Part shown: positions 1 to 64,000 of the stretch, piece after piece
How positions within the stretch are numbered: position 1 is the first letter of the stretch
Layout of the letters: each line of letters begins with the position of its first letter
Assembly (NCBI GenBank): GCA_944326245.1
Contig: CALVDF010000004.1
Coordinates: 1 to 64,000, forward strand
Source of the DNA: an uncultured Bacteroidales bacterium
GTDB taxonomy: Bacteria > Bacteroidota > Bacteroidia > Bacteroidales > UBA932
Reading direction: 5' to 3'
DNA: 64,000 bases
Translations under genes and position numbers: made by a program
The notes under the pieces: generated by a model
The model's database searches: none
Seen by the model: the letters and a program-made list of their open reading frames with translations, nothing else
What the model was told of the DNA's origin: nothing

Positions 1-54
1 CCGGTAGAGTTTTCTGAAAATACTGATTATGATATGGTTACAATCAGGGCGTTT

Positions 55-447
55 TTAGGTTGTCAAAGTCAGGAAATGCCGCATGAGCTTCACCGTTGCA
101 GGATGGTATTTGTTGGAAGCTACGGCTACTTTGATGCCGTGGCGGCAGATTCCGGCGAGAAGTTCCGGTATGCCATCGAAAGGCCTGGTCATGTCGGCGC
201 AGTGCTCGCCGTAGTAGGGCAGGAAAAGGCTTCGGATGCGCAGGACTTCCTCCTGACTGCGGGCGTTTTCCGGCAGGGCCCGCTCGAACAGTTTGTTGAT
301 GCCGTTGCCGATAAACGATGCGATATCTGTTTCGCTGTGGACGGGCCAGCCGCAGGCCGCGAGGGCCTGATTGGTGGCGGCCGCTATGTCGGGGACGGTG
401 TAGAGCAGGGTCCCGTCGAGATCGAAGATTACCAGTTTTTTCTTCAT
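55..447 (-). pseudogene. Truncated HAD-family phosphatase (phosphoglycolate phosphatase-like)
   Basis: The N-terminal half of a HAD hydrolase is clear: nucleophile motif I FDLDGTLL about ten residues in, the cap region with GNGINKLFERALP, and motif II VASNK. Family members run to about 215 residues and end with motif III Lys and motif IV acidic residues; this frame stops after about 130 residues, so both are missing. The break is near position 75: after KLMRHF the +1 frame would continue PDFD, as expected from relatives, but reaches another stop within about ten codons. The residue after GTLL is Tyr where Asp is usual. The ATG at 447 is chosen because an upstream TTG lies inside the promoter -7 box. 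It is probably inactive. A sequencing error or contig-edge artefact is the main alternative. Confidence 0.7.
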
Positions 448-465
448 ATTTTTCTCTTTCGGCCG

Positions 466-473
466 CAAAAGTA
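466..473 (-). promoter_or_regulatory. Bacteroidetes -7 box for the truncated HAD gene
   Basis: On the minus strand this reads TACTTTTG, a perfect TAnnTTTG. It lies about 19 bases before the ATG at 447. No good -33 TTG is seen at normal spacing. Confidence 0.5.
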
Positions 474-498
474 AGAAAATGTCCTTAACTTTACGTCT

Positions 499-2844
499 AT
501 GAAAACATTCTTCAGTATATCGGTTCTGGCGGCAGTTGCCGCGGTTTTTTCATGTCCGCTTTACGCGCAGCAGGTTAACGGTCCGAAAGCCCTTGCACTG
601 GATGACCTCGGTGTGGGGATAGTGCCCGGGGAGTCAAGGGAATATTCATACAGCGACAAGGAGGCCGGCTTCTATTACGGCCAGACTTCGGCGGATGATT
701 TCGGTGAGTGGTATGCAGGATGGAACATCAGGGCCAGGAGGATATTCCAGGACTACCGGCTCTATGTGGACGGACGGATGCTGAGCCGTACCGGTGCGAC
801 TGTCACTGTCTGGCCGGACAGGCTGGAGAGGGTGTTCGGCGTGGCTACGGAGACGTTTTATCTGGCGGACAGCCGAAAGGTACTGTTCGTATCTGTCTCG
901 GATGTGGCAGGAAGCAGGATAGGCATTGAGCTGACAGGGACGACGGCAGTGCACCCCCGCATGGATGGCAATTCGGTGATATTCGAGGCGGTAGAGTCTC
1001 CCGGCGATGTGGTGCGCATATCGGCTTTCAATCCGGAGGCTGTCCTGGAGCTTGACGGGAAAGTGGCAGGGACGGGACGCAATGCGGGCGGGTTCGTGAT
1101 AACATACGGAAGTCCGGAGGAAAGTGAAGAGCTTGCCTCGCAGTTCCGGTCCGAAGGAGGACAGTGGCTGGCCGAAAGGCGTGAGAGGATGCAGAAGCTT
1201 TTGACGGACAATGCAATGCATAGCGACATCCCTTCTCTGGACAAGGCCATGGCATGGATAGGGCTGACAGCTGACGAGCTGGTGACCCGCCAGCATGGAG
1301 GCTGGGGCATGTATGCGGGCTTCCCGTGGTTCACGGATTTCTGGGGCAGGGACATGTTCATTTCCATGCCTGGAGCGGTGCTGTGTACGGGTGAGTTCGC
1401 AGTGGCACGGGACATCCTGCTGTCTTTTGCAGAATATCAGGATACCGATCCGGATTCGGAGACATACGGCCGTGTGCCCAACCGCCTGAATCTCGACGGT
1501 ATATTGTACAATACTACGGACGGGACGCCGCGTTTCGTGATACAGGCCTACGAGTATCTGATGTACACGGGAGACAGCAGTTTCATAAGGCAGATCTATC
1601 CGAGCGTGGAGATAGCCACGGAAGCCTCGATCGAGCTGTATACAGACAGGAACGGTTATCTGACCCACGCTGATGCGGATACGTGGATGGATGCCAAGCG
1701 TCAGGGCAAGTATCCGTGCTCGCCCCGCGGGGACAGGGCTGTGGACATCCAGGCGCTGTGGTACAGGCAGCTTGCATGTTCCGCGGAGATGGCCAGGTAC
1801 ATGGGCGATGACCGCAAGGCGGACAGGTGGGAGGCGCTGGCAGCAAAGCTCCGCAGGAATTTTGAAAAGGATTTCACGGATGCGGGCGGAAACATGGTCT
1901 ACGACCATCTGAATGCAGACGGTACTCCGGACATGCAGTTGAGGCCCAATACGATATATGCACATGAACTGATCCGGGACACACTGCTGAGGATGAAGGA
2001 TACCCGCAGGACATGGGAGCATCTGGTCTATCCGTGGGGCGTGTCCAGTCTCGACCAGAATGACGGACAGTTCCATCCGTGGCACGAGCAGTGGCACCGC
2101 TATCACAAGGACGACGCCTACCACAACGGTACGGTATGGCTGTGGCTCAACGGACAGGCGATGCAGCGCATGGTCGAATACGGACAGCAGGATCTGGCTT
2201 TCAGGCTGTTTTCCAACATGAACCGGCAGGCTCTGGACGAAGGGGCGGTCGGCAGCCTTTCGGAATGTGCAGATGCATGGCCGCGTCCGGGCAATACATG
2301 GGTGCGGCGCTCCGGTACGTTTCTCCAGGCATGGAGCAATGCGGAGCATATCCGCGTATGGAGCCAGTATTTCCTGGGAGTGCGGCCGGATATGCTGGCC
2401 CGCCGGATAGAGCTGCAGCCGCGTATCCCTTCTGCGGTCTCCAGTCTGGACCAGCGCGTGTGTGTCGGGGACGGGGCGGTCCTTTGCCGGTTCCGCAGGG
2501 CTTCGGACGGCTCCTGCGAATACAGGTATTCGTGGACAGGTTCCGGAGAGGTGGACCTGTCGGTCTCTGTCGGCTGCCATGTACCTTTCACCGTGAAGGT
2601 ACCGCAAGGCAGCATGCTGGTGCTTCAGGAGGAAGGGGATACCATGTCTGTCAGACTTTATGCCGATGACGGTACTGTCCTGTATACAGCTGTCGCAGAT
2701 ACTGACCGTCAGCTGTCGGACAGGCAGAAAGAGTACGACTGTTTCTTTGAAGGTACTGACTTTGCCAGACCCGATTACCGCGAGGACCTCAAGTCCATGT
2801 CCCGCTATTTCGATCCTCCGCTGGATTATCAGAGCGTAGAATAA
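499..2844 (+). CDS. Secreted glycogen-debranching-enzyme-like amylo-alpha-1,6-glucosidase
   Basis: A 781-residue protein with an N-terminal signal peptide (cleavage near YAQ, about residue 24), so it should act in the periplasm or at the outer membrane. Residues about 230-690 look like the (alpha/alpha)6-barrel C-terminal domain of archaeal/bacterial glycogen debranching enzymes, with WFTDFWGRD at about 277-285 and the acidic CADAWPRPGNT segment near 590. The N-terminal part resembles the beta-rich substrate-binding domain of the same family. Expected activity is hydrolysis of alpha-1,6 branches or a related alpha-glucoside. The next gene, a secreted esterase, follows after 21 bases and is probably cotranscribed. 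Exact substrate cannot be read from sequence. Confidence 0.75.
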   Translation: MKTFFSISVLAAVAAVFSCPLYAQQVNGPKALALDDLGVGIVPGESREYSYSDKEAGFYYGQTSADDFGEWYAGWNIRARRIFQDYRLYVDGRMLSRTGATVTVWPDRLERVFGVATETFYLADSRKVLFVSVSDVAGSRIGIELTGTTAVHPRMDGNSVIFEAVESPGDVVRISAFNPEAVLELDGKVAGTGRNAGGFVITYGSPEESEELASQFRSEGGQWLAERRERMQKLLTDNAMHSDIPSLDKAMAWIGLTADELVTRQHGGWGMYAGFPWFTDFWGRDMFISMPGAVLCTGEFAVARDILLSFAEYQDTDPDSETYGRVPNRLNLDGILYNTTDGTPRFVIQAYEYLMYTGDSSFIRQIYPSVEIATEASIELYTDRNGYLTHADADTWMDAKRQGKYPCSPRGDRAVDIQALWYRQLACSAEMARYMGDDRKADRWEALAAKLRRNFEKDFTDAGGNMVYDHLNADGTPDMQLRPNTIYAHELIRDTLLRMKDTRRTWEHLVYPWGVSSLDQNDGQFHPWHEQWHRYHKDDAYHNGTVWLWLNGQAMQRMVEYGQQDLAFRLFSNMNRQALDEGAVGSLSECADAWPRPGNTWVRRSGTFLQAWSNAEHIRVWSQYFLGVRPDMLARRIELQPRIPSAVSSLDQRVCVGDGAVLCRFRRASDGSCEYRYSWTGSGEVDLSVSVGCHVPFTVKVPQGSMLVLQEEGDTMSVRLYADDGTVLYTAVADTDRQLSDRQKEYDCFFEGTDFARPDYREDLKSMSRYFDPPLDYQSVE

Positions 2845-2865
2845 AACATTGAAAATTAATATTAT

Positions 2866-4077
2866 ATGAAAAGAAATCCTATCATTGTCTGCGCCTTCGC
2901 ACTCATGTTGCTTTCTGCCGGAGCGGCAGGCGCACAGCAGGCTATCAATTCTGCGCCTGCGGTCACATCTCCTGAAGTACATCCCGACGGCAGGGTGACT
3001 TTCCGTATCTTCGCCCCCAAGGCCGTGGAAGTATGGGTCGAGGGAGACTTTCTGTCCGATTCGCTTCAGGATGAAGCCCAGGGCAGTTACAGGGCCGAGC
3101 TGCGGGAAGGTCAGGACGGAGTGTGGGAGCATACCACGCCACCCCTGCGGTCAGAGCTGTACAGCTATACCTTCAGTGTGGACGGCCTGAAGACTCTCGA
3201 CATGTCCAATGTGTTCATAAAGAGGGATGTGTCATCTCTTGTCAATTATTTTATCGTGCCCGGCACTCCGGGGGATCTGTACACTGCGCAGGACGTACCT
3301 CACGGGACTGTCTCCAAAGTGTGGTATGAAAGCCCTACATTGGGAACGTACCGCCGGATGACTGTGTACACCCCTGCAGGGTACGGGAGCGGCAAGGAAA
3401 AGTATCCTGTCCTTTATCTGCTTCACGGTATGGGAGGAGACGAAGATGCATGGTGCGATCTGGGACGGGCTGTCGAGATACTTGACAATCTCATGGCATC
3501 AGGAAAGTGCGTACCGATGATAGTAGTGATGCCCAACGGTCACGTGTCCGATGATGCGGCACCAGGTGCGGGTCCTGGAGGACTTGTGCAGCCTTCTTTC
3601 AGCAGGGCGGACTATGCGGCAAGTACCATGGAGGAGTCCTTCCCTGATATCATGAAGTACGTGGAGCAGCACTACAGGGTGATCAGGGACAAGGCTTCGA
3701 GGGCGATAGCCGGTCTGTCCATGGGAGGACGCCACGCCATGCGCATATCGATGATGTATCCGGACTTGTTCGACTATATAGGACTGTTCTCTGCCGCCGT
3801 GCAGCCCAGCATCAAGAGGACAGACCCTCTTCCTTCCGCCCCTTCAGGCCCTTACGGAGATATCGAAGAGGCTCTGGGTGTGCAGTTCTCCAGGCAGCCC
3901 AGGCTGTACTGGATCGGTGTCGGCGACGGTGACTTCCTGTATCAGTTCAATGTGGACTATCACCTGTTCCTGGAGAGCAAGGGGTGGCCATGTGTCTATT
4001 ACGAGAGCGGGGAGGGCCATATCTGGCGCAACTGGAGAATATATCTTACCGAATTCCTGCCTCTTCTGTTTCAGTAG
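2866..4077 (+). CDS. Secreted CE1-type esterase with N-terminal Ig-like (E-set) domain
   Basis: A 403-residue protein with a signal peptide ending near AGAQQ. Residues about 35-125 form an early-set/CBM48-like domain (VTFRIFAPKAVEVWVEGDF). Residues about 150-403 are an esterase-D/feruloyl-esterase alpha/beta hydrolase: LYLLHGMGG oxyanion region, nucleophile elbow GLSMGG with Ser285, and the likely catalytic His in GEGHIW near 389. This architecture is common in Bacteroidales polysaccharide loci, where it removes acyl groups from glycans. It lies 21 bases after the debranching-like glycosidase. The last 32 bases overlap the convergent glycerate kinase gene tail to tail. Confidence 0.8.
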   Translation: MKRNPIIVCAFALMLLSAGAAGAQQAINSAPAVTSPEVHPDGRVTFRIFAPKAVEVWVEGDFLSDSLQDEAQGSYRAELREGQDGVWEHTTPPLRSELYSYTFSVDGLKTLDMSNVFIKRDVSSLVNYFIVPGTPGDLYTAQDVPHGTVSKVWYESPTLGTYRRMTVYTPAGYGSGKEKYPVLYLLHGMGGDEDAWCDLGRAVEILDNLMASGKCVPMIVVMPNGHVSDDAAPGAGPGGLVQPSFSRADYAASTMEESFPDIMKYVEQHYRVIRDKASRAIAGLSMGGRHAMRISMMYPDLFDYIGLFSAAVQPSIKRTDPLPSAPSGPYGDIEEALGVQFSRQPRLYWIGVGDGDFLYQFNVDYHLFLESKGWPCVYYESGEGHIWRNWRIYLTEFLPLLFQ

Positions 4078-5233
4078 AAATTGCAGCAGCCAGCTCCGTG
4101 CGGATGATGTCCGGGGCATCGGTGAAAGGGTCTTTGTCCCGTATGCCGGACGAAGATATTTCGATTATGCGGGAGATGCCCATGCCGGCAGTGATGCCTG
4201 ACGGTACACGGCATCTCCCTGTTACTATCCACAGCGGTTTTGAATGCCTGCGGCAGATGTCAGCAATGCCTGACGGCAGTTTCCCGGTGAGGGAAGACAT
4301 GTCGAAACGTCCTTCGCCTGTAATCGCCAGGTCTGCAGACGCTATCTCTTCTTCGAGGTGCAGCATGGACGAGAACACTTTCCAGCCTTGGGTGATTTCC
4401 GCTCCCAGGGCGGCCTTGAGTGCATATCCTGTACCTCCGGCTGCACCTGCCCCGGGAAAGTCGGGTACGCCCAGGACTTTGACCCAGTTCTGCATGGCGT
4501 GCTCGAAAAGCGGGACATCCTGTTTGCGGCATCCTTTCTGCGGGCCGTAGACGGATGTGGCCCCGTCCGGTCCGAGCAGAGGGCTTGAAACGTCGGAAGC
4601 GACAGTAATGGCTGTCTGGCGCAAGTGCGGACAGATATCGGCCACGGACCGGTCGGATGCCGAGTCTATGCCGCTGATAAATGTGGGTATATCCTTGTTC
4701 CTGAACGGGTTCTGGTTTGAAAATGACCAGCCGAGTGCCGTCAGCATGCCGAATCCTCCGTCGTTGGTACCGCTCCCTCCTATGGCAAGCAGTATTTTCC
4801 TGGCACTGTAATCCTCTATTGCCGACCTTATCGTCACCCCCAGCCCGTAAGTGGTGGAACGCAGCAGGTAGCGTTTCTCCCTGTGTACCATGTTCAGTCC
4901 GCATACCGATGCCATCTCGATGAATGCCGACACGGTGCCGTCTTCGTCCCGATACAGCAGTACAGGGGCCTGGATCCCGGAACCGAGATGATTGACGCTC
5001 GGAATGAAGACCTTTCTGTAGTCCCTGCCGCTCTCCCTCAGGGCCCTTTCCATCACTCCCATGCTGCCTTCCCCTCCGTCCGCCATCGGCCGGAGCAGTA
5101 TTTCCGGCTGTGCCGCTCCTGAATCCAGATATCCCTGTACGATCCCGTCACGTATGGCCTCCGAGGCCTGTGCCGCGGTCATGGATCCCTTGAACTTGTC
5201 TGTAGCGATTACAATTTTGCCAAAAACAGTCAT
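4046..5233 (-). CDS. Glycerate kinase (GlxK/GarK family)
   Basis: A 395-residue cytoplasmic kinase that phosphorylates glycerate to phosphoglycerate, matching the type-1 glycerate kinase family throughout. The N-terminus IVIATDKFKGSMTA, the PMADGGEGS motif near residue 50, GGSGTNDGGFG near 150, and AGAAGGTGYAL and TGEGRFD in the C-terminal half are all present. Length is normal (about 375-395). It is transcribed leftward from a promoter interleaved with that of the S46 peptidase gene, and its 3' end runs 32 bases into the esterase gene. 2- versus 3-phosphoglycerate as product is not decided here. Confidence 0.9.
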   Translation of the reverse strand: MTVFGKIVIATDKFKGSMTAAQASEAIRDGIVQGYLDSGAAQPEILLRPMADGGEGSMGVMERALRESGRDYRKVFIPSVNHLGSGIQAPVLLYRDEDGTVSAFIEMASVCGLNMVHREKRYLLRSTTYGLGVTIRSAIEDYSARKILLAIGGSGTNDGGFGMLTALGWSFSNQNPFRNKDIPTFISGIDSASDRSVADICPHLRQTAITVASDVSSPLLGPDGATSVYGPQKGCRKQDVPLFEHAMQNWVKVLGVPDFPGAGAAGGTGYALKAALGAEITQGWKVFSSMLHLEEEIASADLAITGEGRFDMSSLTGKLPSGIADICRRHSKPLWIVTGRCRVPSGITAGMGISRIIEISSSGIRDKDPFTDAPDIIRTELAAAISTETEEAGIR

Positions 5234-5249
5234 AATATATTTATATTTG
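5215..5249 (+). promoter_or_regulatory. Promoter of the S46 peptidase gene
   Basis: A TTTTG -33 element (5215-5219) is followed by 22 bases and a perfect -7 box TATATTTG (5242-5249). The predicted start near 5256 leaves a leader of about 20 bases before the ATG at 5278. Confidence 0.65.
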
Positions 5250-5253
5250 TGTC

Positions 5254-5261
5254 CAAATTTA
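5254..5261 (-). promoter_or_regulatory. -7 box of the glycerate kinase gene
   Basis: On the minus strand this reads TAAATTTG, a perfect TAnnTTTG, 20 bases before the ATG at 5233. It lies only four bases from the opposite-strand -7 box of the S46 gene, so the two divergent promoters overlap. Confidence 0.5.
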
Positions 5262-5277
5262 AAAACTTTCAGAAAAA

Positions 5278-7428
5278 ATGAAAAAATCTAAATTATTATG
5301 TTTGATCTTGCTGCTTCTTCCTCTGATGCCCGTAAAGGCTGACGAGGGTATGTGGCTGCTGCCCCTGCTGGAAAAGATGAACAGCGGGAAGATGACTGAG
5401 TTGGGATTTGAAATCACACCTCAGCAGATATATGACATCAACAATTCTTCGCTGAAGGACGCTATCGTAATCTTCGGCGGCGGATGTACCGGTGAGATCG
5501 TGTCCGACCAGGGACTGCTCTTCACCAACCACCACTGCGGCTTCGGTACCATTCAGAGCCTCAGCTCCGTGGAACACAACTATCTCCGTGACGGCTACTG
5601 GGCCCTCAGCCTCGACGAGGAACTGCCCGCACCGGGCCTCAGCGTGAGGTTCCTCGAGAGCTTCACCGATGTGACGGCCGATGTAAACAAGGCTCTGGCC
5701 AAGGCCAAGACCTCCGAGGACAAGGAGAAGGCCATGACCAAGCTCGAGAACAAGCTCGCCAAGAAGGCCGGCTGCGACGGTAAGTTCGTGGTCGGAGGCA
5801 TCAACTCGTTCTACGGCGGAAACACCTACTATTTCATCGTGTACAAGGTGTTCAGGGACGTGCGCTTTGTGGGTGCTCCCCCTCAGGCCATCGGTAAGTT
5901 CGGTGCCGACACCGACAACTGGATGTGGCCCCGTCACACCGGAGACTTCTCCATCTTCCGCGTGTACGCAGACCAGAACAACAACCCCGCCGAGTACTCC
6001 GAGAACAACGTGCCCTATACCCCGAAACAGTATCTGAAGGTGTCCCTCGCCGGTTACGAGGAGGGTTCTCCCGCCATGATTATGGGATACCCCGGCTCAA
6101 CCAACCGTTTCATGACTGCTTCCGAGCTGCGTGAGACCACCGAGAAGAACGAGGCTGCCATCAAGGTGCGCACCCTCCGTCAGGATGTGCTGATGGCCGA
6201 CATGGAGGCAGATCCCAAGATTATGCTTCAGTACGCCAGCAAGTACGCCGGCTCGTCCAACGGCTGGAAGAAGTGGATCGGCATGAACGAGACCTTCGCA
6301 AAGCTCGGAGTCGAGGCACGCCGCGCCGCTGAGGAACAGGCATTCACCGAGTGGGTCAATGCCGGTGGCGAGGAGCGTATCGCCCGTTACGGCAAGGCTC
6401 TCGAGAACATCAACGCTGCTGTCGAGGGACGCAAGGCCGACTATATCCTGATGACCTACATCAATGAGAGCATAGGCAATATAGAGCTGGTGAGCGTAGC
6501 AGGCAACAACCGCAGGATTTCCAAGGCCCTGGCCGAGAAGGATCCCGCCGAGAAGGAGAAGCTGCTGGCAGACGTGAACAGCCGTCTCGAATCATTCTAC
6601 GAGGACTATTCCATGCCTACAGACAAAAAAGTGGCTGTTGCTATGATTCAGCTGCTCAGGGAGAGCATTCCCGCAGATCAACTGCCTTCGTTCTACAAGG
6701 ACATCGACAGCAGGTTCGGCGGTGATATCAATGCATTCGTAGAAGATTTGTACGCCACATCCGCCTTCACATCTCTTGAGAAGGCTCAGGCTGCCATAGC
6801 TGCCGGAGATGTGACCGCCATCAACAATGATCCTGCCGTCAAGGTACGCGGCTCTTATCTCGAGGCTTCCATTCCTCATGCCACGAAGTTCGTTTCTTAC
6901 GCCGAGCAGTTCGCCCAGGGTAAGAAGGATTATATCGCAGGTACTCTTGAGATGCGTGAGGGCGAGGCCATCTATCCCGATGCCAACTTCACTATGCGTC
7001 TGACCTACGGTACAGTGATGCCCTACTATCCCCGTGACGCCGTTTTCTACAACTACTACACCACCCTCAAGGGCGTGATGGAGAAGGAAGACCCGAATAA
7101 CTGGGAGTTCGTAGTGCCCGAGAAGCTGAAAGAGCTGTACGAGGCCAAGGATTTCGGCCGCTATGCCAATGAAAACGGCGAGATGCCCGTGGCCTTCATC
7201 TCCAACCTCGACATTACCGGCGGTAACTCCGGCTCTCCTATCATGAACGGCCGCGGCGAGCTAATCGGCCTGGCCTTCGACGGCAACTGGGAGTCCATGA
7301 GCGGTGACATCATCTTCGAGCCCGAGCTCCAGAGGTGCATCAGCGTGGATATCCGCTACGTCCTCTTCATCATCGAGAAGTTAGGCGGAGCCACCAATCT
7401 GATCGACGAGCTGGATATCGTTGAATAA
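5278..7428 (+). CDS. S46 family dipeptidyl-peptidase, DPP7-like
   Basis: A 716-residue secreted serine peptidase with a signal peptide (about 1-21) and the mature start ADEGMWLLP typical of S46. Catalytic elements are TNHHC (His85/86), the Asp region DNWMWPRHTGDF, and GGNSGSP with Ser651. In characterised enzymes the residue 18 positions after the Ser sets P1 specificity: Arg in DPP11 (acidic P1), Gly in DPP7 (hydrophobic P1). Here it is Gly669 in AFDGNW, so a DPP7-like preference is inferred. It should release dipeptides from peptides in the periplasm. Mrp follows after 17 bases, then the ECF/SusCD locus. The central part uses mostly C- and G-ending codons, which fits high expression. Confidence 0.9.
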   Translation: MKKSKLLCLILLLLPLMPVKADEGMWLLPLLEKMNSGKMTELGFEITPQQIYDINNSSLKDAIVIFGGGCTGEIVSDQGLLFTNHHCGFGTIQSLSSVEHNYLRDGYWALSLDEELPAPGLSVRFLESFTDVTADVNKALAKAKTSEDKEKAMTKLENKLAKKAGCDGKFVVGGINSFYGGNTYYFIVYKVFRDVRFVGAPPQAIGKFGADTDNWMWPRHTGDFSIFRVYADQNNNPAEYSENNVPYTPKQYLKVSLAGYEEGSPAMIMGYPGSTNRFMTASELRETTEKNEAAIKVRTLRQDVLMADMEADPKIMLQYASKYAGSSNGWKKWIGMNETFAKLGVEARRAAEEQAFTEWVNAGGEERIARYGKALENINAAVEGRKADYILMTYINESIGNIELVSVAGNNRRISKALAEKDPAEKEKLLADVNSRLESFYEDYSMPTDKKVAVAMIQLLRESIPADQLPSFYKDIDSRFGGDINAFVEDLYATSAFTSLEKAQAAIAAGDVTAINNDPAVKVRGSYLEASIPHATKFVSYAEQFAQGKKDYIAGTLEMREGEAIYPDANFTMRLTYGTVMPYYPRDAVFYNYYTTLKGVMEKEDPNNWEFVVPEKLKELYEAKDFGRYANENGEMPVAFISNLDITGGNSGSPIMNGRGELIGLAFDGNWESMSGDIIFEPELQRCISVDIRYVLFIIEKLGGATNLIDELDIVE

Positions 7429-7445
7429 TTAACCTGTACACGGAA

Positions 7446-8516
7446 ATGATTTTAGAAACACTTTCAAAGATCATTCATCCGGCGGCTGACAAGGACATCG
7501 TCTCCCTCGGTCTCGTCGAGGACATCAAGCTCTTCGACGGGAACGGGGCTGCCGTCGAACCCACGGATCCGCAGGCCGGAGAAAAGGCCGTGCTGGTACG
7601 CTTCAAGCTGGTAGTGCCTTCTCCCGATCCGCTTCTGGCATCTGTCAAGAAGGAGTGTGAGAAGGCGATGGCCGCCGAGTTCCCTCATGCCAAGATTTCC
7701 ATCATAGAGCTGGTACGGGAGCGCAAGCCTACCAAGAAGACGGTCAACGAGCTGGACGACACCCAGCTCCGGGGCATCGGCAAGATCATCGCCATAGCCT
7801 CCGGCAAGGGTGGAGTGGGCAAGTCCACTGTCTCGGTCAACCTGGCCGTGGCTCTGTCCCTGAAGGGATACCGCGTAGGTCTGGTGGATGCGGATGTCTA
7901 CGGACCCTCCATCCCCAAGATGACCGGCACGGAGGGCCAGGTGCCCTACATGGATGAGGAGAAGGACCTGATAGTTCCCCTCGAGAAGTGGGGCATCAAG
8001 CTGCTCTCCATCGGTCACCTCGTGGCACCCGAGCAGGCCCTGATATGGCGCGGACCCATGGCCAGCAACGCCATGAAGCAGATAGTCATGCAGGTGGACT
8101 GGGGCGAACTGGACTACTTGCTCATAGACCTGCCTCCCGGAACGGGCGACATCCATATCTCGATGGTGCATGACATCCCCCTGACCGGAGCTGTCATCGT
8201 CACCACTCCCCAGCAGGTGGCCATTGCCGACGTGATAAAGAGCATCAACATGTTCCGCCACAAGGACGTGAACGTGCCGATACTCGGACTGGTCGAGAAC
8301 ATGGCCTGGTTCACCCCCGCGGAGCATCCCGAAGAGAAGTACTACATCTTCGGCAAGGACGGCGGCAGGAAGATGGCGGAGGAACTGAATATCCCGCTTC
8401 TGGGCAGCATTCCCATCTACATGTCAGTAGAGGAGGGCGGAGACGCCGGCAGGCCCGCCGCATTCTCCGACGGTCCGGATGCCGCTGCCTTTGCTGCCAT
8501 CGCCGACAAGCTGTAA
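7446..8516 (+). CDS. mrp: Mrp/NBP35-family P-loop ATPase (Fe-S cluster carrier)
   Basis: A 356-residue cytosolic protein with an N-terminal MIP18-like domain (about 1-95) and an Mrp/ApbC ATPase domain. The deviant Walker A GKGGVGKST is at 120-128, followed by DADVYGPSIPKM and DLPPGTGD. Family members hold and transfer Fe-S clusters. The C-terminal CxxC used by many Mrp proteins to bind the cluster is absent: the corresponding segment reads NMAWFTPAEHP. It lies 17 bases after the S46 gene and 15 bases before the ECF sigma gene, so the three may share a transcript. Confidence 0.9.
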   Translation: MILETLSKIIHPAADKDIVSLGLVEDIKLFDGNGAAVEPTDPQAGEKAVLVRFKLVVPSPDPLLASVKKECEKAMAAEFPHAKISIIELVRERKPTKKTVNELDDTQLRGIGKIIAIASGKGGVGKSTVSVNLAVALSLKGYRVGLVDADVYGPSIPKMTGTEGQVPYMDEEKDLIVPLEKWGIKLLSIGHLVAPEQALIWRGPMASNAMKQIVMQVDWGELDYLLIDLPPGTGDIHISMVHDIPLTGAVIVTTPQQVAIADVIKSINMFRHKDVNVPILGLVENMAWFTPAEHPEEKYYIFGKDGGRKMAEELNIPLLGSIPIYMSVEEGGDAGRPAAFSDGPDAAAFAAIADKL

Positions 8517-8531
8517 ACTGCAGATCAGCTT

Positions 8532-9071
8532 ATGGCCAATATCGCAGAGGACATACGTAATGGAGACGGGAAGGCGTTCGAGGTGTTCTACCGCCTGGAA
8601 TACAACAATCTCGTACACTTCATTACAAGTTATATCTGCGACAGCGAGAAGGCCCGCGACCTGGCCCAGGACGTCCTGTGTACGGTGTGGGAGAAGCGCT
8701 GTTCCATACGGCCTGATTCGAATCTCCGCGCATGGGTCTTTACCATAGCCAGGAACCGGACCCTGAATTTTCTGAAGGAGAAGAAACTGTTTTCCGATCC
8801 TTCCCTTACGAGTGTTTTGGAAGAAAGGACAGCTGCCCTCGAGGACCCGTCAGTGGAACATCTGATAGACTCGCTGGAGCTGTCCTCTTTAATTAGGAAG
8901 ACATTCGATTCCCTGCCTGACACCGCCAGGGACACCTTCCACATGAGCCGGCTCGACGGCATGACCAACAGGGAGATATCCGCGAAAAAGGGACTCAGCG
9001 TCAAAGCTGTGGAATATCACATCAAGATCTCGCTGCGGCATTTCCGCAACAGGCTGAAAGAATATCTGTAG
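8532..9071 (+). CDS. ECF sigma factor of the SusCD locus
   Basis: A 179-residue RNA polymerase sigma factor with region 2 (about 20-85, including DLAQDVLCTVWEKR) and region 4 (about 120-175, with MTNREISAKKGLSVKAVEYH). This is the Bacteroidales RpoE-like class paired with FecR anti-sigma factors. The FecR gene follows 80 bases downstream, then SusC/SusD. The known mode is that a SusC-type receiver with an N-terminal signalling domain senses its substrate, relays to FecR, and frees the sigma factor. The start codon is 15 bases after mrp. Confidence 0.9.
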   Translation: MANIAEDIRNGDGKAFEVFYRLEYNNLVHFITSYICDSEKARDLAQDVLCTVWEKRCSIRPDSNLRAWVFTIARNRTLNFLKEKKLFSDPSLTSVLEERTAALEDPSVEHLIDSLELSSLIRKTFDSLPDTARDTFHMSRLDGMTNREISAKKGLSVKAVEYHIKISLRHFRNRLKEYL

Positions 9072-9086
9072 TGAAAATTTTTGAAA

Positions 9087-9105
9087 AAATTTTAGGATAG
9101 GGCAG
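9087..9105 (+). promoter_or_regulatory. Candidate ECF-dependent promoter before fecR
   Basis: The sequence contains TTTAGGATAGG, which recurs as TTTAGGGTAG before the SusC gene at 10018-10040. Both sit in the leader of a gene the local ECF sigma factor would be expected to control, and neither leader has a TAnnTTTG box. Assignment is by position and mutual similarity only. Confidence 0.35.
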
Positions 9106-9151
9106 GAGTTGATTGTATTATATAGACAAGGAAAAGATTAGAGACCCGATT

Positions 9152-10018
9152 ATGGAAGAAAAGCTGGATAAGGAAAAACTGAGTAAATTCAATGCCGAGG
9201 TCTTCTCGACCATGCCGGACGAGCCCTATCTGGGGCCTGTCCCGTCATTCGGCGGCAGGAGGCGGAAAACCCCTGCCGTGGACTGGTGTTTCCGTGCGGC
9301 GGCGGTTATCCTGGCCGGTCTTTTCTGCTGGTCGCTGCTGAGGACGGAGCCCCCCGTCGATCCGACTGTATTCACAGCCAGGGCGGCCGATGTATATACG
9401 GTGTCCAATGGTGTCCGGAGCCGTGTCGTCCTTCCAGATTCCTCCGTCGTCTGGCTCAACTGCGGCAGCGAGCTGCTCGTGGCCGATGATTATGAGAACG
9501 GCAACAGGGAGGTCGCCTTGCGCGGAGAAGGCTATTTTGACGTGCATTCCGACCCTTCGGACCCGTTCTATGTCCGCACCCCGGGAGGTCCTGCGGTCAG
9601 AGTCACAGGCACTGCCTTCAACCTTTCCTGCTATTCTCCGGACAGAGAGGTCAGGCTCACCCTGCTGAGGGGGTCTGTCCAGATGCTGACGGACGAAAAC
9701 AGCACCCTTGCAGTGGAGGAAGGTTCCAGAATTACTGTCAAGGACGGACACGCCTATATCAACAGGACTCCTGACATAGAAGGGGATATTGCCTGGACGA
9801 AGGGCACCCTGCATTTCGACAACACTCCGATGCCGGAGGTCCTGGAATCACTGGAACGCTGGTACGGGGTAGAGATAACGGTCAGTGACAGTTCCATATA
9901 CAGCAATTTCTTCACTGCGGATTTCCGCTCCGAGTCCATCACCCGCGTCCTGGAGCTCCTGGCCATCACCTGCGACATAGTCTATGCCGTGGACGGAAAT
10001 ATGATAACTCTCGGTTAA
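9152..10018 (+). CDS. FecR-family anti-sigma factor
   Basis: A protein of about 288 residues. It has a short cytoplasmic N-terminus that should bind the ECF sigma factor, one membrane segment (about 48-63, FRAAAVILAGLFCWSLL), then a periplasmic FecR domain (about 90-190, with GEGYFDVHSDPSDPF) and a C-terminal DUF4974/STN-like domain (FDNTPMPEVLESLERWYGV). The ATG at 9152 (MEEKLDKEKL) is preferred over an upstream TTG because the TTG lies only a few bases after the shared promoter-like motif. It should hold the sigma factor inactive until the SusC N-terminal domain signals. Confidence 0.88.
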   Translation: MEEKLDKEKLSKFNAEVFSTMPDEPYLGPVPSFGGRRRKTPAVDWCFRAAAVILAGLFCWSLLRTEPPVDPTVFTARAADVYTVSNGVRSRVVLPDSSVVWLNCGSELLVADDYENGNREVALRGEGYFDVHSDPSDPFYVRTPGGPAVRVTGTAFNLSCYSPDREVRLTLLRGSVQMLTDENSTLAVEEGSRITVKDGHAYINRTPDIEGDIAWTKGTLHFDNTPMPEVLESLERWYGVEITVSDSSIYSNFFTADFRSESITRVLELLAITCDIVYAVDGNMITLG

Positions 10019-10040
10019 ATTTTCTTTAGGGTAGTCCGGT
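10018..10040 (+). promoter_or_regulatory. Candidate ECF-dependent promoter before susC
   Basis: Contains TTTAGGGTAG, nine of ten bases shared with the motif upstream of fecR, 54 bases before the SusC start. It probably marks target promoters of the local ECF sigma factor. Confidence 0.35.
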
Positions 10041-10093
10041 GAAATATTGTAATTATTGTAGTCAGATGACTATAATAACCAATATTAACCGAG

Positions 10094-13000
10094 ATGAAAT
10101 CTACACCAGTTAAGTTTTTGCCGGCGCTTTTGATTACGCTGATGCTGTCACTGGCATCGGCCTCGGCGCAGCAGACCTATGAGGTGAACTGCAGTAACCT
10201 CAGACTTTCAGAAGTCCTCAAGGAAGTTACCCGGGAGACCGGTTACAACTTCGTTTACAGCAACAGCTCTGTGGATGTTTCCCAGACAGTTACAGTTAAC
10301 GTCAGCAGCCAGGACATCAAAGATGTCCTCGAAGCGGTCTTCGAAGGGACCGGTATTACCTGGACGCTGATGGATAAGCAGGTAGCCCTGCATCAGGAAC
10401 CTTCTCCTCAGGCTCAGGAGGCCTCTCCTCAGAAGGACGGCACCCGGCAGGGTGTCCGGATAATCCGCGGTCAGGTCCTGGAAGGCGAGGACCTGCCGCT
10501 GCCCGGAGCGGATGTCATAGTGAAAGGTACGTTCACGGGAGTATATACCGATGCTGACGGCTACTATGAGATAGAGGTGCCGGACAATCCGGAGGTGACT
10601 CTGGTGTTCAACTTCTTCGGCATGAGATCAAGGGAAGAACAGGTAGGTTCCCGCGACAGAATAAACGTAATCCTTCTTCCGGATGTCGAGATGCTGGATG
10701 CGTTAGTGGTTACCGGTTATCAGACCATCTCCAAGGAGAGGACTACCGGAGCCTTCGCCAAAGTCAATTCCGAACAGTTCGAGACCCAGCGTATCTCAAA
10801 TGTCAGCACCATGCTGGAGGGACGTGTCGCAGGTCTGACCGACGGGCAGATAAGGGGTGTCACATCCATGAACGGTCTGACTACCCCGCTCTACGTTATC
10901 GATGGCTTTCCGGTAGAGAAGACTACCAATGACGGCTACGGCAACTGGGTGGAGAGCGTGCCCGATATCAACCCAGAGGACATCCAGAGCATTACTGTCC
11001 TGAAGGATGCTGCCGCCGCTTCCATCTACGGAGCCCGTGCGGCGAACGGAGTGGTGGTCATCACTACCAAGAGGGCGCAGAAAGGCCAGATGAATGTGTC
11101 CTTCTCCGCCACATTGTCACTTCAGCCTTATTCCACTTACGCCGATAAGTACCTGGCCGATGCCGCCACTATGGTGGAACTTGAGCGCGAGTGGGCTGCC
11201 CAGAACCCTGACCTGCAGGGAGCCGGAGCAGCGGCATACGCCCAGGGACTGCTGGATGACAACACCTTCACCACACAGGGTATCCGCGCCCTGCTCCGCG
11301 GCTATGCAGGACAGATGACTCAGTCGGAGGTGGACGCACAGCTCGCGGCTCTTGCGGCTATGGGATACAGTTACTATGATGACATCGAGCGTTACGGCGC
11401 CCGCAACCCTTTCAGCCAGCAGTACAACCTCTCGTTCGGAAGGGGCAGCGAGAAGAATACGTTCAATGCCTCCATCACCTACCGCAACAACCTGGGAAGC
11501 GACAAATACACCGATAATGACGATATCGGCATCAACATTCAGAATACCACTCAGATAACCAAGTGGCTCACCCTGGACGTGGGTACCTATCTCAATTACG
11601 GCAGCGGCAGTACCCAGAGTTTCAGCCTCTTCTCCCCCGGATATACCTACATGCCCTACGACAGGCTGGTGAACGGGGACGGCTCGTACTATACCAACCG
11701 TCAGGAAGACAGGTACTCTGCATACAATATGAGTATCCTCAACTCGAACGGTCTGTATAATCTCGACATCACTCCCCTTGACGAGATAGGCATGAACCTG
11801 ACCCGTCAGAAGAATTTCAGTAACCGTACATACGCCCGCCTTGCCATTAAGTTCACTGACTGGCTGAAGTACACCGCCTCCTTCCAGTACGAGTATGCCA
11901 ATTACGCTACGGAACAGCTGCGCAGCAAGGACTCCTACGATGTCCGCAATACAGTCAATACATACGCTTCCTCCAACGGAGACGGAACGGCGACCTTCAA
12001 CATCCCTTACGGAAACATTTATTTTACTTCAAACAATATTACCAGAGCGTACAACTTCCGCCAGCAGCTGGATTTCAACAAGACTTTCGCCGAAAAGCAC
12101 GAGGTGACGGTGCTGGTGGGAACCGAGACCAGGGAGAACAAGAACAATTATGAGAACCGCACTCTCTACAACTACGACCCGGATCTGATGACCTATTCCC
12201 TGATTGACCAGGTCGGCCTGAGCTCCATGAGCAGCATCTGGGGCTGGGGAAGTTTCACTAACCATAATACTGCCTATCTCCTGGAGCTGGTGAACCGCTA
12301 CGTGTCGTTCTACGGCAATGCGGCCTACACCTACGACGGCCGGTACACCGTGAGCGGAAGTATCCGCTGGGACAAGACCAACCTCTTTTCCACCGGCTCC
12401 AAATATCAGAAACGTCCTATCTGGTCCGTGGGGGCCAGCTGGAACATCGACCGCGAGGAATTCATGCAGGGTGCCGACTGGGTCGATATGCTCAAACTGC
12501 GTTTCAGCTATGGTATCGGCGGTAACATCGCGAAGAATTCAGCCCCGTACATGACGGCCAACTTCGGTTCCAACCAGCATGTGGGCGGTATCTCCGGAAC
12601 TATTCAGAGCCGCCCGAACCCCAATCTGAGATGGGAGAAGACAGCCACCACCAACGTCGGAGTGGACTTCTCCCTGCTGGGCAACAGGCTGAGCGGTACG
12701 GTGGAGTACTACTATAAAAACGGTACAGACCTCCTGGCCAATACCAACGGTGTACCGACCGAGGGCTGGGGCTACAGCACCTACACCATCAACAACGGAG
12801 AGATGGTCAACGAGGGCTTTGAGATCTCCCTGAACGGTACGGCGGTAAGCACCAGTGACTGGAGATTTGACATAGGCGCTATCTTCAGCTACAACAGGAA
12901 TGAGGTGACCTACGTCAATGTGGAGGCCCCGGTGTCCTACCTCCTGATTGATCATCCTACGGCCTATCCCCGCATCGGAAATCCCTACAACGCCATCTAC

Positions 13001-13600
13001 GGCTACCGGTGGGCAGGTTTGAGCGAACAGGGAACCCCTCAGCTCTACGACCGTAACGGAGAACTGTACGATGACATGACTCCGTCCGATATCGAGGACC
13101 TGCTCTATTTCGGAACGACAGTGCCTGTTTACAGCGGTGCGCTTAACCTCAATCTCAGGTGGCGCAACTGGGAACTGGCGGCTCAGTTCCTCTTCGAGGG
13201 CGGGCACAAGATGCGAAATACCAGCCTTCCGTTCATCAACGGCAGCATAGCTCCTGTAAGCAACCGTATATCCGACCGCTGGCAGCAGCCCGGTGACGAG
13301 GCCCATACGGACGTACCCCGCTACATCTCTTCCGAGAACCCGCTGTACAACTACAACTATTACAGCATGTACGCCCAGTCCTCCATCAATATCATAGATG
13401 CCTCCAACCTCTCCCTGAACAACCTGTCGCTTACCTACAGACTCCCTTCCAATGCCTGCAGCAAGATGGCCATGAAGAGCGCGCGCATCATGCTGGCAGC
13501 GGAGAACCTCTTCATGATAGCGGCAAGTCCCGAGGCCAAATACCTGCTGGGAGGCTACAACAAGCCGACCTTCATTCTCGGCCTTTATTTGAATTTCTAA
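10094..13600 (+). CDS. SusC-like TonB-dependent receptor with N-terminal STN signalling domain
   Basis: A 1168-residue outer-membrane importer. The order of parts is: signal peptide (1-26, ASASAQ); STN domain (about 30-100, LRLSEVLKEVTRETGYNFVY), which talks to FecR; carboxypeptidase-regulatory-like beta domain (about 117-195, RIIRGQVLEGEDLPLPGADV); TonB plug (about 205-330, with SITVLKDAAAASIYGARAA, the SusC signature); and a 22-strand barrel ending in an aromatic residue (GLYLNF). It forms a lidded complex with the SusD protein encoded 11-20 bases downstream. The cargo is unknown. With no glycoside hydrolase but a TlpA-like protein and DsbD downstream and a dipeptidyl-peptidase upstream, a peptide or thiol-containing ligand is my inference. 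Confidence 0.93.
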   Translation: MKSTPVKFLPALLITLMLSLASASAQQTYEVNCSNLRLSEVLKEVTRETGYNFVYSNSSVDVSQTVTVNVSSQDIKDVLEAVFEGTGITWTLMDKQVALHQEPSPQAQEASPQKDGTRQGVRIIRGQVLEGEDLPLPGADVIVKGTFTGVYTDADGYYEIEVPDNPEVTLVFNFFGMRSREEQVGSRDRINVILLPDVEMLDALVVTGYQTISKERTTGAFAKVNSEQFETQRISNVSTMLEGRVAGLTDGQIRGVTSMNGLTTPLYVIDGFPVEKTTNDGYGNWVESVPDINPEDIQSITVLKDAAAASIYGARAANGVVVITTKRAQKGQMNVSFSATLSLQPYSTYADKYLADAATMVELEREWAAQNPDLQGAGAAAYAQGLLDDNTFTTQGIRALLRGYAGQMTQSEVDAQLAALAAMGYSYYDDIERYGARNPFSQQYNLSFGRGSEKNTFNASITYRNNLGSDKYTDNDDIGINIQNTTQITKWLTLDVGTYLNYGSGSTQSFSLFSPGYTYMPYDRLVNGDGSYYTNRQEDRYSAYNMSILNSNGLYNLDITPLDEIGMNLTRQKNFSNRTYARLAIKFTDWLKYTASFQYEYANYATEQLRSKDSYDVRNTVNTYASSNGDGTATFNIPYGNIYFTSNNITRAYNFRQQLDFNKTFAEKHEVTVLVGTETRENKNNYENRTLYNYDPDLMTYSLIDQVGLSSMSSIWGWGSFTNHNTAYLLELVNRYVSFYGNAAYTYDGRYTVSGSIRWDKTNLFSTGSKYQKRPIWSVGASWNIDREEFMQGADWVDMLKLRFSYGIGGNIAKNSAPYMTANFGSNQHVGGISGTIQSRPNPNLRWEKTATTNVGVDFSLLGNRLSGTVEYYYKNGTDLLANTNGVPTEGWGYSTYTINNGEMVNEGFEISLNGTAVSTSDWRFDIGAIFSYNRNEVTYVNVEAPVSYLLIDHPTAYPRIGNPYNAIYGYRWAGLSEQGTPQLYDRNGELYDDMTPSDIEDLLYFGTTVPVYSGALNLNLRWRNWELAAQFLFEGGHKMRNTSLPFINGSIAPVSNRISDRWQQPGDEAHTDVPRYISSENPLYNYNYYSMYAQSSINIIDASNLSLNNLSLTYRLPSNACSKMAMKSARIMLAAENLFMIAASPEAKYLLGGYNKPTFILGLYLNF

Positions 13601-13620
13601 CGTAGATAAAAATGATACTT

Positions 13621-15030
13621 ATGAAAAAGTTTCTGTACATATTCATCATAGCATGCCTTCCGGTCTTCTCGTCATGCGACGATTACCTGAATATCGTTCC
13701 TAAGGGAGAGAAGATACCCACTACGCTTGCAGACTTCGAGTCACTGCTGCGTGACGAGTACACCATCGGACAGACTCCCGTCAGCAACGCCCTTTATCTG
13801 CTGAATGACTACTATGTGACCGTCTCCAATCTCAACAGTCCCACCCTTACCCGGGCCAACTACATGTGGGATGAGTCGGCCGACCGTATCATGCTGAACA
13901 ACTCGGATGAGGGTACATATTATCGGATGTACTCCGCTATTTCTTCCTGCAACCTTATAATTGAATACGTCCCCACTGCAACCGAGGCTACTGATGCCGA
14001 GCGTGCGGAGGTGATAGCATACGCCAAGGTCATCCGTTCCCTCTGCTACTATGTGCTGGTCAACTACTATGCCGACACCTACGAGGCCGCTACAGCAGGA
14101 GAGAAACTGAGCGTGCCCCTCATTACCAGTTCGGTGATAGATGCTCCCAGCGAGCAGGTGACCATACAGGAGATGTATGACTTCATCATCCAGGGAGTGG
14201 AGGAAGCCATAGACGGAGGTCTGCCCGAGGAGTCCATGACGGTGATACATCCGAACCTTGGTGCAGCCTACGCTCTCCTGGCCCGTGTCTACCTCCAGAT
14301 GCAGGACTATACCAAGGCTCTGGAGTATGCGGAGCTTGCTCTGGGCCAGAACAGCGCTCTTTACGACTGGAATGCTTATTATGACGACCATATCGCCGCC
14401 ATAGAGAATCCCGACGACTATACAGGCCTGCCTACCCCGACAGACTATTCCTACGTGGAGAATTACTATTTCCGCTGCGGCAACGGCTCTCCCAACTACA
14501 CCACCTACGAACTGGATATTCCGGTATGGAGGGCAGAGTGCTTCGAGGATGGAGACGCCAAGTTCATGTCCCGCTGGAAATACCGTTCCGAGAACCAGGA
14601 TACCTACTATGACGGAGTGGGCAACGGATATTTCAACTGGGGCGGACTCACCACCTGCGAGGTCTACCTCATCAAGGCCGAGTGCCTGGCCCGCGGTGGA
14701 GACATCTCCGGTGCCATGGACGTGCTCAACACCGTGCGCCAGACCCGTATCCGTCCGGATGTGTACGCGCCTCTGACCGCAGCAGACCTTGAGGAGGCCA
14801 TTGACCTTATCCGCCGGACCAAGGACAACGAGCTGATTTTCTCCATCGTGCCCTTCGCCGACGCCCGCCGCTTCAACGCCGAAGGTACCTACGCCCGCAC
14901 CCTGACCAAGGAATACGACGGCCGGACCTATACCCTCAGCCCCGGCTCTCATTTATGGACCATGCCATTCCCGGCCGGAGCCATCAACAACCCCGGAAAC
15001 GGCACCATTACGCAGAATGTAGACAGATAA
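13621..15030 (+). CDS. SusD-like surface lipoprotein
   Basis: A protein of about 469 residues from the preferred ATG at 13621 (an in-frame ATG at 13612 is also possible). The lipoprotein signal ends VFSSC, followed directly by Asp-Asp, which fits export to the cell surface. The SusD fold is supported by EYVPTATEATDAERAEVIAYA (broken motif AEVIAYAKVIRSLCYYVLV), tetratricopeptide-like helices (AYALLARVYLQMQDY) and the RagB/SusD C-terminal segment with NDNELIF-type TKDNELIFSI and SPGSHLWTMPFP. It would act as the lid and ligand-binding partner of the upstream SusC. Its N-terminal part resembles SusD proteins of RagB type, but specificity cannot be read. Confidence 0.92.
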   Translation: MKKFLYIFIIACLPVFSSCDDYLNIVPKGEKIPTTLADFESLLRDEYTIGQTPVSNALYLLNDYYVTVSNLNSPTLTRANYMWDESADRIMLNNSDEGTYYRMYSAISSCNLIIEYVPTATEATDAERAEVIAYAKVIRSLCYYVLVNYYADTYEAATAGEKLSVPLITSSVIDAPSEQVTIQEMYDFIIQGVEEAIDGGLPEESMTVIHPNLGAAYALLARVYLQMQDYTKALEYAELALGQNSALYDWNAYYDDHIAAIENPDDYTGLPTPTDYSYVENYYFRCGNGSPNYTTYELDIPVWRAECFEDGDAKFMSRWKYRSENQDTYYDGVGNGYFNWGGLTTCEVYLIKAECLARGGDISGAMDVLNTVRQTRIRPDVYAPLTAADLEEAIDLIRRTKDNELIFSIVPFADARRFNAEGTYARTLTKEYDGRTYTLSPGSHLWTMPFPAGAINNPGNGTITQNVDR

Positions 15031-15047
15031 CATAAAATCAATGTAAA

Positions 15048-16229
15048 ATGAAAAGTAATCTTTTTAAACTGGTTCTCCTCTTCGCATCTGTCGCAGCTGT
15101 CTCGGCATGCGGCCCGAAGGCGCCAAAGGGCGGTTACATCATCAAGGGTTCAGTCGAGGGTATCCCCGACAATGCGGTCGTTCAGCTTATACCTGTCGCT
15201 CACGAGGTGATGGATCCTCTGGCGGAGGCAACCGTAACGGACGGTAAGTTTACCTTCACCGGTATCGTGGAGCAGCCTACGGCCGTGTCGCTGATAGTGA
15301 AGGATGCCTACGGCTACCGCAATCTCATGGTGGAAAATACCAAAATGGAGATATCGGGCTCAGTGTCATCCTCTGCCGACGCTGACGGCACGGCAAGTTA
15401 TGGACTGGGAACTCTCAAGGTGACCGGCTCTCCTATGAGTGACCGTTACTATGAGCTCATGCAGGTCCGCTACGGCATGGATTCGGTTTTCAGTGCCAAT
15501 CAGCGCAGGCATGCAGAGATAATCGCTGCCATCGGAGAGGCAAAGGGAAAGGGCGATACCAGGAAGGTCGAGGAACTCATGAACAGCAAGGCAGGAAAAG
15601 CAATGCTGGCAGACGAGCATAAGTTCTTCAGCACCTTGGATTCCTTGTACAACAAGACTTTCATGGACAACAAGGACTCTTTCTGGGCACCCCTGATGAT
15701 GATATCCCTGACGACATATCTGTCCGAGGACATGCGTCCCGTATATGAGGCTTTCAGCCAGGAGGCTAAGGATTCCTATTATGGAAAGATGGTGCGTGCC
15801 GAACTGTATCCCGCCGGAATGATAGGTGAGAAGGTGCCCGACTTCACCGTCAAGGACGCTTCCGGAAAGGAATATTCCCTTGCGCAGCTCAGTGAGGGCA
15901 AGAAATACATCCTGATCGATTTCTGGGCATCGTGGTGCGCCCCCTGCCGTAGGGAGATACCCAACCTCAGGAATCTCTATGCCAAGTACAGCTCCAAAGG
16001 TTTCCAGATTATAAGCATCTCCAGAGACAAAAATGCGGAGGACTGGAAGAAAGCCATCGAGGATGAGCAGCTTACATGGCCCAACTTCCTCGATGAGTCC
16101 GACATTGCCAAACTCTACAAGGTGAGGGCCATCCCTACGATGTACCTTGTGGATGCAGACGGCCGTATCGTGGCTGAGAATGTCCGTGGAGAGGCTCTGG
16201 CTGAGAAAGTAGCCGAACTGTTCAAATAA
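15048..16229 (+). CDS. TlpA-like thioredoxin-fold lipoprotein (DUF4369 + AhpC/TSA-Redoxin)
   Basis: A 393-residue lipoprotein with lipobox VSAC at about residue 21. Residues about 28-130 look like the DUF4369 beta domain common in Bacteroidales. Residues about 260-393 form a thioredoxin-like domain with the redox motif WASWCAPCRREIP and the cis-Pro region RAIPTMYLV. Such proteins reduce disulfides in the periplasm and are recharged by DsbD or CcdA. The DsbD gene is immediately downstream (7 bases), so the two very likely form an electron-transfer pair. The position after susD suggests its substrate relates to what SusCD imports. Confidence 0.9.
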   Translation: MKSNLFKLVLLFASVAAVSACGPKAPKGGYIIKGSVEGIPDNAVVQLIPVAHEVMDPLAEATVTDGKFTFTGIVEQPTAVSLIVKDAYGYRNLMVENTKMEISGSVSSSADADGTASYGLGTLKVTGSPMSDRYYELMQVRYGMDSVFSANQRRHAEIIAAIGEAKGKGDTRKVEELMNSKAGKAMLADEHKFFSTLDSLYNKTFMDNKDSFWAPLMMISLTTYLSEDMRPVYEAFSQEAKDSYYGKMVRAELYPAGMIGEKVPDFTVKDASGKEYSLAQLSEGKKYILIDFWASWCAPCRREIPNLRNLYAKYSSKGFQIISISRDKNAEDWKKAIEDEQLTWPNFLDESDIAKLYKVRAIPTMYLVDADGRIVAENVRGEALAEKVAELFK

Positions 16230-16236
16230 ATTGACT

Positions 16237-18090
16237 ATGAACTTCAAAAGAACTGTCATGGCCGTCTTAGCCGGCCTTATAGCCCTGTGCGCCAGCGCAC
16301 AGGGCGTAATCTCAGTAGACTCGAAAGCCTCCGTCCTGCCCGACGGCAACGTCGAGCTGCTGCTGACCGTCAGCCTCGAACCGGGCTGGTACATGTACAG
16401 CACCGTTCCGGTGAGCGGCGGTCCGATGGCCACCTCCTTCACCGCCGACGAAAGCTCCGCCTTCACCCTCTCCGGAGGGCTGCAGGACGTTGAGGAGGCC
16501 CACGTCAAACTAGACGAGGGCTTCGGCATCGACGTCAAGTACTTCGAGGGCACCGCGCAATTCCGCCAGGTCATCGTCCCTGCCTCGCAGGAGACCTTCA
16601 CAGTGACCGGATACCTCGAGTACCAGACCTGCAACGGGGCAGAGTGCACCCTCAACGAGAGCGAGGTCTCCGTCAAGGTGGACCCCACGGCAGCGCCGGG
16701 AGAGGCATCCGCAGCCCCCTCCAAGGGCGGTAAGGCGGCCGGCCAGGGCTTCTGGAGCTTCCTGCTCATAGCCTTCCTCGCCGGACTCGCCGGGGTCATC
16801 ACCCCCTGCGTCTTCCCCATGATACCCATGACCGTGGGCTTCCTCATCGGAGGTGGCAGCACCAAACGTGCGGGCATCATGAAGGGAGTCATCTTCGGCC
16901 TCTCCATCATGGTCATCTACACCCTCCTCGGACTCGTCGTGGCCCTCTTCCAGAGCACCGCGGCCACCGACGCCATCGGCACACACTGGATACCCAACCT
17001 CATCTTCGCCCTCCTCTTCCTCGTCTTCGCCGTGTCGTTCCTCGGCGCGTTCGAGATAACCCTGCCCTCGGGCCTGGCCAACAAGGCCGACCGCGAGGCC
17101 GACAAGGGAGGGTACGTGGCCGCCTTCTTCGTGGCCCTGGCGATGGTCATCGTCTCCTTCTCCTGCACCGGCCCCTTCGTGGGCTCGATCCTCGCCGCCG
17201 CCGTCCTCGACGGGGTGGCCCTCAGGCCCATCGTCGGCATGGCCGTCTTCGGACTGGGATTCTCCCTGCCCTTCGTCGTCCTCTCCTTCTTCCCCGGAGT
17301 GATGAAGAAGCTCCCGAAGTCCGGCGGCTGGCTCAACATGGTCAAGGTCGTATTCGCCTACATCATGCTCGCCTTCGCCATGAAGTTCCTCTACAACATC
17401 GACGCGTACTTCGGATGGGGCGTCATCACCCGCCTGGGCTTCATCGCCACGTGGGCAGTCCTCGCCCTGCTGCTCGGCCTATACTTCCTCGGAGTCTTCC
17501 GCACCAGCCACGACTCCCCCACTGAGGGCATTGGCTGGGGCAGGCACATCGCAGGAATCGTCTGCATCACATTTGCCTTCTACCTCATCCCCGGCCTCTT
17601 CGGAGCCCCGCTCCAGAGCATTTCCGGCCTCATTCCTCCGATGGACGGCTCCACACTGACAATATCCTCAGGGAACAATGCCGCCGGCGCAGGGGACAAC
17701 ACAGCTGCCTCGGGCTACTCCACCATAAAGAGCTATACCAACCTCGAAGAGGCTCTCGCCGAAAGCAAGGCTGCCGGCAAACCGGTGTTCATCGCCTTCA
17801 AGTCCCACACCTGCAGCGTGTGCAAGCAGATGGAGGCAACGGTACTCTCCTCTGCGGCAGTAATGGAGAAACTTTCTGCAGACTTCGTGATCGCAAATCT
17901 GTATGTGGATGATAAAACAGAAGATCCTGAGTTCCGCACTCTCGGACGCCGCTACCGCGACTTCGAGATGAAGCAGTTCGCCTCGGCGTCCCAGCCGCTT
18001 TACGCAGTGGTGGATTCTGAAGGCAAAACACTCTCAGGCCCCATCGGAAGCTGCTCCGAGGAGGAATTCCTGGAGTTTCTGAATTTCTAA
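16237..18090 (+). CDS. dsbD: Thiol:disulfide interchange protein DsbD
   Basis: A protein of about 617 residues with the full three-domain DsbD plan. After a signal peptide (CASAQG) the periplasmic alpha domain has the Cys pair in QTCNGAEC. The membrane beta domain has eight segments with redox cysteines in ITPCVFPMIP and FSCTGPFVG. The C-terminal thioredoxin gamma domain has HTCSVCKQM. It moves electrons from cytoplasmic thioredoxin to periplasmic partners, here most likely the TlpA-like protein just upstream. ATG at 16237 is preferred over TTG at 16231. The alpha and beta domain coding sequence is nearly saturated with C-ending codons (Leu CTC rather than CTG), while the last 150 codons return to the local pattern. 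Confidence 0.93.
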   Translation: MNFKRTVMAVLAGLIALCASAQGVISVDSKASVLPDGNVELLLTVSLEPGWYMYSTVPVSGGPMATSFTADESSAFTLSGGLQDVEEAHVKLDEGFGIDVKYFEGTAQFRQVIVPASQETFTVTGYLEYQTCNGAECTLNESEVSVKVDPTAAPGEASAAPSKGGKAAGQGFWSFLLIAFLAGLAGVITPCVFPMIPMTVGFLIGGGSTKRAGIMKGVIFGLSIMVIYTLLGLVVALFQSTAATDAIGTHWIPNLIFALLFLVFAVSFLGAFEITLPSGLANKADREADKGGYVAAFFVALAMVIVSFSCTGPFVGSILAAAVLDGVALRPIVGMAVFGLGFSLPFVVLSFFPGVMKKLPKSGGWLNMVKVVFAYIMLAFAMKFLYNIDAYFGWGVITRLGFIATWAVLALLLGLYFLGVFRTSHDSPTEGIGWGRHIAGIVCITFAFYLIPGLFGAPLQSISGLIPPMDGSTLTISSGNNAAGAGDNTAASGYSTIKSYTNLEEALAESKAAGKPVFIAFKSHTCSVCKQMEATVLSSAAVMEKLSADFVIANLYVDDKTEDPEFRTLGRRYRDFEMKQFASASQPLYAVVDSEGKTLSGPIGSCSEEEFLEFLNF

Positions 18091-18113
18091 ATGACCCTTT
18101 GTGTTACGATGAT

Positions 18114-18150
18114 GGGCCCGGTGAACCACTGACGCCGGACCCATTTTTAT
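18114..18150. terminator. Rho-independent terminator, bidirectional
   Basis: GGGCCCGG and CCGGACCC form an eight-pair stem with one mismatch and a 13-base loop, followed by a T-rich tract. It lies between the ends of dsbD and the convergent AAA+ ATPase gene. Confidence 0.6.
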
Positions 18151-19284
18151 TTATCTGCCGAAAAGCATTTCCCGTATCCACATTGCGAAGAAGCGGTCGT
18201 TAAGTGACCAGGTGCCATCGATGACAGTGACGAGACCTTTCTCAAGCAGTTTCTTGGATGCGGCCTGGACGGAACTGGCGGAGGCGAGGCCGTGGCTGCG
18301 GATGAATGCGGCGGATGTGATGCTTTCCGCCTTGCCGTCTATGGCTATGGAGTAGAGAAGTTCTTTCTGCTTCTCCGGGATGTTGGACAATATCTCGCGG
18401 TATGTGGGTTCGAGCAGGGTGATGATGCTGCGGATGGCGTGTGATGTGGTCCCGGGAGTGCATGTTTCCCCGTCCGGTGTGTCGGCGAAGGATTCGTTGA
18501 ATGTCCGCTGCATACAGTAGGTGTTGCCCTCGAACAGGTCGTAGACTTCTCCGGCAGTTTCCTTCTCTATGGTGCGGTTCCTGCTGCTGAAATGTCCGGT
18601 GACGAAGTCAATATAGGTACTGCGCTCGATCGGGCCGAGCTCCAGCATATCCGCACTCTGATAGAAGGGCCTGGCCGAGGAGGTGAACATCTCCTGCATG
18701 AGGTGCCGCTCACTGCCTGCAAATATGAATTTGGCGTTGCTTATCCGCTGGATGTGAGAGCGGAGCAGAGCCTCTATGTTCTTTTCAGGATACTTGGCTA
18801 CTTGTTGAAATTCGTCTATCGCCACTATGCATGGCTTTCCTGCCTCCTGCAGACATGTGAAAATCTCTTCCAAAGTGTACTCCGGCCGGTCTATGTCGCC
18901 CAACTCCAAGGAGAATGCCGGAAGTCCGCTGACAGGGTCGAAACCCAGTTTGCCGCTGATGGATTTCAAGGTGCGGATCAGCAGACTGATCATCCTGCGG
19001 TCTGAAGATGCCAGGCGGTTGAAGACTTCCTTTCCCAGAAGGTATGTCAGTTCTTTGAGCCCGGTAGTGTGGAGGATATCGATGAAGAACTTATGATATC
19101 CGCTCAGTTTACTTCTGCTGTAGCAGAACTGTATCAGTCCGGTCTTGCCCATGCGCCTGGGAGACATCAGAACCACGTTGTTGCCGTTCGTCAGCGACTT
19201 GATCAGTCTGGCGGACTCATCGCGGCGGTCACAGAAGTACTCCGGATCTATGCTGCCGGAGACGATAAAAGGATTTGTTTCCAT
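18151..19284 (-). CDS. AAA+ ATPase (archaeal-type ATPase_2 family) with C-terminal winged helix
   Basis: A 377-residue P-loop ATPase with Walker A SPRRMGKTG (41-49), Walker B CIVAIDEFQ (152-160), sensor-1-like FIFAGSERHLM, and a C-terminal region (about 300-377) that looks like a winged helix (SAAFIRSHGLASASSVQAA). Such ATPases are abundant and patchily spread in Bacteroidetes and archaea, and their role is unknown; some resemble STAND-type signalling ATPases. Its promoter is overlapped by an AT-rich palindrome related to a second copy a kilobase away. That and its patchy family distribution suggest an accessory gene. Confidence 0.8.
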   Translation of the reverse strand: METNPFIVSGSIDPEYFCDRRDESARLIKSLTNGNNVVLMSPRRMGKTGLIQFCYSRSKLSGYHKFFIDILHTTGLKELTYLLGKEVFNRLASSDRRMISLLIRTLKSISGKLGFDPVSGLPAFSLELGDIDRPEYTLEEIFTCLQEAGKPCIVAIDEFQQVAKYPEKNIEALLRSHIQRISNAKFIFAGSERHLMQEMFTSSARPFYQSADMLELGPIERSTYIDFVTGHFSSRNRTIEKETAGEVYDLFEGNTYCMQRTFNESFADTPDGETCTPGTTSHAIRSIITLLEPTYREILSNIPEKQKELLYSIAIDGKAESITSAAFIRSHGLASASSVQAASKKLLEKGLVTVIDGTWSLNDRFFAMWIREMLFGR

Positions 19285-19302
19285 ATTAAGTTTATTTTAC
19301 CG

Positions 19303-19334
19303 CAAATGTAATTATTCAAATTAAATTATGCAAA
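19303..19334 (-). promoter_or_regulatory. Promoter of the AAA+ ATPase gene
   Basis: On the minus strand, TTTG (19331-19334) is followed by exactly 20 bases and TACATTTG (19303-19310), a full match to the Bacteroidetes consensus. The spacer and -33 box lie within the AT-rich inverted repeat. Confidence 0.7.
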
Positions 19335-19371
19335 TCGAATAATTTAAATTAAATAATTTATTTTGAATAAT
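19311..19371. repeat. AT-rich nested inverted repeat, copy A
   Basis: The outer arms ATTATTCAAA (19311-19320) and TTTGAATAAT (19362-19371) are perfect inverted copies, and inner arms AATTAT (19324-19329) and ATAATT (19339-19344) are nested inside. It begins five bases after the EamA stop codon and covers the promoter spacer of the ATPase gene. Copy B lies at 20376-20422. Confidence 0.65.
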
Positions 19372-19375
19372 GGAT

Positions 19376-20311
19376 TCATGCGGCTTTCTCCTTCTCAAGC
19401 TGTGCGCGGCTCTTGCTGGCGGTGACGAGCCAGACTCCTGTGAAGATGAGCAGGACAGCGAGGACTTTCACGAAGCTGAAGGTGTCGAGGCCGAGGTAGA
19501 TGGAGGCTGTGACCGAGACTATGGGCTGGATGTAGTTGTACATGCCGGCGACAGTGGGCCGCAGGGCCTTCTGTCCTACGACTACCAGGACATAGCATAG
19601 GAATGTGGCGAGGACCACGACGTAGAGGATGCCGCCTATATTGCCCCAGGTCAGGCCGGCCCAGTCAGTGGCGATCAGGTCGTGGTAGGAGAAGGGCAGA
19701 AGGCAGATGAAGGCATAGGTGAACATCCACTTCATGATGGTGAAGATGGAGTATTTGCTTACAAAATTCTTGAAAAGGACGAGGTAGGAGGCGTAGCTGA
19801 GCTGGGCGAAAAGGATCAGCAGGTCCCCGCCGATATTTGTAGTACTCCCGGCTGCTGCCGCCGCTGCATGACTGCCGCCGAGGATGAGCAGCAGGGCGCC
19901 GCCGGCTCCGAAAGCGATGCCGCAGACCTTCTTGCCGGTGATGGGCTCCTTGAGGAAGAATGCCGCCAATATCATTGCCCATAGCGGCATGCTGGTGGCT
20001 ATGATGGAGGCATCGGCAGGGGAGGTAAGGCTCACTCCGAAGACGTAGAGGCCCTGATTGAACACTATTGCCAGGAGGGAGGCCGCGAACAGCTTGATCA
20101 TGTCCCTCGGTTCTACCTTTTCCGGCTTCCGGAAGAGGGAGGCGACCCAGAAGAGCACCATTGCCCCGAATACCCGCAGGTCCGTGAGTACCAGCGGGGT
20201 GATGATACTTCCCGCCATGACTATTTTCGCCACCGGGGCCATCAGCCCCCAGATGCAGTTGGCCGCCAGCATCGCGCCGTGGCCTTTCCAGCTTATTTTC
20301 TCCATAGCCAT
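19376..20311 (-). CDS. EamA/DMT-family transporter
   Basis: A protein of about 311 residues with ten predicted hydrophobic segments in two EamA repeats (first starts ISWKGHGAMLAANCIWGLMAP; conserved LKEPITGKKVCGIAFGAGG near residue 110 and a second repeat with ALRPTVAGMYNYIQPIVS). Family members export small metabolites such as amino acids or nucleobases; the substrate is not readable. ATG at 20311 is chosen because a perfect -7 box ends 21 bases upstream. A damaged second copy of the same gene lies just upstream at 20425-20536. Confidence 0.85.
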   Translation of the reverse strand: MAMEKISWKGHGAMLAANCIWGLMAPVAKIVMAGSIITPLVLTDLRVFGAMVLFWVASLFRKPEKVEPRDMIKLFAASLLAIVFNQGLYVFGVSLTSPADASIIATSMPLWAMILAAFFLKEPITGKKVCGIAFGAGGALLLILGGSHAAAAAAGSTTNIGGDLLILFAQLSYASYLVLFKNFVSKYSIFTIMKWMFTYAFICLLPFSYHDLIATDWAGLTWGNIGGILYVVVLATFLCYVLVVVGQKALRPTVAGMYNYIQPIVSVTASIYLGLDTFSFVKVLAVLLIFTGVWLVTASKSRAQLEKEKAA

Positions 20312-20331
20312 TTGTGTAAGCAAAACGGCCG

Positions 20332-20339
20332 CAAAAGTA
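20332..20339 (-). promoter_or_regulatory. -7 box of the EamA gene
   Basis: Reads TACTTTTG on the minus strand, followed by CGGCCG. The same arrangement, with the box mutated to TACATATG, precedes the EamA relic. Confidence 0.55.
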
Positions 20340-20375
20340 ATTCAATTTTATGTGACTGACCACACCCCGTCTCAA

Positions 20376-20422
20376 ATTATTCAATCTGAATTATGCAAAT
20401 CAAATAATCCGAATTGAATAAT
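20376..20422. repeat. AT-rich inverted repeat, copy B
   Basis: Arms ATTATTCAA (20376-20384) and TTGAATAAT (20414-20422). Over 47 bases it matches the ATTATTC...AATAAT core of copy A at roughly four of five positions, with the shared centre AATTATGCAAATC. It sits just 3' of the EamA relic, as copy A sits 3' of the intact EamA gene. Confidence 0.6.
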
Positions 20423-20424
20423 CG

Positions 20425-20536
20425 CGGATAACAGGCACCTTGCTTCCGCACTGAAGGCTGTCCCGTCGACCTTCTTCCCGGTGACAGGTTCCTTGTGAAA
20501 TATTGCCGCGAGCATTTTCCAGCTTATTTTCTCCAT
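20425..20536 (-). pseudogene. Relic of a second EamA transporter gene
   Basis: The minus strand starts with the same seven codons as the intact neighbour (MEKISWK, identical in DNA over 20 bases), then jumps to MLAAIFHKEPVTGKKV, matching MILAAFFLKEPITGKKV about 100 residues further into the intact protein. About 100 codons were lost by internal deletion and everything after AFSAEA is gone. Even the upstream CGGCCG and a decayed -7 box are recognisable. The remnant could encode only about 40 residues and has no plausible transport function. Confidence 0.8.
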
Positions 20537-20575
20537 ATTTCTCAGTAAAATCGGCCGCATATGTACACTTTTTTC

Positions 20576-20583
20576 TAATTTTG
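20576..20583 (+). promoter_or_regulatory. -7 box of the small beta-barrel gene
   Basis: TAATTTTG, a perfect TAnnTTTG, 37 bases before the ATG at 20621. No clear -33 element. Confidence 0.45.
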
Positions 20584-20620
20584 TCAAACGGAAACAATGT
20601 TATGAACTATTCTATGATCT

Positions 20621-21196
20621 ATGAAAACACACTTCGCCTGGCATGCGGCCTTGCGTGCCGCTATCGTTGTTATTATATTGCAGTTGTTGCCATTTACGGC
20701 TATGGGGCATCAAGCCGATGACCCGGTGCCGGAGAAGGAGAGGACACGCGGTGACTTTACGGCAAATATCAGTCTGGCCTTCCCGGTGTTCACCAGCGGA
20801 CCCGAGAAATTCGGCTACGAGGCGGTTGGGTTTGGATACACTTTCCTCAACAATAATCTGGAGGCGGGCATCAATCTCGGCGGCCTGGTCACCAAGGGCA
20901 CGATCTATACCCATTCGAAGATGAAAGGTATGGTGATGGGCACGGCCTATCTGTCCCTGCTTTTCGGAAACCAGACGGGCAGGCTCACCATCTGTCCTAC
21001 GGTGGAGGCCGGTGTGGGCCACGGCACCATCCATCAGGTCCCCGAGTCGACCAGAGCCGTGTTCGGTGTCGGCACGACGCTGCTCTACCGTCCTCTTAAA
21101 TGGTTTCATACGGGCATAGACCTCAAGTACGTATTCCTTTCCAACAGCGATAACCGCTGGCTGATGCTCGGCTTCAAGTTCGGAGTGGACTTTTAA
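20621..21196 (+). CDS. Small outer-membrane beta-barrel-like protein, unknown function
   Basis: A 191-residue protein with a hydrophobic N-terminal segment (about 8-30) consistent with a signal peptide. It then shows alternating polar/aromatic stretches typical of amphipathic beta strands (GYEAVGFGYTFLNNNLEAGI; WLMLGFKFGVDF) and ends in Phe, the usual final residue of outer-membrane barrels. I do not recognise a named family. It is preceded by its own promoter and followed 65 bases later by aspS, which also has its own promoter. Confidence 0.6.
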   Translation: MKTHFAWHAALRAAIVVIILQLLPFTAMGHQADDPVPEKERTRGDFTANISLAFPVFTSGPEKFGYEAVGFGYTFLNNNLEAGINLGGLVTKGTIYTHSKMKGMVMGTAYLSLLFGNQTGRLTICPTVEAGVGHGTIHQVPESTRAVFGVGTTLLYRPLKWFHTGIDLKYVFLSNSDNRWLMLGFKFGVDF

Positions 21197-21230
21197 CAGT
21201 CAGGCAGGATAAATGAGTGCATTTTTTTCC

Positions 21231-21238
21231 TACTTTTG
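21231..21238 (+). promoter_or_regulatory. -7 box of aspS
   Basis: TACTTTTG, a perfect TAnnTTTG, 23 bases before the ATG at 21262. It rules out the in-frame GTG at 21217, which lies upstream of the expected transcription start. Confidence 0.6.
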
Positions 21239-21261
21239 CACCTGCAAATTATCGACAAGTT

Positions 21262-23031
21262 ATGTACAGGACACACACATGCGGCGAACTTCGCCTTGCA
21301 AATGCCGGACAGAGGGTCACTCTGGCCGGTTGGGTCCAGAGGGTCAGGAAGATGGGCGGTATGAGCTTCATCGACCTGAGGGACCGTTACGGTATAACAC
21401 AGATTGTTATCGACGAGTCGGCTTCTGCAGAGCTCAATGCTCAGGTGGAGAAGCTGGGCCGCGAATATGTAATACAGGTTACAGGTACTGTCCTGGAGCG
21501 TCAGAGCAAGAACTCCAGAATCGACACCGGTGACATCGAGGTGCGTCTCGAGTCCCTGAATGTGCTCAATGCGGCTGCCACTCCTCCGTTCACCATTGAG
21601 GACGAGTCCGACGGCGGTGATGACCTCCGTATGAAGTACCGCTACCTTGACCTGCGCCGCAATCCACTGAAAAAGAATCTGATGCTGCGTCACCGGATGG
21701 CTCACGAGGTGCGCAACTACCTAAACAGCAAGGGCTTCATGGAGATAGAGACCCCTTATCTGATCAAGTCTACTCCCGAGGGGGCCCGCGACTTCGTGGT
21801 GCCTTCGCGCATGAATCCAGGCCAGTTCTATGCTCTGCCCCAGAGCCCCCAGCAGCAGAAGCAGCTCCTCATGGTGGCCGGATACGACCGCTACTTCCAG
21901 ATCGTGCGCTGCTTCAGGGACGAGGACCTCAGGGCCGACCGTCAGCCGGAGTTCACCCAGATAGACTGCGAGATGTCCTTCGTGGAGCGTGACGACGTGC
22001 TGGAAATGTTCGAGGGCATGATCAAGACCCTCTTCCACAACGTGCTCGGCAAGGACTTCACCGAACCTTTTTACAAGATGCCCTATTCCGAGGCCATGGA
22101 CTCATACGGCTCGGACAAGCCCGATATCCGCTTCGGCATGAAGCTGCACGAGATTACATCCCTGGCCAAGGGACATAACTTCCCTGTATTCGACTCCGTG
22201 GAGTACGTGGGCGGTATCGCCGTTCCCGGATGCGCCGGCTACTCCCGCAAGCAGACCGACGAGCTGACCGAGTGGGTAAAGCGTCCCCAGATAGGCGCCA
22301 AGGGCCTGGTCTACATCAAGTGCAATGAGGACGGCACCTTCAAGTCTTCGGCCGACAAATTCCTCACTCCCGACGACCTGGCCGCCATGGCTGCAGCCGT
22401 CGAGGCTCAGAAGGGCGACCTGATCCTGATTCTCGCCGGTACACGGAACAAGATGCGCACTGCCCTCGGCTCCCTGCGTATCGAGATGGGTAACCGTCTC
22501 GGCCTGCGCGACCCTAAGGTATTCGCCCCCCTGTGGGTGGTGGACTTTCCCCTGCTGGAGTGGGATGACGAGACTTCCCGCTTCTACGCCATGCATCATC
22601 CCTTCACCGCTCCCAAGCCCGAGCACTTAGAGTGGTTCTACAGCGACCGCAAGGAAGATCTGGAGCGCGTCTGTGCCAATGCATACGACTTCGTGCTCAA
22701 CGGTACCGAGGTGGGCGGCGGCTCCATCCGTATCCACGATTCCAAGATCCAGGAGCGTATGTTCGAGGTCCTCGGTTTCAGCCATGAGGACGCGGATTAC
22801 CGCTTCGGCTTCCTGATCAACGCCTTCAAGTACGGCGCTCCTCCCCACGGAGGCATCGCATTCGGTTTCGACCGCTTCTGCGCCCTCTTCGGCGGACAGG
22901 AGAGCATCAGGGATTTCATCGCATTCCCCAAGAACAATCAGGGCCGCGACATGATGCTTGACGCTCCTTCGCGCATCGACCAGGCGCAGATGGACGAACT
23001 TTTCCTGCAAAGCACATTCAAAAACCAATAA
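21262..23031 (+). CDS. aspS: Aspartyl-tRNA synthetase
   Basis: A 589-residue class II synthetase charging tRNA-Asp. The N-terminal OB-fold anticodon-binding domain starts [11 protein letters not shown] (about 1-105). The catalytic core has motif 2 [20 protein letters not shown] near residue 215, the bacterial GAD insertion (about 280-410), and motif 3 [15 protein letters not shown] near 535. Length is normal for bacterial AspRS. Start chosen by promoter position and family alignment. The gene for a YqeY-like protein follows after six bases and is probably cotranscribed. Confidence 0.97.
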
Positions 23032-23037
23032 CAGATT

Positions 23038-23493
23038 ATGTCACTCGAACAGCAGATACAGTCCGATATAAAGGCGGCAATGGTCGCCAAGGACAAGGTA
23101 GCTCTCGCGGCCACACGTGCGGTCAAGGCCGCGATTCTTCTCGCCAAGACCTCCGAAGGAGGTGCCAAGGACAGCCTCGAGGATGCCGAGGTGGTCAAGA
23201 TAGTGCAGAAATTAGTGAAGCAGCGGAAGGAGAGTGCGGAGATCTATTCCCAGCAGGCCCGTCAGGACCTTGCGGACAATGAGCTGGCCGAGGCCGCCGT
23301 GATGGAGAAATACCTCCCGGCAGCTCTCTCTGAGGCTCAGGTAGAGGAAGCCGTAAAGGCTATCATGGCCGAAGTAGGCGCATCCTCAATGGCCGACATG
23401 GGCAAGGTGATGGGCGTTGCCACCAAGAAGCTTGCAGGCCAGGCCGACGGCCGTCTCATCTCCACTATCGTCAGGAAGCTGCTCTCCAAATAG
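23038..23493 (+). CDS. GatB/YqeY domain protein
   Basis: A 151-residue helical protein matching the YqeY family over its whole length (MSLEQQIQSDIKAAMVAKDK; ELAEAAVMEKYLPAALSE; MGKVMGVATKKLAGQADG). YqeY resembles the tail domain of the GatB amidotransferase subunit, which contacts tRNA; the free-standing protein's role is not settled. Position directly after aspS (six bases) fits a link to aminoacyl-tRNA handling. Confidence 0.9.
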   Translation: MSLEQQIQSDIKAAMVAKDKVALAATRAVKAAILLAKTSEGGAKDSLEDAEVVKIVQKLVKQRKESAEIYSQQARQDLADNELAEAAVMEKYLPAALSEAQVEEAVKAIMAEVGASSMADMGKVMGVATKKLAGQADGRLISTIVRKLLSK

Positions 23494-23530
23494 CGGATGT
23501 ACATATATCATTTTATATCAGCGGTATGCG

Positions 23531-24748
23531 TTATTTCAGCGGCGCCAGCATGATTACATTATTGTCTTCCTTGCCGAGGCTCTTCAGAATGGTGGAGATG
23601 CTTCTGCGGGCGGCGTTGCTGAGATTGCCTTCCTCCAGAGCTTCTGCGGCTTTATCTATGAAATATTCCGCACTGTAGGACTCTGCGAGGTATCCGCATT
23701 TGAAAGAGGGACTGGTCTTGTCCATCGTCAGGATGTCGTCAATGACTGTGCGGCGTGAGACCTTCCCGGTCCGGCGGTCCAGTACTATTGCAGGCAGCAG
23801 ATCTGTCTCCAGGCTTATGCTTGCCCCTGAGCCGGTGTTTCTGCTTGTTACCATTTTTGTCTGGCTGATGTTCACAAGTACGTAGTCCGGCAGGATATAG
23901 GGCTCATGCAGATAATCTCCATCGTTGAATGTCAAGGCGTTGGGCTCTGTAGTCTTTCCTAGCTCCATCGTAAGCAGCGGATGCAGCTCTCTGTCCTCGA
24001 TGACGAACAGGGTGTCCTGCTGGGTGTTCATCGACCACTGTGAGATATCCAGAGCTCCGCCCACATTGAGAGAGGTATGGAGGCTGAGCATAGCATTCTC
24101 CGGTATAGTCCTTGTTTTAGGAATCTCCCAAAGGACATTGCCCTCGTAGTCCTGGCACCAGGCAATAAACGGGCATCCGTTGTCAAACGGAGTCGTGGCT
24201 ATGGTAATGGTCTGCGCGGAGCCGTCAACCAGGAAGTTGTAACCCTGATTCGGGTTGCCTTCCGCCTCATAAGCCAGGGAAAGGTCTTCCAGGAACCGGC
24301 CGGTACTGAGGTCGTATGTATGGATTTTGTTGTCATATAAGGTGCTTATCCAGATTTTTCCTCCGGTCTCATCAATCTGCGCGAAGGATATCCGGTTGTA
24401 TTCTCCGGGGCCGCGTCCTATGTTGCCGACATTGTAGAGGAATTTTCCGGTAGCGCGGTCAAAGAGCTTGAAGGGTCTTTCCGTGTTGGGGAATATTCCG
24501 ATGTAGTGCTCTGAGACGGTGATGTCGCCGCCATCAGTAAATGCCTCGGGGACACTGCTGTCCAGCGCAATGAATTCCGGCTCTCCGACCCATTCGGACA
24601 GCTGCAGGTCTTCTCCCTGGGGCAGCTTCTCATACTGTACTGAGACAAGGCCGCCGTCCGTTGCCGCGTTCTGCCGGCTGCCGCATCCGGAAAGGACGAG
24701 CGGCAGACAGCAGGCGGTGCAGATCATTGAGATTTGCAAATGTTTCAT
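23531..24748 (-). CDS. 6-bladed beta-propeller lipoprotein (BF3164-like)
   Basis: A 405-residue lipoprotein with lipobox LSGC at about residue 22. The mature part has repeated beta segments (GKIWISTLYDNKIHTYDLSTG; RPFKLFDRATGKFLYNVGN) characteristic of the Bacteroidales 6-bladed propeller lipoproteins, often called BF3164-like. Function is unknown; the fold suggests ligand or protein binding. It lies 21 bases after the SDR gene on the same strand and is likely in the same transcript. Confidence 0.75.
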   Translation of the reverse strand: MKHLQISMICTACCLPLVLSGCGSRQNAATDGGLVSVQYEKLPQGEDLQLSEWVGEPEFIALDSSVPEAFTDGGDITVSEHYIGIFPNTERPFKLFDRATGKFLYNVGNIGRGPGEYNRISFAQIDETGGKIWISTLYDNKIHTYDLSTGRFLEDLSLAYEAEGNPNQGYNFLVDGSAQTITIATTPFDNGCPFIAWCQDYEGNVLWEIPKTRTIPENAMLSLHTSLNVGGALDISQWSMNTQQDTLFVIEDRELHPLLTMELGKTTEPNALTFNDGDYLHEPYILPDYVLVNISQTKMVTSRNTGSGASISLETDLLPAIVLDRRTGKVSRRTVIDDILTMDKTSPSFKCGYLAESYSAEYFIDKAAEALEEGNLSNAARRSISTILKSLGKEDNNVIMLAPLK

Positions 24749-24769
24749 GATGGTAGAGTAAAATGGATG

Positions 24770-25543
24770 TCAGGATTGCTTGTAGGTGATGGTGCCGGTC
24801 GCCTGGTTGGTGGGCATTACGAGGACCTCCGCAATCTGCATGTACTCGGGTGCGCTGGCGGCGAACCATGCCACTTCGGCGATGTCGGCTCCGGTCAGAG
24901 GGCGGATACCTTTATATACATTGTCGGCCTTGGCCTTGTCGCCGCGGAAGCGTACAACGGAGAAGTTGGTCTCCACGAGGCCGGGCTTGATGTTGGTGAC
25001 TCTCAGAGGTGTGTCCACAAGGTCGATGCGCAGGCCGTCTGAGAGGGCCTTCACTGCTGCCTTGGTCGCGCAGTACACGCTGCCGCCTGGATAGGCCGCG
25101 TCACCGGCGATGGAGCCTATGTTGATGATGTGGCCGCGTCCGCGCTCCACCATGCCGGGAACCACAAGGCGGGTCATGGAGAGGAGGCCGCGGATGTTGG
25201 TGTCTATCATGATGTCCCATTCGTCGAGGTTGCCTTCAAACTCTTTGTCCACGCCGAAGACCAGTCCGGCGTTGTTGATGAGTACGTCGATGTTTTTCCA
25301 TTTTCCTTCCAGTGAGCCCAGGGCCGTTATGATCTGGTCCCTGTAGCGGACGTCGAAGGGCAGCACGAGGGCATCGGCTCCAAGCGCGGCCAGCTCGGCC
25401 TTAAGGGCTTCTCCCTTTTCGGGTTTGCGGCAGTTGATGATGACGTCATAGCCTTCTGCAGCGAATTTTCTGGCGCAGGCTTCCCCGATGCCGCTGACGG
25501 CACCGGTAACAAGAACTATTTTCCTTTCCATATTGTTCGTCAT
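24770..25543 (-). CDS. Short-chain dehydrogenase/reductase (YdfG-like)
   Basis: A 257-residue NAD(P)-dependent oxidoreductase with a Rossmann fold: TGxxxGIG cofactor motif TGAVSGIG, NNAG at about 90, catalytic Ser in IGSIAG and YxxxK in YCATK. It most resembles 3-hydroxy acid dehydrogenases of the YdfG type, which oxidise serine and related 3-hydroxy acids. ATG at 25531 (MERKIVLVTG) is an alternative start. It has its own promoter and leads into the propeller lipoprotein gene. Confidence 0.88.
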   Translation of the reverse strand: MTNNMERKIVLVTGAVSGIGEACARKFAAEGYDVIINCRKPEKGEALKAELAALGADALVLPFDVRYRDQIITALGSLEGKWKNIDVLINNAGLVFGVDKEFEGNLDEWDIMIDTNIRGLLSMTRLVVPGMVERGRGHIINIGSIAGDAAYPGGSVYCATKAAVKALSDGLRIDLVDTPLRVTNIKPGLVETNFSVVRFRGDKAKADNVYKGIRPLTGADIAEVAWFAASAPEYMQIAEVLVMPTNQATGTITYKQS

Positions 25544-25562
25544 GATGTTTTTAACTATATCC

Positions 25563-25570
25563 CAAAGGTA
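25563..25570 (-). promoter_or_regulatory. -7 box of the SDR gene
   Basis: Reads TACCTTTG on the minus strand, 20 bases before the ATG at 25543. Confidence 0.5.
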
Positions 25571-25645
25571 CGGAGAATTCCTTGAAAATGTAAGAGTTTC
25601 ATATTCTTGTTACCGTTTTGTAATGGTTTTGTAACATCCCGGACA

Positions 25646-25653
25646 TACTTTTG
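25646..25653 (+). promoter_or_regulatory. -7 box of the PiT transporter gene
   Basis: TACTTTTG, a perfect TAnnTTTG, 21 bases before the ATG at 25675. TTTTG motifs upstream are at 14 and 25 bases, not the usual 19-22, so control by an activator such as the PhoB-like regulator is possible. Confidence 0.5.
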
Positions 25654-25674
25654 CGTCCGAAATATTCATGTGTT

Positions 25675-27939
25675 ATGGAGTTTTTGTACATAGGAATCAT
25701 CATTTTCCTTTTCTGCCTCGCCATTTCGGACATTATTGTCGGCGTGAGCAACGACGCTGTAAACTTTCTCAACTCCGCGGTAGGTTCCAAGACCGCGAAA
25801 TTCCGGAACCTCATCATCATCGCATCTATCGGAGTGTTCCTCGGAGCATCCCTGTCCAACGGTATGATGGATATCGCCCGCCATGGTATCTTCCAGCCTC
25901 AGTATTTCAGCTTTGCAGAGCTGATAACGATTATGCTGGCGGTAATGGTGACTGACGTGATACTGCTGGACGCATTCAACTCGAGAGGTCTGCCTACTTC
26001 CACGACGGTATCCCTAGTATTCGAGCTGCTCGGAGGTACGGTAGCCCTTGCCATGATCAAGAATATCCAGACCGACGGGGCCCTGACATTCGCGCAGATG
26101 ATCAACACGGACAAGGCTCTCTCCGTGATCCTCGGCATATTCCTCTCCATAGCGATAGCATTCATATTCGGTATGATAATCCAGTGGATAGTCCGTACGA
26201 TATTCACTTTCAACTATAAGCCCCGGATGAAATACCTGGCCGGAATCTTCGGCGGCATTGCGGTTACGGCCATCGTATATTTCCTTCTGATAAAAGGTCT
26301 GAAGGATTCCTCCTTCATGACGGCAGATGCCAATGCATGGATCAAGGAGCATACGGGAATGCTGGTTCTCTGTCTCTTCGTAGGCAGCAGCATTATCATG
26401 CAGATACTGCACTGGTGCAAGGTAAATATCCTGAAAGTCATAGTGCTGATGGGTACGCTCTCGCTAGCTATGGCCTTTGCCGGCAATGACCTTGTCAACT
26501 TCGTCGGCGTGCCTCTCGCAGGCTTCTCCGCATGGCAGGACTATTCTGCGAACGGTATGGGTGTGGGTGCTGACAACTACCTGATGGGCAGTCTTCTCGA
26601 GCCGGCACATACTCCGATGATATTCCTGATACTCTCCGGAGCCACCATGGTATTTGCCCTGGCGACATCCAGAAAGGCCCGCAACGTGATCAACACCGAG
26701 GTCAATCTCACCAATCAGAACGAGTCCGAGGCCACATTCGGAAGCTCCGCTACTGGCCGCCGTCTCGTACAGATAGCCAACTCTTTCGCAACATGGCTGG
26801 AGAAGGTCACTCCGCTGAGAGTCCGCAACTGGATCGACAGCCGCTTCAACAAGGACGAGGCCATTCTCGTGAAAGGTGCTGCCTTCGACCAGATGAGGGC
26901 TGCCGTCAACCTGGTGGTATCATCCCTCCTCATTGCCCTTGGCACCTCCCTCAAACTGCCTCTTTCCACTACTTTCGTGACATTCACAGTGGCCATGGGT
27001 ACTTCCCTGATGGACCGCGCCTGGGACCGCGAGAGCGCCGTAGGCAGGGTGACCGGTATGATGTCCGTGATGGGCGGCTGGCTGCTGACAGCAGTGATAG
27101 CCTTCGCTGTCTGCTTCGCGATGGCCCTGATAATGCACTATGGCAGCTTCATTGCCATGATACTGCTCAGCCTTGTGGCCCTGTTCATAATCATCAGAAG
27201 CAATATCCGTTTCAACAAGAAAGCTCACGAGAACGAGAAGAACAAGACAGTCTTCGACCAGATGATGTCATCGGGTGACCCTGAAGAGGTATGGACACTG
27301 CTCAAGGGACAGATTCAGGAAGGTACAGTGAAGGAGCTCAACTATGTCTCCAACTACTATACCAACTTCATCGACTGCTTCGTGAACGAGAACCTCAAGT
27401 GCCTGCGCCGGCAGTTCAACACCCTCCATGCCGAGATTTCCGACTACAAGGCTGTAAGACGCAAGGAGATACTTGCACTCAAGCGCACGGACCCCACAGT
27501 CTCGGTACAGGCCAGCACCTGGTTCCACCTAGAGTCCAACAATACCTCCCAGCTCCTGTATAGCCTCAAACGTATATCGGAGCCCTGCAAGGAGCATCTC
27601 GAGAACAATTTCAACCCTCTGCCGAAGGACTGCGCCGAGGAGTTCGCACCTGTCAGCGAGGCATTTCTCGTGCTGCTGAAAAAGGCTACGGACTATGTCG
27701 ACAAATTCGATCCGGCCGCTACCCCTACCGAACTCACGAAGGAGATATCCGCGTACAAGAAAGAAGTTGCCGTACTCCGCCAGAACAACCTCGAACGTTT
27801 CAACGCCGAGTCCGATACCTCCAACTTCAATATCTACATACTGTACCAGACCATCCTGCAGGAGACCCAGCAGATGGCTGATGACCTCAAGCATCTGATC
27901 CGTGCCTATACTTATCTTTCTACGGTGAAAGGTAAGTAA
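25675..27939 (+). CDS. PiT-family inorganic phosphate transporter with C-terminal PhoU-like helical domain
   Basis: A protein of about 754 residues. The membrane part (about 1-520, some 11-12 segments) holds two PiT signatures, GVSNDAVNFLNSAVGSK near the N-terminus and GNDLVNFVGVPLAGF near residue 270. This is the inverted-repeat phosphate/cation symporter fold. The last 230 residues are soluble and strongly helical (NKTVFDQMMSSGDPEEVW onward) and resemble PhoU/DUF47 domains, which in other bacteria damp transport and signal to PhoR. The long form is usual in Bacteroidales. A PhoB-like regulator and a kinase follow 36 bases downstream. Confidence 0.9.
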   Translation: MEFLYIGIIIFLFCLAISDIIVGVSNDAVNFLNSAVGSKTAKFRNLIIIASIGVFLGASLSNGMMDIARHGIFQPQYFSFAELITIMLAVMVTDVILLDAFNSRGLPTSTTVSLVFELLGGTVALAMIKNIQTDGALTFAQMINTDKALSVILGIFLSIAIAFIFGMIIQWIVRTIFTFNYKPRMKYLAGIFGGIAVTAIVYFLLIKGLKDSSFMTADANAWIKEHTGMLVLCLFVGSSIIMQILHWCKVNILKVIVLMGTLSLAMAFAGNDLVNFVGVPLAGFSAWQDYSANGMGVGADNYLMGSLLEPAHTPMIFLILSGATMVFALATSRKARNVINTEVNLTNQNESEATFGSSATGRRLVQIANSFATWLEKVTPLRVRNWIDSRFNKDEAILVKGAAFDQMRAAVNLVVSSLLIALGTSLKLPLSTTFVTFTVAMGTSLMDRAWDRESAVGRVTGMMSVMGGWLLTAVIAFAVCFAMALIMHYGSFIAMILLSLVALFIIIRSNIRFNKKAHENEKNKTVFDQMMSSGDPEEVWTLLKGQIQEGTVKELNYVSNYYTNFIDCFVNENLKCLRRQFNTLHAEISDYKAVRRKEILALKRTDPTVSVQASTWFHLESNNTSQLLYSLKRISEPCKEHLENNFNPLPKDCAEEFAPVSEAFLVLLKKATDYVDKFDPAATPTELTKEISAYKKEVAVLRQNNLERFNAESDTSNFNIYILYQTILQETQQMADDLKHLIRAYTYLSTVKGK

Positions 27940-27964
27940 TAAGAGGCCGATAACGGAATTATAT

Positions 27965-27972
27965 TAAATTTG
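27965..27972 (+). promoter_or_regulatory. -7 box before the response regulator gene
   Basis: TAAATTTG, a perfect TAnnTTTG, ends three bases before the ATG at 27976. Transcription would start at or within a few bases of the start codon, giving a leaderless mRNA. No -33 element is seen. Confidence 0.45.
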
Positions 27973-27975
27973 CGT

Positions 27976-28689
27976 ATGCAAAGAATTTTAGTAGTCGATG
28001 ACGAGGAGTCCATCTGTGAGATTCTCCAGTTCAATCTGGAGGTCGAAGGTTACGAGGTAGAAGTGGCCTACAGCGCAGAAGAGGCTCTGAGCAAAGACAT
28101 AAAAAGTTTTTCCCTCATCCTGCTCGATATAATGATGGGCGGGATGAGCGGATTCAAGATGGCGCAGATTCTCAAGAAGGATCCGTCCACGGCATCTGTC
28201 CCCATCATCTTCTGTACTGCCAAGGACACAGAGGACAATAAGATTGCAGGCCTTACCCTGGGTGCGGATGACTACATCTCCAAGCCGTTCTCGGTAAGGG
28301 AGGTGGTGGCAAGGGTGAAGAGTGTGCTGCGCAGATGTTCAGCGCCTCAGTCAGTGCCGGCCCCGCAGGCACCGGCAGTCCATACGGAAGTGGACGGGGA
28401 CAGCATAGTGTACAACGGCCTGCGTCTGGATCTGCTCAAGCACAAGTGCTTCATAGACGGAAACGAGGTCCAGCTCACCAAGAAGGAGATGGAGATAATG
28501 GTCCTCTTCCTGCGCAATTCGGGAAGGGTGCTCTCGAGGGAGGAGATCCTGCACAATGTATGGAGCGATGAGGTGGTGGTCCTCGACCGTACGATCGATG
28601 TCAACATCACCCGTCTCCGCAAGAAAATAGGGGATTACGGGAAATTCATAGTTACCCGTCAGGGGTACGGTTACGGATTCGATGTATAG
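27976..28689 (+). CDS. OmpR/PhoB-family response regulator
   Basis: A 237-residue regulator. The receiver domain (about 1-120) has the acidic pair Asp8-Asp9, phosphoacceptor Asp51 in LLDIMMGG and Lys in SKPFSV. The winged-helix domain (about 145-237) ends with DVNITRLRKKIGDYGKFI and RQGYGYGF, typical of PhoB/OmpR. Placement after a phosphate transporter and before a histidine kinase suggests a phosphate two-component system. The ATG at 27976 is preferred over an upstream TTG that overlaps the -7 box. Confidence 0.92.
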   Translation: MQRILVVDDEESICEILQFNLEVEGYEVEVAYSAEEALSKDIKSFSLILLDIMMGGMSGFKMAQILKKDPSTASVPIIFCTAKDTEDNKIAGLTLGADDYISKPFSVREVVARVKSVLRRCSAPQSVPAPQAPAVHTEVDGDSIVYNGLRLDLLKHKCFIDGNEVQLTKKEMEIMVLFLRNSGRVLSREEILHNVWSDEVVVLDRTIDVNITRLRKKIGDYGKFIVTRQGYGYGFDV

Positions 28690-28701
28690 AAGACGACCGG
28701 C

Positions 28702-29658
28702 ATGATGAAGGATTTTATGCATAGAAGAGAGCTCCTTTCGAGGCTGGAGGAGTTCGTGTACATGGCCGAGAAGGGCAATCCTCTGGACGATTCGTTCCCT
28801 CTTTTCCCGGAGGACAAGTACGGCCGTCTGCTCAACCGTCTGGTCAATGTATACCGCCGCGACATGAACGAGCGGGATACCCTGTCTGCGGCCAGGGAAC
28901 TGGTTGTCCGTGAGTCGCAGGACAATATACGTCAGAAGAAACAGCTTACCCAGAACATCAGCCATGAGCTGAAAACGCCTGTCAGCAGTATCAACGGATA
29001 TCTTGAGACTCTGGTCAACAATCCAGGCATGAGTGCCGCCCAGCGCGACATGTTTCTGCGGAAGTGCTACGAGCAGTCCCAGAGACTTTCCAATCTTCTG
29101 CTGGATCTCTCGACCATTACGCGCATGGATGAGGCAGGGGACAAAGTCGAGAAAGAACTTCTGTGTCTTTCGGATGTGATATCCGAGGCAGTCTCTGATA
29201 TGGAACCTATTGCAGGCAAATATGACGCCGGAGCGGACGCAATGGCAAAAATAGGACCGGAGGGTAGGAGAAAGATGAAGATAATCAACGAATTTCCTAA
29301 GGGGAAATTGATGCTTGGCAATCATTCTCTTCTCTATTCCGTGTTCCGTAATCTACTGGAAAATGCCATATTCTATTCCAAAGGGACGCGTGTGACAGTA
29401 AGGCTGGACGGAGAGAATGAATGGGAGTACCGCATTTCTGTGGAGGACGACGGGGTGGGTGTGGACAGTATGCATCTGGCACGCATATTCGAGCGTTTCT
29501 ACAGGGTGGACAAAGGACGCAGCCGTAAAATAGGCGGAACCGGACTGGGACTTTCAATAGTAAAGAATGCCGTGAATCTTCACGGAGGTTCAATCAAGGC
29601 AGTGCCTGTGTCTCCGTCCGGACTCAGGTTTGAACTGACTCTGGCCAAGGAGTCATGA
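28702..29658 (+). CDS. Histidine kinase without membrane segments (PhoR-like)
   Basis: A 318-residue kinase starting 12 bases after the regulator gene. The HisKA domain has phospho-acceptor His88 in NISHELKTP. The HATPase domain has N box ENAIFYSK, G1 DDGVGVD, F box FERFYRVD and G2 GGTGLGLSIV. The N-terminal 80 residues are short, charged and contain no hydrophobic segment or recognisable sensor domain, unlike standard PhoR with its membrane helices and PAS domain. It is therefore cytosolic and must take its input from a partner; the helical tail of the adjacent PiT transporter is an obvious candidate. Confidence 0.9.
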   Translation: MMKDFMHRRELLSRLEEFVYMAEKGNPLDDSFPLFPEDKYGRLLNRLVNVYRRDMNERDTLSAARELVVRESQDNIRQKKQLTQNISHELKTPVSSINGYLETLVNNPGMSAAQRDMFLRKCYEQSQRLSNLLLDLSTITRMDEAGDKVEKELLCLSDVISEAVSDMEPIAGKYDAGADAMAKIGPEGRRKMKIINEFPKGKLMLGNHSLLYSVFRNLLENAIFYSKGTRVTVRLDGENEWEYRISVEDDGVGVDSMHLARIFERFYRVDKGRSRKIGGTGLGLSIVKNAVNLHGGSIKAVPVSPSGLRFELTLAKES

Positions 29659-29670
29659 CTGCAGCCATGA

Positions 29671-30276
29671 TCATTCGGCGGACGGGAACAATTCTGGGTC
29701 AGGCAGTAATCTGAAGCTTTTGCGGTGGAGAGGTGTGATTCCGTACGTGGCTACTGCCCTGCGGTGCTCACCGGTAGGGTATCCGAAATTGCGGTCCCAC
29801 CCGTACTGCGGATATTTTTCAGCGGCCTTTTTCATGTAGTCATCCCTGTAGGTTTTTGCCAGAATGGATGCTGCCGCAATCGAGGCGTACCGTCCGTCCC
29901 CTTTTATATGGCACCGGAAGGGAATGTCTCCGTAGGACTTGAACCTGTTGCCGTCTACGATTATGTGGTCCGGCTTGATTTTCAATGCGTCCAATGCCTT
30001 GTGCATGGTAAGGATGGAAGCGTTCAGAATGTTGATCCGGTCGATTTCCTCCGGATCCGTATGTGCTACGGCCCAGGCCAGGGCGTTTTCCTGAATGAAT
30101 GTCCTGAGTCTTTCCCTTTCTTTGGCTGTGAGTTTCTTGGAATCATTGAGGCCTGGATCTTCAAAATGCTCCGGCAGAATGACTGCCGCGGCAAACACGG
30201 GGCCTGCAATGCAGCCTCTTCCGGCTTCATCGGTGCCTGCTTCCGTCACTCCGGCCATATCGTATGCTTTCAACAT
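29671..30276 (-). CDS. rnhB: Ribonuclease HII
   Basis: A 201-residue enzyme that cuts RNA in RNA-DNA hybrids and removes single ribonucleotides from DNA. The active-site motif TDEAGRGCIAGPVFAAAV near residue 14 supplies the first Asp-Glu, with further acidic residues in IIVDGNRF (about 108) and the C-terminal WDRNFGYPTGEHR. Length is normal. It is convergent with the kinase gene (12-base gap) and lies 13 bases after the XRE regulator gene on the same strand. Confidence 0.95.
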   Translation of the reverse strand: MLKAYDMAGVTEAGTDEAGRGCIAGPVFAAAVILPEHFEDPGLNDSKKLTAKERERLRTFIQENALAWAVAHTDPEEIDRINILNASILTMHKALDALKIKPDHIIVDGNRFKSYGDIPFRCHIKGDGRYASIAAASILAKTYRDDYMKKAAEKYPQYGWDRNFGYPTGEHRRAVATYGITPLHRKSFRLLPDPELFPSAE

Positions 30277-30289
30277 GGATGCAAAACAA

Positions 30290-30625
30290 CTAAATTTTTT
30301 GCAAAAGCCGGTCCTGAAGTTCTATTATTCTGTTCTTGTCAGCCAGAGTGGCCTCCAGTTCTGCGATTTTCCTGTCCTTTTCGGCTATCATTTTTTCGTA
30401 TTTTTTCTTCTCTCCCGGTTCATATCCGAGAACCAGAGTCTCTTCCGGGAGGTCAAGCACATTTGCTATCTTTGACAGGTGTTCGCTTATGAGTGAGGTT
30501 TCGCCTTTTTCTATTTTGTGGTATGCGGTTTGGGATATCGATAACCTTTCCGCAATTTCTGCTTGGGAAAGATTGTGTGCTCTGCGGTATTTTGCAATCC
30601 TGTCTTTGATATCCTTATCGTTCAT
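30290..30625 (-). CDS. XRE-family HTH regulator with C-terminal coiled coil
   Basis: A 111-residue protein. Residues about 5-62 are an HTH_3/XRE DNA-binding domain (LSQAEIAERLSISQTAYHKI). The remaining C-terminal part, from EKKKYEKMIAEKDRKIAELE on, is a heptad-patterned coiled coil for dimerisation. ATG at 30625 gives the domain its usual N-terminus. The upstream intergenic region is AT-rich and contains the divergent promoter of the 59-residue protein, which it could control. The target is unknown. Confidence 0.85.
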   Translation of the reverse strand: MNDKDIKDRIAKYRRAHNLSQAEIAERLSISQTAYHKIEKGETSLISEHLSKIANVLDLPEETLVLGYEPGEKKKYEKMIAEKDRKIAELEATLADKNRIIELQDRLLQKI

Positions 30626-30725
30626 ATGAACAAAAGTATACCCTATAAAAGAATTTAAAAACAAATAAAAAGTCATATAAAATAACCAAATGTAATATGG
30701 AGGTCTGGCTAAAAGTTTAAAAACA

Positions 30726-30763
30726 TGTAAAATGTCAACTCTTTTTTAATATGTGTAAAATGT
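30726..30763. repeat. Direct repeat of TGTAAAATGT
   Basis: Identical ten-base copies at 30726-30735 and 30754-30763, 28 bases apart. They lie just upstream of the -7 box of the small AraC-like gene and could be operator half-sites for the divergent XRE regulator or another factor. Chance occurrence in AT-rich DNA is possible. Confidence 0.3.
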
Positions 30764-30777
30764 ATCTCTGTAATTTA

Positions 30778-30785
30778 TAACTTTG
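30778..30785 (+). promoter_or_regulatory. -7 box of the 59-residue gene
   Basis: TAACTTTG, a perfect TAnnTTTG, 20 bases before the ATG at 30806. The -33 position has TGTG instead of TTTG. Confidence 0.5.
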
Positions 30786-30805
30786 TGTTTTAAATCATTA
30801 CGTAT

Positions 30806-30985
30806 ATGGCGAGGTTTATTTGCATAGGGCGTCGCTACGTGTGCGACGAGAAAGTCATCAAGGCCCGTCTTCTCTTTGCCAGAGAGTTGGTGATGAACTA
30901 TGGTGTGCCCTACGATGCTGTATGGCAGCTGACAGGGTTTACTTCCCGCAAAGAGATGGAACGGTACTGGAACAGTCTTTTCTGA
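30806..30985 (+). CDS. 59-residue AraC-HTH-like small protein
   Basis: A complete small ORF with a -7 box 20 bases upstream and a strong terminator starting 15 bases after its stop. The protein starts MARFICIGRRYVCDEK. Its second half, YDAVWQLTGFTSRKEMERYW, follows the pattern of the second helix-turn-helix of AraC-family regulators (hydrophobic-helix, then GF-S-x-x-x-aromatic...). Preceding helices (KVIKARLLFARELVMNYG) would supply the supporting helix. It would be a stand-alone half AraC DNA-binding domain. I do not recognise the protein. A self-contained transcription unit supports it being real. Confidence 0.6.
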   Translation: MARFICIGRRYVCDEKVIKARLLFARELVMNYGVPYDAVWQLTGFTSRKEMERYWNSLF

Positions 30986-31000
30986 TGTAGTTTGAATGAA

Positions 31001-31030
31001 AAAGGCGCACTTTCCGGTGCGCCTTTTTTA
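31001..31030. terminator. Rho-independent terminator, bidirectional
   Basis: Perfect stem GGCGCAC/GTGCGCC with a six-base loop, flanked by an A run on the left and a T run on the right. It serves both the 59-residue gene and the convergent EF-G2 gene. Confidence 0.85.
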
Positions 31031-31051
31031 GGGAATGCAGATGGCGAACTA

Positions 31052-33205
31052 TTATTCGTCCTTGTCTTCTTCCTGGTATGCCTTGAGGAGCTTGTCCTGA
31101 ACATCGGCAGGTACCTGTTGGTATTCTGCAAGCTCCATGGTAAATGAAGCACGTCCGGATGTCAGGGAGCTGAGGGTGGTGGAGTACTTGTAGAGCTCTG
31201 CAAGAGGAACCCTTGCTTTCAGGACCTCGAATCCCTTGACGCTGCTCATGCCTTCAATCATGGCCCTGCGTCCCTGCAGGTCGGACATCACGTCTCCCAT
31301 ATATTCTCCGGGAACCATGATCTCGATATTGCAGATAGGCTCCATGATCTTCGGGCCTGCGTTGCGGAATGCTTCCTTGAATGCGTTGCGGGCTGCCAGT
31401 TTGAAGGATATTTCGTTGGAGTCTACGGGGTGCATCTTTCCGTCGTATACGTATACCCTGATGTCACGGGCGTAGGATCCTGTAAGAGGACCTTCCTCCA
31501 TCTTCTCCATGATACCTTTAAGGATAGCGGGCATGAAGCGGGCATCGATGGCACCTCCTACGATACAGTTGTAGAATTCGAGCTTGCCGCCCCAGTCCAT
31601 GGTGTATTCTTCCTTGGATTTGATGTTGAGTACCATCTCCTTGCCGTCCACTTTGAACCTGTTGTTCTGAGGAGCGCCCTCTACGTATGGCTCCAGCAGC
31701 AGGTGTACTTCACCGAACTGGCCTGCACCGCCTGACTGCTTTTTGTGGCGGTAGTTGGCAGCAGCCACTTTGGTGATGGTTTCGCGGTATGAGATGCGGG
31801 GAGCCATGAACTCCACCTCCATCTTGTTGATGTTGTTGATCTGCCACTTGAGGATGTTGATATGCTGCTCTCCCTGTCCGCTGAGGATGGTCTGCTTGAG
31901 CTCTTTTGCATATTGTACGATATAGGTGGGATCTTCGGCTGCAGCCTTGTTGAGGATCTCTCCGAGCTTCTCTTCGTCTTTCTCGTCCACTGCCTTGATA
32001 GCTGTGCGGTACTTGGCCTGGGGATACACGATAGGCTCGATTACTATCTCCTGTCCTGGAGCGCAGAGGGTCTGGTTGGACTTGACTGTCTTCAGCTTGA
32101 CGGTACATCCGATATCTCCTGCAACCATTTCGCTTACTTTTTCCCTCTTTTTGCCTGCGACTGCAAATATCTGGGAGATACGTTCCTTGTTGCCGTTTTC
32201 AGCATTTACGAGGTCCATGCCTTCGGTAAGCTTTCCTGACATTACCTTGAAGTATGCCACGTCTCCGAGGTGCTGCTCCAGGGCATTCTTGAAGATGAAG
32301 ATGGCTGTAGGGCCGTCGGAGCTGCACGGAAGTGACTTGCCGTCCTTTGTGGGCTCGTTGTCTCCTGCGGGCGAGGGAGCCACGTTGATCATGAACTCCA
32401 TGAGCTTTTTGACGCCGATGTCTTTTTTGGCGGAAATACAGAATGTAGGCATGATGGTACCCTGAAGGAAGCCAAGGTTGAGACCTTTTTCGATTTCCTC
32501 TCTTGTCAGTTCGCCTGCATCGAAATATTTTTCCATGAGGGCTTCGTCGCTTTCGGCCGCCATCTCTGTCAGGGCTGCAAGCACTTCATCGGCCTGGGCT
32601 TTCAGATTCTCGGGAATATCATGTTCCTCGCGTGTCCCGTTGTCATCGGTAAAGGTGTACATCTTCATTGTAAGCACGTCTATGAATCCGTTGAATCCGG
32701 CTCCGACGGCCACGGGGAACTGCACGAGTACGACTTTGTTTCCGAAAGCCTCCTTGAGGGAGTCTATGGTGTTTTCCCAATTGGCTTTCTCTGCATCGAG
32801 CTGGTTGACAGCTACGACAACAGGCATTTTATAATTTTCGGCGTATCTTGCGAAAATCTCGGTACCGACTTCCACTCCCTGCTGGGCATTGACCAGAAGA
32901 ATACCTGAGTCACAGACCTTGAACGATGAGATCACACCGCCGATGAAGTCGTCTGCACCAGGAGTATCCATTATATTCAGCTTGTTGTCCATGAACTCCG
33001 TGTACAGAGGAGTGGAGTAGATGGATCTCTGGTTGATCTGTTCGATTTCGGTGTTGTCGCTGATGGTGTTCTTGGCCTCTACGGTGCCTCTACGGTCAAT
33101 CACTTTGCCTTCGAACATCATGGCCTCAGACAGTGTGGTCTTACCGGATTTAGAGCTTCCCAGAAGCACGACGTTTCTGATGTTTCCGGTCTGGTAGGTT
33201 TTCAT
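31052..33205 (-). CDS. fusA2: EF-G paralog (EF-G2 type) with altered GTPase site
   Basis: A 717-residue translocase-like GTPase with all five EF-G domains. The G1 loop is GSSKSGKTT (16-24), G4 is NQLD (134-137), and domain IV appears in the LPxxRxxxxxx-type region with SGGAGQFGEVH. The switch II motif reads DTPGADDF (80-87) where canonical EF-G has DTPGHVDF, so the catalytic His is replaced by Ala84. Bacteroides EF-G2 is reported, as I recall it, to support slow translation without GTP hydrolysis during carbon limitation. This protein likely has that role. A separate canonical fusA is expected elsewhere in the genome. Confidence 0.88.
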   Translation of the reverse strand: MKTYQTGNIRNVVLLGSSKSGKTTLSEAMMFEGKVIDRRGTVEAKNTISDNTEIEQINQRSIYSTPLYTEFMDNKLNIMDTPGADDFIGGVISSFKVCDSGILLVNAQQGVEVGTEIFARYAENYKMPVVVAVNQLDAEKANWENTIDSLKEAFGNKVVLVQFPVAVGAGFNGFIDVLTMKMYTFTDDNGTREEHDIPENLKAQADEVLAALTEMAAESDEALMEKYFDAGELTREEIEKGLNLGFLQGTIMPTFCISAKKDIGVKKLMEFMINVAPSPAGDNEPTKDGKSLPCSSDGPTAIFIFKNALEQHLGDVAYFKVMSGKLTEGMDLVNAENGNKERISQIFAVAGKKREKVSEMVAGDIGCTVKLKTVKSNQTLCAPGQEIVIEPIVYPQAKYRTAIKAVDEKDEEKLGEILNKAAAEDPTYIVQYAKELKQTILSGQGEQHINILKWQINNINKMEVEFMAPRISYRETITKVAAANYRHKKQSGGAGQFGEVHLLLEPYVEGAPQNNRFKVDGKEMVLNIKSKEEYTMDWGGKLEFYNCIVGGAIDARFMPAILKGIMEKMEEGPLTGSYARDIRVYVYDGKMHPVDSNEISFKLAARNAFKEAFRNAGPKIMEPICNIEIMVPGEYMGDVMSDLQGRRAMIEGMSSVKGFEVLKARVPLAELYKYSTTLSSLTSGRASFTMELAEYQQVPADVQDKLLKAYQEEDKDE

Positions 33206-33250
33206 TTTGTCAAAAGTTAATATTAGTTAGTAAATTTTGTCAATGTCCTA

Positions 33251-33281
33251 CAAATTTAGAAAATCCGTAAGACAAATGCAA
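33251..33281 (-). promoter_or_regulatory. Promoter of the EF-G2 gene
   Basis: On the minus strand, TTG (33279-33281), 20 bases, then TAAATTTG (33251-33258). It predicts a leader of about 40 bases before the ATG at 33205. Confidence 0.55.
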
Positions 33282-33293
33282 GAATCCGGTAAC

Positions 33294-33947
33294 CTAATTG
33301 TAAAAAAGTCCGTCTTTCATTTCCAGCATCCTGTCCGACATGGCGGCCAGATCCCTGTCATGTGTGACGATTACCACTGTCTGGCCGAAGCGGTCGCGCA
33401 GGTCGAAGAACAGCTGGTGTATGTCCCGTTTGGTATTGCTGTCCAGATTGCCTGACGGTTCGTCGGCGAAGATGACACCAGGACGGTTTATGACAGCCCT
33501 GGCTATGGCGACCCTCTGCTGTTCACCTCCGGAAAGTTCGGACGGTTTGTGTCCTGTTCTCTCTCCCAGGCCTAGGGACGTAAGCAGTGCCGACGCCTGT
33601 TTTCTGGCTTCGGATGCATTTGTCCCGGCTATCAGGGCCGGTATCATGACATTTTCCAGGGCGGTGAATTCGGGAAGCAGATGGTGGAACTGAAAGACAA
33701 ACCCTATCCTCCTGTTGCGGAAATCCGCCAGGGCATTGGAGGATAGGGAGAATATGTCTGTGCCGTCGATCAGCACCTTTCCGGTATCCGGACGGGAAAG
33801 GGATCCAAGTATCTGCAGAAGGGTGGACTTGCCGGCTCCGCTGGCGCCTACTATGGAAATCACTTCACCGTCGGCGGCATGGAAGTCAATGCCGCGCAGT
33901 ACCTTTACCTGACCGAAACTTTTGGTGATGGATGTGGCTTGTATCAT
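33294..33947 (-). CDS. ABC transporter ATP-binding protein (LolD/MacB-like)
   Basis: A 217-residue ATPase with Walker [10 protein letters not shown] near 34-42, Q loop [16 protein letters not shown], signature LSGGEQQR near 140, Walker [13 protein letters not shown] and H loop VIVTHDRD. The [16 protein letters not shown] and DEPSGNLD pattern is that of LolD, which drives lipoprotein release from the inner membrane. No permease gene is adjacent; in Bacteroidales LolCE-like genes are often elsewhere. It overlaps the stop of the upstream Spy-like gene by four bases, so it is the last gene of the transketolase/ECF operon. Confidence 0.85.
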
Positions 33948-34564
33948 CTTCCCGCCGGTTTGTGGAGATTCTCTTCAGGGAGGGGCATACAAGGTTTTCC
34001 GGCCTTGTCCGGCCTGTCCTTGACGGCAGGGGCGGATGCGTCCTTCTCTGCACCGGGTTTTTTCCACATCTTTATCATTTTTACCCGGAAATCCTCTTCG
34101 GCCAGATACATTCGGGCAACTTTGTCCACCGGCAGGATCTTGAGGAATTCATCGAGATATATCCTTTCCAGATCATCGTCTTTTTTACATGCGTCCACGT
34201 ATTCCATCAGCAGTTTTTTTACAGCAGCATCGGATTCTGTGCCTTCTTCTGTCATCTTCCGTATGCGGTGGAATTTTTCCCTGGCATCTTTGCGTGCGTC
34301 ATTTACTGCCTTGCGGTATTCGTTGTACACCGGCCAGAACTTGCCGGCTTCTTCCGGTGTGAGGTCCATTACTGATGTGAAGTATGCAATGCGTGCGCTT
34401 TCCAGTTTTTCCTTGTTGTCAGGTTCGGGTTCCGGCTGGGGTCGGGATGCTTCAGGCACGGGATCGTGCGGAATTCCGGGGGTCGGCTGTGCCTGGGCCG
34501 GCAGAGATAGCAGAAGGGAACCTGCCAGGCCAATCATAATGGTGTTGATGTGTCTCTTTCTCAT
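33944..34564 (-). CDS. Periplasmic Spy/CpxP-like protein, unknown function
   Basis: A protein of about 206 residues from the preferred ATG at 34564, with a signal peptide ending LPAQAQ. The mature part is a Pro-rich linker, then long charged helices ([20 protein letters not shown]), a layout common to Bacteroidales sensors of misfolding placed after RpoE-like operons and reminiscent of the LTxxQ helical proteins Spy/CpxP. It ends in a basic-Pro-rich tail. It is the fifth gene of the operon and overlaps lolD by four bases. Confidence 0.6.
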
Positions 34565-34575
34565 GTCTTTGTCTG

Positions 34576-35016
34576 TCAATTATCCATGTTTTCGTCCATA
34601 TATCGTAGCATGTCTTCTTCGGTGAGGGATGCTTCCAGGTATTCTTCTAATTCACCGTCTATGGTGACGTTGTCCTCCAGATAGTAGGTAAAAGCATTGT
34701 CAAGATCTATCTCGTCGTAGTATGCATAGATGAAGCTGCTTTCCAGATATCCTTCTTCTATCATCGCCATTATGGGATCATCCGTATCGGCAGGATCATC
34801 GTACAGCATGCCTGTTATCCTGGATGCAATCCATCCAAGCCCGGCTATGGCCCCGAACATCAGGGCAAGCATGAAGGCCGGCTTGACCTTGGCCATCAGA
34901 CTGGCGGCAGGGGTTACGGGACGGCGGATTCTGTCGCGTATCCTGTCTTCCAGCGATTCAAAATAGCCGTCCGGTACGGTGAAGGGGCTTTTGTTTATGT
35001 TTTCAAGTTCATTCAT
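34576..35016 (-). CDS. Single-pass membrane protein, presumed anti-sigma factor
   Basis: A protein of about 146 residues from the ATG at 35016. The N-terminus NINKSPFTVPDGYFESLEDR is a hallmark of small Bacteroidales proteins encoded after RpoE-like sigma factors. One membrane segment lies at about residues 47-68 (AFMLALMFGAIAGLGWIAS), followed by an acidic tail of about 75 residues. Topology and position 32 bases after the ECF gene suggest it controls that sigma factor, but there is no recognisable ZAS motif. Confidence 0.6.
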   Translation of the reverse strand: MNELENINKSPFTVPDGYFESLEDRIRDRIRRPVTPAASLMAKVKPAFMLALMFGAIAGLGWIASRITGMLYDDPADTDDPIMAMIEEGYLESSFIYAYYDEIDLDNAFTYYLEDNVTIDGELEEYLEASLTEEDMLRYMDENMDN

Positions 35017-35048
35017 ACAATGATTAGACATTCCAAACGGCATTAGGA

Positions 35049-35594
35049 TTAATCCTCTTCCCCCAAATATCGTTTGATTTTTATGAAAGCATGGTGATAG
35101 GAGGCTTTGACGGATCCGGTCGTCCCCTTCAGCATAGTGGCTATTTCATCGAACTTCATCTGGTCGAAGTATCTCATTGTGAATACTATCTTCTGCTTCG
35201 GGGGAAGTTTTCCGATGGCTGCGTAGAGTCTGCGCGTTATCTCGTCACCGGTAAAGTACGGATCTGCGGTGAATTTGTCGGCAAGTGTCTTTTCGTTGCC
35301 TGTAAGGGAGAACATGGTGCGCAGGCGCTTGCTCTTGAGAAAATTGAGGGTCTCGTTGACGGCTATCCTGTACAGCCATGTAAACAGCCGGCTCTCTTCC
35401 CTGAAGTCCGGCAGGTATTTCCAGGCCTTGAGGAACGTGTTCTGCAGTATGTCGTCGGCATCGTCATGGTCGAAGACCATCCGGCGTATCTTCCAGTAGA
35501 GGTCACGTGAATACTTTCTCACCAGGAGGTTGAAGGCATAGTCCTCCTTTCCCTCCTGGCGGAAAGCATCCAGTATTTCCCTGTCTTCCGGCAT
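35049..35594 (-). CDS. ECF sigma factor (RpoE-like)
   Basis: A 181-residue sigma-70-family factor with region 2 (about 20-90, DDADDILQNTFLKAWKYLPDF) and region 4 (about 120-175, LPPKQKIVFTMRYFDQMKFDEIA). It differs from the SusCD sigma factor at 8.5 kb and has no FecR partner; the following gene is the likely anti-sigma. It begins immediately after the transketolase C-terminal-subunit stop, so translation is probably coupled. Confidence 0.92.
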   Translation of the reverse strand: MPEDREILDAFRQEGKEDYAFNLLVRKYSRDLYWKIRRMVFDHDDADDILQNTFLKAWKYLPDFREESRLFTWLYRIAVNETLNFLKSKRLRTMFSLTGNEKTLADKFTADPYFTGDEITRRLYAAIGKLPPKQKIVFTMRYFDQMKFDEIATMLKGTTGSVKASYHHAFIKIKRYLGEED

Positions 35595-36551
35595 TTATCT
35601 CTTTCTGGAAACGGCTTTAAGGGCTGCCGACACGATGTGCTCCGAATCGAGGCCGTATTGTTTCATAAGGGCAGCAGGAGTGCCGCTCTGGCCGAAGAGG
35701 TCGTCTACGGCGACTATCTCTACCGGGCAAGGGGTATTGCGGGAGAGGACGCCGGCGATGAGTTCTCCCAGACCTCCTGCAATGAGGTGCTCTTCAGCGG
35801 TCACTACGGCGCCGGTCTTGGCTGCGGATGCAAGTACGGCTTCCGTGTCAAGAGGCTTGATGGTGTGGATGTCAATGACCTCTGCGGAGATTCCCTTCTT
35901 TTCGAGTTCTTCTGCCGCGAGTAGGGCTTCCCATACCAGATGGCCTGTCGCAAAGATGGACACGTCCCGCCCTTCTGTCATTCTGAGGGCTTTGCCTATT
36001 TCGAATTTCTGGTTCTCGGGGGTAAAGTTAGGCACTGACGGGCGGCCGAACCGGAGGTATACCGGACCCTGCCATGCAGCAGCGGCGATGGTTGCGGCTT
36101 TGGTCTGGTTGTAGTCGCACGGGTTGATGACTGTCATGTGGGGCAGCATCCTCATCATTCCTATGTCTTCCATTACCTGATGGGTCGCACCGTCTTCGCC
36201 GAGGGTGATGCCGGCATGTGACGCTGCTATCTTGACATTTGTGCCGGCATAGCAGATGCCCTGGCGTATCTGGTCATATACTCTTGAAGTCACGAAGTTG
36301 GCAAAAGAGCCTGCAAACGGAATCTTGCCGCTGAGTGAGAGACCTGCTGCCACGTCTATCATGTCTGCCTCGGCGATGCCGCACTGGAAGAATCTGTCCG
36401 GATGCTCTTTGGCAAATGTATTCATCTTGAGCGAGCCGGTGAGGTCTGCGCAGAGTGCTACTACCCTTTCATCGGTCCTGCCAAGTTCTGTGAGTCCTGC
36501 TCCGAAGCCCGAGCGTGTATCCTTGTTTCCTGTATTTACGAATTTTTCCAT
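35595..36551 (-). CDS. Transketolase, C-terminal subunit
   Basis: A 318-residue protein carrying the pyrimidine-binding domain and C-terminal domain of transketolase. It has the thiamine-activating Glu region RFFQCGIAEADMIDVAAGLS, GVTHQ-like GATHQVMEDIGMMR, and the C-terminal domain from about 190. With the N-terminal subunit encoded 20 bases upstream it forms a two-chain transketolase in the non-oxidative pentose phosphate pathway. Split transketolases of this kind are widespread; the 1-deoxyxylulose-phosphate synthase alternative is unlikely given the length and the split. Confidence 0.9.
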   Translation of the reverse strand: MEKFVNTGNKDTRSGFGAGLTELGRTDERVVALCADLTGSLKMNTFAKEHPDRFFQCGIAEADMIDVAAGLSLSGKIPFAGSFANFVTSRVYDQIRQGICYAGTNVKIAASHAGITLGEDGATHQVMEDIGMMRMLPHMTVINPCDYNQTKAATIAAAAWQGPVYLRFGRPSVPNFTPENQKFEIGKALRMTEGRDVSIFATGHLVWEALLAAEELEKKGISAEVIDIHTIKPLDTEAVLASAAKTGAVVTAEEHLIAGGLGELIAGVLSRNTPCPVEIVAVDDLFGQSGTPAALMKQYGLDSEHIVSAALKAVSRKR

Positions 36552-36571
36552 GATTGTCCTGTTCCTTTATA

Positions 36572-37417
36572 TTAATAATCTCCGAGGGTTTCCTTTATCT
36601 GGGCGAGAGCCTTTTCGCACTGTTCGGGAGAAGGGGCCTTGCCGTGCCATTCGTTGGTGCCTTCCATGAAGTCCACTCCTTTGCCCATTACTGTGCGGAA
36701 CAGGATCATCACTGGTTTGCCGTGACGTGAGAGGGATTTGGCTGCGGCAAAAGTGTCGAGGATGGCTTTCATGTCGTGGCCGTCTGCGCAGATGCATTCC
36801 CAGCCGAAGGCTTTCCATTTGGACTCCAGGTCTCCAAGTCCGATGACGGAGTCTACGGTGCCGTCTATCTGCTGGTGGTTCCAGTCAGTCATTGCTATGA
36901 GATTGTCCACTTTGTGGTGTGCCGCGAACATGGCTGCTTCCCAGATCTGGCCTTCCTCGCTTTCGCCGTCACCGCAGAGGACATAGACGGTGTTGTCCTC
37001 GCCGTCCAGCCTTTTGCCCAGCGCTGCGCCGCATGCTACCGAGAGGCCCTGGCCGAGTGAGCCGGAGGGCATATATACTCCGGGCAGGCCGAATTCGGTC
37101 GAGGGATGTCCCTGGAGTCTGGATCCCAGATGGCGGAATGTTCCCAGTTCGGATGTGGGGAAGTATCCGGAGCGTGCAAGTACGCTGTAGAGCAGGGGCG
37201 ACATGTGTCCTGCGGACAGTATGAACATGTCCTGTCCCTTCCCGCTGCGGCTCCAGCCTTCCGGAGATTGTTTCATGATGTCGAAGTACAGGGCAGTTAT
37301 GAAGTCGGTACTGCTCATCGAACCGCCGGGATGTCCGCATCCGGCCTGTGTGACCATTCTGAGTATGTCCCTGCGGACCTGGGACGCTATGTCGGTCAGC
37401 TTGTTTATGTCTGTCAT
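36572..37417 (-). CDS. Transketolase, N-terminal subunit
   Basis: A 281-residue protein with the thiamine-diphosphate-binding domain: GHPGGSMSSTDFITALYF, substrate and cofactor histidines in SAGHMSPLLY, and the GDGESEEGQIWEAAMFAAHH cofactor motif near residue 150, followed by MTDWNHQQIDG. First gene of the leftward operon that continues with the C-terminal subunit and an ECF sigma module. Upstream, TATCTTAG on the minus strand is a weak candidate -7 box. Confidence 0.9.
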   Translation of the reverse strand: MTDINKLTDIASQVRRDILRMVTQAGCGHPGGSMSSTDFITALYFDIMKQSPEGWSRSGKGQDMFILSAGHMSPLLYSVLARSGYFPTSELGTFRHLGSRLQGHPSTEFGLPGVYMPSGSLGQGLSVACGAALGKRLDGEDNTVYVLCGDGESEEGQIWEAAMFAAHHKVDNLIAMTDWNHQQIDGTVDSVIGLGDLESKWKAFGWECICADGHDMKAILDTFAAAKSLSRHGKPVMILFRTVMGKGVDFMEGTNEWHGKAPSPEQCEKALAQIKETLGDY

Positions 37418-37422
37418 ATCAG

Positions 37423-37454
37423 TTTGTGTTTATCCCGCTAAGATAGTATATTTG
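37423..37454 (+). promoter_or_regulatory. Promoter of lepA
   Basis: TTTG (37423-37426), 20 bases, TATATTTG (37447-37454): a full match to the Bacteroidetes consensus. The -7 box ends ten bases before the ATG, so the leader is about five bases or less. Confidence 0.75.
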
Positions 37455-37464
37455 CACCGATTAT

Positions 37465-39261
37465 ATGAAGAAAATGAAAAATATCCGGAATTTCTGCATA
37501 ATAGCGCATATCGACCACGGAAAGAGTACTCTGGCGGACCGTCTGCTGGAATATACCCATACATTGAGCGAAAGGGAGATGGAGGACCAGGTCCTGGACT
37601 CCATGGACCTTGAGAGAGAGAAGGGCATCACGATCAAGAGCCATGCAATCCAGATGGTGTACAATTACAAAGGGGAAAAATACATACTGAACCTTATCGA
37701 CACTCCGGGGCATGTGGACTTCTCGTACGAAGTCTCGCGTGCGATAGCTTCATGCGAGGGGGCCCTGCTGGTGGTGGATGCCACCCAGGGCATACAGGCG
37801 CAGACCATATCCAACCTGTATCTGGCGATAAACCATGATCTGGAGATCATACCGGTTCTCAACAAGATAGACATGGATGCGGCCATGGTGGACGTGGTCA
37901 GCGACCAGATAGTGGACCTGATAGGCTGTGACAGGGATGAGATACTGCTGTGCAGCGCGAAGACCGGGGAGGGAGTGCCTGCCATCCTGGATGCAGTGGT
38001 AGAGCGTTTCCCTGCGCCTAAGGGAGATCCGGATGCGCCTCTGCAGGCCCTTATTTTCGACTCGGTATTCAATCCCTTCAGGGGGGTCATAGCATATTTC
38101 AAGGTGGTGAACGGTGTGATCCGCAGGGGGGACAAGGTGAAGTTCTTCAACACAGGCAAGGAATACGAGGCCGACGAGGTCGGTTATCTGCGGCTGAAGA
38201 TGTGTCCTACAGAGGAAGTTACCACAGGGAATGTCGGCTACATAATATCCGGTATCAAGACGGCCGTAGAGGTAAAGGTAGGAGATACCATCACTCATGT
38301 CGACCGTCCGTGCGAAAGTTCCATAGCGGGTTTCGAGGAGGTCAAGCCGATGCTTTTCGCCGGTGTCTATCCGGTTGAAAGCGACGAGTACGAGAATCTC
38401 AGGGCTTCGCTCGAAAAGCTGCAGCTCAACGATGCGTCCCTGGTCTTCGATCCGGAGTCATCGCTGGCTCTGGGTTTCGGTTTCCGCTGCGGTTTCCTGG
38501 GACTGCTGCATCTTGAGATAGTGCAGGAAAGACTCTACAGGGAATTCGACATGGATGTGATCACGACGGTACCCAACGTGTCATACAAGGTGTATACTAC
38601 GCAGGGAGAGACAGTGGACGTGCACAATCCGTCCGGACTGCCGGCCCCCACTCTCATAGACCGGATAGAGGAACCCTATATCCGTGCGCAGATCATATCC
38701 AAGAGCGAGTTTTTCGGACAGATCATGAAGCTGTGCCTGGACAAGCGCGGGGTGCTCAAGGGGCAGCATTTCCTTACGGCCGACCGCGTGGAGCTCACCT
38801 ACGACATGCCTCTCGCGGAGATTGTATTTGACTTTTACGACAAGCTCAAGTCCATATCGCGCGGCTATGCCTCGTTTGACTACCATGTCATAGGTTACCA
38901 GAAGGCAGACCTGGTGAAGCTGGATATCCTGCTCAACGGTGAGTCGGTGGACGCGCTTTCTTCCCTGATCCACCGTGACAGGGCATACGATTTCGGCCGC
39001 AGGATATGTGAAAAACTGAAGGAACTTATTCCGCGTCAGCAGTTTGAAATAGCCATACAGGCAGCTATAGGGGCCAAGATCATCGCCCGTGAGACTGTCA
39101 AGGCGGTACGCAAGGATGTGCTGGCCAAATGCTACGGAGGAGACATCACCCGTAAGCGCAAGCTCCTGGAAAAACAGAAGAAAGGCAAGAAGCGCATGCG
39201 CCAGATCGGCAATGTGGAGGTTCCGCAGTCTGCGTTCATGGCTGTGCTCAAGCTGGACTGA
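37465..39261 (+). CDS. lepA: Elongation factor 4 (LepA)
   Basis: A 598-residue ribosome-dependent GTPase with G1 [15 protein letters not shown]3 DTPGHVDF with the catalytic His, G4 NKID, and the LepA-specific C-terminal domain ending near [20 protein letters not shown] and the invariant VPQSAF. It resets or back-translocates stalled ribosomes. Full family length. Its -7 box lies so close to the start codon that the mRNA has almost no leader. Confidence 0.97.
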
Positions 39262-39340
39262 TCCCGGCTGGCGGAAATGTCATGGAATTGTAATACGCAT
39301 TTTACGGATTTATGGTTAACTTGCAGCAAATTCGTAAATT

Positions 39341-41434
39341 ATGGCAAAAAATAAAAACATTCGCCCGTACCTTGAGAGGGATATCAGCTGGATGTATTTC
39401 AACCGCCGCGTGCTGCAGGAAGCATGCAAAAGCAATGTGCCTTTGCTGGAAAGGCTGAATTTCCTGGGAATATATTCAAACAATCTGGACGAGTTCTTCC
39501 GTGTCCGTGTGGCTTCACAGAACCGTGTCGCGGAGTGGGACGGCAAGTCAGGTGTGCGCGAGGCAAAGACGGCTACGGAGGTGGTCAAACAGATAAACAA
39601 GCTGAATTCCCGTTATGTCAAGGACTTTGAACTTGCTGTAAGGCAGGTCAACAAGGAACTCTCCGAACACAATATATGTCTTATTTCAGACACTCAGGCT
39701 GACGAAGGGCAGCTGGAGTATATCCGCAATTACTATCAGGAACACATTGACGGTTATGTCGTGCCTATATGGCTTAAGGCAGTAAGGCATCTGGATTATG
39801 AGACAGACGAGAAAATCTATCTTGCAGTCAAGGCCTGCCGCGAGGCGGGAACGGGGCGGCAGGTGTACGATTATGCCTACTTCAGTCTGCCGGTGGAGAG
39901 TTGCGGACGTTTCCTGCGGCTTCCGGACAAGGATGGCAGGAGCTATATCATGTATATCGATGATGTGGTGCGCTGCTGCCTGTCGAAAGTGTTTGAAGGG
40001 AACGGTTTTCTGTCGTACAGTGCCTATACGTTCAAGTTTACCCGCGATGCGGAGATGGAGATAGACAACGACCAGCGCAACGGTATCCTGCAGAAGATAG
40101 CCAAGGGCATCAAAAGCCGCAGGAAAGGTGAGCCTCTGAGATTCATCTATGATGAGAACATGCCGGACGACCTGCTGCGCCGTGTTCTCGGCAAGCTTGA
40201 TCTGGGAGAGAGGGATACTGTCCTGCGCGGAGGGCGGTACCAGAACCACAAGGATCTTATGAAATTCCCTTCTTTCTTCGGGGAAGGGCTGAATTACCCG
40301 CCCATGCCTGCGATCCGCCGTTTTTCCATGAGCGGCCCTGAAAGCATATTGGAGCGGATAAGGAGGCAGGACCGTTTCCTGCATGTTCCCTACCATAGTT
40401 TCGATACGTTTATACGTGTGCTGCATGAAGCTGCTACCAGCCGCAATGTCAGCAGCATAAAGATAACGCTCTATCGTCTGGCAAAGGATTCAAAAGTGGT
40501 GCGTGCCCTTATCGCGGCTGCCCGCAACGGCAAGAAAGTGACCGTGGTCATAGAACTTCTGGCACGTTTCGATGAGGAGTCCAATATAAAATGGTCCCAG
40601 AAGCTGGAAGATGCGGGAGTGAAGGTAGTGTTCGGGGTGGAAGGTCTGAAGGTCCATTCCAAAGTGCTGCACATAGGCATGAAAAAAGGAGGAGACCTGG
40701 CCTGCATCAGTACCGGCAATTTCCACGAGGGCAATGCCAAGGCATATACGGACTGCATCCTGATGACGTCCTCGCGCAGAATCGTCAAGGAGGTGGAACA
40801 GGTGTTCGACTTCATCGAAAAACCCTACTCGCAGATCAGGTTCAAGGAGCTTCTGGTCTCTCCCAACGACATGAAGAGCCGCTTCATATCCCTCATCAAT
40901 GCCGAGATAAGGAACAGGAAAAACGGCAAGCCTGCATACATACGCATGAAACTGAACCATGTCACTGATCCGGAGATGGTAAGGAAGCTGTATGATGCCG
41001 CGTATGCCGGAGTGGACATAGAGATGTCGGTACGCGGCAACTGCTCGATAGTTACGGAAGGACTGCCGGAAAACTGCCGTATCCGCATAAACGGAATAAT
41101 AGACAGGTATCTGGAACATTCACGGATATTTGTATTTGCAGCAGGAGGTGAAGAGAAGGTTTTTATCGGGTCTGCCGACTGGATGCCGCGCAATCTGGAC
41201 AACCGTATAGAGGTTATAACACCAGTGTACGATCCTGCCATAAAGCAGGAGATGAAGCGTATTGTGGATTATGCGCTCCTGGACGTAAAACAGGGCAGGA
41301 CAGTGGACGGTACCGGTGCCAACCGGGCGTGGACCTGTGACAATCCTCTGGAGACAGGTTCCCAGCAGGCCCTGTATACCCATTATTGTGAACTTGAAAA
41401 CAAGGAAAGGGAATATGATGAGCGAATGTCTTGA
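39341..41434 (+). CDS. ppk: Polyphosphate kinase
   Basis: A 697-residue PPK1 enzyme that polymerises the gamma-phosphate of ATP into polyphosphate. It starts YLERDISWMYFNRRVL, has the central ADP-loop and phospholipase-D-like repeats, and the catalytic His in GLKVHSKVLHIG (about His439) with STGNFHEGNA and the second His motif YLEHSRIFVF near 590. The gene overlaps ppx by 20 bases, so the two are cotranscribed. TAACTTGC at 39317-39324 is a degenerate -7 candidate. Confidence 0.95.
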   Translation: MAKNKNIRPYLERDISWMYFNRRVLQEACKSNVPLLERLNFLGIYSNNLDEFFRVRVASQNRVAEWDGKSGVREAKTATEVVKQINKLNSRYVKDFELAVRQVNKELSEHNICLISDTQADEGQLEYIRNYYQEHIDGYVVPIWLKAVRHLDYETDEKIYLAVKACREAGTGRQVYDYAYFSLPVESCGRFLRLPDKDGRSYIMYIDDVVRCCLSKVFEGNGFLSYSAYTFKFTRDAEMEIDNDQRNGILQKIAKGIKSRRKGEPLRFIYDENMPDDLLRRVLGKLDLGERDTVLRGGRYQNHKDLMKFPSFFGEGLNYPPMPAIRRFSMSGPESILERIRRQDRFLHVPYHSFDTFIRVLHEAATSRNVSSIKITLYRLAKDSKVVRALIAAARNGKKVTVVIELLARFDEESNIKWSQKLEDAGVKVVFGVEGLKVHSKVLHIGMKKGGDLACISTGNFHEGNAKAYTDCILMTSSRRIVKEVEQVFDFIEKPYSQIRFKELLVSPNDMKSRFISLINAEIRNRKNGKPAYIRMKLNHVTDPEMVRKLYDAAYAGVDIEMSVRGNCSIVTEGLPENCRIRINGIIDRYLEHSRIFVFAAGGEEKVFIGSADWMPRNLDNRIEVITPVYDPAIKQEMKRIVDYALLDVKQGRTVDGTGANRAWTCDNPLETGSQQALYTHYCELENKEREYDERMS

Positions 41435-42350
41435 AAATTACAGGGACAGCGCGGTTACTTACGCTGCCATCGATATCGGCTCCAATGCCGTACGCCTGCT
41501 TATCAAGCAGCTTGAGGATGACCTGCAGCCACGTTTCACCAAGGTGCTTCTGCTGCGTGTGCCGCTACGCCTGGGTTTCGATGTGTTCTCGAACGGAGGT
41601 GGCATCTCGGACCGCAGGCGGAAGGATCTGGTGCGTCTGATGAAGTCCTACAAGCAGCTGATGAAAATATACAATGTCACGGATTACAGGGCATGTGCCA
41701 CATCGGCCATGCGCGATGCAGTCAACGGACAGGAGATAATAAAGGAAGTACGCAGGAAGACAGGCATAGAGATAGAAATAATAGACGGCCAGCAAGAGGC
41801 GAGAATGATATACAACAACCACATCGAGAGTATGCGCGGGCGCCGCGGCAACTACATGTATGTGGATGTGGGCGGAGGAAGTACAGAGATCAATCTGATG
41901 ACTGACGGGGAACTGATATGCTCAAAATCCTACAATATAGGGACTGTCCGCATGCTGAACGGGGCTGTTTCCGACGGGGAGTGGAAGAGGTTCCGCTCCG
42001 ACCTGAAGGATCTTGCGGCATCCTATCCGGGCATCAGCATCGTAGGTTCCGGCGGCAATATCAACAAACTCTACAAGCTGGTGGAGCGTAGGGACAAGCG
42101 GTATCCACGCATGAGTACATCATCCCTCAGGATTCTGTACGACCGTCTGAAGGATATGAGCGTAAGGCAGAGGATGGAAGAATACGAACTCAAGGCCGAC
42201 AGGGCGGATGTGATAGTTCCGGCAGGAGAGATATTCCTTACGATAGCCGATATCACGGGCGCGACATATATATATGTGCCTGTCATAGGCCTGTCGGACG
42301 GAATCATCGACGGGCTCTACACCAGACATCTGGCAGAGTTGGGCCGGTAA
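41415..42350 (+). CDS. ppx: Ppx/GppA-family exopolyphosphatase
   Basis: A protein of about 311 residues of the ASKHA fold: AAIDIGSNAVRLLI at the N-terminus, CATSAMRDA, and VDVGGGSTEINL near residue 150. It corresponds to the two N-terminal domains of Ppx, without the HD-like C-terminal domain. The ATG at 41415 follows a purine-rich site and overlaps the end of ppk. Likely activities are polyphosphate breakdown or hydrolysis of pppGpp. The ppk-ppx pair would set the cell's polyphosphate level. Confidence 0.92.
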   Translation: MMSECLENYRDSAVTYAAIDIGSNAVRLLIKQLEDDLQPRFTKVLLLRVPLRLGFDVFSNGGGISDRRRKDLVRLMKSYKQLMKIYNVTDYRACATSAMRDAVNGQEIIKEVRRKTGIEIEIIDGQQEARMIYNNHIESMRGRRGNYMYVDVGGGSTEINLMTDGELICSKSYNIGTVRMLNGAVSDGEWKRFRSDLKDLAASYPGISIVGSGGNINKLYKLVERRDKRYPRMSTSSLRILYDRLKDMSVRQRMEEYELKADRADVIVPAGEIFLTIADITGATYIYVPVIGLSDGIIDGLYTRHLAELGR

Positions 42351-42387
42351 CCGGGACCATAGCTGCCGGCAAGGCATGCAAAAAAAA

Positions 42388-42416
42388 AAGGGAGACCATT
42401 GCGGTCTCCCTCTTTT
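42388..42416. terminator. Rho-independent terminator, bidirectional
   Basis: Perfect stem GGGAGACC (42390-42397) and GGTCTCCC (42403-42410) with a five-base loop, an A run on the left and a T-rich run on the right, between ppx and the convergent lipoprotein gene. Confidence 0.85.
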
Positions 42417-42437
42417 TATTTTATGGATGTCTGTAGA

Positions 42438-44096
42438 TTACAGAACGGTTGCGAACTCAATGTCGGTCTCGGCGCGCTCTGCCAGAGCCTCATCCTTGGA
42501 TGCGATCTCAAGAGCTGCAAGAGCGGCATCTGTATTGCCTTCACGGGCAGCGATGATGGCCTTCAGATAGTTCTTGCAAGGGCACTGGGCGTTGGCAAGA
42601 ATCTGGGAAGCGGCTGAGAGATTGTCTGTAAGAATGTCAGCAAGAGCCTCGTTGAAGCTGTTGGCTCCTTTGAGCTTGGCGGCTGCATCGGCATAGTTGC
42701 CGTTGAGGATGTCTACCACTGCAATGTTGTACTGGGCTTCCTTCAGGGATGACTTCTGGAAGGCTGCGACAGCTGCTTCGTAGTTGCCCTTGCGGAGCTC
42801 AACTACACCGATAGCATTGTAGTAGTATGTGTTGTTCTTGTCCGATACGCTGGCGAGAGCATTGGCTGCTTCGTCATTCTTGCCGAGGGTCAGGTAAGCT
42901 ACACCGAGGTTGATCTTGGCGCGGTCGCTGTTGAATTTCTCGACTGCTTTCTGGTATACGGTAACCTTCTGGTTTGCATCCTTGAGGAGAGATCCTGCGC
43001 GGAGGAGGGCCTCTTCGTCAAGAATCTCGATGTTGTCGTTGACGAGGGCAACGAGCTCTTCGTTGGTGTAGTTGGTGAATTCTACATTTGCGATGAACCT
43101 TGCGCGGCGGAGTTCAGGAAGAATGTCTTTCTTGAGGGTGGTGTATACGGCAGACATGTTCTTGATCTCCCTTTCACGTACGGCGGGATCGCTGTACATT
43201 TCCAGAACGCGGAGAATGAGGTCCTTGTCTTCGATGTTGGACTTGGATACGAGCTCCTTGAAGCCTTCCCAGTCCTCATCTATGTGGGATGTGGTTACAT
43301 TGGCGTTGATGTCGATGCTCTTGTTGTTGATCTTCTTGTTGAATGCATCGCTTGCAGTCTTGGCACGTCTTGTAGACAGCTCGGCATTGAAGTCCTCCTT
43401 TCCGTCAGGAGATGCGTATGCAACGATGTCGGTGCTTATAAGCTCCCTGCGCTCATCAGCCTTGATGCTTGCGAGGAACTCCTGGAAAGCCTTGATCTCG
43501 TCGCTCTTCAGCTGTGAAGGACGTACGGTGGCACTGTTGATCAGATAGAGGATCTGGGCCTCGCTCTGCTCGGGGATAATGGCCTGGTATGCATCGGGTG
43601 CATAGGCAAGGGTTCCGTTGGTCTTTACCAGCATGTAGGTGGTGTTGGCACCGTCGGCAACTTTGTAGGGAGCGATGAAAGGAATTCTCTTGTCCTTGTG
43701 GATAACAGTCATTCTGAGCTCGAGGAAGCAGTCCTCTACACCCTCGGTGTACTCAAATTCGAAAGTCCTTTCGACGGTACCTCCGATCTCGGGGATGACC
43801 TCGAAATTGTCCGTTACGTCCTCACCCTGCAGCATGACGGGGTCGAGAATGATTTCACCACCATTGTATACTAGAACGGGAAGTATCTCTACGATGGCTT
43901 TCGGGTGGAAAAAGTCTGCGGGGAAAGATACTGTCACATCGGCTTTGATATTGCCGGCAACAACCTCAAGGACCTGAGGGTTGCAGCTGACAGATACTTC
44001 TTCGGCGCTTTCAGCCATTTTCTTCGGGCTACCGCAGGATGTTGCTACAAACATGCCGGCTGCGGCAATCATGAATGCGTAAAAAATCTTTTTCAT
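42438..44096 (-). CDS. OmpA-like/TPR lipoprotein
   Basis: A 552-residue lipoprotein with lipobox ATSC at about residue 21. Residues about 30-160 are a beta-rich domain. Residues about 170-290 resemble an OmpA-like peptidoglycan-binding domain with characteristic NATVRPSQ-type start (LINSATVRPSQLKSDEIKAF) and AYASPDGKEDFNAELSTRRA. Residues about 370-540 are tetratricopeptide repeats (INLGVAYLTLGKNDEAANAL). A tether between outer membrane and peptidoglycan is likely; relatives are conserved in Bacteroidales. Its promoter is interleaved with that of the divergent sigma54 activator gene. Confidence 0.7.
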   Translation of the reverse strand: MKKIFYAFMIAAAGMFVATSCGSPKKMAESAEEVSVSCNPQVLEVVAGNIKADVTVSFPADFFHPKAIVEILPVLVYNGGEIILDPVMLQGEDVTDNFEVIPEIGGTVERTFEFEYTEGVEDCFLELRMTVIHKDKRIPFIAPYKVADGANTTYMLVKTNGTLAYAPDAYQAIIPEQSEAQILYLINSATVRPSQLKSDEIKAFQEFLASIKADERRELISTDIVAYASPDGKEDFNAELSTRRAKTASDAFNKKINNKSIDINANVTTSHIDEDWEGFKELVSKSNIEDKDLILRVLEMYSDPAVREREIKNMSAVYTTLKKDILPELRRARFIANVEFTNYTNEELVALVNDNIEILDEEALLRAGSLLKDANQKVTVYQKAVEKFNSDRAKINLGVAYLTLGKNDEAANALASVSDKNNTYYYNAIGVVELRKGNYEAAVAAFQKSSLKEAQYNIAVVDILNGNYADAAAKLKGANSFNEALADILTDNLSAASQILANAQCPCKNYLKAIIAAREGNTDAALAALEIASKDEALAERAETDIEFATVL

Positions 44097-44144
44097 TTTC
44101 AGATATTTTAAAAAGTTATTATCCTTAAAAACTTAATGTAAACG

Positions 44145-44178
44145 CAAATATAATAATATTTTGATTTTTCATACCAAA
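44145..44178 (-). promoter_or_regulatory. Promoter of the OmpA/TPR lipoprotein gene
   Basis: On the minus strand, TTTTG/TTTG (44175-44178 core), 22 bases, TATATTTG (44145-44152). It predicts a leader of about 42 bases. Confidence 0.6.
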
Positions 44179-44192
44179 AAATGATAACTTTG
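44159..44192 (+). promoter_or_regulatory. Promoter of the sigma54-activator operon
   Basis: TTTTG (44159-44163), 21 bases, TAACTTTG (44185-44192). The -7 box ends five bases before the ATG at 44198, so the transcript should be leaderless or nearly so. Confidence 0.7.
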
Positions 44193-44197
44193 CAGAT

Positions 44198-45433
44198 ATG
44201 GAACTCAATGAAATAAAAAACCGTTTCGGAATTATCGGCAACGATCCGAAACTGAACAACGCGATCGATACGGCAGTCCAGATCGCCGGAACCAATCTGT
44301 CTGTGCTCATAACCGGGGAGAGCGGTGTGGGCAAGGAAGTGATCCCCAAGATAATCCATGCTTACAGCCCTCGTAAGCACAACAACTATATAGCCATCAA
44401 CTGCGGAGCCATTCCGGAGGGCACCATAGAATCGGAACTGTTCGGACACGAGAAGGGCTCTTTCACAGGAGCCAACGAGGCCCGCAAAGGGTATTTTGAA
44501 GTAGCTGACAAGGGAACCATATTCCTTGACGAGGTGGGAGAGCTTCCGCTCTCAACGCAGGTGCGCCTGCTCAGGGTGCTGGAGTCAGGAGAATTCATAC
44601 GGGTAGGTTCATCCAAGGCCCAGAAGACGGATGTACGTGTGATTGCTGCCTCTAATGTCAATTTCATGCATGCGATCCGGACAGGACGCTTCCGCGAAGA
44701 CCTGTACTACCGTCTCAATGCCGTACCTATTTTTATACCCCCGCTGCGTGAGCGCAAGGGGGATATCCATCTGCTGTTCATGAAATTTGCCCTGGATTTT
44801 GCAGACAAATACAAGATGCCGGCCGTCCGGCTCACCCCCGAGGCAAGAGAGCTGCTGGAGTCTTACCGCTGGCCAGGCAACATCCGTCAGCTGAAGAATG
44901 TGGCTGAACAGATATCCGTTCTGGAAAGCAACCGCCTGATCACACCTGAGGCTCTGGTGCGCTATCTGCCGGCCGATGATCCCAACCAGCTGCCGGTGAG
45001 GGGATGCGACAGCGGTACGGCAGGAAATATCCAGGACCGTGACATTATATTCAAGATGCTGTTCCAGCTCCGGGAGGAAATGGACGAACTCAAGAACATT
45101 GTGGCCGGCGGCAGAATAGTGGAAACGTCTCCATCTGTCAAAACGGCAGAAAACAGACCGGTGCATGCCCTCCCGGTGAAGTTGTCGGATGTGCCTGAGT
45201 TCCCGCACAAACTGTCGCACGATTACTCCATAACGGTGCCTGCGGCAGACGTAGTGGAACAGGTGCATGAGAACAACGACGCGCCCAGGACTATCCAGGA
45301 TGTCAATGACGACATGATACGCAGGGCACTGGAAAAGCATGAGGGACGCAGAAAGGCGGCAGCTGCGGAACTCGGAATCTCGGAAAGAACTTTGTACAGG
45401 AAAATCAAGGAATTGAAAATAAACGACAAATGA
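44198..45433 (+). CDS. Sigma54-dependent transcriptional activator without receiver domain
   Basis: A 411-residue AAA+ activator starting almost directly with the central domain: Walker A GESGVGKE, loop ELFGHEKGSFTGA (the sigma54-contacting GAFTGA motif with Ser for Ala), Walker B GTIFLDEVGEL, and RxxxREDLYYRLN. A variable linker (about 265-370) leads to a Fis-type HTH (GRRKAAAAELGISERTLYRK). No phosphorylation or ligand-sensing domain precedes the ATPase, so control must come through expression or a partner. It overlaps lptE by four bases, the conserved Bacteroidales order being activator-lptE-hypothetical-secG. Confidence 0.93.
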   Translation: MELNEIKNRFGIIGNDPKLNNAIDTAVQIAGTNLSVLITGESGVGKEVIPKIIHAYSPRKHNNYIAINCGAIPEGTIESELFGHEKGSFTGANEARKGYFEVADKGTIFLDEVGELPLSTQVRLLRVLESGEFIRVGSSKAQKTDVRVIAASNVNFMHAIRTGRFREDLYYRLNAVPIFIPPLRERKGDIHLLFMKFALDFADKYKMPAVRLTPEARELLESYRWPGNIRQLKNVAEQISVLESNRLITPEALVRYLPADDPNQLPVRGCDSGTAGNIQDRDIIFKMLFQLREEMDELKNIVAGGRIVETSPSVKTAENRPVHALPVKLSDVPEFPHKLSHDYSITVPAADVVEQVHENNDAPRTIQDVNDDMIRRALEKHEGRRKAAAAELGISERTLYRKIKELKINDK

Positions 45434-45942
45434 ATATCATGAGAATAATGGCGGCTACAGTGCTGACGGTGGCCGTAATGGCGGTTTCGGGCTGTGGAAT
45501 ATATTCCTTTTCGGGAACATCCATACAGCCGGACGTAAAGACTATAGCGGTGGAGTATTTTCAGAACAATGCGATGAAAGTCAATCCTACGCTGGCGGCC
45601 AATCTGTCGGATGCGCTTATCGATCAGTACCGCAGACTGACAAGTCTGGACATACTGCCGGAAAACGGAGATCTGAATGTCTCAGGTGAGATTACCGGCT
45701 ATGATACGCGCCCTATAGCCGTGACTGCTGACGAGGTGGCTTCCCAGAACCGCCTTACCGTGACTGTCAAGGTGTACTTCACCAACAGGCTGCATCCTGA
45801 AGAGGATTTCGAAAAATCGTTCTCCGCATATGCGGATTATGATTCGAACCAGCTTCTGGATGCCGTTGAGTCCACCCTGTGTGACGAGATCATAGATATT
45901 CTGGTAGAAGATATTTTCAATGCCACTGTGGCCAATTGGTAG
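45430..45942 (+). CDS. lptE: LptE-like lipoprotein (LPS assembly)
   Basis: A 170-residue lipoprotein with lipobox VSGC at about residue 22 and the LptE fold start YSFSGTSIQPDVKTIAVEYF, then LSDALIDQYRRLTSLDIL. LptE plugs the LptD barrel that inserts lipopolysaccharide into the outer membrane. Its ATG overlaps the TGA of the sigma54 activator gene, so translation is coupled. The downstream hypothetical gene begins four bases after its stop. Confidence 0.85.
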   Translation: MNIMRIMAATVLTVAVMAVSGCGIYSFSGTSIQPDVKTIAVEYFQNNAMKVNPTLAANLSDALIDQYRRLTSLDILPENGDLNVSGEITGYDTRPIAVTADEVASQNRLTVTVKVYFTNRLHPEEDFEKSFSAYADYDSNQLLDAVESTLCDEIIDILVEDIFNATVANW

Positions 45943-45946
45943 GATT

Positions 45947-46588
45947 ATGGAAGCTTACAGCCTTAAAGGATATCAGATTGCAGACCTGGAAAAACTGCTG
46001 GAAACCTGCCCATGGTTTCCCATTGCACGCAAAGAACTGTTTCTGAAGATGTCGGCCATGGGAGAAGAGTACAGAAAGGAGGCTCTGCGCCGGACAGTCC
46101 TGTACCTGTACCCAGACTACAGTGTCTTCAGGGAAGGATATGTCCTTTCGTGTGCGGCATCGGCCGGAGAACCGGAACCGGACGAAGAACAGGTATATGA
46201 GCTGGATTTTACTGAAAGTTCGCACGTTCCCGTACCGGCTGCCGATCCTGTAGAAGTGGAGGACGAGGTAGGGGCGCCGGAAGCATACCAGGTCGGACCG
46301 CACCGGGAAATATATGTGGTAGGTGGGGACTATTTTATGCCGGAGGAACTCAAAAATGTTCAGAATCAGGACCTTTCGTCCTTGACCGTGAGTCACGACA
46401 CTACTTCTTCAGGAGACGGTTCTGAATTTACTGACGAGGCATACTATACCGAGACACTGGCGAGGATATATGCCGAACAGGAGTTATATGACAGGGCAAA
46501 TGAGGTTTATGAGAAACTTATTTTGCTATATCCGGAAAAAAGTGCTTACTTTGCAGCCCTTAAAAACGATATAAAGAAACATTTGTAA
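45947..46588 (+). CDS. Conserved hypothetical protein with C-terminal TPR-like motif
   Basis: A 213-residue protein starting MEAYSLKGYQIADLEKLLE. It has an N-terminal helical part, an acidic middle region (about 65-130) and a final tetratricopeptide-like pair (YYTETLARIYAEQELYDRAN, then EVYEKLILLYPEKSAYFAAL). No signal peptide. Proteins like this sit between lptE and secG in many Bacteroidales, but I know no function. The ATG at 45947 follows the lptE stop by four bases. Confidence 0.75.
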   Translation: MEAYSLKGYQIADLEKLLETCPWFPIARKELFLKMSAMGEEYRKEALRRTVLYLYPDYSVFREGYVLSCAASAGEPEPDEEQVYELDFTESSHVPVPAADPVEVEDEVGAPEAYQVGPHREIYVVGGDYFMPEELKNVQNQDLSSLTVSHDTTSSGDGSEFTDEAYYTETLARIYAEQELYDRANEVYEKLILLYPEKSAYFAALKNDIKKHL

Positions 46589-46592
46589 AGTT

Positions 46593-46958
46593 ATGTTCAT
46601 AGCTATTTTGATTTTGATAATTATCGCGAGCCTCCTGCTCACCTTCGTTGTGCTGATCCAGAACTCCAAGGGAGGCGGGCTTGCCGCCAATTTTGCAGCC
46701 GGCAACCAGACATTCGGCGTGCGTCAGACAGCGGACTTCCTCGAGAAGGCTACCTGGACACTTGCCATCATAATACTTGCCCTCTGTATTCTGGCAACGG
46801 CATTCACTCCTTCGAGGAAGCAGGCTGACAATGCAGTGCTCCAGCGTCTCGAGCAGACCGGAACCAATACCGGTACTCCTGAGTTCCCCACCACTCTTCC
46901 CGGTGGCGAGGCAGCTCCCGTTGAGCCTGCAGATCCGGTATCCGCTCCCGCAGAGTAG
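46593..46958 (+). CDS. secG: Preprotein translocase subunit SecG
   Basis: A 121-residue inner-membrane protein with two membrane segments (about 1-20, LILIIIASLLLTFVVLIQ, and about 52-73) separated by the conserved NSKGGGLAANF loop, as in SecG. The C-terminal 40 residues are a Pro/Glu-rich extension (TTLPGGEAAPVEPADPV) usual in Bacteroidetes. It is last in the activator-lptE operon, four bases after the preceding gene, and is followed by a strong terminator. Confidence 0.92.
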   Translation: MFIAILILIIIASLLLTFVVLIQNSKGGGLAANFAAGNQTFGVRQTADFLEKATWTLAIIILALCILATAFTPSRKQADNAVLQRLEQTGTNTGTPEFPTTLPGGEAAPVEPADPVSAPAE

Positions 46959-46987
46959 TCAGTCCACTGAGACCCGCATAAAAAGTC

Positions 46988-47033
46988 AAGGGTAACCCTG
47001 AAGTCAATGACTTCAAAGGGTTACCCTTTTTTT
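46988..47033 (+). terminator. Rho-independent terminator after secG
   Basis: A long stem AAGGGTAACCC with TGAAGT pairs with ACTTCA and GGGTTACCCTT around a five-base loop, followed by seven T. The A-rich left side could also serve the convergent PspC operon. Confidence 0.85.
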
Positions 47034-47047
47034 GTGAATACTGTGCT

Positions 47048-48571
47048 TTACCGGAAGTCGTCGATTATCTTCAGGAACCGGCTTGAGCAATAGTCGAAAT
47101 GGCTGTCGAACTCGTGGTGTACCGGCTCACGCACTATGACACGGGTACCTGGATTCAGGTACAGGGTGATTTCACGCTGAATGTCCGAAACAGTGACATC
47201 TCTGGAAAAAATGACGGGATCGATGCTGAGTGTGCCGGTCCGAGGGTCGAATGTCCAGAAGTCGCGGGTTTTCCTGTCATTCATTTGGGACAGCGTGACA
47301 CCTTCCGTAACATATCGTCTGGCTGTGACCAGACGGGATGACGAGTCACGGGAAGAAAGGACATTAAGCTCTGGATAGACGACCAGACATGGTTCCGGTC
47401 CGTTCTTGCCCATGTATAGAAGGTCGTAGCTGTTGCGGTCCGCGTCTATCAGGACGTCCGCATCTTTCCAGGCCGATGATCCTGAAAACTCTATGAAGAG
47501 TGTGTCACGTGCCGGCAATGCCGATTCCCGGAATGTGGTGTCTATGTTCCGTATGGCGGAAAAGCTTCCTAATGAGATGCCTGTGAGTCCAAGTACGGAA
47601 AGGGTCCATACTATGAAAATGATCATGCCGGGTCTCCATCTCGGTGACCGGAGACGGAAAAGCAGCATCGTACCGCCATAAAGCATGCCGATGAACGGCA
47701 GTACTGCCGCGATGCAGGCCAGGACCGAAACAGTAACCGATACCCATGCCGGTGTGTCTGTGAGCGCGGAGATGAGCCAGGCGAGGCCGAAAGAGTGTAT
47801 GCCGTCCCATATTCCTATCCCGAAGGCGGTAAGCAGAAGGGAAACGCAGCCTGCCATGCCTGTGAGAAAGAGAATGGCTCCGACAAATATGGCCATACAC
47901 CTTCCAAGAGCCTTCCAGAGACCGCCGGCATTGCGTGCCCCGTCGCGGATGCCGTCACCGACCTTGTTGCCGATGCTTCGTGCCTCCCTTTCCATGGTTC
48001 TCTGCAGGTTTTTTATGGAAACTGACCTGCCTTTCATGTTGTAGCGCTGTTCTACCGTACGTGCCTCAGGCATCGCTATCCAAAGTACAAGATAAGCAAA
48101 TATGCCCAGTACCGACATGCTCCATCCCCAGTCGCCTTCAAAAATGCGCAGCCAGAAGAAAAACAGGACCCATGCTGCGAATATGATCCTGAAGACGAGC
48201 GGATCCACCGAAAAATAGGCTCCCAATCCGCCGCATACCCCGCCTGCTATCTTGTCGTCGGGATTGCGGTAGAGCCTTTTCTTGCCGCGGTACGGGTACT
48301 GTTCTTCAGGGTTTCCGTCGAAATCCTCAGGAAGCCCGAGAATCCCTATTATCTCCTGTACCGTCTCTTCCGGTATGACCTTTTCCTTGTACCCCCGTTC
48401 GATGAGGAGTTCGGAGATGCGCGACTCTATTTCAGAGAGTATTTCCGAGCAGTTTGCACTTCCGCTGTAGTGCCGCTGCAGTCTGTCCAGATAATCCTGC
48501 ATCAGTCCATACGCCCGATGTTCCAGCGTGAAGGCGATATTTCCTATGCTGACTTTTATAACTTTTTCCAT
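47048..48571 (-). CDS. PspC-domain membrane protein, long form
   Basis: A 507-residue protein. The N-terminal 90 residues are a cytoplasmic helical domain (VIKVSIGNIAFTLEHRAYGL) shared with the shorter PspC protein encoded two genes upstream. A PspC domain follows (about 95-165, KIAGGVCGGLGAYFSVDPLV), then further membrane segments to about 340 and a C-terminal periplasmic beta-rich domain. PspC proteins sense or respond to envelope stress. It is the last gene of a PspC-PadR-PspC operon. Confidence 0.85.
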   Translation of the reverse strand: MEKVIKVSIGNIAFTLEHRAYGLMQDYLDRLQRHYSGSANCSEILSEIESRISELLIERGYKEKVIPEETVQEIIGILGLPEDFDGNPEEQYPYRGKKRLYRNPDDKIAGGVCGGLGAYFSVDPLVFRIIFAAWVLFFFWLRIFEGDWGWSMSVLGIFAYLVLWIAMPEARTVEQRYNMKGRSVSIKNLQRTMEREARSIGNKVGDGIRDGARNAGGLWKALGRCMAIFVGAILFLTGMAGCVSLLLTAFGIGIWDGIHSFGLAWLISALTDTPAWVSVTVSVLACIAAVLPFIGMLYGGTMLLFRLRSPRWRPGMIIFIVWTLSVLGLTGISLGSFSAIRNIDTTFRESALPARDTLFIEFSGSSAWKDADVLIDADRNSYDLLYMGKNGPEPCLVVYPELNVLSSRDSSSRLVTARRYVTEGVTLSQMNDRKTRDFWTFDPRTGTLSIDPVIFSRDVTVSDIQREITLYLNPGTRVIVREPVHHEFDSHFDYCSSRFLKIIDDFR

Positions 48572-48599
48572 GCCAATGTTTTTAGATGATATGAAAAAT

Positions 48600-48938
48600 C
48601 TATTTGTCTCTCAGCAGGCGGATAGTCTCCACTATCTCCTGCCAGGCTGAATCCATCTCTTCCAGGGCCCGCCGTCCCTTGTCCGTGATCTGGTAATATT
48701 TGCGTGGAGGCCCCTGCGGAGACTCTTCCCAGCGGTAAGTGAGCAGTCCCTGGTTCTTCTGCCGGATGAGCAGAGGGTAGATGGTCCCTTCCACCACTAT
48801 CATCCTGGCATCCTTAAGCTCTGAAAGGATGGACGAGGCGTAGGAGTCTTTCTTGCTGAGTATGCTCAGGATGCAGTACTCGAGGACTCCGCGCCGCATC
48901 TGTGTCTTTACGTTTTCTACATTGTTCATTATGTCCAT
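48600..48938 (-). CDS. PadR-family transcriptional regulator
   Basis: A 112-residue winged-helix regulator: MRRGVLEYCILSILSKKDSYASSILSEL is the PadR recognition domain start, with VVEGTIYPLLIRQKNQGLLTY and WEESPQGPPRKYYQITDKGR completing it. It is the short PadR_s1 form without a C-terminal dimerisation extension. Being sandwiched between two PspC-domain genes, it probably autoregulates this operon in response to envelope stress or drugs. Confidence 0.92.
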   Translation of the reverse strand: MDIMNNVENVKTQMRRGVLEYCILSILSKKDSYASSILSELKDARMIVVEGTIYPLLIRQKNQGLLTYRWEESPQGPPRKYYQITDKGRRALEEMDSAWQEIVETIRLLRDK

Positions 48939-48949
48939 AACTGTTCCTC

Positions 48950-49549
48950 CTAACTGTTTTCAGAGTTGTGAAATCTGCGGATATTCTCGGCGGTGACAGG
49001 AAGACCGCGCATGCGGCACTTGTCGGCACTTGTGACAGCCGGGGGTACTGCAATCCACAGTATGATGTACAGCCATCCGCCGAATGAACCGAAAATGAAG
49101 AGTACGACGAAGAGAATCCGGACTACCAGCACGTCGATGTCGAAATAGCAGGCCAGGCCTGATGCGACACCTCCGATTACATTGTGGTCCTTGTCGCGGT
49201 AGAGCTTGCGGACGGCACGTCCGTCGCGGCCCTGATGCCAGTAGTCACCCGACTGGTCGCCTGAGCAGGAACTTCCGCAGTCACCCGGTATGTCAGAGCC
49301 GTCCGGCATGCCGAGCTGCGATATGACCCGTTCCACAAGGGTAATGTCGACTACTTCCTGGCGGGAGGAAAGCGATTCGGTGAAAATCTCTGCGATACGC
49401 ATTTCCAGATCGTCCATGACTTCCTTGGTCTGGTATCCCATGGCCGTTTTGCTGCGGAATGCGTTGAGATAGGAGTTGAGACGTTCGAAGGCGTCTTCGT
49501 CTATGACGAAGCTGCGGCCTCCGATACCTACATTGAGAACTTGTTTCAT
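48950..49549 (-). CDS. PspC-domain membrane protein, short form
   Basis: A 199-residue protein with the same plan as the first half of the long PspC protein: an N-terminal domain with VLNVGIGGRSFVIDEDAFER and a MAMxxxQLGMPDGSD-like segment, then a PspC domain (about 115-180, NVIGGVASGLACYFDIDVLV, then FVVLFIFGSFGGWLYIILWI) and a short tail. First gene of the PspC-PadR-PspC operon; PadR follows after 11 bases. Confidence 0.85.
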   Translation of the reverse strand: MKQVLNVGIGGRSFVIDEDAFERLNSYLNAFRSKTAMGYQTKEVMDDLEMRIAEIFTESLSSRQEVVDITLVERVISQLGMPDGSDIPGDCGSSCSGDQSGDYWHQGRDGRAVRKLYRDKDHNVIGGVASGLACYFDIDVLVVRILFVVLFIFGSFGGWLYIILWIAVPPAVTSADKCRMRGLPVTAENIRRFHNSENS

Positions 49550-49586
49550 AGCTTTACTATTGTGTTGTTTGAATTATTCTACGGTG

Positions 49587-49594
49587 CAAATATA
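49587..49594 (-). promoter_or_regulatory. -7 box of the PspC-PadR operon
   Basis: Reads TATATTTG on the minus strand followed by CACC, 37 bases before the ATG at 49549. The leader holds the likely PadR operator region. No -33 TTG at normal spacing, which fits a repressor-controlled or weak promoter. Confidence 0.5.
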
Positions 49595-49677
49595 TATAAT
49601 AATTTTATTACCTTGTATCACAAAGTATACAAAATCTGAAAAACCTTGCTCCGCAATGTATGCGGGGTGGAAGAGTA

Positions 49678-50355
49678 TCAGTTCTGTAAACGGTTGAACA
49701 TTATGCCGATGTATAGGCGCGGACCGCCGGGAAAGTCGCTTTGTGTTCCTGTTGCGTTCAATATCCAGTCTGCCTTGAACATCAGGCTGAGCTTGGGGGT
49801 CAGACTTATTTCGACGCCTGCAAAAGGGGCTACTGCCATGAAGGCGTATTTCCGGAAAGCCATGTGGGGTTCGGAGATGAAGTCGGAGGAGCTGCCGTCG
49901 GCCATTATGTGATTCTTGACGGCTCCGCCTCCGACAGTGACTCCCGCGTAGGGATGTACTCTGCCTCGGGTACGGTGTATGTAGTCTATGATGAGGCCGC
50001 CCCACCCGGTGTGGGCATAGGATGGTGAAGGGCTGTATGAGACGTTGGTGCTGTGACCTTCCGATCCGATACGGATCATGTCGGTAGCAGTGCCGAAGGC
50101 AAATTTGACCTGCCCTCCTATGCCGAAAGCCGCACCTTTGATCTGCATCGCACCCACGGTTTCCCCCGCCGGACCGGCAACTGTGAATTCTCCGCTGCGG
50201 ATATAGCCTGTATGCAGCATCATGCCTCCGACATATCCACGGAAACGGAATTCCTGCTTCCTGTCAGACCCTGAGGCTCTGTCGCGAGCCGACAAGTCCG
50301 GGCAGGAAAGTATCATGGTGGCAGCCAGTAGGGCTACAGTAGTGAGCAGTCTCAT
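49678..50355 (-). CDS. Outer-membrane beta-barrel protein, unknown function
   Basis: A protein of about 225 residues from the ATG at 50355, with a signal peptide (MRLLTTVALLAATMILSC, cleaved near SARD). The mature part has alternating strands (FRFRGYVGGMMLHTGYIRSG, GWGGLIIDYIHRTRGR, PYAGVTVGGGAVKNH) as in OmpW/OprF-size porin-like barrels. I do not recognise a named family. The upstream TTG at 50367 is rejected in favour of the ATG that starts a normal signal peptide. Confidence 0.6.
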   Translation of the reverse strand: MRLLTTVALLAATMILSCPDLSARDRASGSDRKQEFRFRGYVGGMMLHTGYIRSGEFTVAGPAGETVGAMQIKGAAFGIGGQVKFAFGTATDMIRIGSEGHSTNVSYSPSPSYAHTGWGGLIIDYIHRTRGRVHPYAGVTVGGGAVKNHIMADGSSSDFISEPHMAFRKYAFMAVAPFAGVEISLTPKLSLMFKADWILNATGTQSDFPGGPRLYIGIMFNRLQN

Positions 50356-50374
50356 ATCGGTTGACAATTTGGTG

Positions 50375-50391
50375 CGAAGATAGCAAATTTA
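50375..50391 (-). promoter_or_regulatory. Two overlapping candidate -7 boxes for the beta-barrel gene
   Basis: On the minus strand, TAAATTTG (50384-50391) and TATCTTCG (50375-50382, one mismatch). A TTG 18 bases upstream of the second favours it. Both lie at the very end of the LuxR-type gene. Confidence 0.4.
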
Positions 50392-50392
50392 C

Positions 50393-50998
50393 CTATTCTG
50401 CAACAGACGGGTCTATCAGGTTGTTGAGAAGGGCATATACAGTGAGGCCGGCTACCGTTTTGATCCCTGTCTTGCGGGTGATGTTCTTGCGGTGTGTGAT
50501 GACTGTATGTATGGATATGTGGAATCGGTCTGCGATTTCCTTGTTGAGCATGCCTCTGGCCACGCAGACTAGGATCTCCTTCTCGCGGGACGAGAGCTCT
50601 TCCCGACTGTCATCGCGGTCCTTGCCCGCAGTACGTGAAAGGGCGGACCTGAGTCTGCTTACGACTGTTGCAGGGGGGTCGTAGATGCCGATGGTATCGT
50701 CATAGCCTTTTACAGCCCCGTCATCGTGCAGCACAGTCGGGACTGCTACGACAGCAGCATCGGTAATGTCGGATATCCGGTTGCGCCCGACAGAGCGGGA
50801 GGCATACCCGAAAATGACTGGGTCCGCTATGACAATGTCCGCCATACTGTCCCGGACAACAGGCTCGTTCTCCCGCGACAGGTCCGTAAGAGCCGCAACG
50901 ACAGCAAATCCCCCATGTTCCTCCAGGATGCTGGCGAGTCCCCTGGCTATGATTCTGGAGGGGGTTATGATCAAGACTTTTTTCTTCGTTACTGACAT
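50393..50998 (-). CDS. LuxR-family regulator with degenerate receiver domain
   Basis: A 201-residue protein with an N-terminal receiver-like domain (about 5-125) and a LuxR helix-turn-helix (about 135-200, LSSREKEILVCVARGMLNKE, then IADRFHISIHTVITHRKN). The receiver keeps an Asp at the phosphorylation site (Asp59, VIADP) but lacks the N-terminal acidic pair: the first strand reads VLIITPSR. It may therefore be phosphorylation-independent. It overlaps the hemerythrin gene by ten bases. The same pair is, as far as I know, common in Bacteroidales. Confidence 0.85.
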   Translation of the reverse strand: MSVTKKKVLIITPSRIIARGLASILEEHGGFAVVAALTDLSRENEPVVRDSMADIVIADPVIFGYASRSVGRNRISDITDAAVVAVPTVLHDDGAVKGYDDTIGIYDPPATVVSRLRSALSRTAGKDRDDSREELSSREKEILVCVARGMLNKEIADRFHISIHTVITHRKNITRKTGIKTVAGLTVYALLNNLIDPSVAE

Positions 50999-51666
50999 TT
51001 CTCTTCCATTCTGTTTACCATAGGTATGAGGATCGAATTCTCGATAAGGGTATGCTTCTCCAGATCAGCTTCCAGTGCACAGAGTCTCGAGAGTGCACGA
51101 ATTGCCAGGACAGTATCGCACACCGGCGGCAGGTATTTCATGACAATGTTTCTCAGGTCGTTGAGTTTCTCGTCTATGCTGTTGTGGTTTTCCTCGAATG
51201 TCCCTATACTGTATCCGTCGACCTTCCGTCCTTCTGCCACAGACCTGACATAAGGGAAAACCGTGTTCTCCTCGTAGGCAAAATGGTTTTCCACTTCTTC
51301 CCTGTAGCCGTCGAAGAAGTGCATTATGACTTCCCTCTGCATGGGGGGGCATGGGGCGAGAAGCTCCTTGAAGAGTCCGTCAATGTCCTTGAACTCATGT
51401 TCCAGATAGTAGGAATGCGATGCATGCAGATATCTGACAAGGTCGATGGCAGAGGCGGCAGTCATCATCTCTACACTGGGCACATAGCCGTCAGTGGCGT
51501 AGACGTTGGCGACAAGCAGGAACGTGTCGCAGTTGACTCCGCTCTCTCGGCAGGTCTCTTCCACTGTTTTCTCCCCGAATCCCAGTTTCATGCCCAGGCG
51601 GTAGATGACGGTCAGAAGTCTATAGTCGGTGCCGACGAGGTCGGCCATTTTCATGTTCTTTCTCAT
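50989..51666 (-). CDS. Hemerythrin-domain protein (YtfE/RIC-like)
   Basis: A protein of about 225 residues from the ATG at 51666. The N-terminal ScdA/DUF542-like part (about 1-60) includes EETCRESGVNCDTFL. The hemerythrin four-helix bundle carries di-iron ligands in RYLHASHSYYLEHEF, EVENHFAYEENTVFPYV and EENHNSIDEKL. RIC-type proteins repair Fe-S clusters after nitric-oxide or peroxide damage. The gene is cotranscribed with the LuxR-type regulator and lies downstream of feoAB, on the same strand, after a 240-base region. Confidence 0.85.
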   Translation of the reverse strand: MRKNMKMADLVGTDYRLLTVIYRLGMKLGFGEKTVEETCRESGVNCDTFLLVANVYATDGYVPSVEMMTAASAIDLVRYLHASHSYYLEHEFKDIDGLFKELLAPCPPMQREVIMHFFDGYREEVENHFAYEENTVFPYVRSVAEGRKVDGYSIGTFEENHNSIDEKLNDLRNIVMKYLPPVCDTVLAIRALSRLCALEADLEKHTLIENSILIPMVNRMEEKCQ

Positions 51667-51682
51667 TGTCCGGTATTTTCCA

Positions 51683-51690
51683 CAAATATA
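51683..51690 (-). promoter_or_regulatory. -7 box of the hemerythrin gene (proximal promoter)
   Basis: Reads TATATTTG on the minus strand, 16 bases before the ATG at 51666. Confidence 0.5.
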
Positions 51691-51699
51691 AGTATTCAT

Positions 51700-51810
51700 C
51701 CGGAAAAGACAGACACCCGGGCCTGACACAGGTGCGGGTGTCCGTGACTTTCCAAACTTATGAGTAATTAAGCAAAGATTGAAATAACAACACTACATTA
51801 TGGATATAAC
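51700..51810 (-). ncRNA. Candidate leader RNA or attenuator upstream of the hemerythrin gene
   Basis: A consensus minus-strand promoter at 51816-51846 would start a transcript near 51810, with no ORF for about 140 bases. Within it GACACCCG (51712-51719) and CGGGTGTC (51735-51742) form a perfect eight-base stem, extended by GGAAA/TTTCC flanks, followed on the minus strand by TGTCTTTTCC. That fits a weak terminator or attenuator ahead of the hemerythrin gene, or the end of a small RNA of about 100 bases. Confidence 0.4.
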
Positions 51811-51815
51811 GGGTG

Positions 51816-51846
51816 CAAAGGTAGGGTCATTCCTCATTCCTGACAA
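51816..51846 (-). promoter_or_regulatory. Distal promoter upstream of the hemerythrin gene
   Basis: On the minus strand, TTG (51844-51846), 20 bases, TACCTTTG (51816-51823). It matches the consensus and lies between the end of feoAB and the proximal promoter. Confidence 0.6.
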
Positions 51847-51906
51847 TCCTCATTAGTGGTGATATTGAGACCGTATCATCCCCTGCGGCAGGTATTTGGC
51901 AGAGTG

Positions 51907-54330
51907 TCAGACAAGCAGGAGCGCGACACGGTAGACAATGAACGCTACAATCCATGCCACTACTATAGTGTATACGGCAGAGTAAATGGCCCATTTCCAG
52001 CCTCCGCTCTCGTTTTTGATGGCTACGAATGTGGCGATGCACGGGAAGTACAGCAGGACAAATACCATGAAGGCCAGGGCGGCGGCAGGGGTGGTGGTCT
52101 GCGCGAGGGCATTCTGGAGCATGGTTTCTCCGCTTATGTTCTCTTCGGCTGCGGATCTGTCGTATTCGCCGCTGTAGAGGACTCCCATTGTACTTACGAC
52201 GAGCTCTTTGGCTGCCACTCCTGAGATTATGCCGACTCCCATTTTCCAGTCAAAGCCGAGCGGCTCGAGCACCGGTTCGATGGCCTTGCCTATCTTGCCG
52301 ATGTAGGAGTTCTCCTGCTGCTCCGCAGGGGTGGCGTAGCGGTCATGGTGCGGGAAGTATCCCAGGAACCAGATGATGATGGAGGCTATCAGGATGATGC
52401 CGGCCATCTTGTGAAGGTACTGCTTGCCTTTCTCCCATGTATGGCGCAGGACTGATTTGGAGGTGGGGACACGGTAGGGAGGCAGCTCCATTACGAAAGG
52501 CAGGTTGTCGTCCTTGATGAAGCGGCTCATGATCTTTGCGGAGATGATGGCCATGACTATGCCGAGTGCATAGAGGCCGAGGAGTACGAGGGAACCGTTG
52601 TGCGGGAAGAAGGCCCCGGCAACCAGGATGTAGACAGGCAGACGGCCGGCACAGGACATCATGGGAATGATGAGCATAGTGATCAGGCGGCTCTTGTGGT
52701 TCTCGATCGTACGGGTGGCCATTACGGCAGGAACGTTGCATCCGAATCCCATGATCATGGGGATGAATGATTTGCCGTGCAGCCCGATTTTGTGCATCAG
52801 CTTGTCCATGATGAATGCGGCCCTGGCCATGTATCCAGAGTCCTCAAGCAGGGAGATGAACAGATACAGGATAAGTATGTTTGGCAGGAATACCAGTACG
52901 CTTCCCACGCCTCCGATAATGCCGTCCACTACCATGTCCTTGATGATGCCTTCAGGTATGGTGGTGGCCACGAAGGCTCCGAATTTCTCCACGAGCCACT
53001 CTATCCAGCCCATCGGGTATTCCCCTATCCTGAATGTGGCTTCGAAGATGATGTAGAGCAGGAGGATGAAGATGGGGAATGCTGCCCAGCGGTTGGTGAC
53101 CACTGCATCTATCTTGTCTGTGACAGTATGTTTTTTCCGTACTTCAGCAGGAATGTATGTCTCCTTGAGGGCTCCCTGGATGAAGGCGTACTTGGCATCT
53201 ACGATGGCCGATTCCGCATTGGTGCCTCCCAGAAGGCGTTCGATTCTCTTGTTCTCTTCGAAGCGTGCGGCTATGATCTCGTCGTGGTTGGGCAGGGCTT
53301 CCAGTATCTTTTCCACATCGGCATCGTTCTCGAGATATTTGATGGCAAGCCAGCGGGTGGAGTATTTGGTACGGATATCCTCGTTTTTCTGTACCAGGAG
53401 TTTGATGCGGTCGATGCTGGTTTCAAGTTCCTGACCGTGATTGATATGGATGTGTCTGGCCAGAGTGGGGTCATTGTGTTCGTAGATCTGGATTACCGTA
53501 TCGAACAGCTTGTCTATACCCTTGCCGCTTCGGCTTACCGTAGGTATTACCGGCATGCCGAGCAGATGTCCCAGGGTTACGGTATCAAGCTTGTCTCCTC
53601 TGGCTTCCAGTTCATCGTACATATTGAGGGCCATGACTACCCTGAGGTTCATGTCTATGATCTGGGCGGTGAGGTACAGGTTCCTTTCCAGATTGGATGC
53701 GTCCACCACGTTGATGACCACGTCCGGGATGTTTTCTATCAGGTTTTTCCTTACGTACAGCTCTTCCGGGCTGTATGCCGACAGAGAGTATGTGCCGGGA
53801 AGGTCTACAAGCACGAACTGGTAGCCTTTGTATTCGAATCTGCCCTCTTTGGCGTCTACTGTGACTCCGCTGTAGTTGCCGACCCTTTCATGGGATCCTG
53901 AGGCGATATTGAACATGGAAGTCTTGCCGCAGTTGGGGTTGCCGACCAGGGCTACCCTGACTATGTGGCGGCGCTCTTCGGCAAGCTGCCTCATTCTTCT
54001 GTCAAGGGCTTCGGTATCAGAGCTGTCCGTATCCTTTTTGCTCAGTTTGACTTTTTTCTCTCTGGCGCCGGATGCCTGCTCCCTCGCTTCTATTTCCTTG
54101 GCTTCGCTTTCGCTTATGACTTCTATCTCGTCGGCCTCATCTCTCCTGAGGGATATTTTATAGCCTATTATTTCATATTCTATGGGGTCTCTGAGAGGGG
54201 CGTTCAGCACTACCTTGACTTCTTTCCCTTTGATGAATCCCATCTCCGTGATTCTCTTGCGGAAGGAGCCGTGTCCGCTTACTTTTACGATAATTCCTCT
54301 TTCTCCGGTTTTAAGATCAGACAGTTTCAT
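51907..54330 (-). CDS. feoB: FeoA-FeoB fusion, ferrous iron transporter
   Basis: An 807-residue protein. Residues 1-75 are an SH3-like FeoA domain (LSDLKTGERGIIVKVSGHGS). After a charged linker comes the FeoB GTPase with G1 GNPNCGKT (130-137), G3 DLPGTYSLS and G4 NMYDE in place of NxxD. The C-terminal part has the two Gate motifs, including FIPMIMGFGCNVPAVMATRT with the conserved Cys, and eight or more membrane segments. It imports Fe(II). FeoA-FeoB fusions are common in Bacteroidales. It has its own consensus promoter and is next to the hemerythrin/LuxR pair. Confidence 0.96.
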   Translation of the reverse strand: MKLSDLKTGERGIIVKVSGHGSFRKRITEMGFIKGKEVKVVLNAPLRDPIEYEIIGYKISLRRDEADEIEVISESEAKEIEAREQASGAREKKVKLSKKDTDSSDTEALDRRMRQLAEERRHIVRVALVGNPNCGKTSMFNIASGSHERVGNYSGVTVDAKEGRFEYKGYQFVLVDLPGTYSLSAYSPEELYVRKNLIENIPDVVINVVDASNLERNLYLTAQIIDMNLRVVMALNMYDELEARGDKLDTVTLGHLLGMPVIPTVSRSGKGIDKLFDTVIQIYEHNDPTLARHIHINHGQELETSIDRIKLLVQKNEDIRTKYSTRWLAIKYLENDADVEKILEALPNHDEIIAARFEENKRIERLLGGTNAESAIVDAKYAFIQGALKETYIPAEVRKKHTVTDKIDAVVTNRWAAFPIFILLLYIIFEATFRIGEYPMGWIEWLVEKFGAFVATTIPEGIIKDMVVDGIIGGVGSVLVFLPNILILYLFISLLEDSGYMARAAFIMDKLMHKIGLHGKSFIPMIMGFGCNVPAVMATRTIENHKSRLITMLIIPMMSCAGRLPVYILVAGAFFPHNGSLVLLGLYALGIVMAIISAKIMSRFIKDDNLPFVMELPPYRVPTSKSVLRHTWEKGKQYLHKMAGIILIASIIIWFLGYFPHHDRYATPAEQQENSYIGKIGKAIEPVLEPLGFDWKMGVGIISGVAAKELVVSTMGVLYSGEYDRSAAEENISGETMLQNALAQTTTPAAALAFMVFVLLYFPCIATFVAIKNESGGWKWAIYSAVYTIVVAWIVAFIVYRVALLLV

Positions 54331-54355
54331 TTTGAATGCGGTATCTAAAACACGG

Positions 54356-54386
54356 CAAAAATACCACTCTTTTATGATTATGGCAA
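54356..54386 (-). promoter_or_regulatory. Promoter of feoAB
   Basis: On the minus strand, TTG (54384-54386), 20 bases, TATTTTTG (54356-54363). Leader of about 20 bases before the ATG at 54330. Confidence 0.65.
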
Positions 54387-54424
54387 TACCAACATTCAGG
54401 TATTCCCTAATTCAGGCGGACAAA

Positions 54425-54460
54425 AGAAAGGAGGCCTGCGAATCACTTCGCGGCCTCCCA
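54425..54460 (-). terminator. Rho-independent terminator of the TonB-receptor operon
   Basis: GGAGGCC and GGCCTCC with inner GCGAA/TTCGC form a long stem with a four-base loop; the minus strand continues TTTCTTTTG. It separates the beta-helix lipoprotein gene from feoAB. Confidence 0.75.
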
Positions 54461-54497
54461 TGAAAAACAGGTATGACAGCTTAAAAAAAGCAGTTTG

Positions 54498-55694
54498 TTA
54501 TTTTGTCCAGCCTTCCATCCAGTTGTCGCTTGCGGATACTGCTCCGATGAAATTCGCGGATGAGAAGAAGCTGTTGACTGTAGTCGGGTCGATACCTCCG
54601 TCGATGGTGCCTATGATGTTGTCAGTCAGGTCGAATGTCTGGTCAATCCTGTTGGTGCCGTCTTCGAGGAACATGTCCTGGGTATAGAGGATGGAGCCCT
54701 CTTCGTTGTCACTCGAGACACCTGTGGAGAGGTATACGTACTGGAGTCTGGAAGTGCCGTCTGCAAGAGCGGATTCTGTGCCTTCGGTCTCGGTGGTGAG
54801 AGCGCGTCCCTTGCCGGTTACGATCACATTGTAGAGTTCTGCCTGAGTGCCGGCGCGGAGACGAACGCCGCGTCCGTCAGCACCGTTGCCCACGAGTGTA
54901 AGATTGGAAAGCACAGGGTGTGAGATGGGGGTCGCGAAGTTGTCGTTGTCATTGTTGTCGGCCTCGATGAGGGCATCGCATTCATCGGAGATCTGGTATG
55001 CTGCCATGAACTGGCCTTTGCCGCACCATCCTTCTGTCCAGTCGAACGAGTCGTCGGTATTGTTGGTAGAAACGAGGTATTTTACATTGACAGTGCCTCC
55101 GAACCATTCGAAACCGTCATCAGAGCCGTTGATGGCCTGAAGATGCTCTACGGTGGTGCCGTCTCCCACCCCGTAGAATGTGAAGCCGTTGGCCTCTTTC
55201 TCCTCGGAGAATGCATATCCGCCGTATTCTGCACGGATGTATTTGAGTATGCCCGAGTTGTCGTGGGAGTCGTTTCCGCCGTATGATGCGTCACCTATTT
55301 CCGATTTTGCATCGGTACCGGCATTGACGGGTGCCTTGCCGCAGATGTGGAGACCTCCCCATGAGCCTGCTTCCTTCCTCTCGGCTGTCATGACGATAGG
55401 CTGTGAGGCTGTGCCTTGTGCATCTATCTTTGCACCCTGTTCGATGAGGATGTAGTCTACCTGGTCGTCATCCTTTGCGATGATGGTCACACCGGGCTCT
55501 ATGGTAAGCGTTGCACCGCTCTTGACATGCAGTCCTCCGGTGAGGGTGTAGGTGTTGCCTGATTCGAGGGTCCTGTTCTCGGTAATGTCGCCGATGAGGT
55601 CTACCTCGGGATCAATGGCGTCGGGATTTTCTTTTTCGCAGGATACAGCGAACATGGCTGCTCCAAGTGCAAGAATGAAAAGTTTTCTGTTCAT
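54498..55694 (-). CDS. Right-handed beta-helix lipoprotein paired with a TonB receptor
   Basis: A 398-residue lipoprotein with lipobox AVSC at residue 19, followed by Glu-Lys-Glu, an acidic stretch that fits surface export in Bacteroidetes. The mature part is rich in Gly/Asn/Asp with regular short beta rungs (GGLHVKSGATLTIEPGVTII, NGFTFYGVGDGTTVEHLQAI, WFGGTVNVKYLVSTNNTDDS), as in parallel beta-helix proteins. Encoded 37 bases after a TonB-dependent receptor gene, it may be its ligand-capturing partner in place of SusD. Ligand unknown. Confidence 0.65.
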   Translation of the reverse strand: MNRKLFILALGAAMFAVSCEKENPDAIDPEVDLIGDITENRTLESGNTYTLTGGLHVKSGATLTIEPGVTIIAKDDDQVDYILIEQGAKIDAQGTASQPIVMTAERKEAGSWGGLHICGKAPVNAGTDAKSEIGDASYGGNDSHDNSGILKYIRAEYGGYAFSEEKEANGFTFYGVGDGTTVEHLQAINGSDDGFEWFGGTVNVKYLVSTNNTDDSFDWTEGWCGKGQFMAAYQISDECDALIEADNNDNDNFATPISHPVLSNLTLVGNGADGRGVRLRAGTQAELYNVIVTGKGRALTTETEGTESALADGTSRLQYVYLSTGVSSDNEEGSILYTQDMFLEDGTNRIDQTFDLTDNIIGTIDGGIDPTTVNSFFSSANFIGAVSASDNWMEGWTK

Positions 55695-55731
55695 TTTTAA
55701 AAAAATTTTAGAAATGTTTATGTTTTTGAAT

Positions 55732-58461
55732 TCAGAAATCGAGTTTTACTCCAAGTCCGATGCCTCTTCCCAGGCGATAACTTTCGGTGAGCATGTCTGT
55801 GCCGAGGTCGGGTACGTTCTGGGTGAACCGGTATTCGGAGTCCAGCAGGTTGGTCATCGAGAGCTCTATGCTCCAGAGCCGGTTGATCCTGTATGTTATG
55901 TTGGCGTCGAGGGAGTGGACGGGAGCCTGCATGATGTTGCCGAGCCCGTAGATTCCCACAGCCTGTATCCTGGGTCCCTGTACATTGTAGAGAAGGGATA
56001 TGGAGAGTGAGGATTCTTCGCCGAATTCCGGAGCATAGGTGATGAAGGCGTTGCCCAGATAGGGGGAGGCACCCTGGAGGGCCCTGCGGCTGTCAGTGTA
56101 GATGCCGCCGTTGGCCAGCAGTGTCACATCGGTGTACATCAGGGAGATGTTGCCTCCTACAGTCAGGTACTTGACGGGCTGGGTCCGGAATTCGGCCTCG
56201 ATACCTGCGGCCATGCCTTGTTCGGCGTTGCGGAAGGTGTGGACGATGGCGCCTCCGGAAGTCTCCTGAACACGCTCGATGGGGTCCTTGAGAATCTTGT
56301 AGTACAGACCTACCGAGAACATGTGCCTGTTGTTGGTGGTGAAGAATTCGTACTTGAGGTCGAAGTTGTAGTTGTATCCGTTGCGCAGCTGGTCATTTCC
56401 CCTGAGTTCTGCGCTGCCGTAGGATTCCTTGTAGAGGAACGGGGCCATCTCTATGAAGGAGGGACGGGTGACTGTTATCGAAGAGGCAAACCGGAATGTA
56501 TGTCTGTTGTCGAGGGTGTATTTGACGTTGAGGGCCGGGAAGAAGTCTCCTTTGTTGAGGCGGGAGATGCTTTCACGGGATGCATCGTTCCAGTAGCGGA
56601 CCCACTGGCTGGAGTATTCGTATCTGACTCCGAGAGAGAGCAGCAGGTCTTCCAGAGGGTAGTACTCGACTTCCGCAAAACCTGCCAGAATGCGGTGCCC
56701 GGCGTAGTAGTTGTTCTTGGGCTGGGCGTCCCTTTCGATTGTAATCAGTCCGTCCGCTATGCTCTGGTCATTGAGGAAAGTGGAAGGGGTGTAGATGTCT
56801 GTGATTACGGGATTGATGTTGTTGAGATTGTAGTAGAACCTCATGGAGTTGTAGTCCCTGGCCTTGTCCTTGTAGGCCACGCCGAATATCAGCCTGCTCT
56901 GTTTGCCGAAGCTGAAGGTGGGCTTGATTTCCGCCACGGTCTCCTGTTCCGACAGTTCCCCGAAGTAGCGCATGGTCTCCTGACGGTTGAGCTTGAACAG
57001 TGACAGGCTTCCGTCCGGGTTCTTGCGGTACATTACCTGACGGCGGTCCGGTTCGTTGCTGTCTGTGATGCCGTAGGATACTTTCCAGTCGAGGTTCCAG
57101 TGGGGGTGCAGGGTGTGTGTGCCTCCGAGCTGATTGTTCCACAGAGAGTAGGAGTGTGCGATGGAGTTGCTTCCCAGGAGCATGTTGTCTTCGGCATCGT
57201 AGCCGTCACGGAGCTTGTAGTCTTCCGAAGCATTCTTGGCGTATAGCATGGTGAACCCGACTCTGTCCCCGTTGCGGAAGAGGTAGTTGAGGCTCAGGAG
57301 GCCGTTGAGGTCGAGGCTGTGCTCGTAGCTGTTGTAGGTAAACTCGTCCATGTGCTGGCCCTGGGTGTTGATGTTGGTGATGTATGCGTCATACAGGTTC
57401 TGGCTGCCCGAGGATATGGATACCGATGCCAGCAGGCTGAGTTCGTCCCCGTTGCGGAGCTTGAACGTGTTCCCTCCTGATACCGAGCCGGATATGTCGG
57501 GTATTGCCATTGATTTGCGTATGTCGAAGGAGGTGCCGAATGGATCGTTGTGCACTATGTATTCGCGGAATTCCGGCAGGCTCATGTCCTTGACGTTTCG
57601 CGGCAGGTTGTTGTCATGGAGAAGCCATCCCTTGCGGTCAGGTCTGTATGTGTCTGTAAAAGTGGTTCCTATCACTCCGCCAAGGCCCAGGGAGACAGAT
57701 ACGAAACTTTTGCCTACGTTGTCCTTGGTAGCTATGTCTATGTGCGCTCCGGAGTAGTCTGCGAAACTGGTGGCCGTGTAGACTTTGGTAACGGTGATGT
57801 TCTGAAGGACTGAACTGGAGAATATATCCAGAGGTATGAGCTTGTTGTCCGGATTGGGCGAGGCCACAGGCAGGCCGTTGAGGGTGGTAAGACTGTATCG
57901 GTCACCGAGTCCGCGCACGAAGAGCTGGCCGGAGTTGTTGAACGAGATGCCGCTCATCGTCTCGACGGCTTCAGCCACGTTGTTGAGGCCCTTGATGGTG
58001 ATCTCGGCCGCACCTATGTTCTCTACGGCCTGGGGGGAGAGTTTGCGGTCGTTGATCAGCGCACCTATGGATTCAGGGTCCTTGCGTGCTACCACAACAG
58101 CCTCTTCAAGCATTTCCGCCTGGAATGCCATGTTGAAGTCCAGTGTCTTCTCCTGGCCTTTGTCCAGAGCGAAGATGTCTGACTTCTGGTCATCGTACCC
58201 TATGAAGTAGAGGTTGAGAACTCCTTCCGTCCTTTCCGGAATGTCGAGAGAGTAGTTTCCGTCTGCGTCTGTCTGTGTGCCGTTGATATTGCCGTCCGAG
58301 GTGCCTGCTGCCGGGGCGAATACCACTACCACTCCGGCCAGCGGCTCTCCTGTCTGGCTGTCCCTGACGGTGCCTCGGACAGTCTGGGACAGGGCCGGGA
58401 CACTGCAGAGCATGGATATTGCAAAGATGATGAAAACTGCTTTTGATAGGATTCTGTTCAT
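55732..58461 (-). CDS. TonB-dependent receptor with carboxypeptidase-like N-terminal domain
   Basis: A protein of about 909 residues from the ATG at 58461. A signal peptide ends near PALSQ. Then come a CarboxypepD_reg-like domain (about 25-110, VRGTVRDSQTGEPLAGVVVV), the plug (about 120-240, GLNNVAEAVETMSGISFNNS with RGLGDRYSLTTLNGLPVASP) and a 22-strand barrel ending GIGLGVKLDF. It lacks the SusC signature and has no SusD partner; a beta-helix lipoprotein gene follows instead. It belongs with receptors of the TonB/CarO type, whose substrates range from metals to glycans; nothing here decides. Confidence 0.88.
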   Translation of the reverse strand: MNRILSKAVFIIFAISMLCSVPALSQTVRGTVRDSQTGEPLAGVVVVFAPAAGTSDGNINGTQTDADGNYSLDIPERTEGVLNLYFIGYDDQKSDIFALDKGQEKTLDFNMAFQAEMLEEAVVVARKDPESIGALINDRKLSPQAVENIGAAEITIKGLNNVAEAVETMSGISFNNSGQLFVRGLGDRYSLTTLNGLPVASPNPDNKLIPLDIFSSSVLQNITVTKVYTATSFADYSGAHIDIATKDNVGKSFVSVSLGLGGVIGTTFTDTYRPDRKGWLLHDNNLPRNVKDMSLPEFREYIVHNDPFGTSFDIRKSMAIPDISGSVSGGNTFKLRNGDELSLLASVSISSGSQNLYDAYITNINTQGQHMDEFTYNSYEHSLDLNGLLSLNYLFRNGDRVGFTMLYAKNASEDYKLRDGYDAEDNMLLGSNSIAHSYSLWNNQLGGTHTLHPHWNLDWKVSYGITDSNEPDRRQVMYRKNPDGSLSLFKLNRQETMRYFGELSEQETVAEIKPTFSFGKQSRLIFGVAYKDKARDYNSMRFYYNLNNINPVITDIYTPSTFLNDQSIADGLITIERDAQPKNNYYAGHRILAGFAEVEYYPLEDLLLSLGVRYEYSSQWVRYWNDASRESISRLNKGDFFPALNVKYTLDNRHTFRFASSITVTRPSFIEMAPFLYKESYGSAELRGNDQLRNGYNYNFDLKYEFFTTNNRHMFSVGLYYKILKDPIERVQETSGGAIVHTFRNAEQGMAAGIEAEFRTQPVKYLTVGGNISLMYTDVTLLANGGIYTDSRRALQGASPYLGNAFITYAPEFGEESSLSISLLYNVQGPRIQAVGIYGLGNIMQAPVHSLDANITYRINRLWSIELSMTNLLDSEYRFTQNVPDLGTDMLTESYRLGRGIGLGVKLDF

Positions 58462-58484
58462 ACTTTTTTCCTGTTTTACGGTCG

Positions 58485-58492
58485 CAAAAGTA
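58485..58492 (-). promoter_or_regulatory. -7 box of the TonB-receptor operon
   Basis: Reads TACTTTTG on the minus strand, 24 bases before the ATG at 58461. No matching -33 TTG. Confidence 0.5.
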
Positions 58493-58638
58493 CCGGCCTC
58501 ATATTTCATTACGGATACGCAGGTATTAAAATGATATTACGCAGATTACGGAAATGCTGCACAAGTTTCACAATTGTTACGGCCGTTTCGGCAATATGTT
58601 TTATCTTAGAGGGTTGAATTTTCAAAAATGTTACACTG

Positions 58639-60648
58639 ATGAGACTGAAATCCGGCATTGCCCTCGTTTTCCTCTTTGTTATGGCATCCTCCGCACCTGG
58701 TGTGGCCCCTTGTTTTGCGGGTGCGCAGGAAGGTGTGGAACACCGTCACGATATCGTTCCAAGGCCTGTATCCGTAAGGTACGGTTCAGGTTGGCTTGAC
58801 TGTGCAGGACTGTCCCTGCCCGAATGTACGGATGTCCGGATACTGCCCGGATACGGTGTGTCGGGCGCATATTCGCTGAGAGTGACTCCGGATTCGGTGC
58901 TGATTGTGGCTGCCGACAGCGCCGGCGTTTTCTATGCCGGACAGACCCTGGAGGCCCTTAAGGATCCGTCTGACGGGAGGATTCCGTGCGTGGAGATCGA
59001 GGATGCGCCCCGCTTCAGGTGGAGGGGCTACATGCAGGATGTGTCCAGGCATTTTTTCAGTATAGACTACCTCAAGCGTCAGATCGATGCCATGGCGCGT
59101 CTCAAACTCAATGTCCTGCATCTTCATCTGACGGACGCAGCCGGATGGAGGGTGGAGATAGACCGGTATCCGCTCCTTGCAGGGCTGGCGGCCTGGAGGG
59201 AAGGAGCATTGTGGAAGGACTGGTGGTTCGGGGGCAGGAAGTATCTGCCGGAAGGGAGCGAAGGAGCCTATGGAGGGTATTATACAAAGGAGGAGCTGAA
59301 GGATCTGGTCCGGTATGCGGAAGAACGGTTCATCACCGTAGTGCCGGAAATAGAGATGCCCTCGCATTCGGACGAGGTGCTGACGGCCTATCCGGAACTG
59401 TCGTGCACCGGAGAGCCCTACAAACACCCGGATTTCTGCATAGGAAAGGAGGAAACCTTTGAGTTTCTCGAAAATGTACTCAATGAAATAATGGAAATAT
59501 TTCCTTCCGTGTATATCCACATCGGAGGGGATGAAGCCTCGAAAAAGGCATGGGCTGAATGTCCCCTGTGCCAGGCCCGCATGAAGGAGGAGGGACTGGC
59601 CGATGTGGATGAACTACAAAGTTATATGATAAGAAGGATAGGAAGTTATCTGGAGGACCATGGCAGAGTGCCGGTGGGATGGGATGAGATCCTTCAGGGA
59701 GGGGCGGATACGGCGGCTGTGGTGATGGCCTGGAGGAGCGTGGAGGAAGGGGCCAAGGCAGCCCGCAGCGGCAACATGACCGTCATGAGTCCAGGGGCAT
59801 ATTGCTATTTCGATACATATCAGGACGATCCGTCCACCCTCCCGACAGCAATGGGGGGATACCTCCCGCTGTCCAAGGTGTATTCGTTCGAGCCGGTGCC
59901 CGGCGGACTCACGGAAGCTGAAGCATCACGCATCATGGGCGTGCAGGCCAACCTGTGGGCCGAATACGTGCCGACTGAGGAGCATGCGGAGCTGATGATA
60001 TATCCGAGGCTCTATGCCCTGGCGGAGGTGGCATGGAGTCCTGCCGAAGGGAAGGACTATGCGGACTTCCGCCGCAGGGCGTTGAGGCTGTGCTCTCTGA
60101 TGCAGGAAGAAGGGTACAATGTGTTCGACCTGGCGCATGAGGTCGGGGACCGTCCTGCCGCCCGGACTCCGGAGGATCATCTGGCCAGAGGCTGCAAGGT
60201 GACATACAATGCACCTTACAACTCCACGTATGCTGCAGGAGGGGACACGGCTCTGACGGACGGCCTGCACGGAGGATGGACGTATTCGGACGGAAGATGG
60301 CAGGGATTCATATCCAGGGAACGGCTGGATGTCACTGTGGATCTGGGGAAGGAGACGGACATAAGTTCGGTGGAACTGGATTTCATCCAGGTGTGCGGTC
60401 CGGAGGTCTTCCTGCCTGCGGAGGTAGTCATTTCGGTGTCTCAGGACGGGAAGGACTTTTACGAACTGAAACGCATTCAGCGGGAGATCGTCCGGGACGA
60501 CAAGGTCACTTTCGTGACGGACGGCTGGCATGCCGGTCAGGATCCGGCGCCAGGAGGGACAGGGGTCAGGGCTCGCTATGTCAGGGTGAAGGCCCGCAGC
60601 GGGCAGTTCGGGGGCTGGATATTTACCGACGAGATAGTCGTGGGGTGA
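58639..60648 (+). CDS. Secreted beta-N-acetylhexosaminidase (GH20)
   Basis: A 669-residue protein with a signal peptide (about 1-30). After a GH20b-like N-terminal domain comes the GH20 barrel starting RFRWRGYMQDVSRHFFSIDY-like RWRGYMQDVSRHFF. The catalytic pair is Asp298-Glu299 in HIGGDEA, with a Trp-rich substrate site (GVQANLWAEYVPTEE). The C-terminal 150 residues look like a discoidin/F5-8 type C carbohydrate-binding domain (TDGLHGGWTYSDGRWQG; VELDFIQVCGPEVFLP). It removes terminal GlcNAc or GalNAc from glycans or glycoproteins in the periplasm or at the surface. Divergent from the TonB receptor gene. Confidence 0.93.
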   Translation: MRLKSGIALVFLFVMASSAPGVAPCFAGAQEGVEHRHDIVPRPVSVRYGSGWLDCAGLSLPECTDVRILPGYGVSGAYSLRVTPDSVLIVAADSAGVFYAGQTLEALKDPSDGRIPCVEIEDAPRFRWRGYMQDVSRHFFSIDYLKRQIDAMARLKLNVLHLHLTDAAGWRVEIDRYPLLAGLAAWREGALWKDWWFGGRKYLPEGSEGAYGGYYTKEELKDLVRYAEERFITVVPEIEMPSHSDEVLTAYPELSCTGEPYKHPDFCIGKEETFEFLENVLNEIMEIFPSVYIHIGGDEASKKAWAECPLCQARMKEEGLADVDELQSYMIRRIGSYLEDHGRVPVGWDEILQGGADTAAVVMAWRSVEEGAKAARSGNMTVMSPGAYCYFDTYQDDPSTLPTAMGGYLPLSKVYSFEPVPGGLTEAEASRIMGVQANLWAEYVPTEEHAELMIYPRLYALAEVAWSPAEGKDYADFRRRALRLCSLMQEEGYNVFDLAHEVGDRPAARTPEDHLARGCKVTYNAPYNSTYAAGGDTALTDGLHGGWTYSDGRWQGFISRERLDVTVDLGKETDISSVELDFIQVCGPEVFLPAEVVISVSQDGKDFYELKRIQREIVRDDKVTFVTDGWHAGQDPAPGGTGVRARYVRVKARSGQFGGWIFTDEIVVG

Positions 60649-60660
60649 CGGGCTGTGCTG

Positions 60661-62610
60661 CTATGATCTGCTTACATGCAGGGCACGCATGGCGTTGAAT
60701 ACGGCCAGTACGGTTACGCCTACATCTGCAAATACGGCCATCCACATGGTGCCTAGGCCAATGGAGGCAAGAATGAGGATCGCTGCCTTGACCAGGATGG
60801 CAAACCATACGTTCTGACGGGCTATCCGGATGGTTCTGCGGGCGATTCTGACGGCCGTGGCTATTTTGGACGGTTTGTCGTCCATCAGCACGATATCCGC
60901 TGCCTCTATTGCTGCATCGCTGCCCAAGCCTCCCATGGCTATGCCTACGTCCGCCCTTTTCAGGACGGGAGCATCGTTTATCCCGTCGCCTACGAATGCC
61001 AGGCTTCTGTCTTTCGGCTGTCCGGCGAGAAGCTGTTCCAGGCATTGTACCTTGTCTGCCGGCAGCAGGCCTGCATGCCATGCGTCCAGTCCCAGTTTTT
61101 CCGCCACGTTGCGTGCCACTTCTTCCCTGTCGCCGGTGAGCATGACGGTTTTCTCCACTCCGAGACGTTTGAGATCCGCAATTGCCTGTGCGCTGTCTTC
61201 CTTGACCATGTCGTTGATGACGATGTGTCCGGCGTACCTGCCGTCCACAGCCACGTGGATGATGGTGCCTATCTTATGGCAGTCATGCCATTTTATGCCC
61301 AGGCTGTCCATCATCCTGGAATTGCCTACGCAGACCTGGCGGCCTGCGACTTCGGCCCTGATGCCCTGCCCTGCGATTTCCTGCACGCCGGATATTGGAC
61401 ATCCGTCCGTAGCTTCGTTGGGGAATGCAGCCCTGAGGGCTTCACCTATCGGATGTGTCGAGAAATGCTCCACGTGTGCCGCCAGATGCAGCAGCTCGTG
61501 TCCGTTGAAGTCTTCCGGATGGACGGCCTCCACCGCGAACACGCCTCTTGTCAGGGTCCCTGTCTTGTCGAAGACCACGGTCCCTATCCTGGAAAGCGTA
61601 TCCATATATGTGCTGCCCTTGATCAGTATGCCCTTGCGCGAGGCTCCGCCCAGACCTCCGAAGAATGTGAGCGGGACGCTGATGACCAGGGCACAGGGGC
61701 ATGACACTACCAGGAAAATGAGAGCCCGGTGGAGCCATCCGGCGAAATCGGCGGCAAAGCCTCCGGCTGAAAACAGGGGCGGAACTATGGCCAGCAGCAC
61801 GGCGGCGATGACTACGACGGGGGTGTATACCCTGGCAAACCTGGTAATGAATGACTCGCTGCGGGATTTGTTGCTGTCTGCGCTCTCCACCAGATTGAGA
61901 ATCCTGGAGACTGTGCTTTCCCCGAAGCTTTTGGTGGTCTTTACACGCAGCACTCCGGATAGATTGATGCAGCCGGACATCACTTCGTCGCCTTCCGTGA
62001 TGTCGCGTGGCATGCTTTCGCCTGTGAGGGCTATGGTATTGAGGGAAGAGCTACCCTCGATGACCGTTCCGTCCAGCGGAACTTTTTCTCCAGGTCTTAT
62101 GACGATCACCTCTCCGGGACTTACCTCTTCGGGAGCCACTTTCAGTATTTTCCCGTCCCTTTCCACCTCGGCGGAATCAGGCCTTATGTCCATGAGATGG
62201 GAGATGCTGTCCCGGCTTTTGCCCTCGGCATAGGTCTCGAAAAGTTCTCCTACCTGGAAAAACAGCATGACGAAGACGGCTTCCGGGAATTCGCTCTCCG
62301 CTCCGGGCAGAAATCCTATGCACAGGGCCCCTATGGTGGCGATGGACATGAGGAAATTCTCGTTGAACACATCTCCGCGGGCGATTCCCTGAACGGCTTC
62401 TTTCAGTGTGCCGAATCCTATGAGCAGGTATGGGACGAGATATATTGCCAGCATCGCCAGCATGTCCGGCGAGAAACGTTTTTCTATAAAGACCGCAACT
62501 GCGAGCAGTACGGATGTGACAGCTATAAGGGCGATCCGGCGTTTCATGCCGGCATCGCAATGCCGGCTCCCGTGTGTGTGGCCGGCTGTGTCGTGATGTG
62601 TGTGGGCCAT
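60661..62610 (-). CDS. P1B-type Zn/Cd-exporting ATPase
   Basis: A protein of about 649 residues. The N-terminus is His-rich (MAHTHHDTAGHTHGSRHC) instead of an HMA domain. It has the metal-site CPC in SCPCALVIS, the phosphorylation motif DKTGT, TGES in the A domain and GDGINDAP in the hinge. The last membrane segments carry N-x6-K (NVWFAILVK) and DxG with NxxR (ADVGVTVLAVFNAMR), the P1B-2 signature of Zn(II)/Cd(II)/Pb(II) exporters. A Fur-family regulator gene lies 76 bases upstream. ATG at 62610 is chosen because upstream codons overlap a promoter. Confidence 0.93.
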   Translation of the reverse strand: MAHTHHDTAGHTHGSRHCDAGMKRRIALIAVTSVLLAVAVFIEKRFSPDMLAMLAIYLVPYLLIGFGTLKEAVQGIARGDVFNENFLMSIATIGALCIGFLPGAESEFPEAVFVMLFFQVGELFETYAEGKSRDSISHLMDIRPDSAEVERDGKILKVAPEEVSPGEVIVIRPGEKVPLDGTVIEGSSSLNTIALTGESMPRDITEGDEVMSGCINLSGVLRVKTTKSFGESTVSRILNLVESADSNKSRSESFITRFARVYTPVVVIAAVLLAIVPPLFSAGGFAADFAGWLHRALIFLVVSCPCALVISVPLTFFGGLGGASRKGILIKGSTYMDTLSRIGTVVFDKTGTLTRGVFAVEAVHPEDFNGHELLHLAAHVEHFSTHPIGEALRAAFPNEATDGCPISGVQEIAGQGIRAEVAGRQVCVGNSRMMDSLGIKWHDCHKIGTIIHVAVDGRYAGHIVINDMVKEDSAQAIADLKRLGVEKTVMLTGDREEVARNVAEKLGLDAWHAGLLPADKVQCLEQLLAGQPKDRSLAFVGDGINDAPVLKRADVGIAMGGLGSDAAIEAADIVLMDDKPSKIATAVRIARRTIRIARQNVWFAILVKAAILILASIGLGTMWMAVFADVGVTVLAVFNAMRALHVSRS

Positions 62611-62617
62611 GTTTCTT

Positions 62618-62631
62618 CGTATTTGAATACG
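62618..62631. promoter_or_regulatory. Candidate operator of the ATPase gene
   Basis: CGTATTTGAATACG has six-base inverted arms (CGTATT/AATACG) and covers the expected transcription start of the ATPase gene, a position suited to repression by the adjacent Fur-family protein. Confidence 0.35.
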
Positions 62632-62635
62632 GATG

Positions 62636-62643
62636 CAAAAATA
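62636..62643 (-). promoter_or_regulatory. -7 box of the metal ATPase gene
   Basis: Reads TATTTTTG on the minus strand, 26 bases before the ATG at 62610. It allows transcription separate from the Fur-family gene. Confidence 0.5.
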
Positions 62644-62686
62644 TGATGGCGGGTTTGCAACCAGGTTCCGGAAAAGGTCCTGGACA

Positions 62687-63130
62687 TCACTTTGCAACCC
62701 GGTTGCATCCTTTGCCGGAGCATTCGGGGCAGAGGCCCTTGACGGTGTAGTTGATGGTGTCGACGATGTACCCTTCCGGCAGGCTGACCAGCGGTATCTT
62801 GACGTCTTCGATGCAGAATGTCCTGTGGCAGGCTTCGCAGTAGAAATGAATGTGATGGTTCTCGACTTTGCAGCCCGAAGATTCACAGCGGCACAGCTCG
62901 TATTTTGTGGAGCCGCTGCCGTCCTCGAAAGAGTGTATCGCATGGTGCTCCAGCAGTACATTGAGTGACCTGAATATGGTGGACTTGTCCATGGTCTCCA
63001 GCTCTGTTTCCAGTTCGGTCAGGGATGCCGGGTGGGTGAGTGCGGAGAGTTTCTGCAGGACGAGGATCCTGGCGGCAGTAGGGTGTATGCCGTGGTCGAT
63101 CAGCTGCTGCTCTATGTGGTTTGCTGCCAT
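62687..63130 (-). CDS. Fur-family metal-dependent regulator
   Basis: A 147-residue protein from the ATG at 63130. The winged-helix domain (about 1-80, GIHPTAARILVLQKLSALTH; DKSTIFRSLNVLLEHHAIHS) is followed by the dimerisation domain with metal ligands: HHIHFYCEACHRTFCIED and the second Cys pair LCPECSGKGC. The structural Zn(Cys)4 site (CEAC, CPEC) is intact. Adjacent to a Zn/Cd P1B ATPase gene, it may sense zinc or cadmium, or act as Zur; Fur, Zur and PerR cannot be separated by reading alone. Confidence 0.88.
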   Translation of the reverse strand: MAANHIEQQLIDHGIHPTAARILVLQKLSALTHPASLTELETELETMDKSTIFRSLNVLLEHHAIHSFEDGSGSTKYELCRCESSGCKVENHHIHFYCEACHRTFCIEDVKIPLVSLPEGYIVDTINYTVKGLCPECSGKGCNRVAK

Positions 63131-63188
63131 GTCGTTGGATTTTAGAGTGCGAATATGGTGAAAAGTGGGGAGAAATGAAAGATTATTT

Positions 63189-63836
63189 TCAGTAGGCGAG
63201 GCCGCTGACAAGTGTGAGGTAGGCAGGGGGATTGCCGTTTGAGGCCCATTGCAGCGGGATCCCGAAGATGTCTGAGGCTGTGAGTGCGATGTCGAAGCCC
63301 ATGGCTTCCAGGGAGGGGCGGATGCTTTTCGGGTGGCGGCATGGGGCATTGCTGCGGCGGGTACATTGTTCCGGCGGGCAGAGCAGGCAGGTCCCTGCGA
63401 AGAATGCCCGCACCGGAGAGTTGCAGCCCCTTTCGCCGGAGCCGTCTTCGCCGGAGCCCGCTTCGCGTTCCCGTCTGAGCAGCATCGCGTCCAGCCGGTA
63501 GCGTTCCTTCCTTATGATCTCTTCCGATACCTCTCTGGTGAGTACAGTCCCTCCCGCAGGAGTGATCCTGGTTGCAAGCAGGTCGATGGTGCCGTACCGG
63601 CGCAGGCACTGCTCCTCGTCGAAGCTGTAGGGCGGGCAGGCCCAGCAGGTGCCGAAACGGCTGCATTCGTGGCAGTATCCCCTGACCCTGCCGAAGTCCC
63701 TGTAGCCTGCGATGTATTCCTGCATGGGTATTGTCTTCAGGATGTCTTCGGCTGTATATGTCTGACCTGCAGAGAGTATGGAGCCCATGCCGTCTGGCGT
63801 GCCTCCGGTTCCCGGTGTGCGCTGTGTCCGTTCCAT
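63189..63836 (-). CDS. DUF2284-family cysteine-rich protein
   Basis: A 215-residue cytoplasmic protein with two Cys clusters: CHECSRFGTCWACPPY (about 55-70) and CLLCPPEQCTRRSNAPCRHP (about 150-170), followed by SIRPSLEAMGFDI. This is the DUF2284 pattern, annotated as a predicted metal-binding protein; the arrangement suggests an Fe-S cluster or zinc, but no function is known to me. A Gly/Glu/Ser-rich insert lies between the clusters. It has its own promoter, divergent from the DUF456 gene. Confidence 0.8.
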   Translation of the reverse strand: MERTQRTPGTGGTPDGMGSILSAGQTYTAEDILKTIPMQEYIAGYRDFGRVRGYCHECSRFGTCWACPPYSFDEEQCLRRYGTIDLLATRITPAGGTVLTREVSEEIIRKERYRLDAMLLRREREAGSGEDGSGERGCNSPVRAFFAGTCLLCPPEQCTRRSNAPCRHPKSIRPSLEAMGFDIALTASDIFGIPLQWASNGNPPAYLTLVSGLAY

Positions 63837-63849
63837 CTGGTTTTTTCTG

Positions 63850-63857
63850 CAAATCTA
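63850..63857 (-). promoter_or_regulatory. -7 box of the DUF2284 gene
   Basis: Reads TAGATTTG on the minus strand, 13 bases before the ATG at 63836. It lies 13 bases from the opposing -7 box of the DUF456 gene. Confidence 0.5.
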
Positions 63858-63870
63858 AGCATTTATATGT

Positions 63871-63878
63871 TAAATTTG
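63871..63878 (+). promoter_or_regulatory. -7 box of the DUF456 gene
   Basis: TAAATTTG, 23 bases before the ATG at 63902. Divergent and overlapping with the DUF2284 promoter region. Confidence 0.5.
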
Positions 63879-63901
63879 TGCACAATCAAAACTGTCCTCA
63901 A

Positions 63902-64000
63902 ATGGAAATCTTTATCGACGTAGTAGCCGTAATTCTCGGCATAGTGGGCCTTCTGGGCTGTATTCTTCCGGTGCTGCCCGGACCTCCGTGCAGTCTGGTC
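63902..64000 (+). CDS. DUF456-family membrane protein, 5' part only
   Basis: The first 33 codons of a gene cut by the window edge. They encode a hydrophobic segment MEIFIDVVAVILGIVGLLGC followed by ILPVLPGPP, the start of DUF456 proteins, small inner-membrane proteins of unknown function of about 160 residues. The ATG lies 23 bases after a consensus -7 box. Confidence 0.7.
   Translation, partial: MEIFIDVVAVILGIVGLLGCILPVLPGPPCSLV

Follow-up and report, generated by a model that had tools for sequence, protein, structure and literature searches.

An intact EamA transporter gene in the 64,000-nucleotide stretch of Bacteroidales DNA analysed here (the window) has beside it a short piece of a second EamA gene, and an AT-rich repeat lies behind each of the two, which raises the question of where the broken copy came from and what the repeats are. 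The window lies on contig C4 of a genome of 2.49 Mb that is 97.7% complete (G000), and was compared with its relatives in a set of 19 genomes of the genus (about 39 Mb, labelled G000-G018). On the minus strand, coming from the aspS side, the order is the 191-aa ORF, the relic with its promoter, an array, a junction, the intact EamA gene, a second array, an ATPase gene of the PF01637 family and a gene which, from its sequence, we take to be dsbD (Table 1). The ATG at 20305 is used here as the start of the intact EamA gene because it is common to relatives, the mechanical ORF start (TTG, 20323) being further upstream. The 191-aa ORF had no match in Pfam or NCBIfam and has counterparts in some relatives, while being absent from others; by inspection, its divergent promoter overlaps the native promoter of the relic. 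A 370-codon frame separates EamA (or a fragment of it) from this counterpart in G009, G017, G012 and G013, and there is none in G000.

Table 1. Features at the EamA locus in the window, followed by features of relatives (positions within loci labelled L)
Feature	Position	Strand	Remarks
aspS	21217	+	beyond the 191-aa ORF as seen from the relic
191-aa ORF ("OMP")	20621..21196	+	between relic and aspS
Native EamA promoter of relic	20537..20583	-	-7 box TACATATG in place of TACATTTG
EamA relic, A type	20430..20536	-	codons 1-7, 12-nt and 300-nt in-frame deletions, then KEPVTGKKV block
Relic array	20376..20422	-	four half-sites ATTAT/ATAAT, 14-nt phase; ATPase-type promoter array without ATPase
Junction and non-native upstream of intact EamA	20324..20375	-	carries TACTTTTG box
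Intact EamA transporter, B type	19376..20305	-	PF00892, two stretches
ATPase promoter array	19311..19371	-	five half-sites, 14-nt phase; abuts ATPase -7 box TACATTTG
PF01637 ATPase, 377 aa	18151..19284	-	STAND/ORC-like NTPase core and predicted C-terminal winged helix
370-codon frame	L041 2570-3679, L037 6184-7293, L038 5715-6824, L039 3022-4131		between EamA or fragment and 191-aa ORF counterpart
Second ATPase locus arrays	L217-L219, L224-L227		upstream of ATPase

An earlier note, made from the window's letters, had read the short piece as a second EamA copy decayed by internal deletion, and alignment bears this out, since each of three blocks of the relic outscored all 1000 dinucleotide shuffles. 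The first seven codons are identical as the note had said (22 nt, TATGGAGAAAATAAGCTGGAAA, at the start of both genes) and the KEPVTGKKV segment is kept, as an ungapped alignment of 62 nt at 74% (20448-20509 against 19905-19966), so that, with the aligned array stretches 20375-20422 and 19310-19357, similarity extends beyond the first 20 bases. The relic is longer than the 112 bases first allotted to it, as its coding remnants run from about 20430 to 20536 and its promoter on to 20583. Where the note had one internal deletion, there are two in the aligned part with G007 as reference (12 nt and 300 nt, both in frame, the longer flanked by two GCGGCC 6-mers), and the 3' half of EamA is absent as well. 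What is left is thus an EamA pseudogene made up of a promoter, seven codons and the KEPVTGKKV block, with an AT-rich array behind it as behind the intact gene; the pieces are homologous to EamA with parts missing, and correspond to no conserved gene among the 19 genomes. Its open frame, of 51 residues, extends into the array to 20381. By itself the relic is ordinary gene decay.

The relic had been thought to be a tandem duplicate of the gene now next to it, with a decayed copy of that gene's -7 region, and neither idea fits its closest relatives. EamA lies directly beside aspS in G002, G003, G005, G007 and G016, with the upstream sequence TTAGAAAAAAGTxTACATTTGxGGCC and the -7 box TACATTTG; the relic has this aspS-side upstream with one change in the box (TACATATG), while the intact EamA gene in the window lacks it and has the box TACTTTTG. 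When the 19 genomes were searched at the DNA level, G007 matched both blocks of the relic better than any other sequence outside the window (90% over 83 nt for the promoter with start codons, 83% over 70 nt for the middle). The 5' block agrees with G007 at 69 of 80 bases, compared to 51 of 73 for the neighbouring intact gene, and the middle block at 60 of 79 compared to 51 of 79; at sites that split G007 from the intact gene, the relic sides with G007 by 15:1 and 11:2 respectively. When B-type genomes other than G000 stand in for the neighbour, the preference of the middle block for G007 is 8:2 or 8:3 (p 0.05-0.11). A tree built on 84 aligned coding bases, with the broken gene of G005 and the mosaic gene of G002 omitted, joined the relic to G007 with support of 100% and rejected it as sister of its own neighbour (AU p=0.007), while a position merely within the B group was not rejected at 5% (AU p=0.064). 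These comparisons show that the relic preserves, at the native promoter beside aspS, the 5' end of an A-type EamA gene together with a single block from its interior. As the base counts, the discriminating sites and the tree all point to G007, and the upstream is the native one, the relic appears to be the older resident.

The intact gene is an unremarkable member of the EamA/drug-metabolite transporters (PF00892; 127.2 bits against a gathering cut-off of 28.2, with two EamA stretches), and the relic is left over from that gene too, but the history of its alleles is unusual. Four-fold-site distances of the intact EamA gene were 0.15-0.19 to the B-type genes of G003, G009, G013 and G016, compared to 0.33 to mosaic G002 and 0.41 to G007, and those of the ATPase were 0.11-0.13 to the B-type ATPases of G002, G009, G013, G015 and G016, compared to 0.34-0.35 to G011, G012 and G017. 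The same measure for ppk and ppx, between G000 and ten relatives, was 0.48-0.70. Because the divergence of the B block (0.11-0.19) is so far below this, intact EamA and its ATPase, which belong to a second allele type, were probably exchanged between species, and the intact block is the likely newcomer. Distances for aspS were also low (0.19-0.32), as were those for parts of dsbD, which suggests that exchange here may reach beyond the block; YqeY of G000 is closest to G007, and dsbD is closest to G011 and G007 (the latter compared over 36 sites). Some pairs of relatives are nearly alike elsewhere in the genus (ppk of G002 and G013, 0.07; ppx of G002 and G003, 0.06), suggesting that exchange goes beyond the EamA locus.

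The intact gene has itself recombined, as its first 22 nt are A-like, and the EamA gene of G002 (L042 5017-5943) is an A/B mosaic whose first third is B and most of the rest A. Asking whether close relatives have two intact EamA genes or one, as the earlier note had suggested, gave a mixed answer: the gene is intact at the locus in 7 of the 19 genomes, but no genome among the 19 has both an A and a B block intact. It is broken or a fragment in five (broken in G005, a 3' fragment alone in G011, G012, G015 and G017), and seven, several of them incomplete, have no close match. Both G013 and G016 have an extra EamA 3' fragment. This spread of intact, mosaic, broken and fragmentary genes suggests that the locus is a site of repeated exchange and erosion. 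G007 has neither ATPase nor array at its EamA locus, and mosaic G002 is the only genome in which array and ATPase were seen behind an A-type 3' half. The source of the upstream of the intact gene (20324..20375) could be traced to no specific relative among the 19 genomes, which gave just short promoter-like matches, the best outside one being 33 nt in G002 (E 0.0005), by eye before a tRNA-like gene. As side observations, the broken gene of G005 (L044 5439-6163) lacks about 57 residues internally and its frame is interrupted near the start, with a short array and no ATPase behind it, and the extra fragments of G013 and G016 (L035 3627-3731, L036 8553-8654) are separated from the ATPase by a 565-codon frame.

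Several histories could leave an A-type relic next to a B-type gene. If repeat and EamA had recently been duplicated in tandem in this lineage and one copy had then decayed, this would explain the identical 22-nt start and the array behind each copy; the relic is nearer to G007 in promoter, start and middle, so that its nearest relative is not the neighbouring copy, the tree with the two as sisters is rejected, and their upstreams have little in common beyond TACxTxTGCGGCCG, which together make such a duplication highly improbable. A and B might instead be old tandem paralogues that predate the split of the species and were kept differentially, with no exchange between species, an explanation that accounts for both types in one genome and with which the relic tree is also compatible. 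We consider this unlikely, since B-type EamA and ATPase genes are far more alike across species than ppk and ppx, since in G003 and G016 it is the B type that occupies the native promoter by aspS, as expected of alleles at one locus, and since the 5' B and 3' A arrangement of G002 is the reverse of what would result if tandem copies arranged as in G000 had simply undergone a deletion between them. That the relic still works, as a small gene or a regulatory RNA, is scarcely credible: it has kept what looks like a promoter and an open frame of 51 codons, and both of its deletions are in frame, but a DNA search of the 19 genomes found no match joining both of its blocks in the other 18, nor its short ORF as a conserved gene. 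Exchange beside an A-type resident remains the preferred history. Allelic exchange may leave pseudogene remnants, and here likewise two alleles diverge, one relative is a mosaic and several relatives have fragments; unlike the usual case, the old and new alleles stand in tandem and the old promoter has been kept.

What lies behind each EamA copy had been described as a related AT-rich palindrome. The two do align, but they are phased arrays of 5-nt half-sites rather than plain palindromes, built of ATTAT or ATAAT plus 9 nt with a period of 14 nt, and their orientation flips midway. The relic array differs from the other at 8 positions, all in spacers, with all four half-sites intact; such placement by chance has p 0.007, and p 0.10 for the 4 differences from the nearest relative (the G015 array), values that are indicative only as the half-sites were defined by their conservation. 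A 19-nt consensus allowing up to 3 mismatches matched 11 times in G000, 10 of these at the locus and one a single weak match elsewhere, so that the many dispersed copies of a mobile repeat are not seen. The exact pattern of three phased half-sites occurs in 13 of the 19 genomes as 19 distinct arrays (the reversed control pattern had 0 matches in the 19), and for 16 of these arrays the distance to a PF01637 gene downstream is no more than 90 bp. That leaves three: the relic array, an array in G013 (the ATPase of this genome is found on a different contig) and an array in G018 next to the counterpart of the 191-aa ORF; all three are at the EamA locus, the ATPase there having apparently been lost or displaced. 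An exact array accompanies 16 of the 17 ATPases of at least 52% identity, the 17th being that of G013, while more distant PF01637 matches in the genus (up to 41% identity) lack the exact pattern. Seven genomes have, at a different locus, a second ATPase (52-54% identical), and this too is preceded by an array of its own, with longer half-sites (TTATG/CATAA) and an unchanged 14-nt phase. Five distant ATPases of 24-26% identity (L220, L229, L221, L230, L231) appear on inspection to carry a long upstream palindrome in place of a 14-nt array.

The duplicated unit had been taken to be repeat plus EamA. Outside the genus, where 29 of the 69 EamA loci retrieved were scanned, 28 had no repeat and one had a single site with 4 mismatches; being absent there and recurrent before PF01637 ATPases, the repeat is not part of an EamA unit. 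As the relic array is of the ATPase type without an ATPase, the unit that was once doubled was probably EamA-array-ATPase, in two allele types.

The 14-nt phase extends well beyond the genus. We searched 295 genomes of the order, 93 of which had an ATPase match at E 1e-30, and used 89 ATPase upstreams of the approximately 147 matches besides those of G000 (counted by eye), 60 of the 89 having been fetched in a way that favoured full-length, high-ranking matches. Of the 89, 67 had a 6-mer recurring in the same orientation exactly 14 nt away, compared to 8.8 expected from shuffles, and 34 had one recurring at 28 nt (5.7 expected), while the neighbouring spacings of 13 and 15 nt gave 7 and 10. 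With one upstream holding Ns left out, the 14-nt repeat was found in 66 of 88 ATPase upstreams (and was absent, in its strict form, from 22), compared to 15 of 145 AT-rich controls and 5% of all 322 controls, any control overlapping an ATPase upstream having been removed. This control rate is an overestimate, as four loci (L049, L050, L052, L053) add to the 15 arrays that belong to the EamA locus itself; conversely, the controls were chosen at an AT content of at least 55% against an average of 74% in the ATPase upstreams, and the shuffles are the better control. After clustering, the repeat was present in 49 of 60 sequence clusters with 184 distinct 6-mers. A further 29 loci, mostly of other classes (24 from other parts of the phylum, 4 within the class and 1 from the order, L314, which duplicates L135 of the first set), yielded 12 that pass the strict test, and several others look phased by eye (uncounted).

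A different role for the repeats, as terminators, a mobile repeat or recombination sites with no connection to an ATPase operator, could be argued from their position between EamA and the next gene and from a unit number that ranges from 1 to 4. We find this very unlikely: the array of G000 runs up to the ATPase's -7 box, exact arrays in the 19 genomes are restricted to PF01637 upstreams or the EamA locus, the half-sites are fixed while the spacers change, and the phase recurs with so many different 6-mers. The arrays at PF01637 ATPases are, on their strong association, better regarded as candidate binding sites at the gene's own promoter. Array and protein also co-vary (Mantel r 0.47-0.52, 0 of 2000 permutations, on 22 non-redundant ATPases out of 35 aligned and 27 with a repeated core), but the AAA part, winged helix and recognition region do so about equally, so that the co-variation may reflect common descent and is no proof of specificity.

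The ATPase passes PF01637 (46.3 bits, gathering cut-off 33.2), a family which we take to belong to STAND and which was matched by all 35 aligned family members at E 0.01; MarR_2 was matched by 7 of the 35 and TrmB by one. An AlphaFold2 model built with 35 sequences (pLDDT 87.4) has an NTPase core followed by a C-terminal winged helix, assigned from how helices and strands succeed one another. Two archaeal ATPases of PF01637, 2qen (PABY2304) and 2fna (SSO1545), match this model over nearly its whole length (Z 25.7 with 331 of 377 residues aligned and Z 24.6 with 333 of 377, respectively; sequence matches E 7e-06 and E 0.00015), followed in the structural ranking by chains of NLR, archaeal Orc1/Cdc6 (bound to origin DNA), TnsC and CED-4. 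The core-then-winged-helix order and the matches to 2qen, 2fna, CED-4 and NLR place the modelled protein with the STAND type. MuB, clamp loaders and RuvB were also matched, but a shared fold with these and with TnsC shows no shared function. No role in defence was assigned, as PADLOC matches were weak (best E 0.00027, with no stretch passing alone).

Our preferred explanation, to which we give a probability of about 0.7, is that the relic of an A-type resident EamA gene lies beside an exchanged B-type EamA-array-ATPase block, and that the array is the operator of a self-regulating ATPase. In the ancestor, an A-type EamA gene would have been accompanied by an array and, probably, by an ATPase gene. 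Recombination with another species of the genus would then have brought in a B-type block beside the resident one, after which the resident ATPase would have been lost and the resident EamA eroded by deletions. The C-terminal winged helix of the STAND/ORC-like ATPase would bind the 14-bp-phased half-sites over its own promoter, with half-site sequence varying among ATPase lineages and the phase constant. The winged-helix ATPase most likely regulates itself, and in the simplest mode it would be an oligomeric autorepressor. We prefer repression because the G000 array covers the stretch directly upstream of the -7 box; relative to a TAnnTTTG box, the arrays of 47 scorable cases lie upstream in 30, over it in 10 and downstream in 7, and such variable positions in other genomes do not settle repression against activation.

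MalT, a STAND regulator, binds arrays of sites. It and mycobacterial IniR likewise combine an NTPase with a DNA-binding domain able to act on a promoter. In the published account of IniR (PMC5760070), its ATPase domain is described as like that of SSO1545 and the protein as binding the iniBAC promoter. IniR has a MalT-like middle domain and acts on iniBAC, whereas the ATPase here consists of NTPase and winged helix only and its arrays are at its own gene. The bacterial clade has a 14-nt-phased array in its own promoter, while 2qen and 2fna were compared by protein only. Archaeal Orc1/Cdc6 has the NTPase-winged-helix order in common with the ATPase (structural Z about 17-19), but the arrays here sit at the ATPase promoter. 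Among the matches listed in our literature search, which took in titles and the openings of abstracts with subscription journals thinly covered, no arrays were reported at PF01637 genes and no DNA target was described for the PF01637 ATPase family.

A remnant, then, can be the old resident and the intact gene the newcomer, but it is the phased arrays at the ATPase family that outweigh the relic as the part worth pursuing. These arrays provide a common ATPase family with a concrete candidate target in its own promoter, in which the 14-bp phase is invariant and the half-sites vary, so that for proteins with the build of NLR and ORC ATPases the binding of DNA, the geometry of the oligomer and its specificity all become open to direct test. 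More tentatively, and with somewhat less than even weight, there may be a Bacteroidota-wide clade of minimal STAND/ORC-like ATPases, each gene with a private operator array whose phase is fixed at 14 bp and whose half-sites drift with the protein, the phase being read by an ATPase oligomer; the orphan array of a lost ATPase, just upstream of the incoming EamA gene, may then have put EamA under ATPase control. About 35 nt separate the orphan array from the -7-like box of the intact gene downstream, a position from which the array could influence that gene. In seven genomes (L329-L332, L334-L336) a distant family has its ATPase match inside open frames of 1300-1900 codons, either a fusion or an open-frame artefact.
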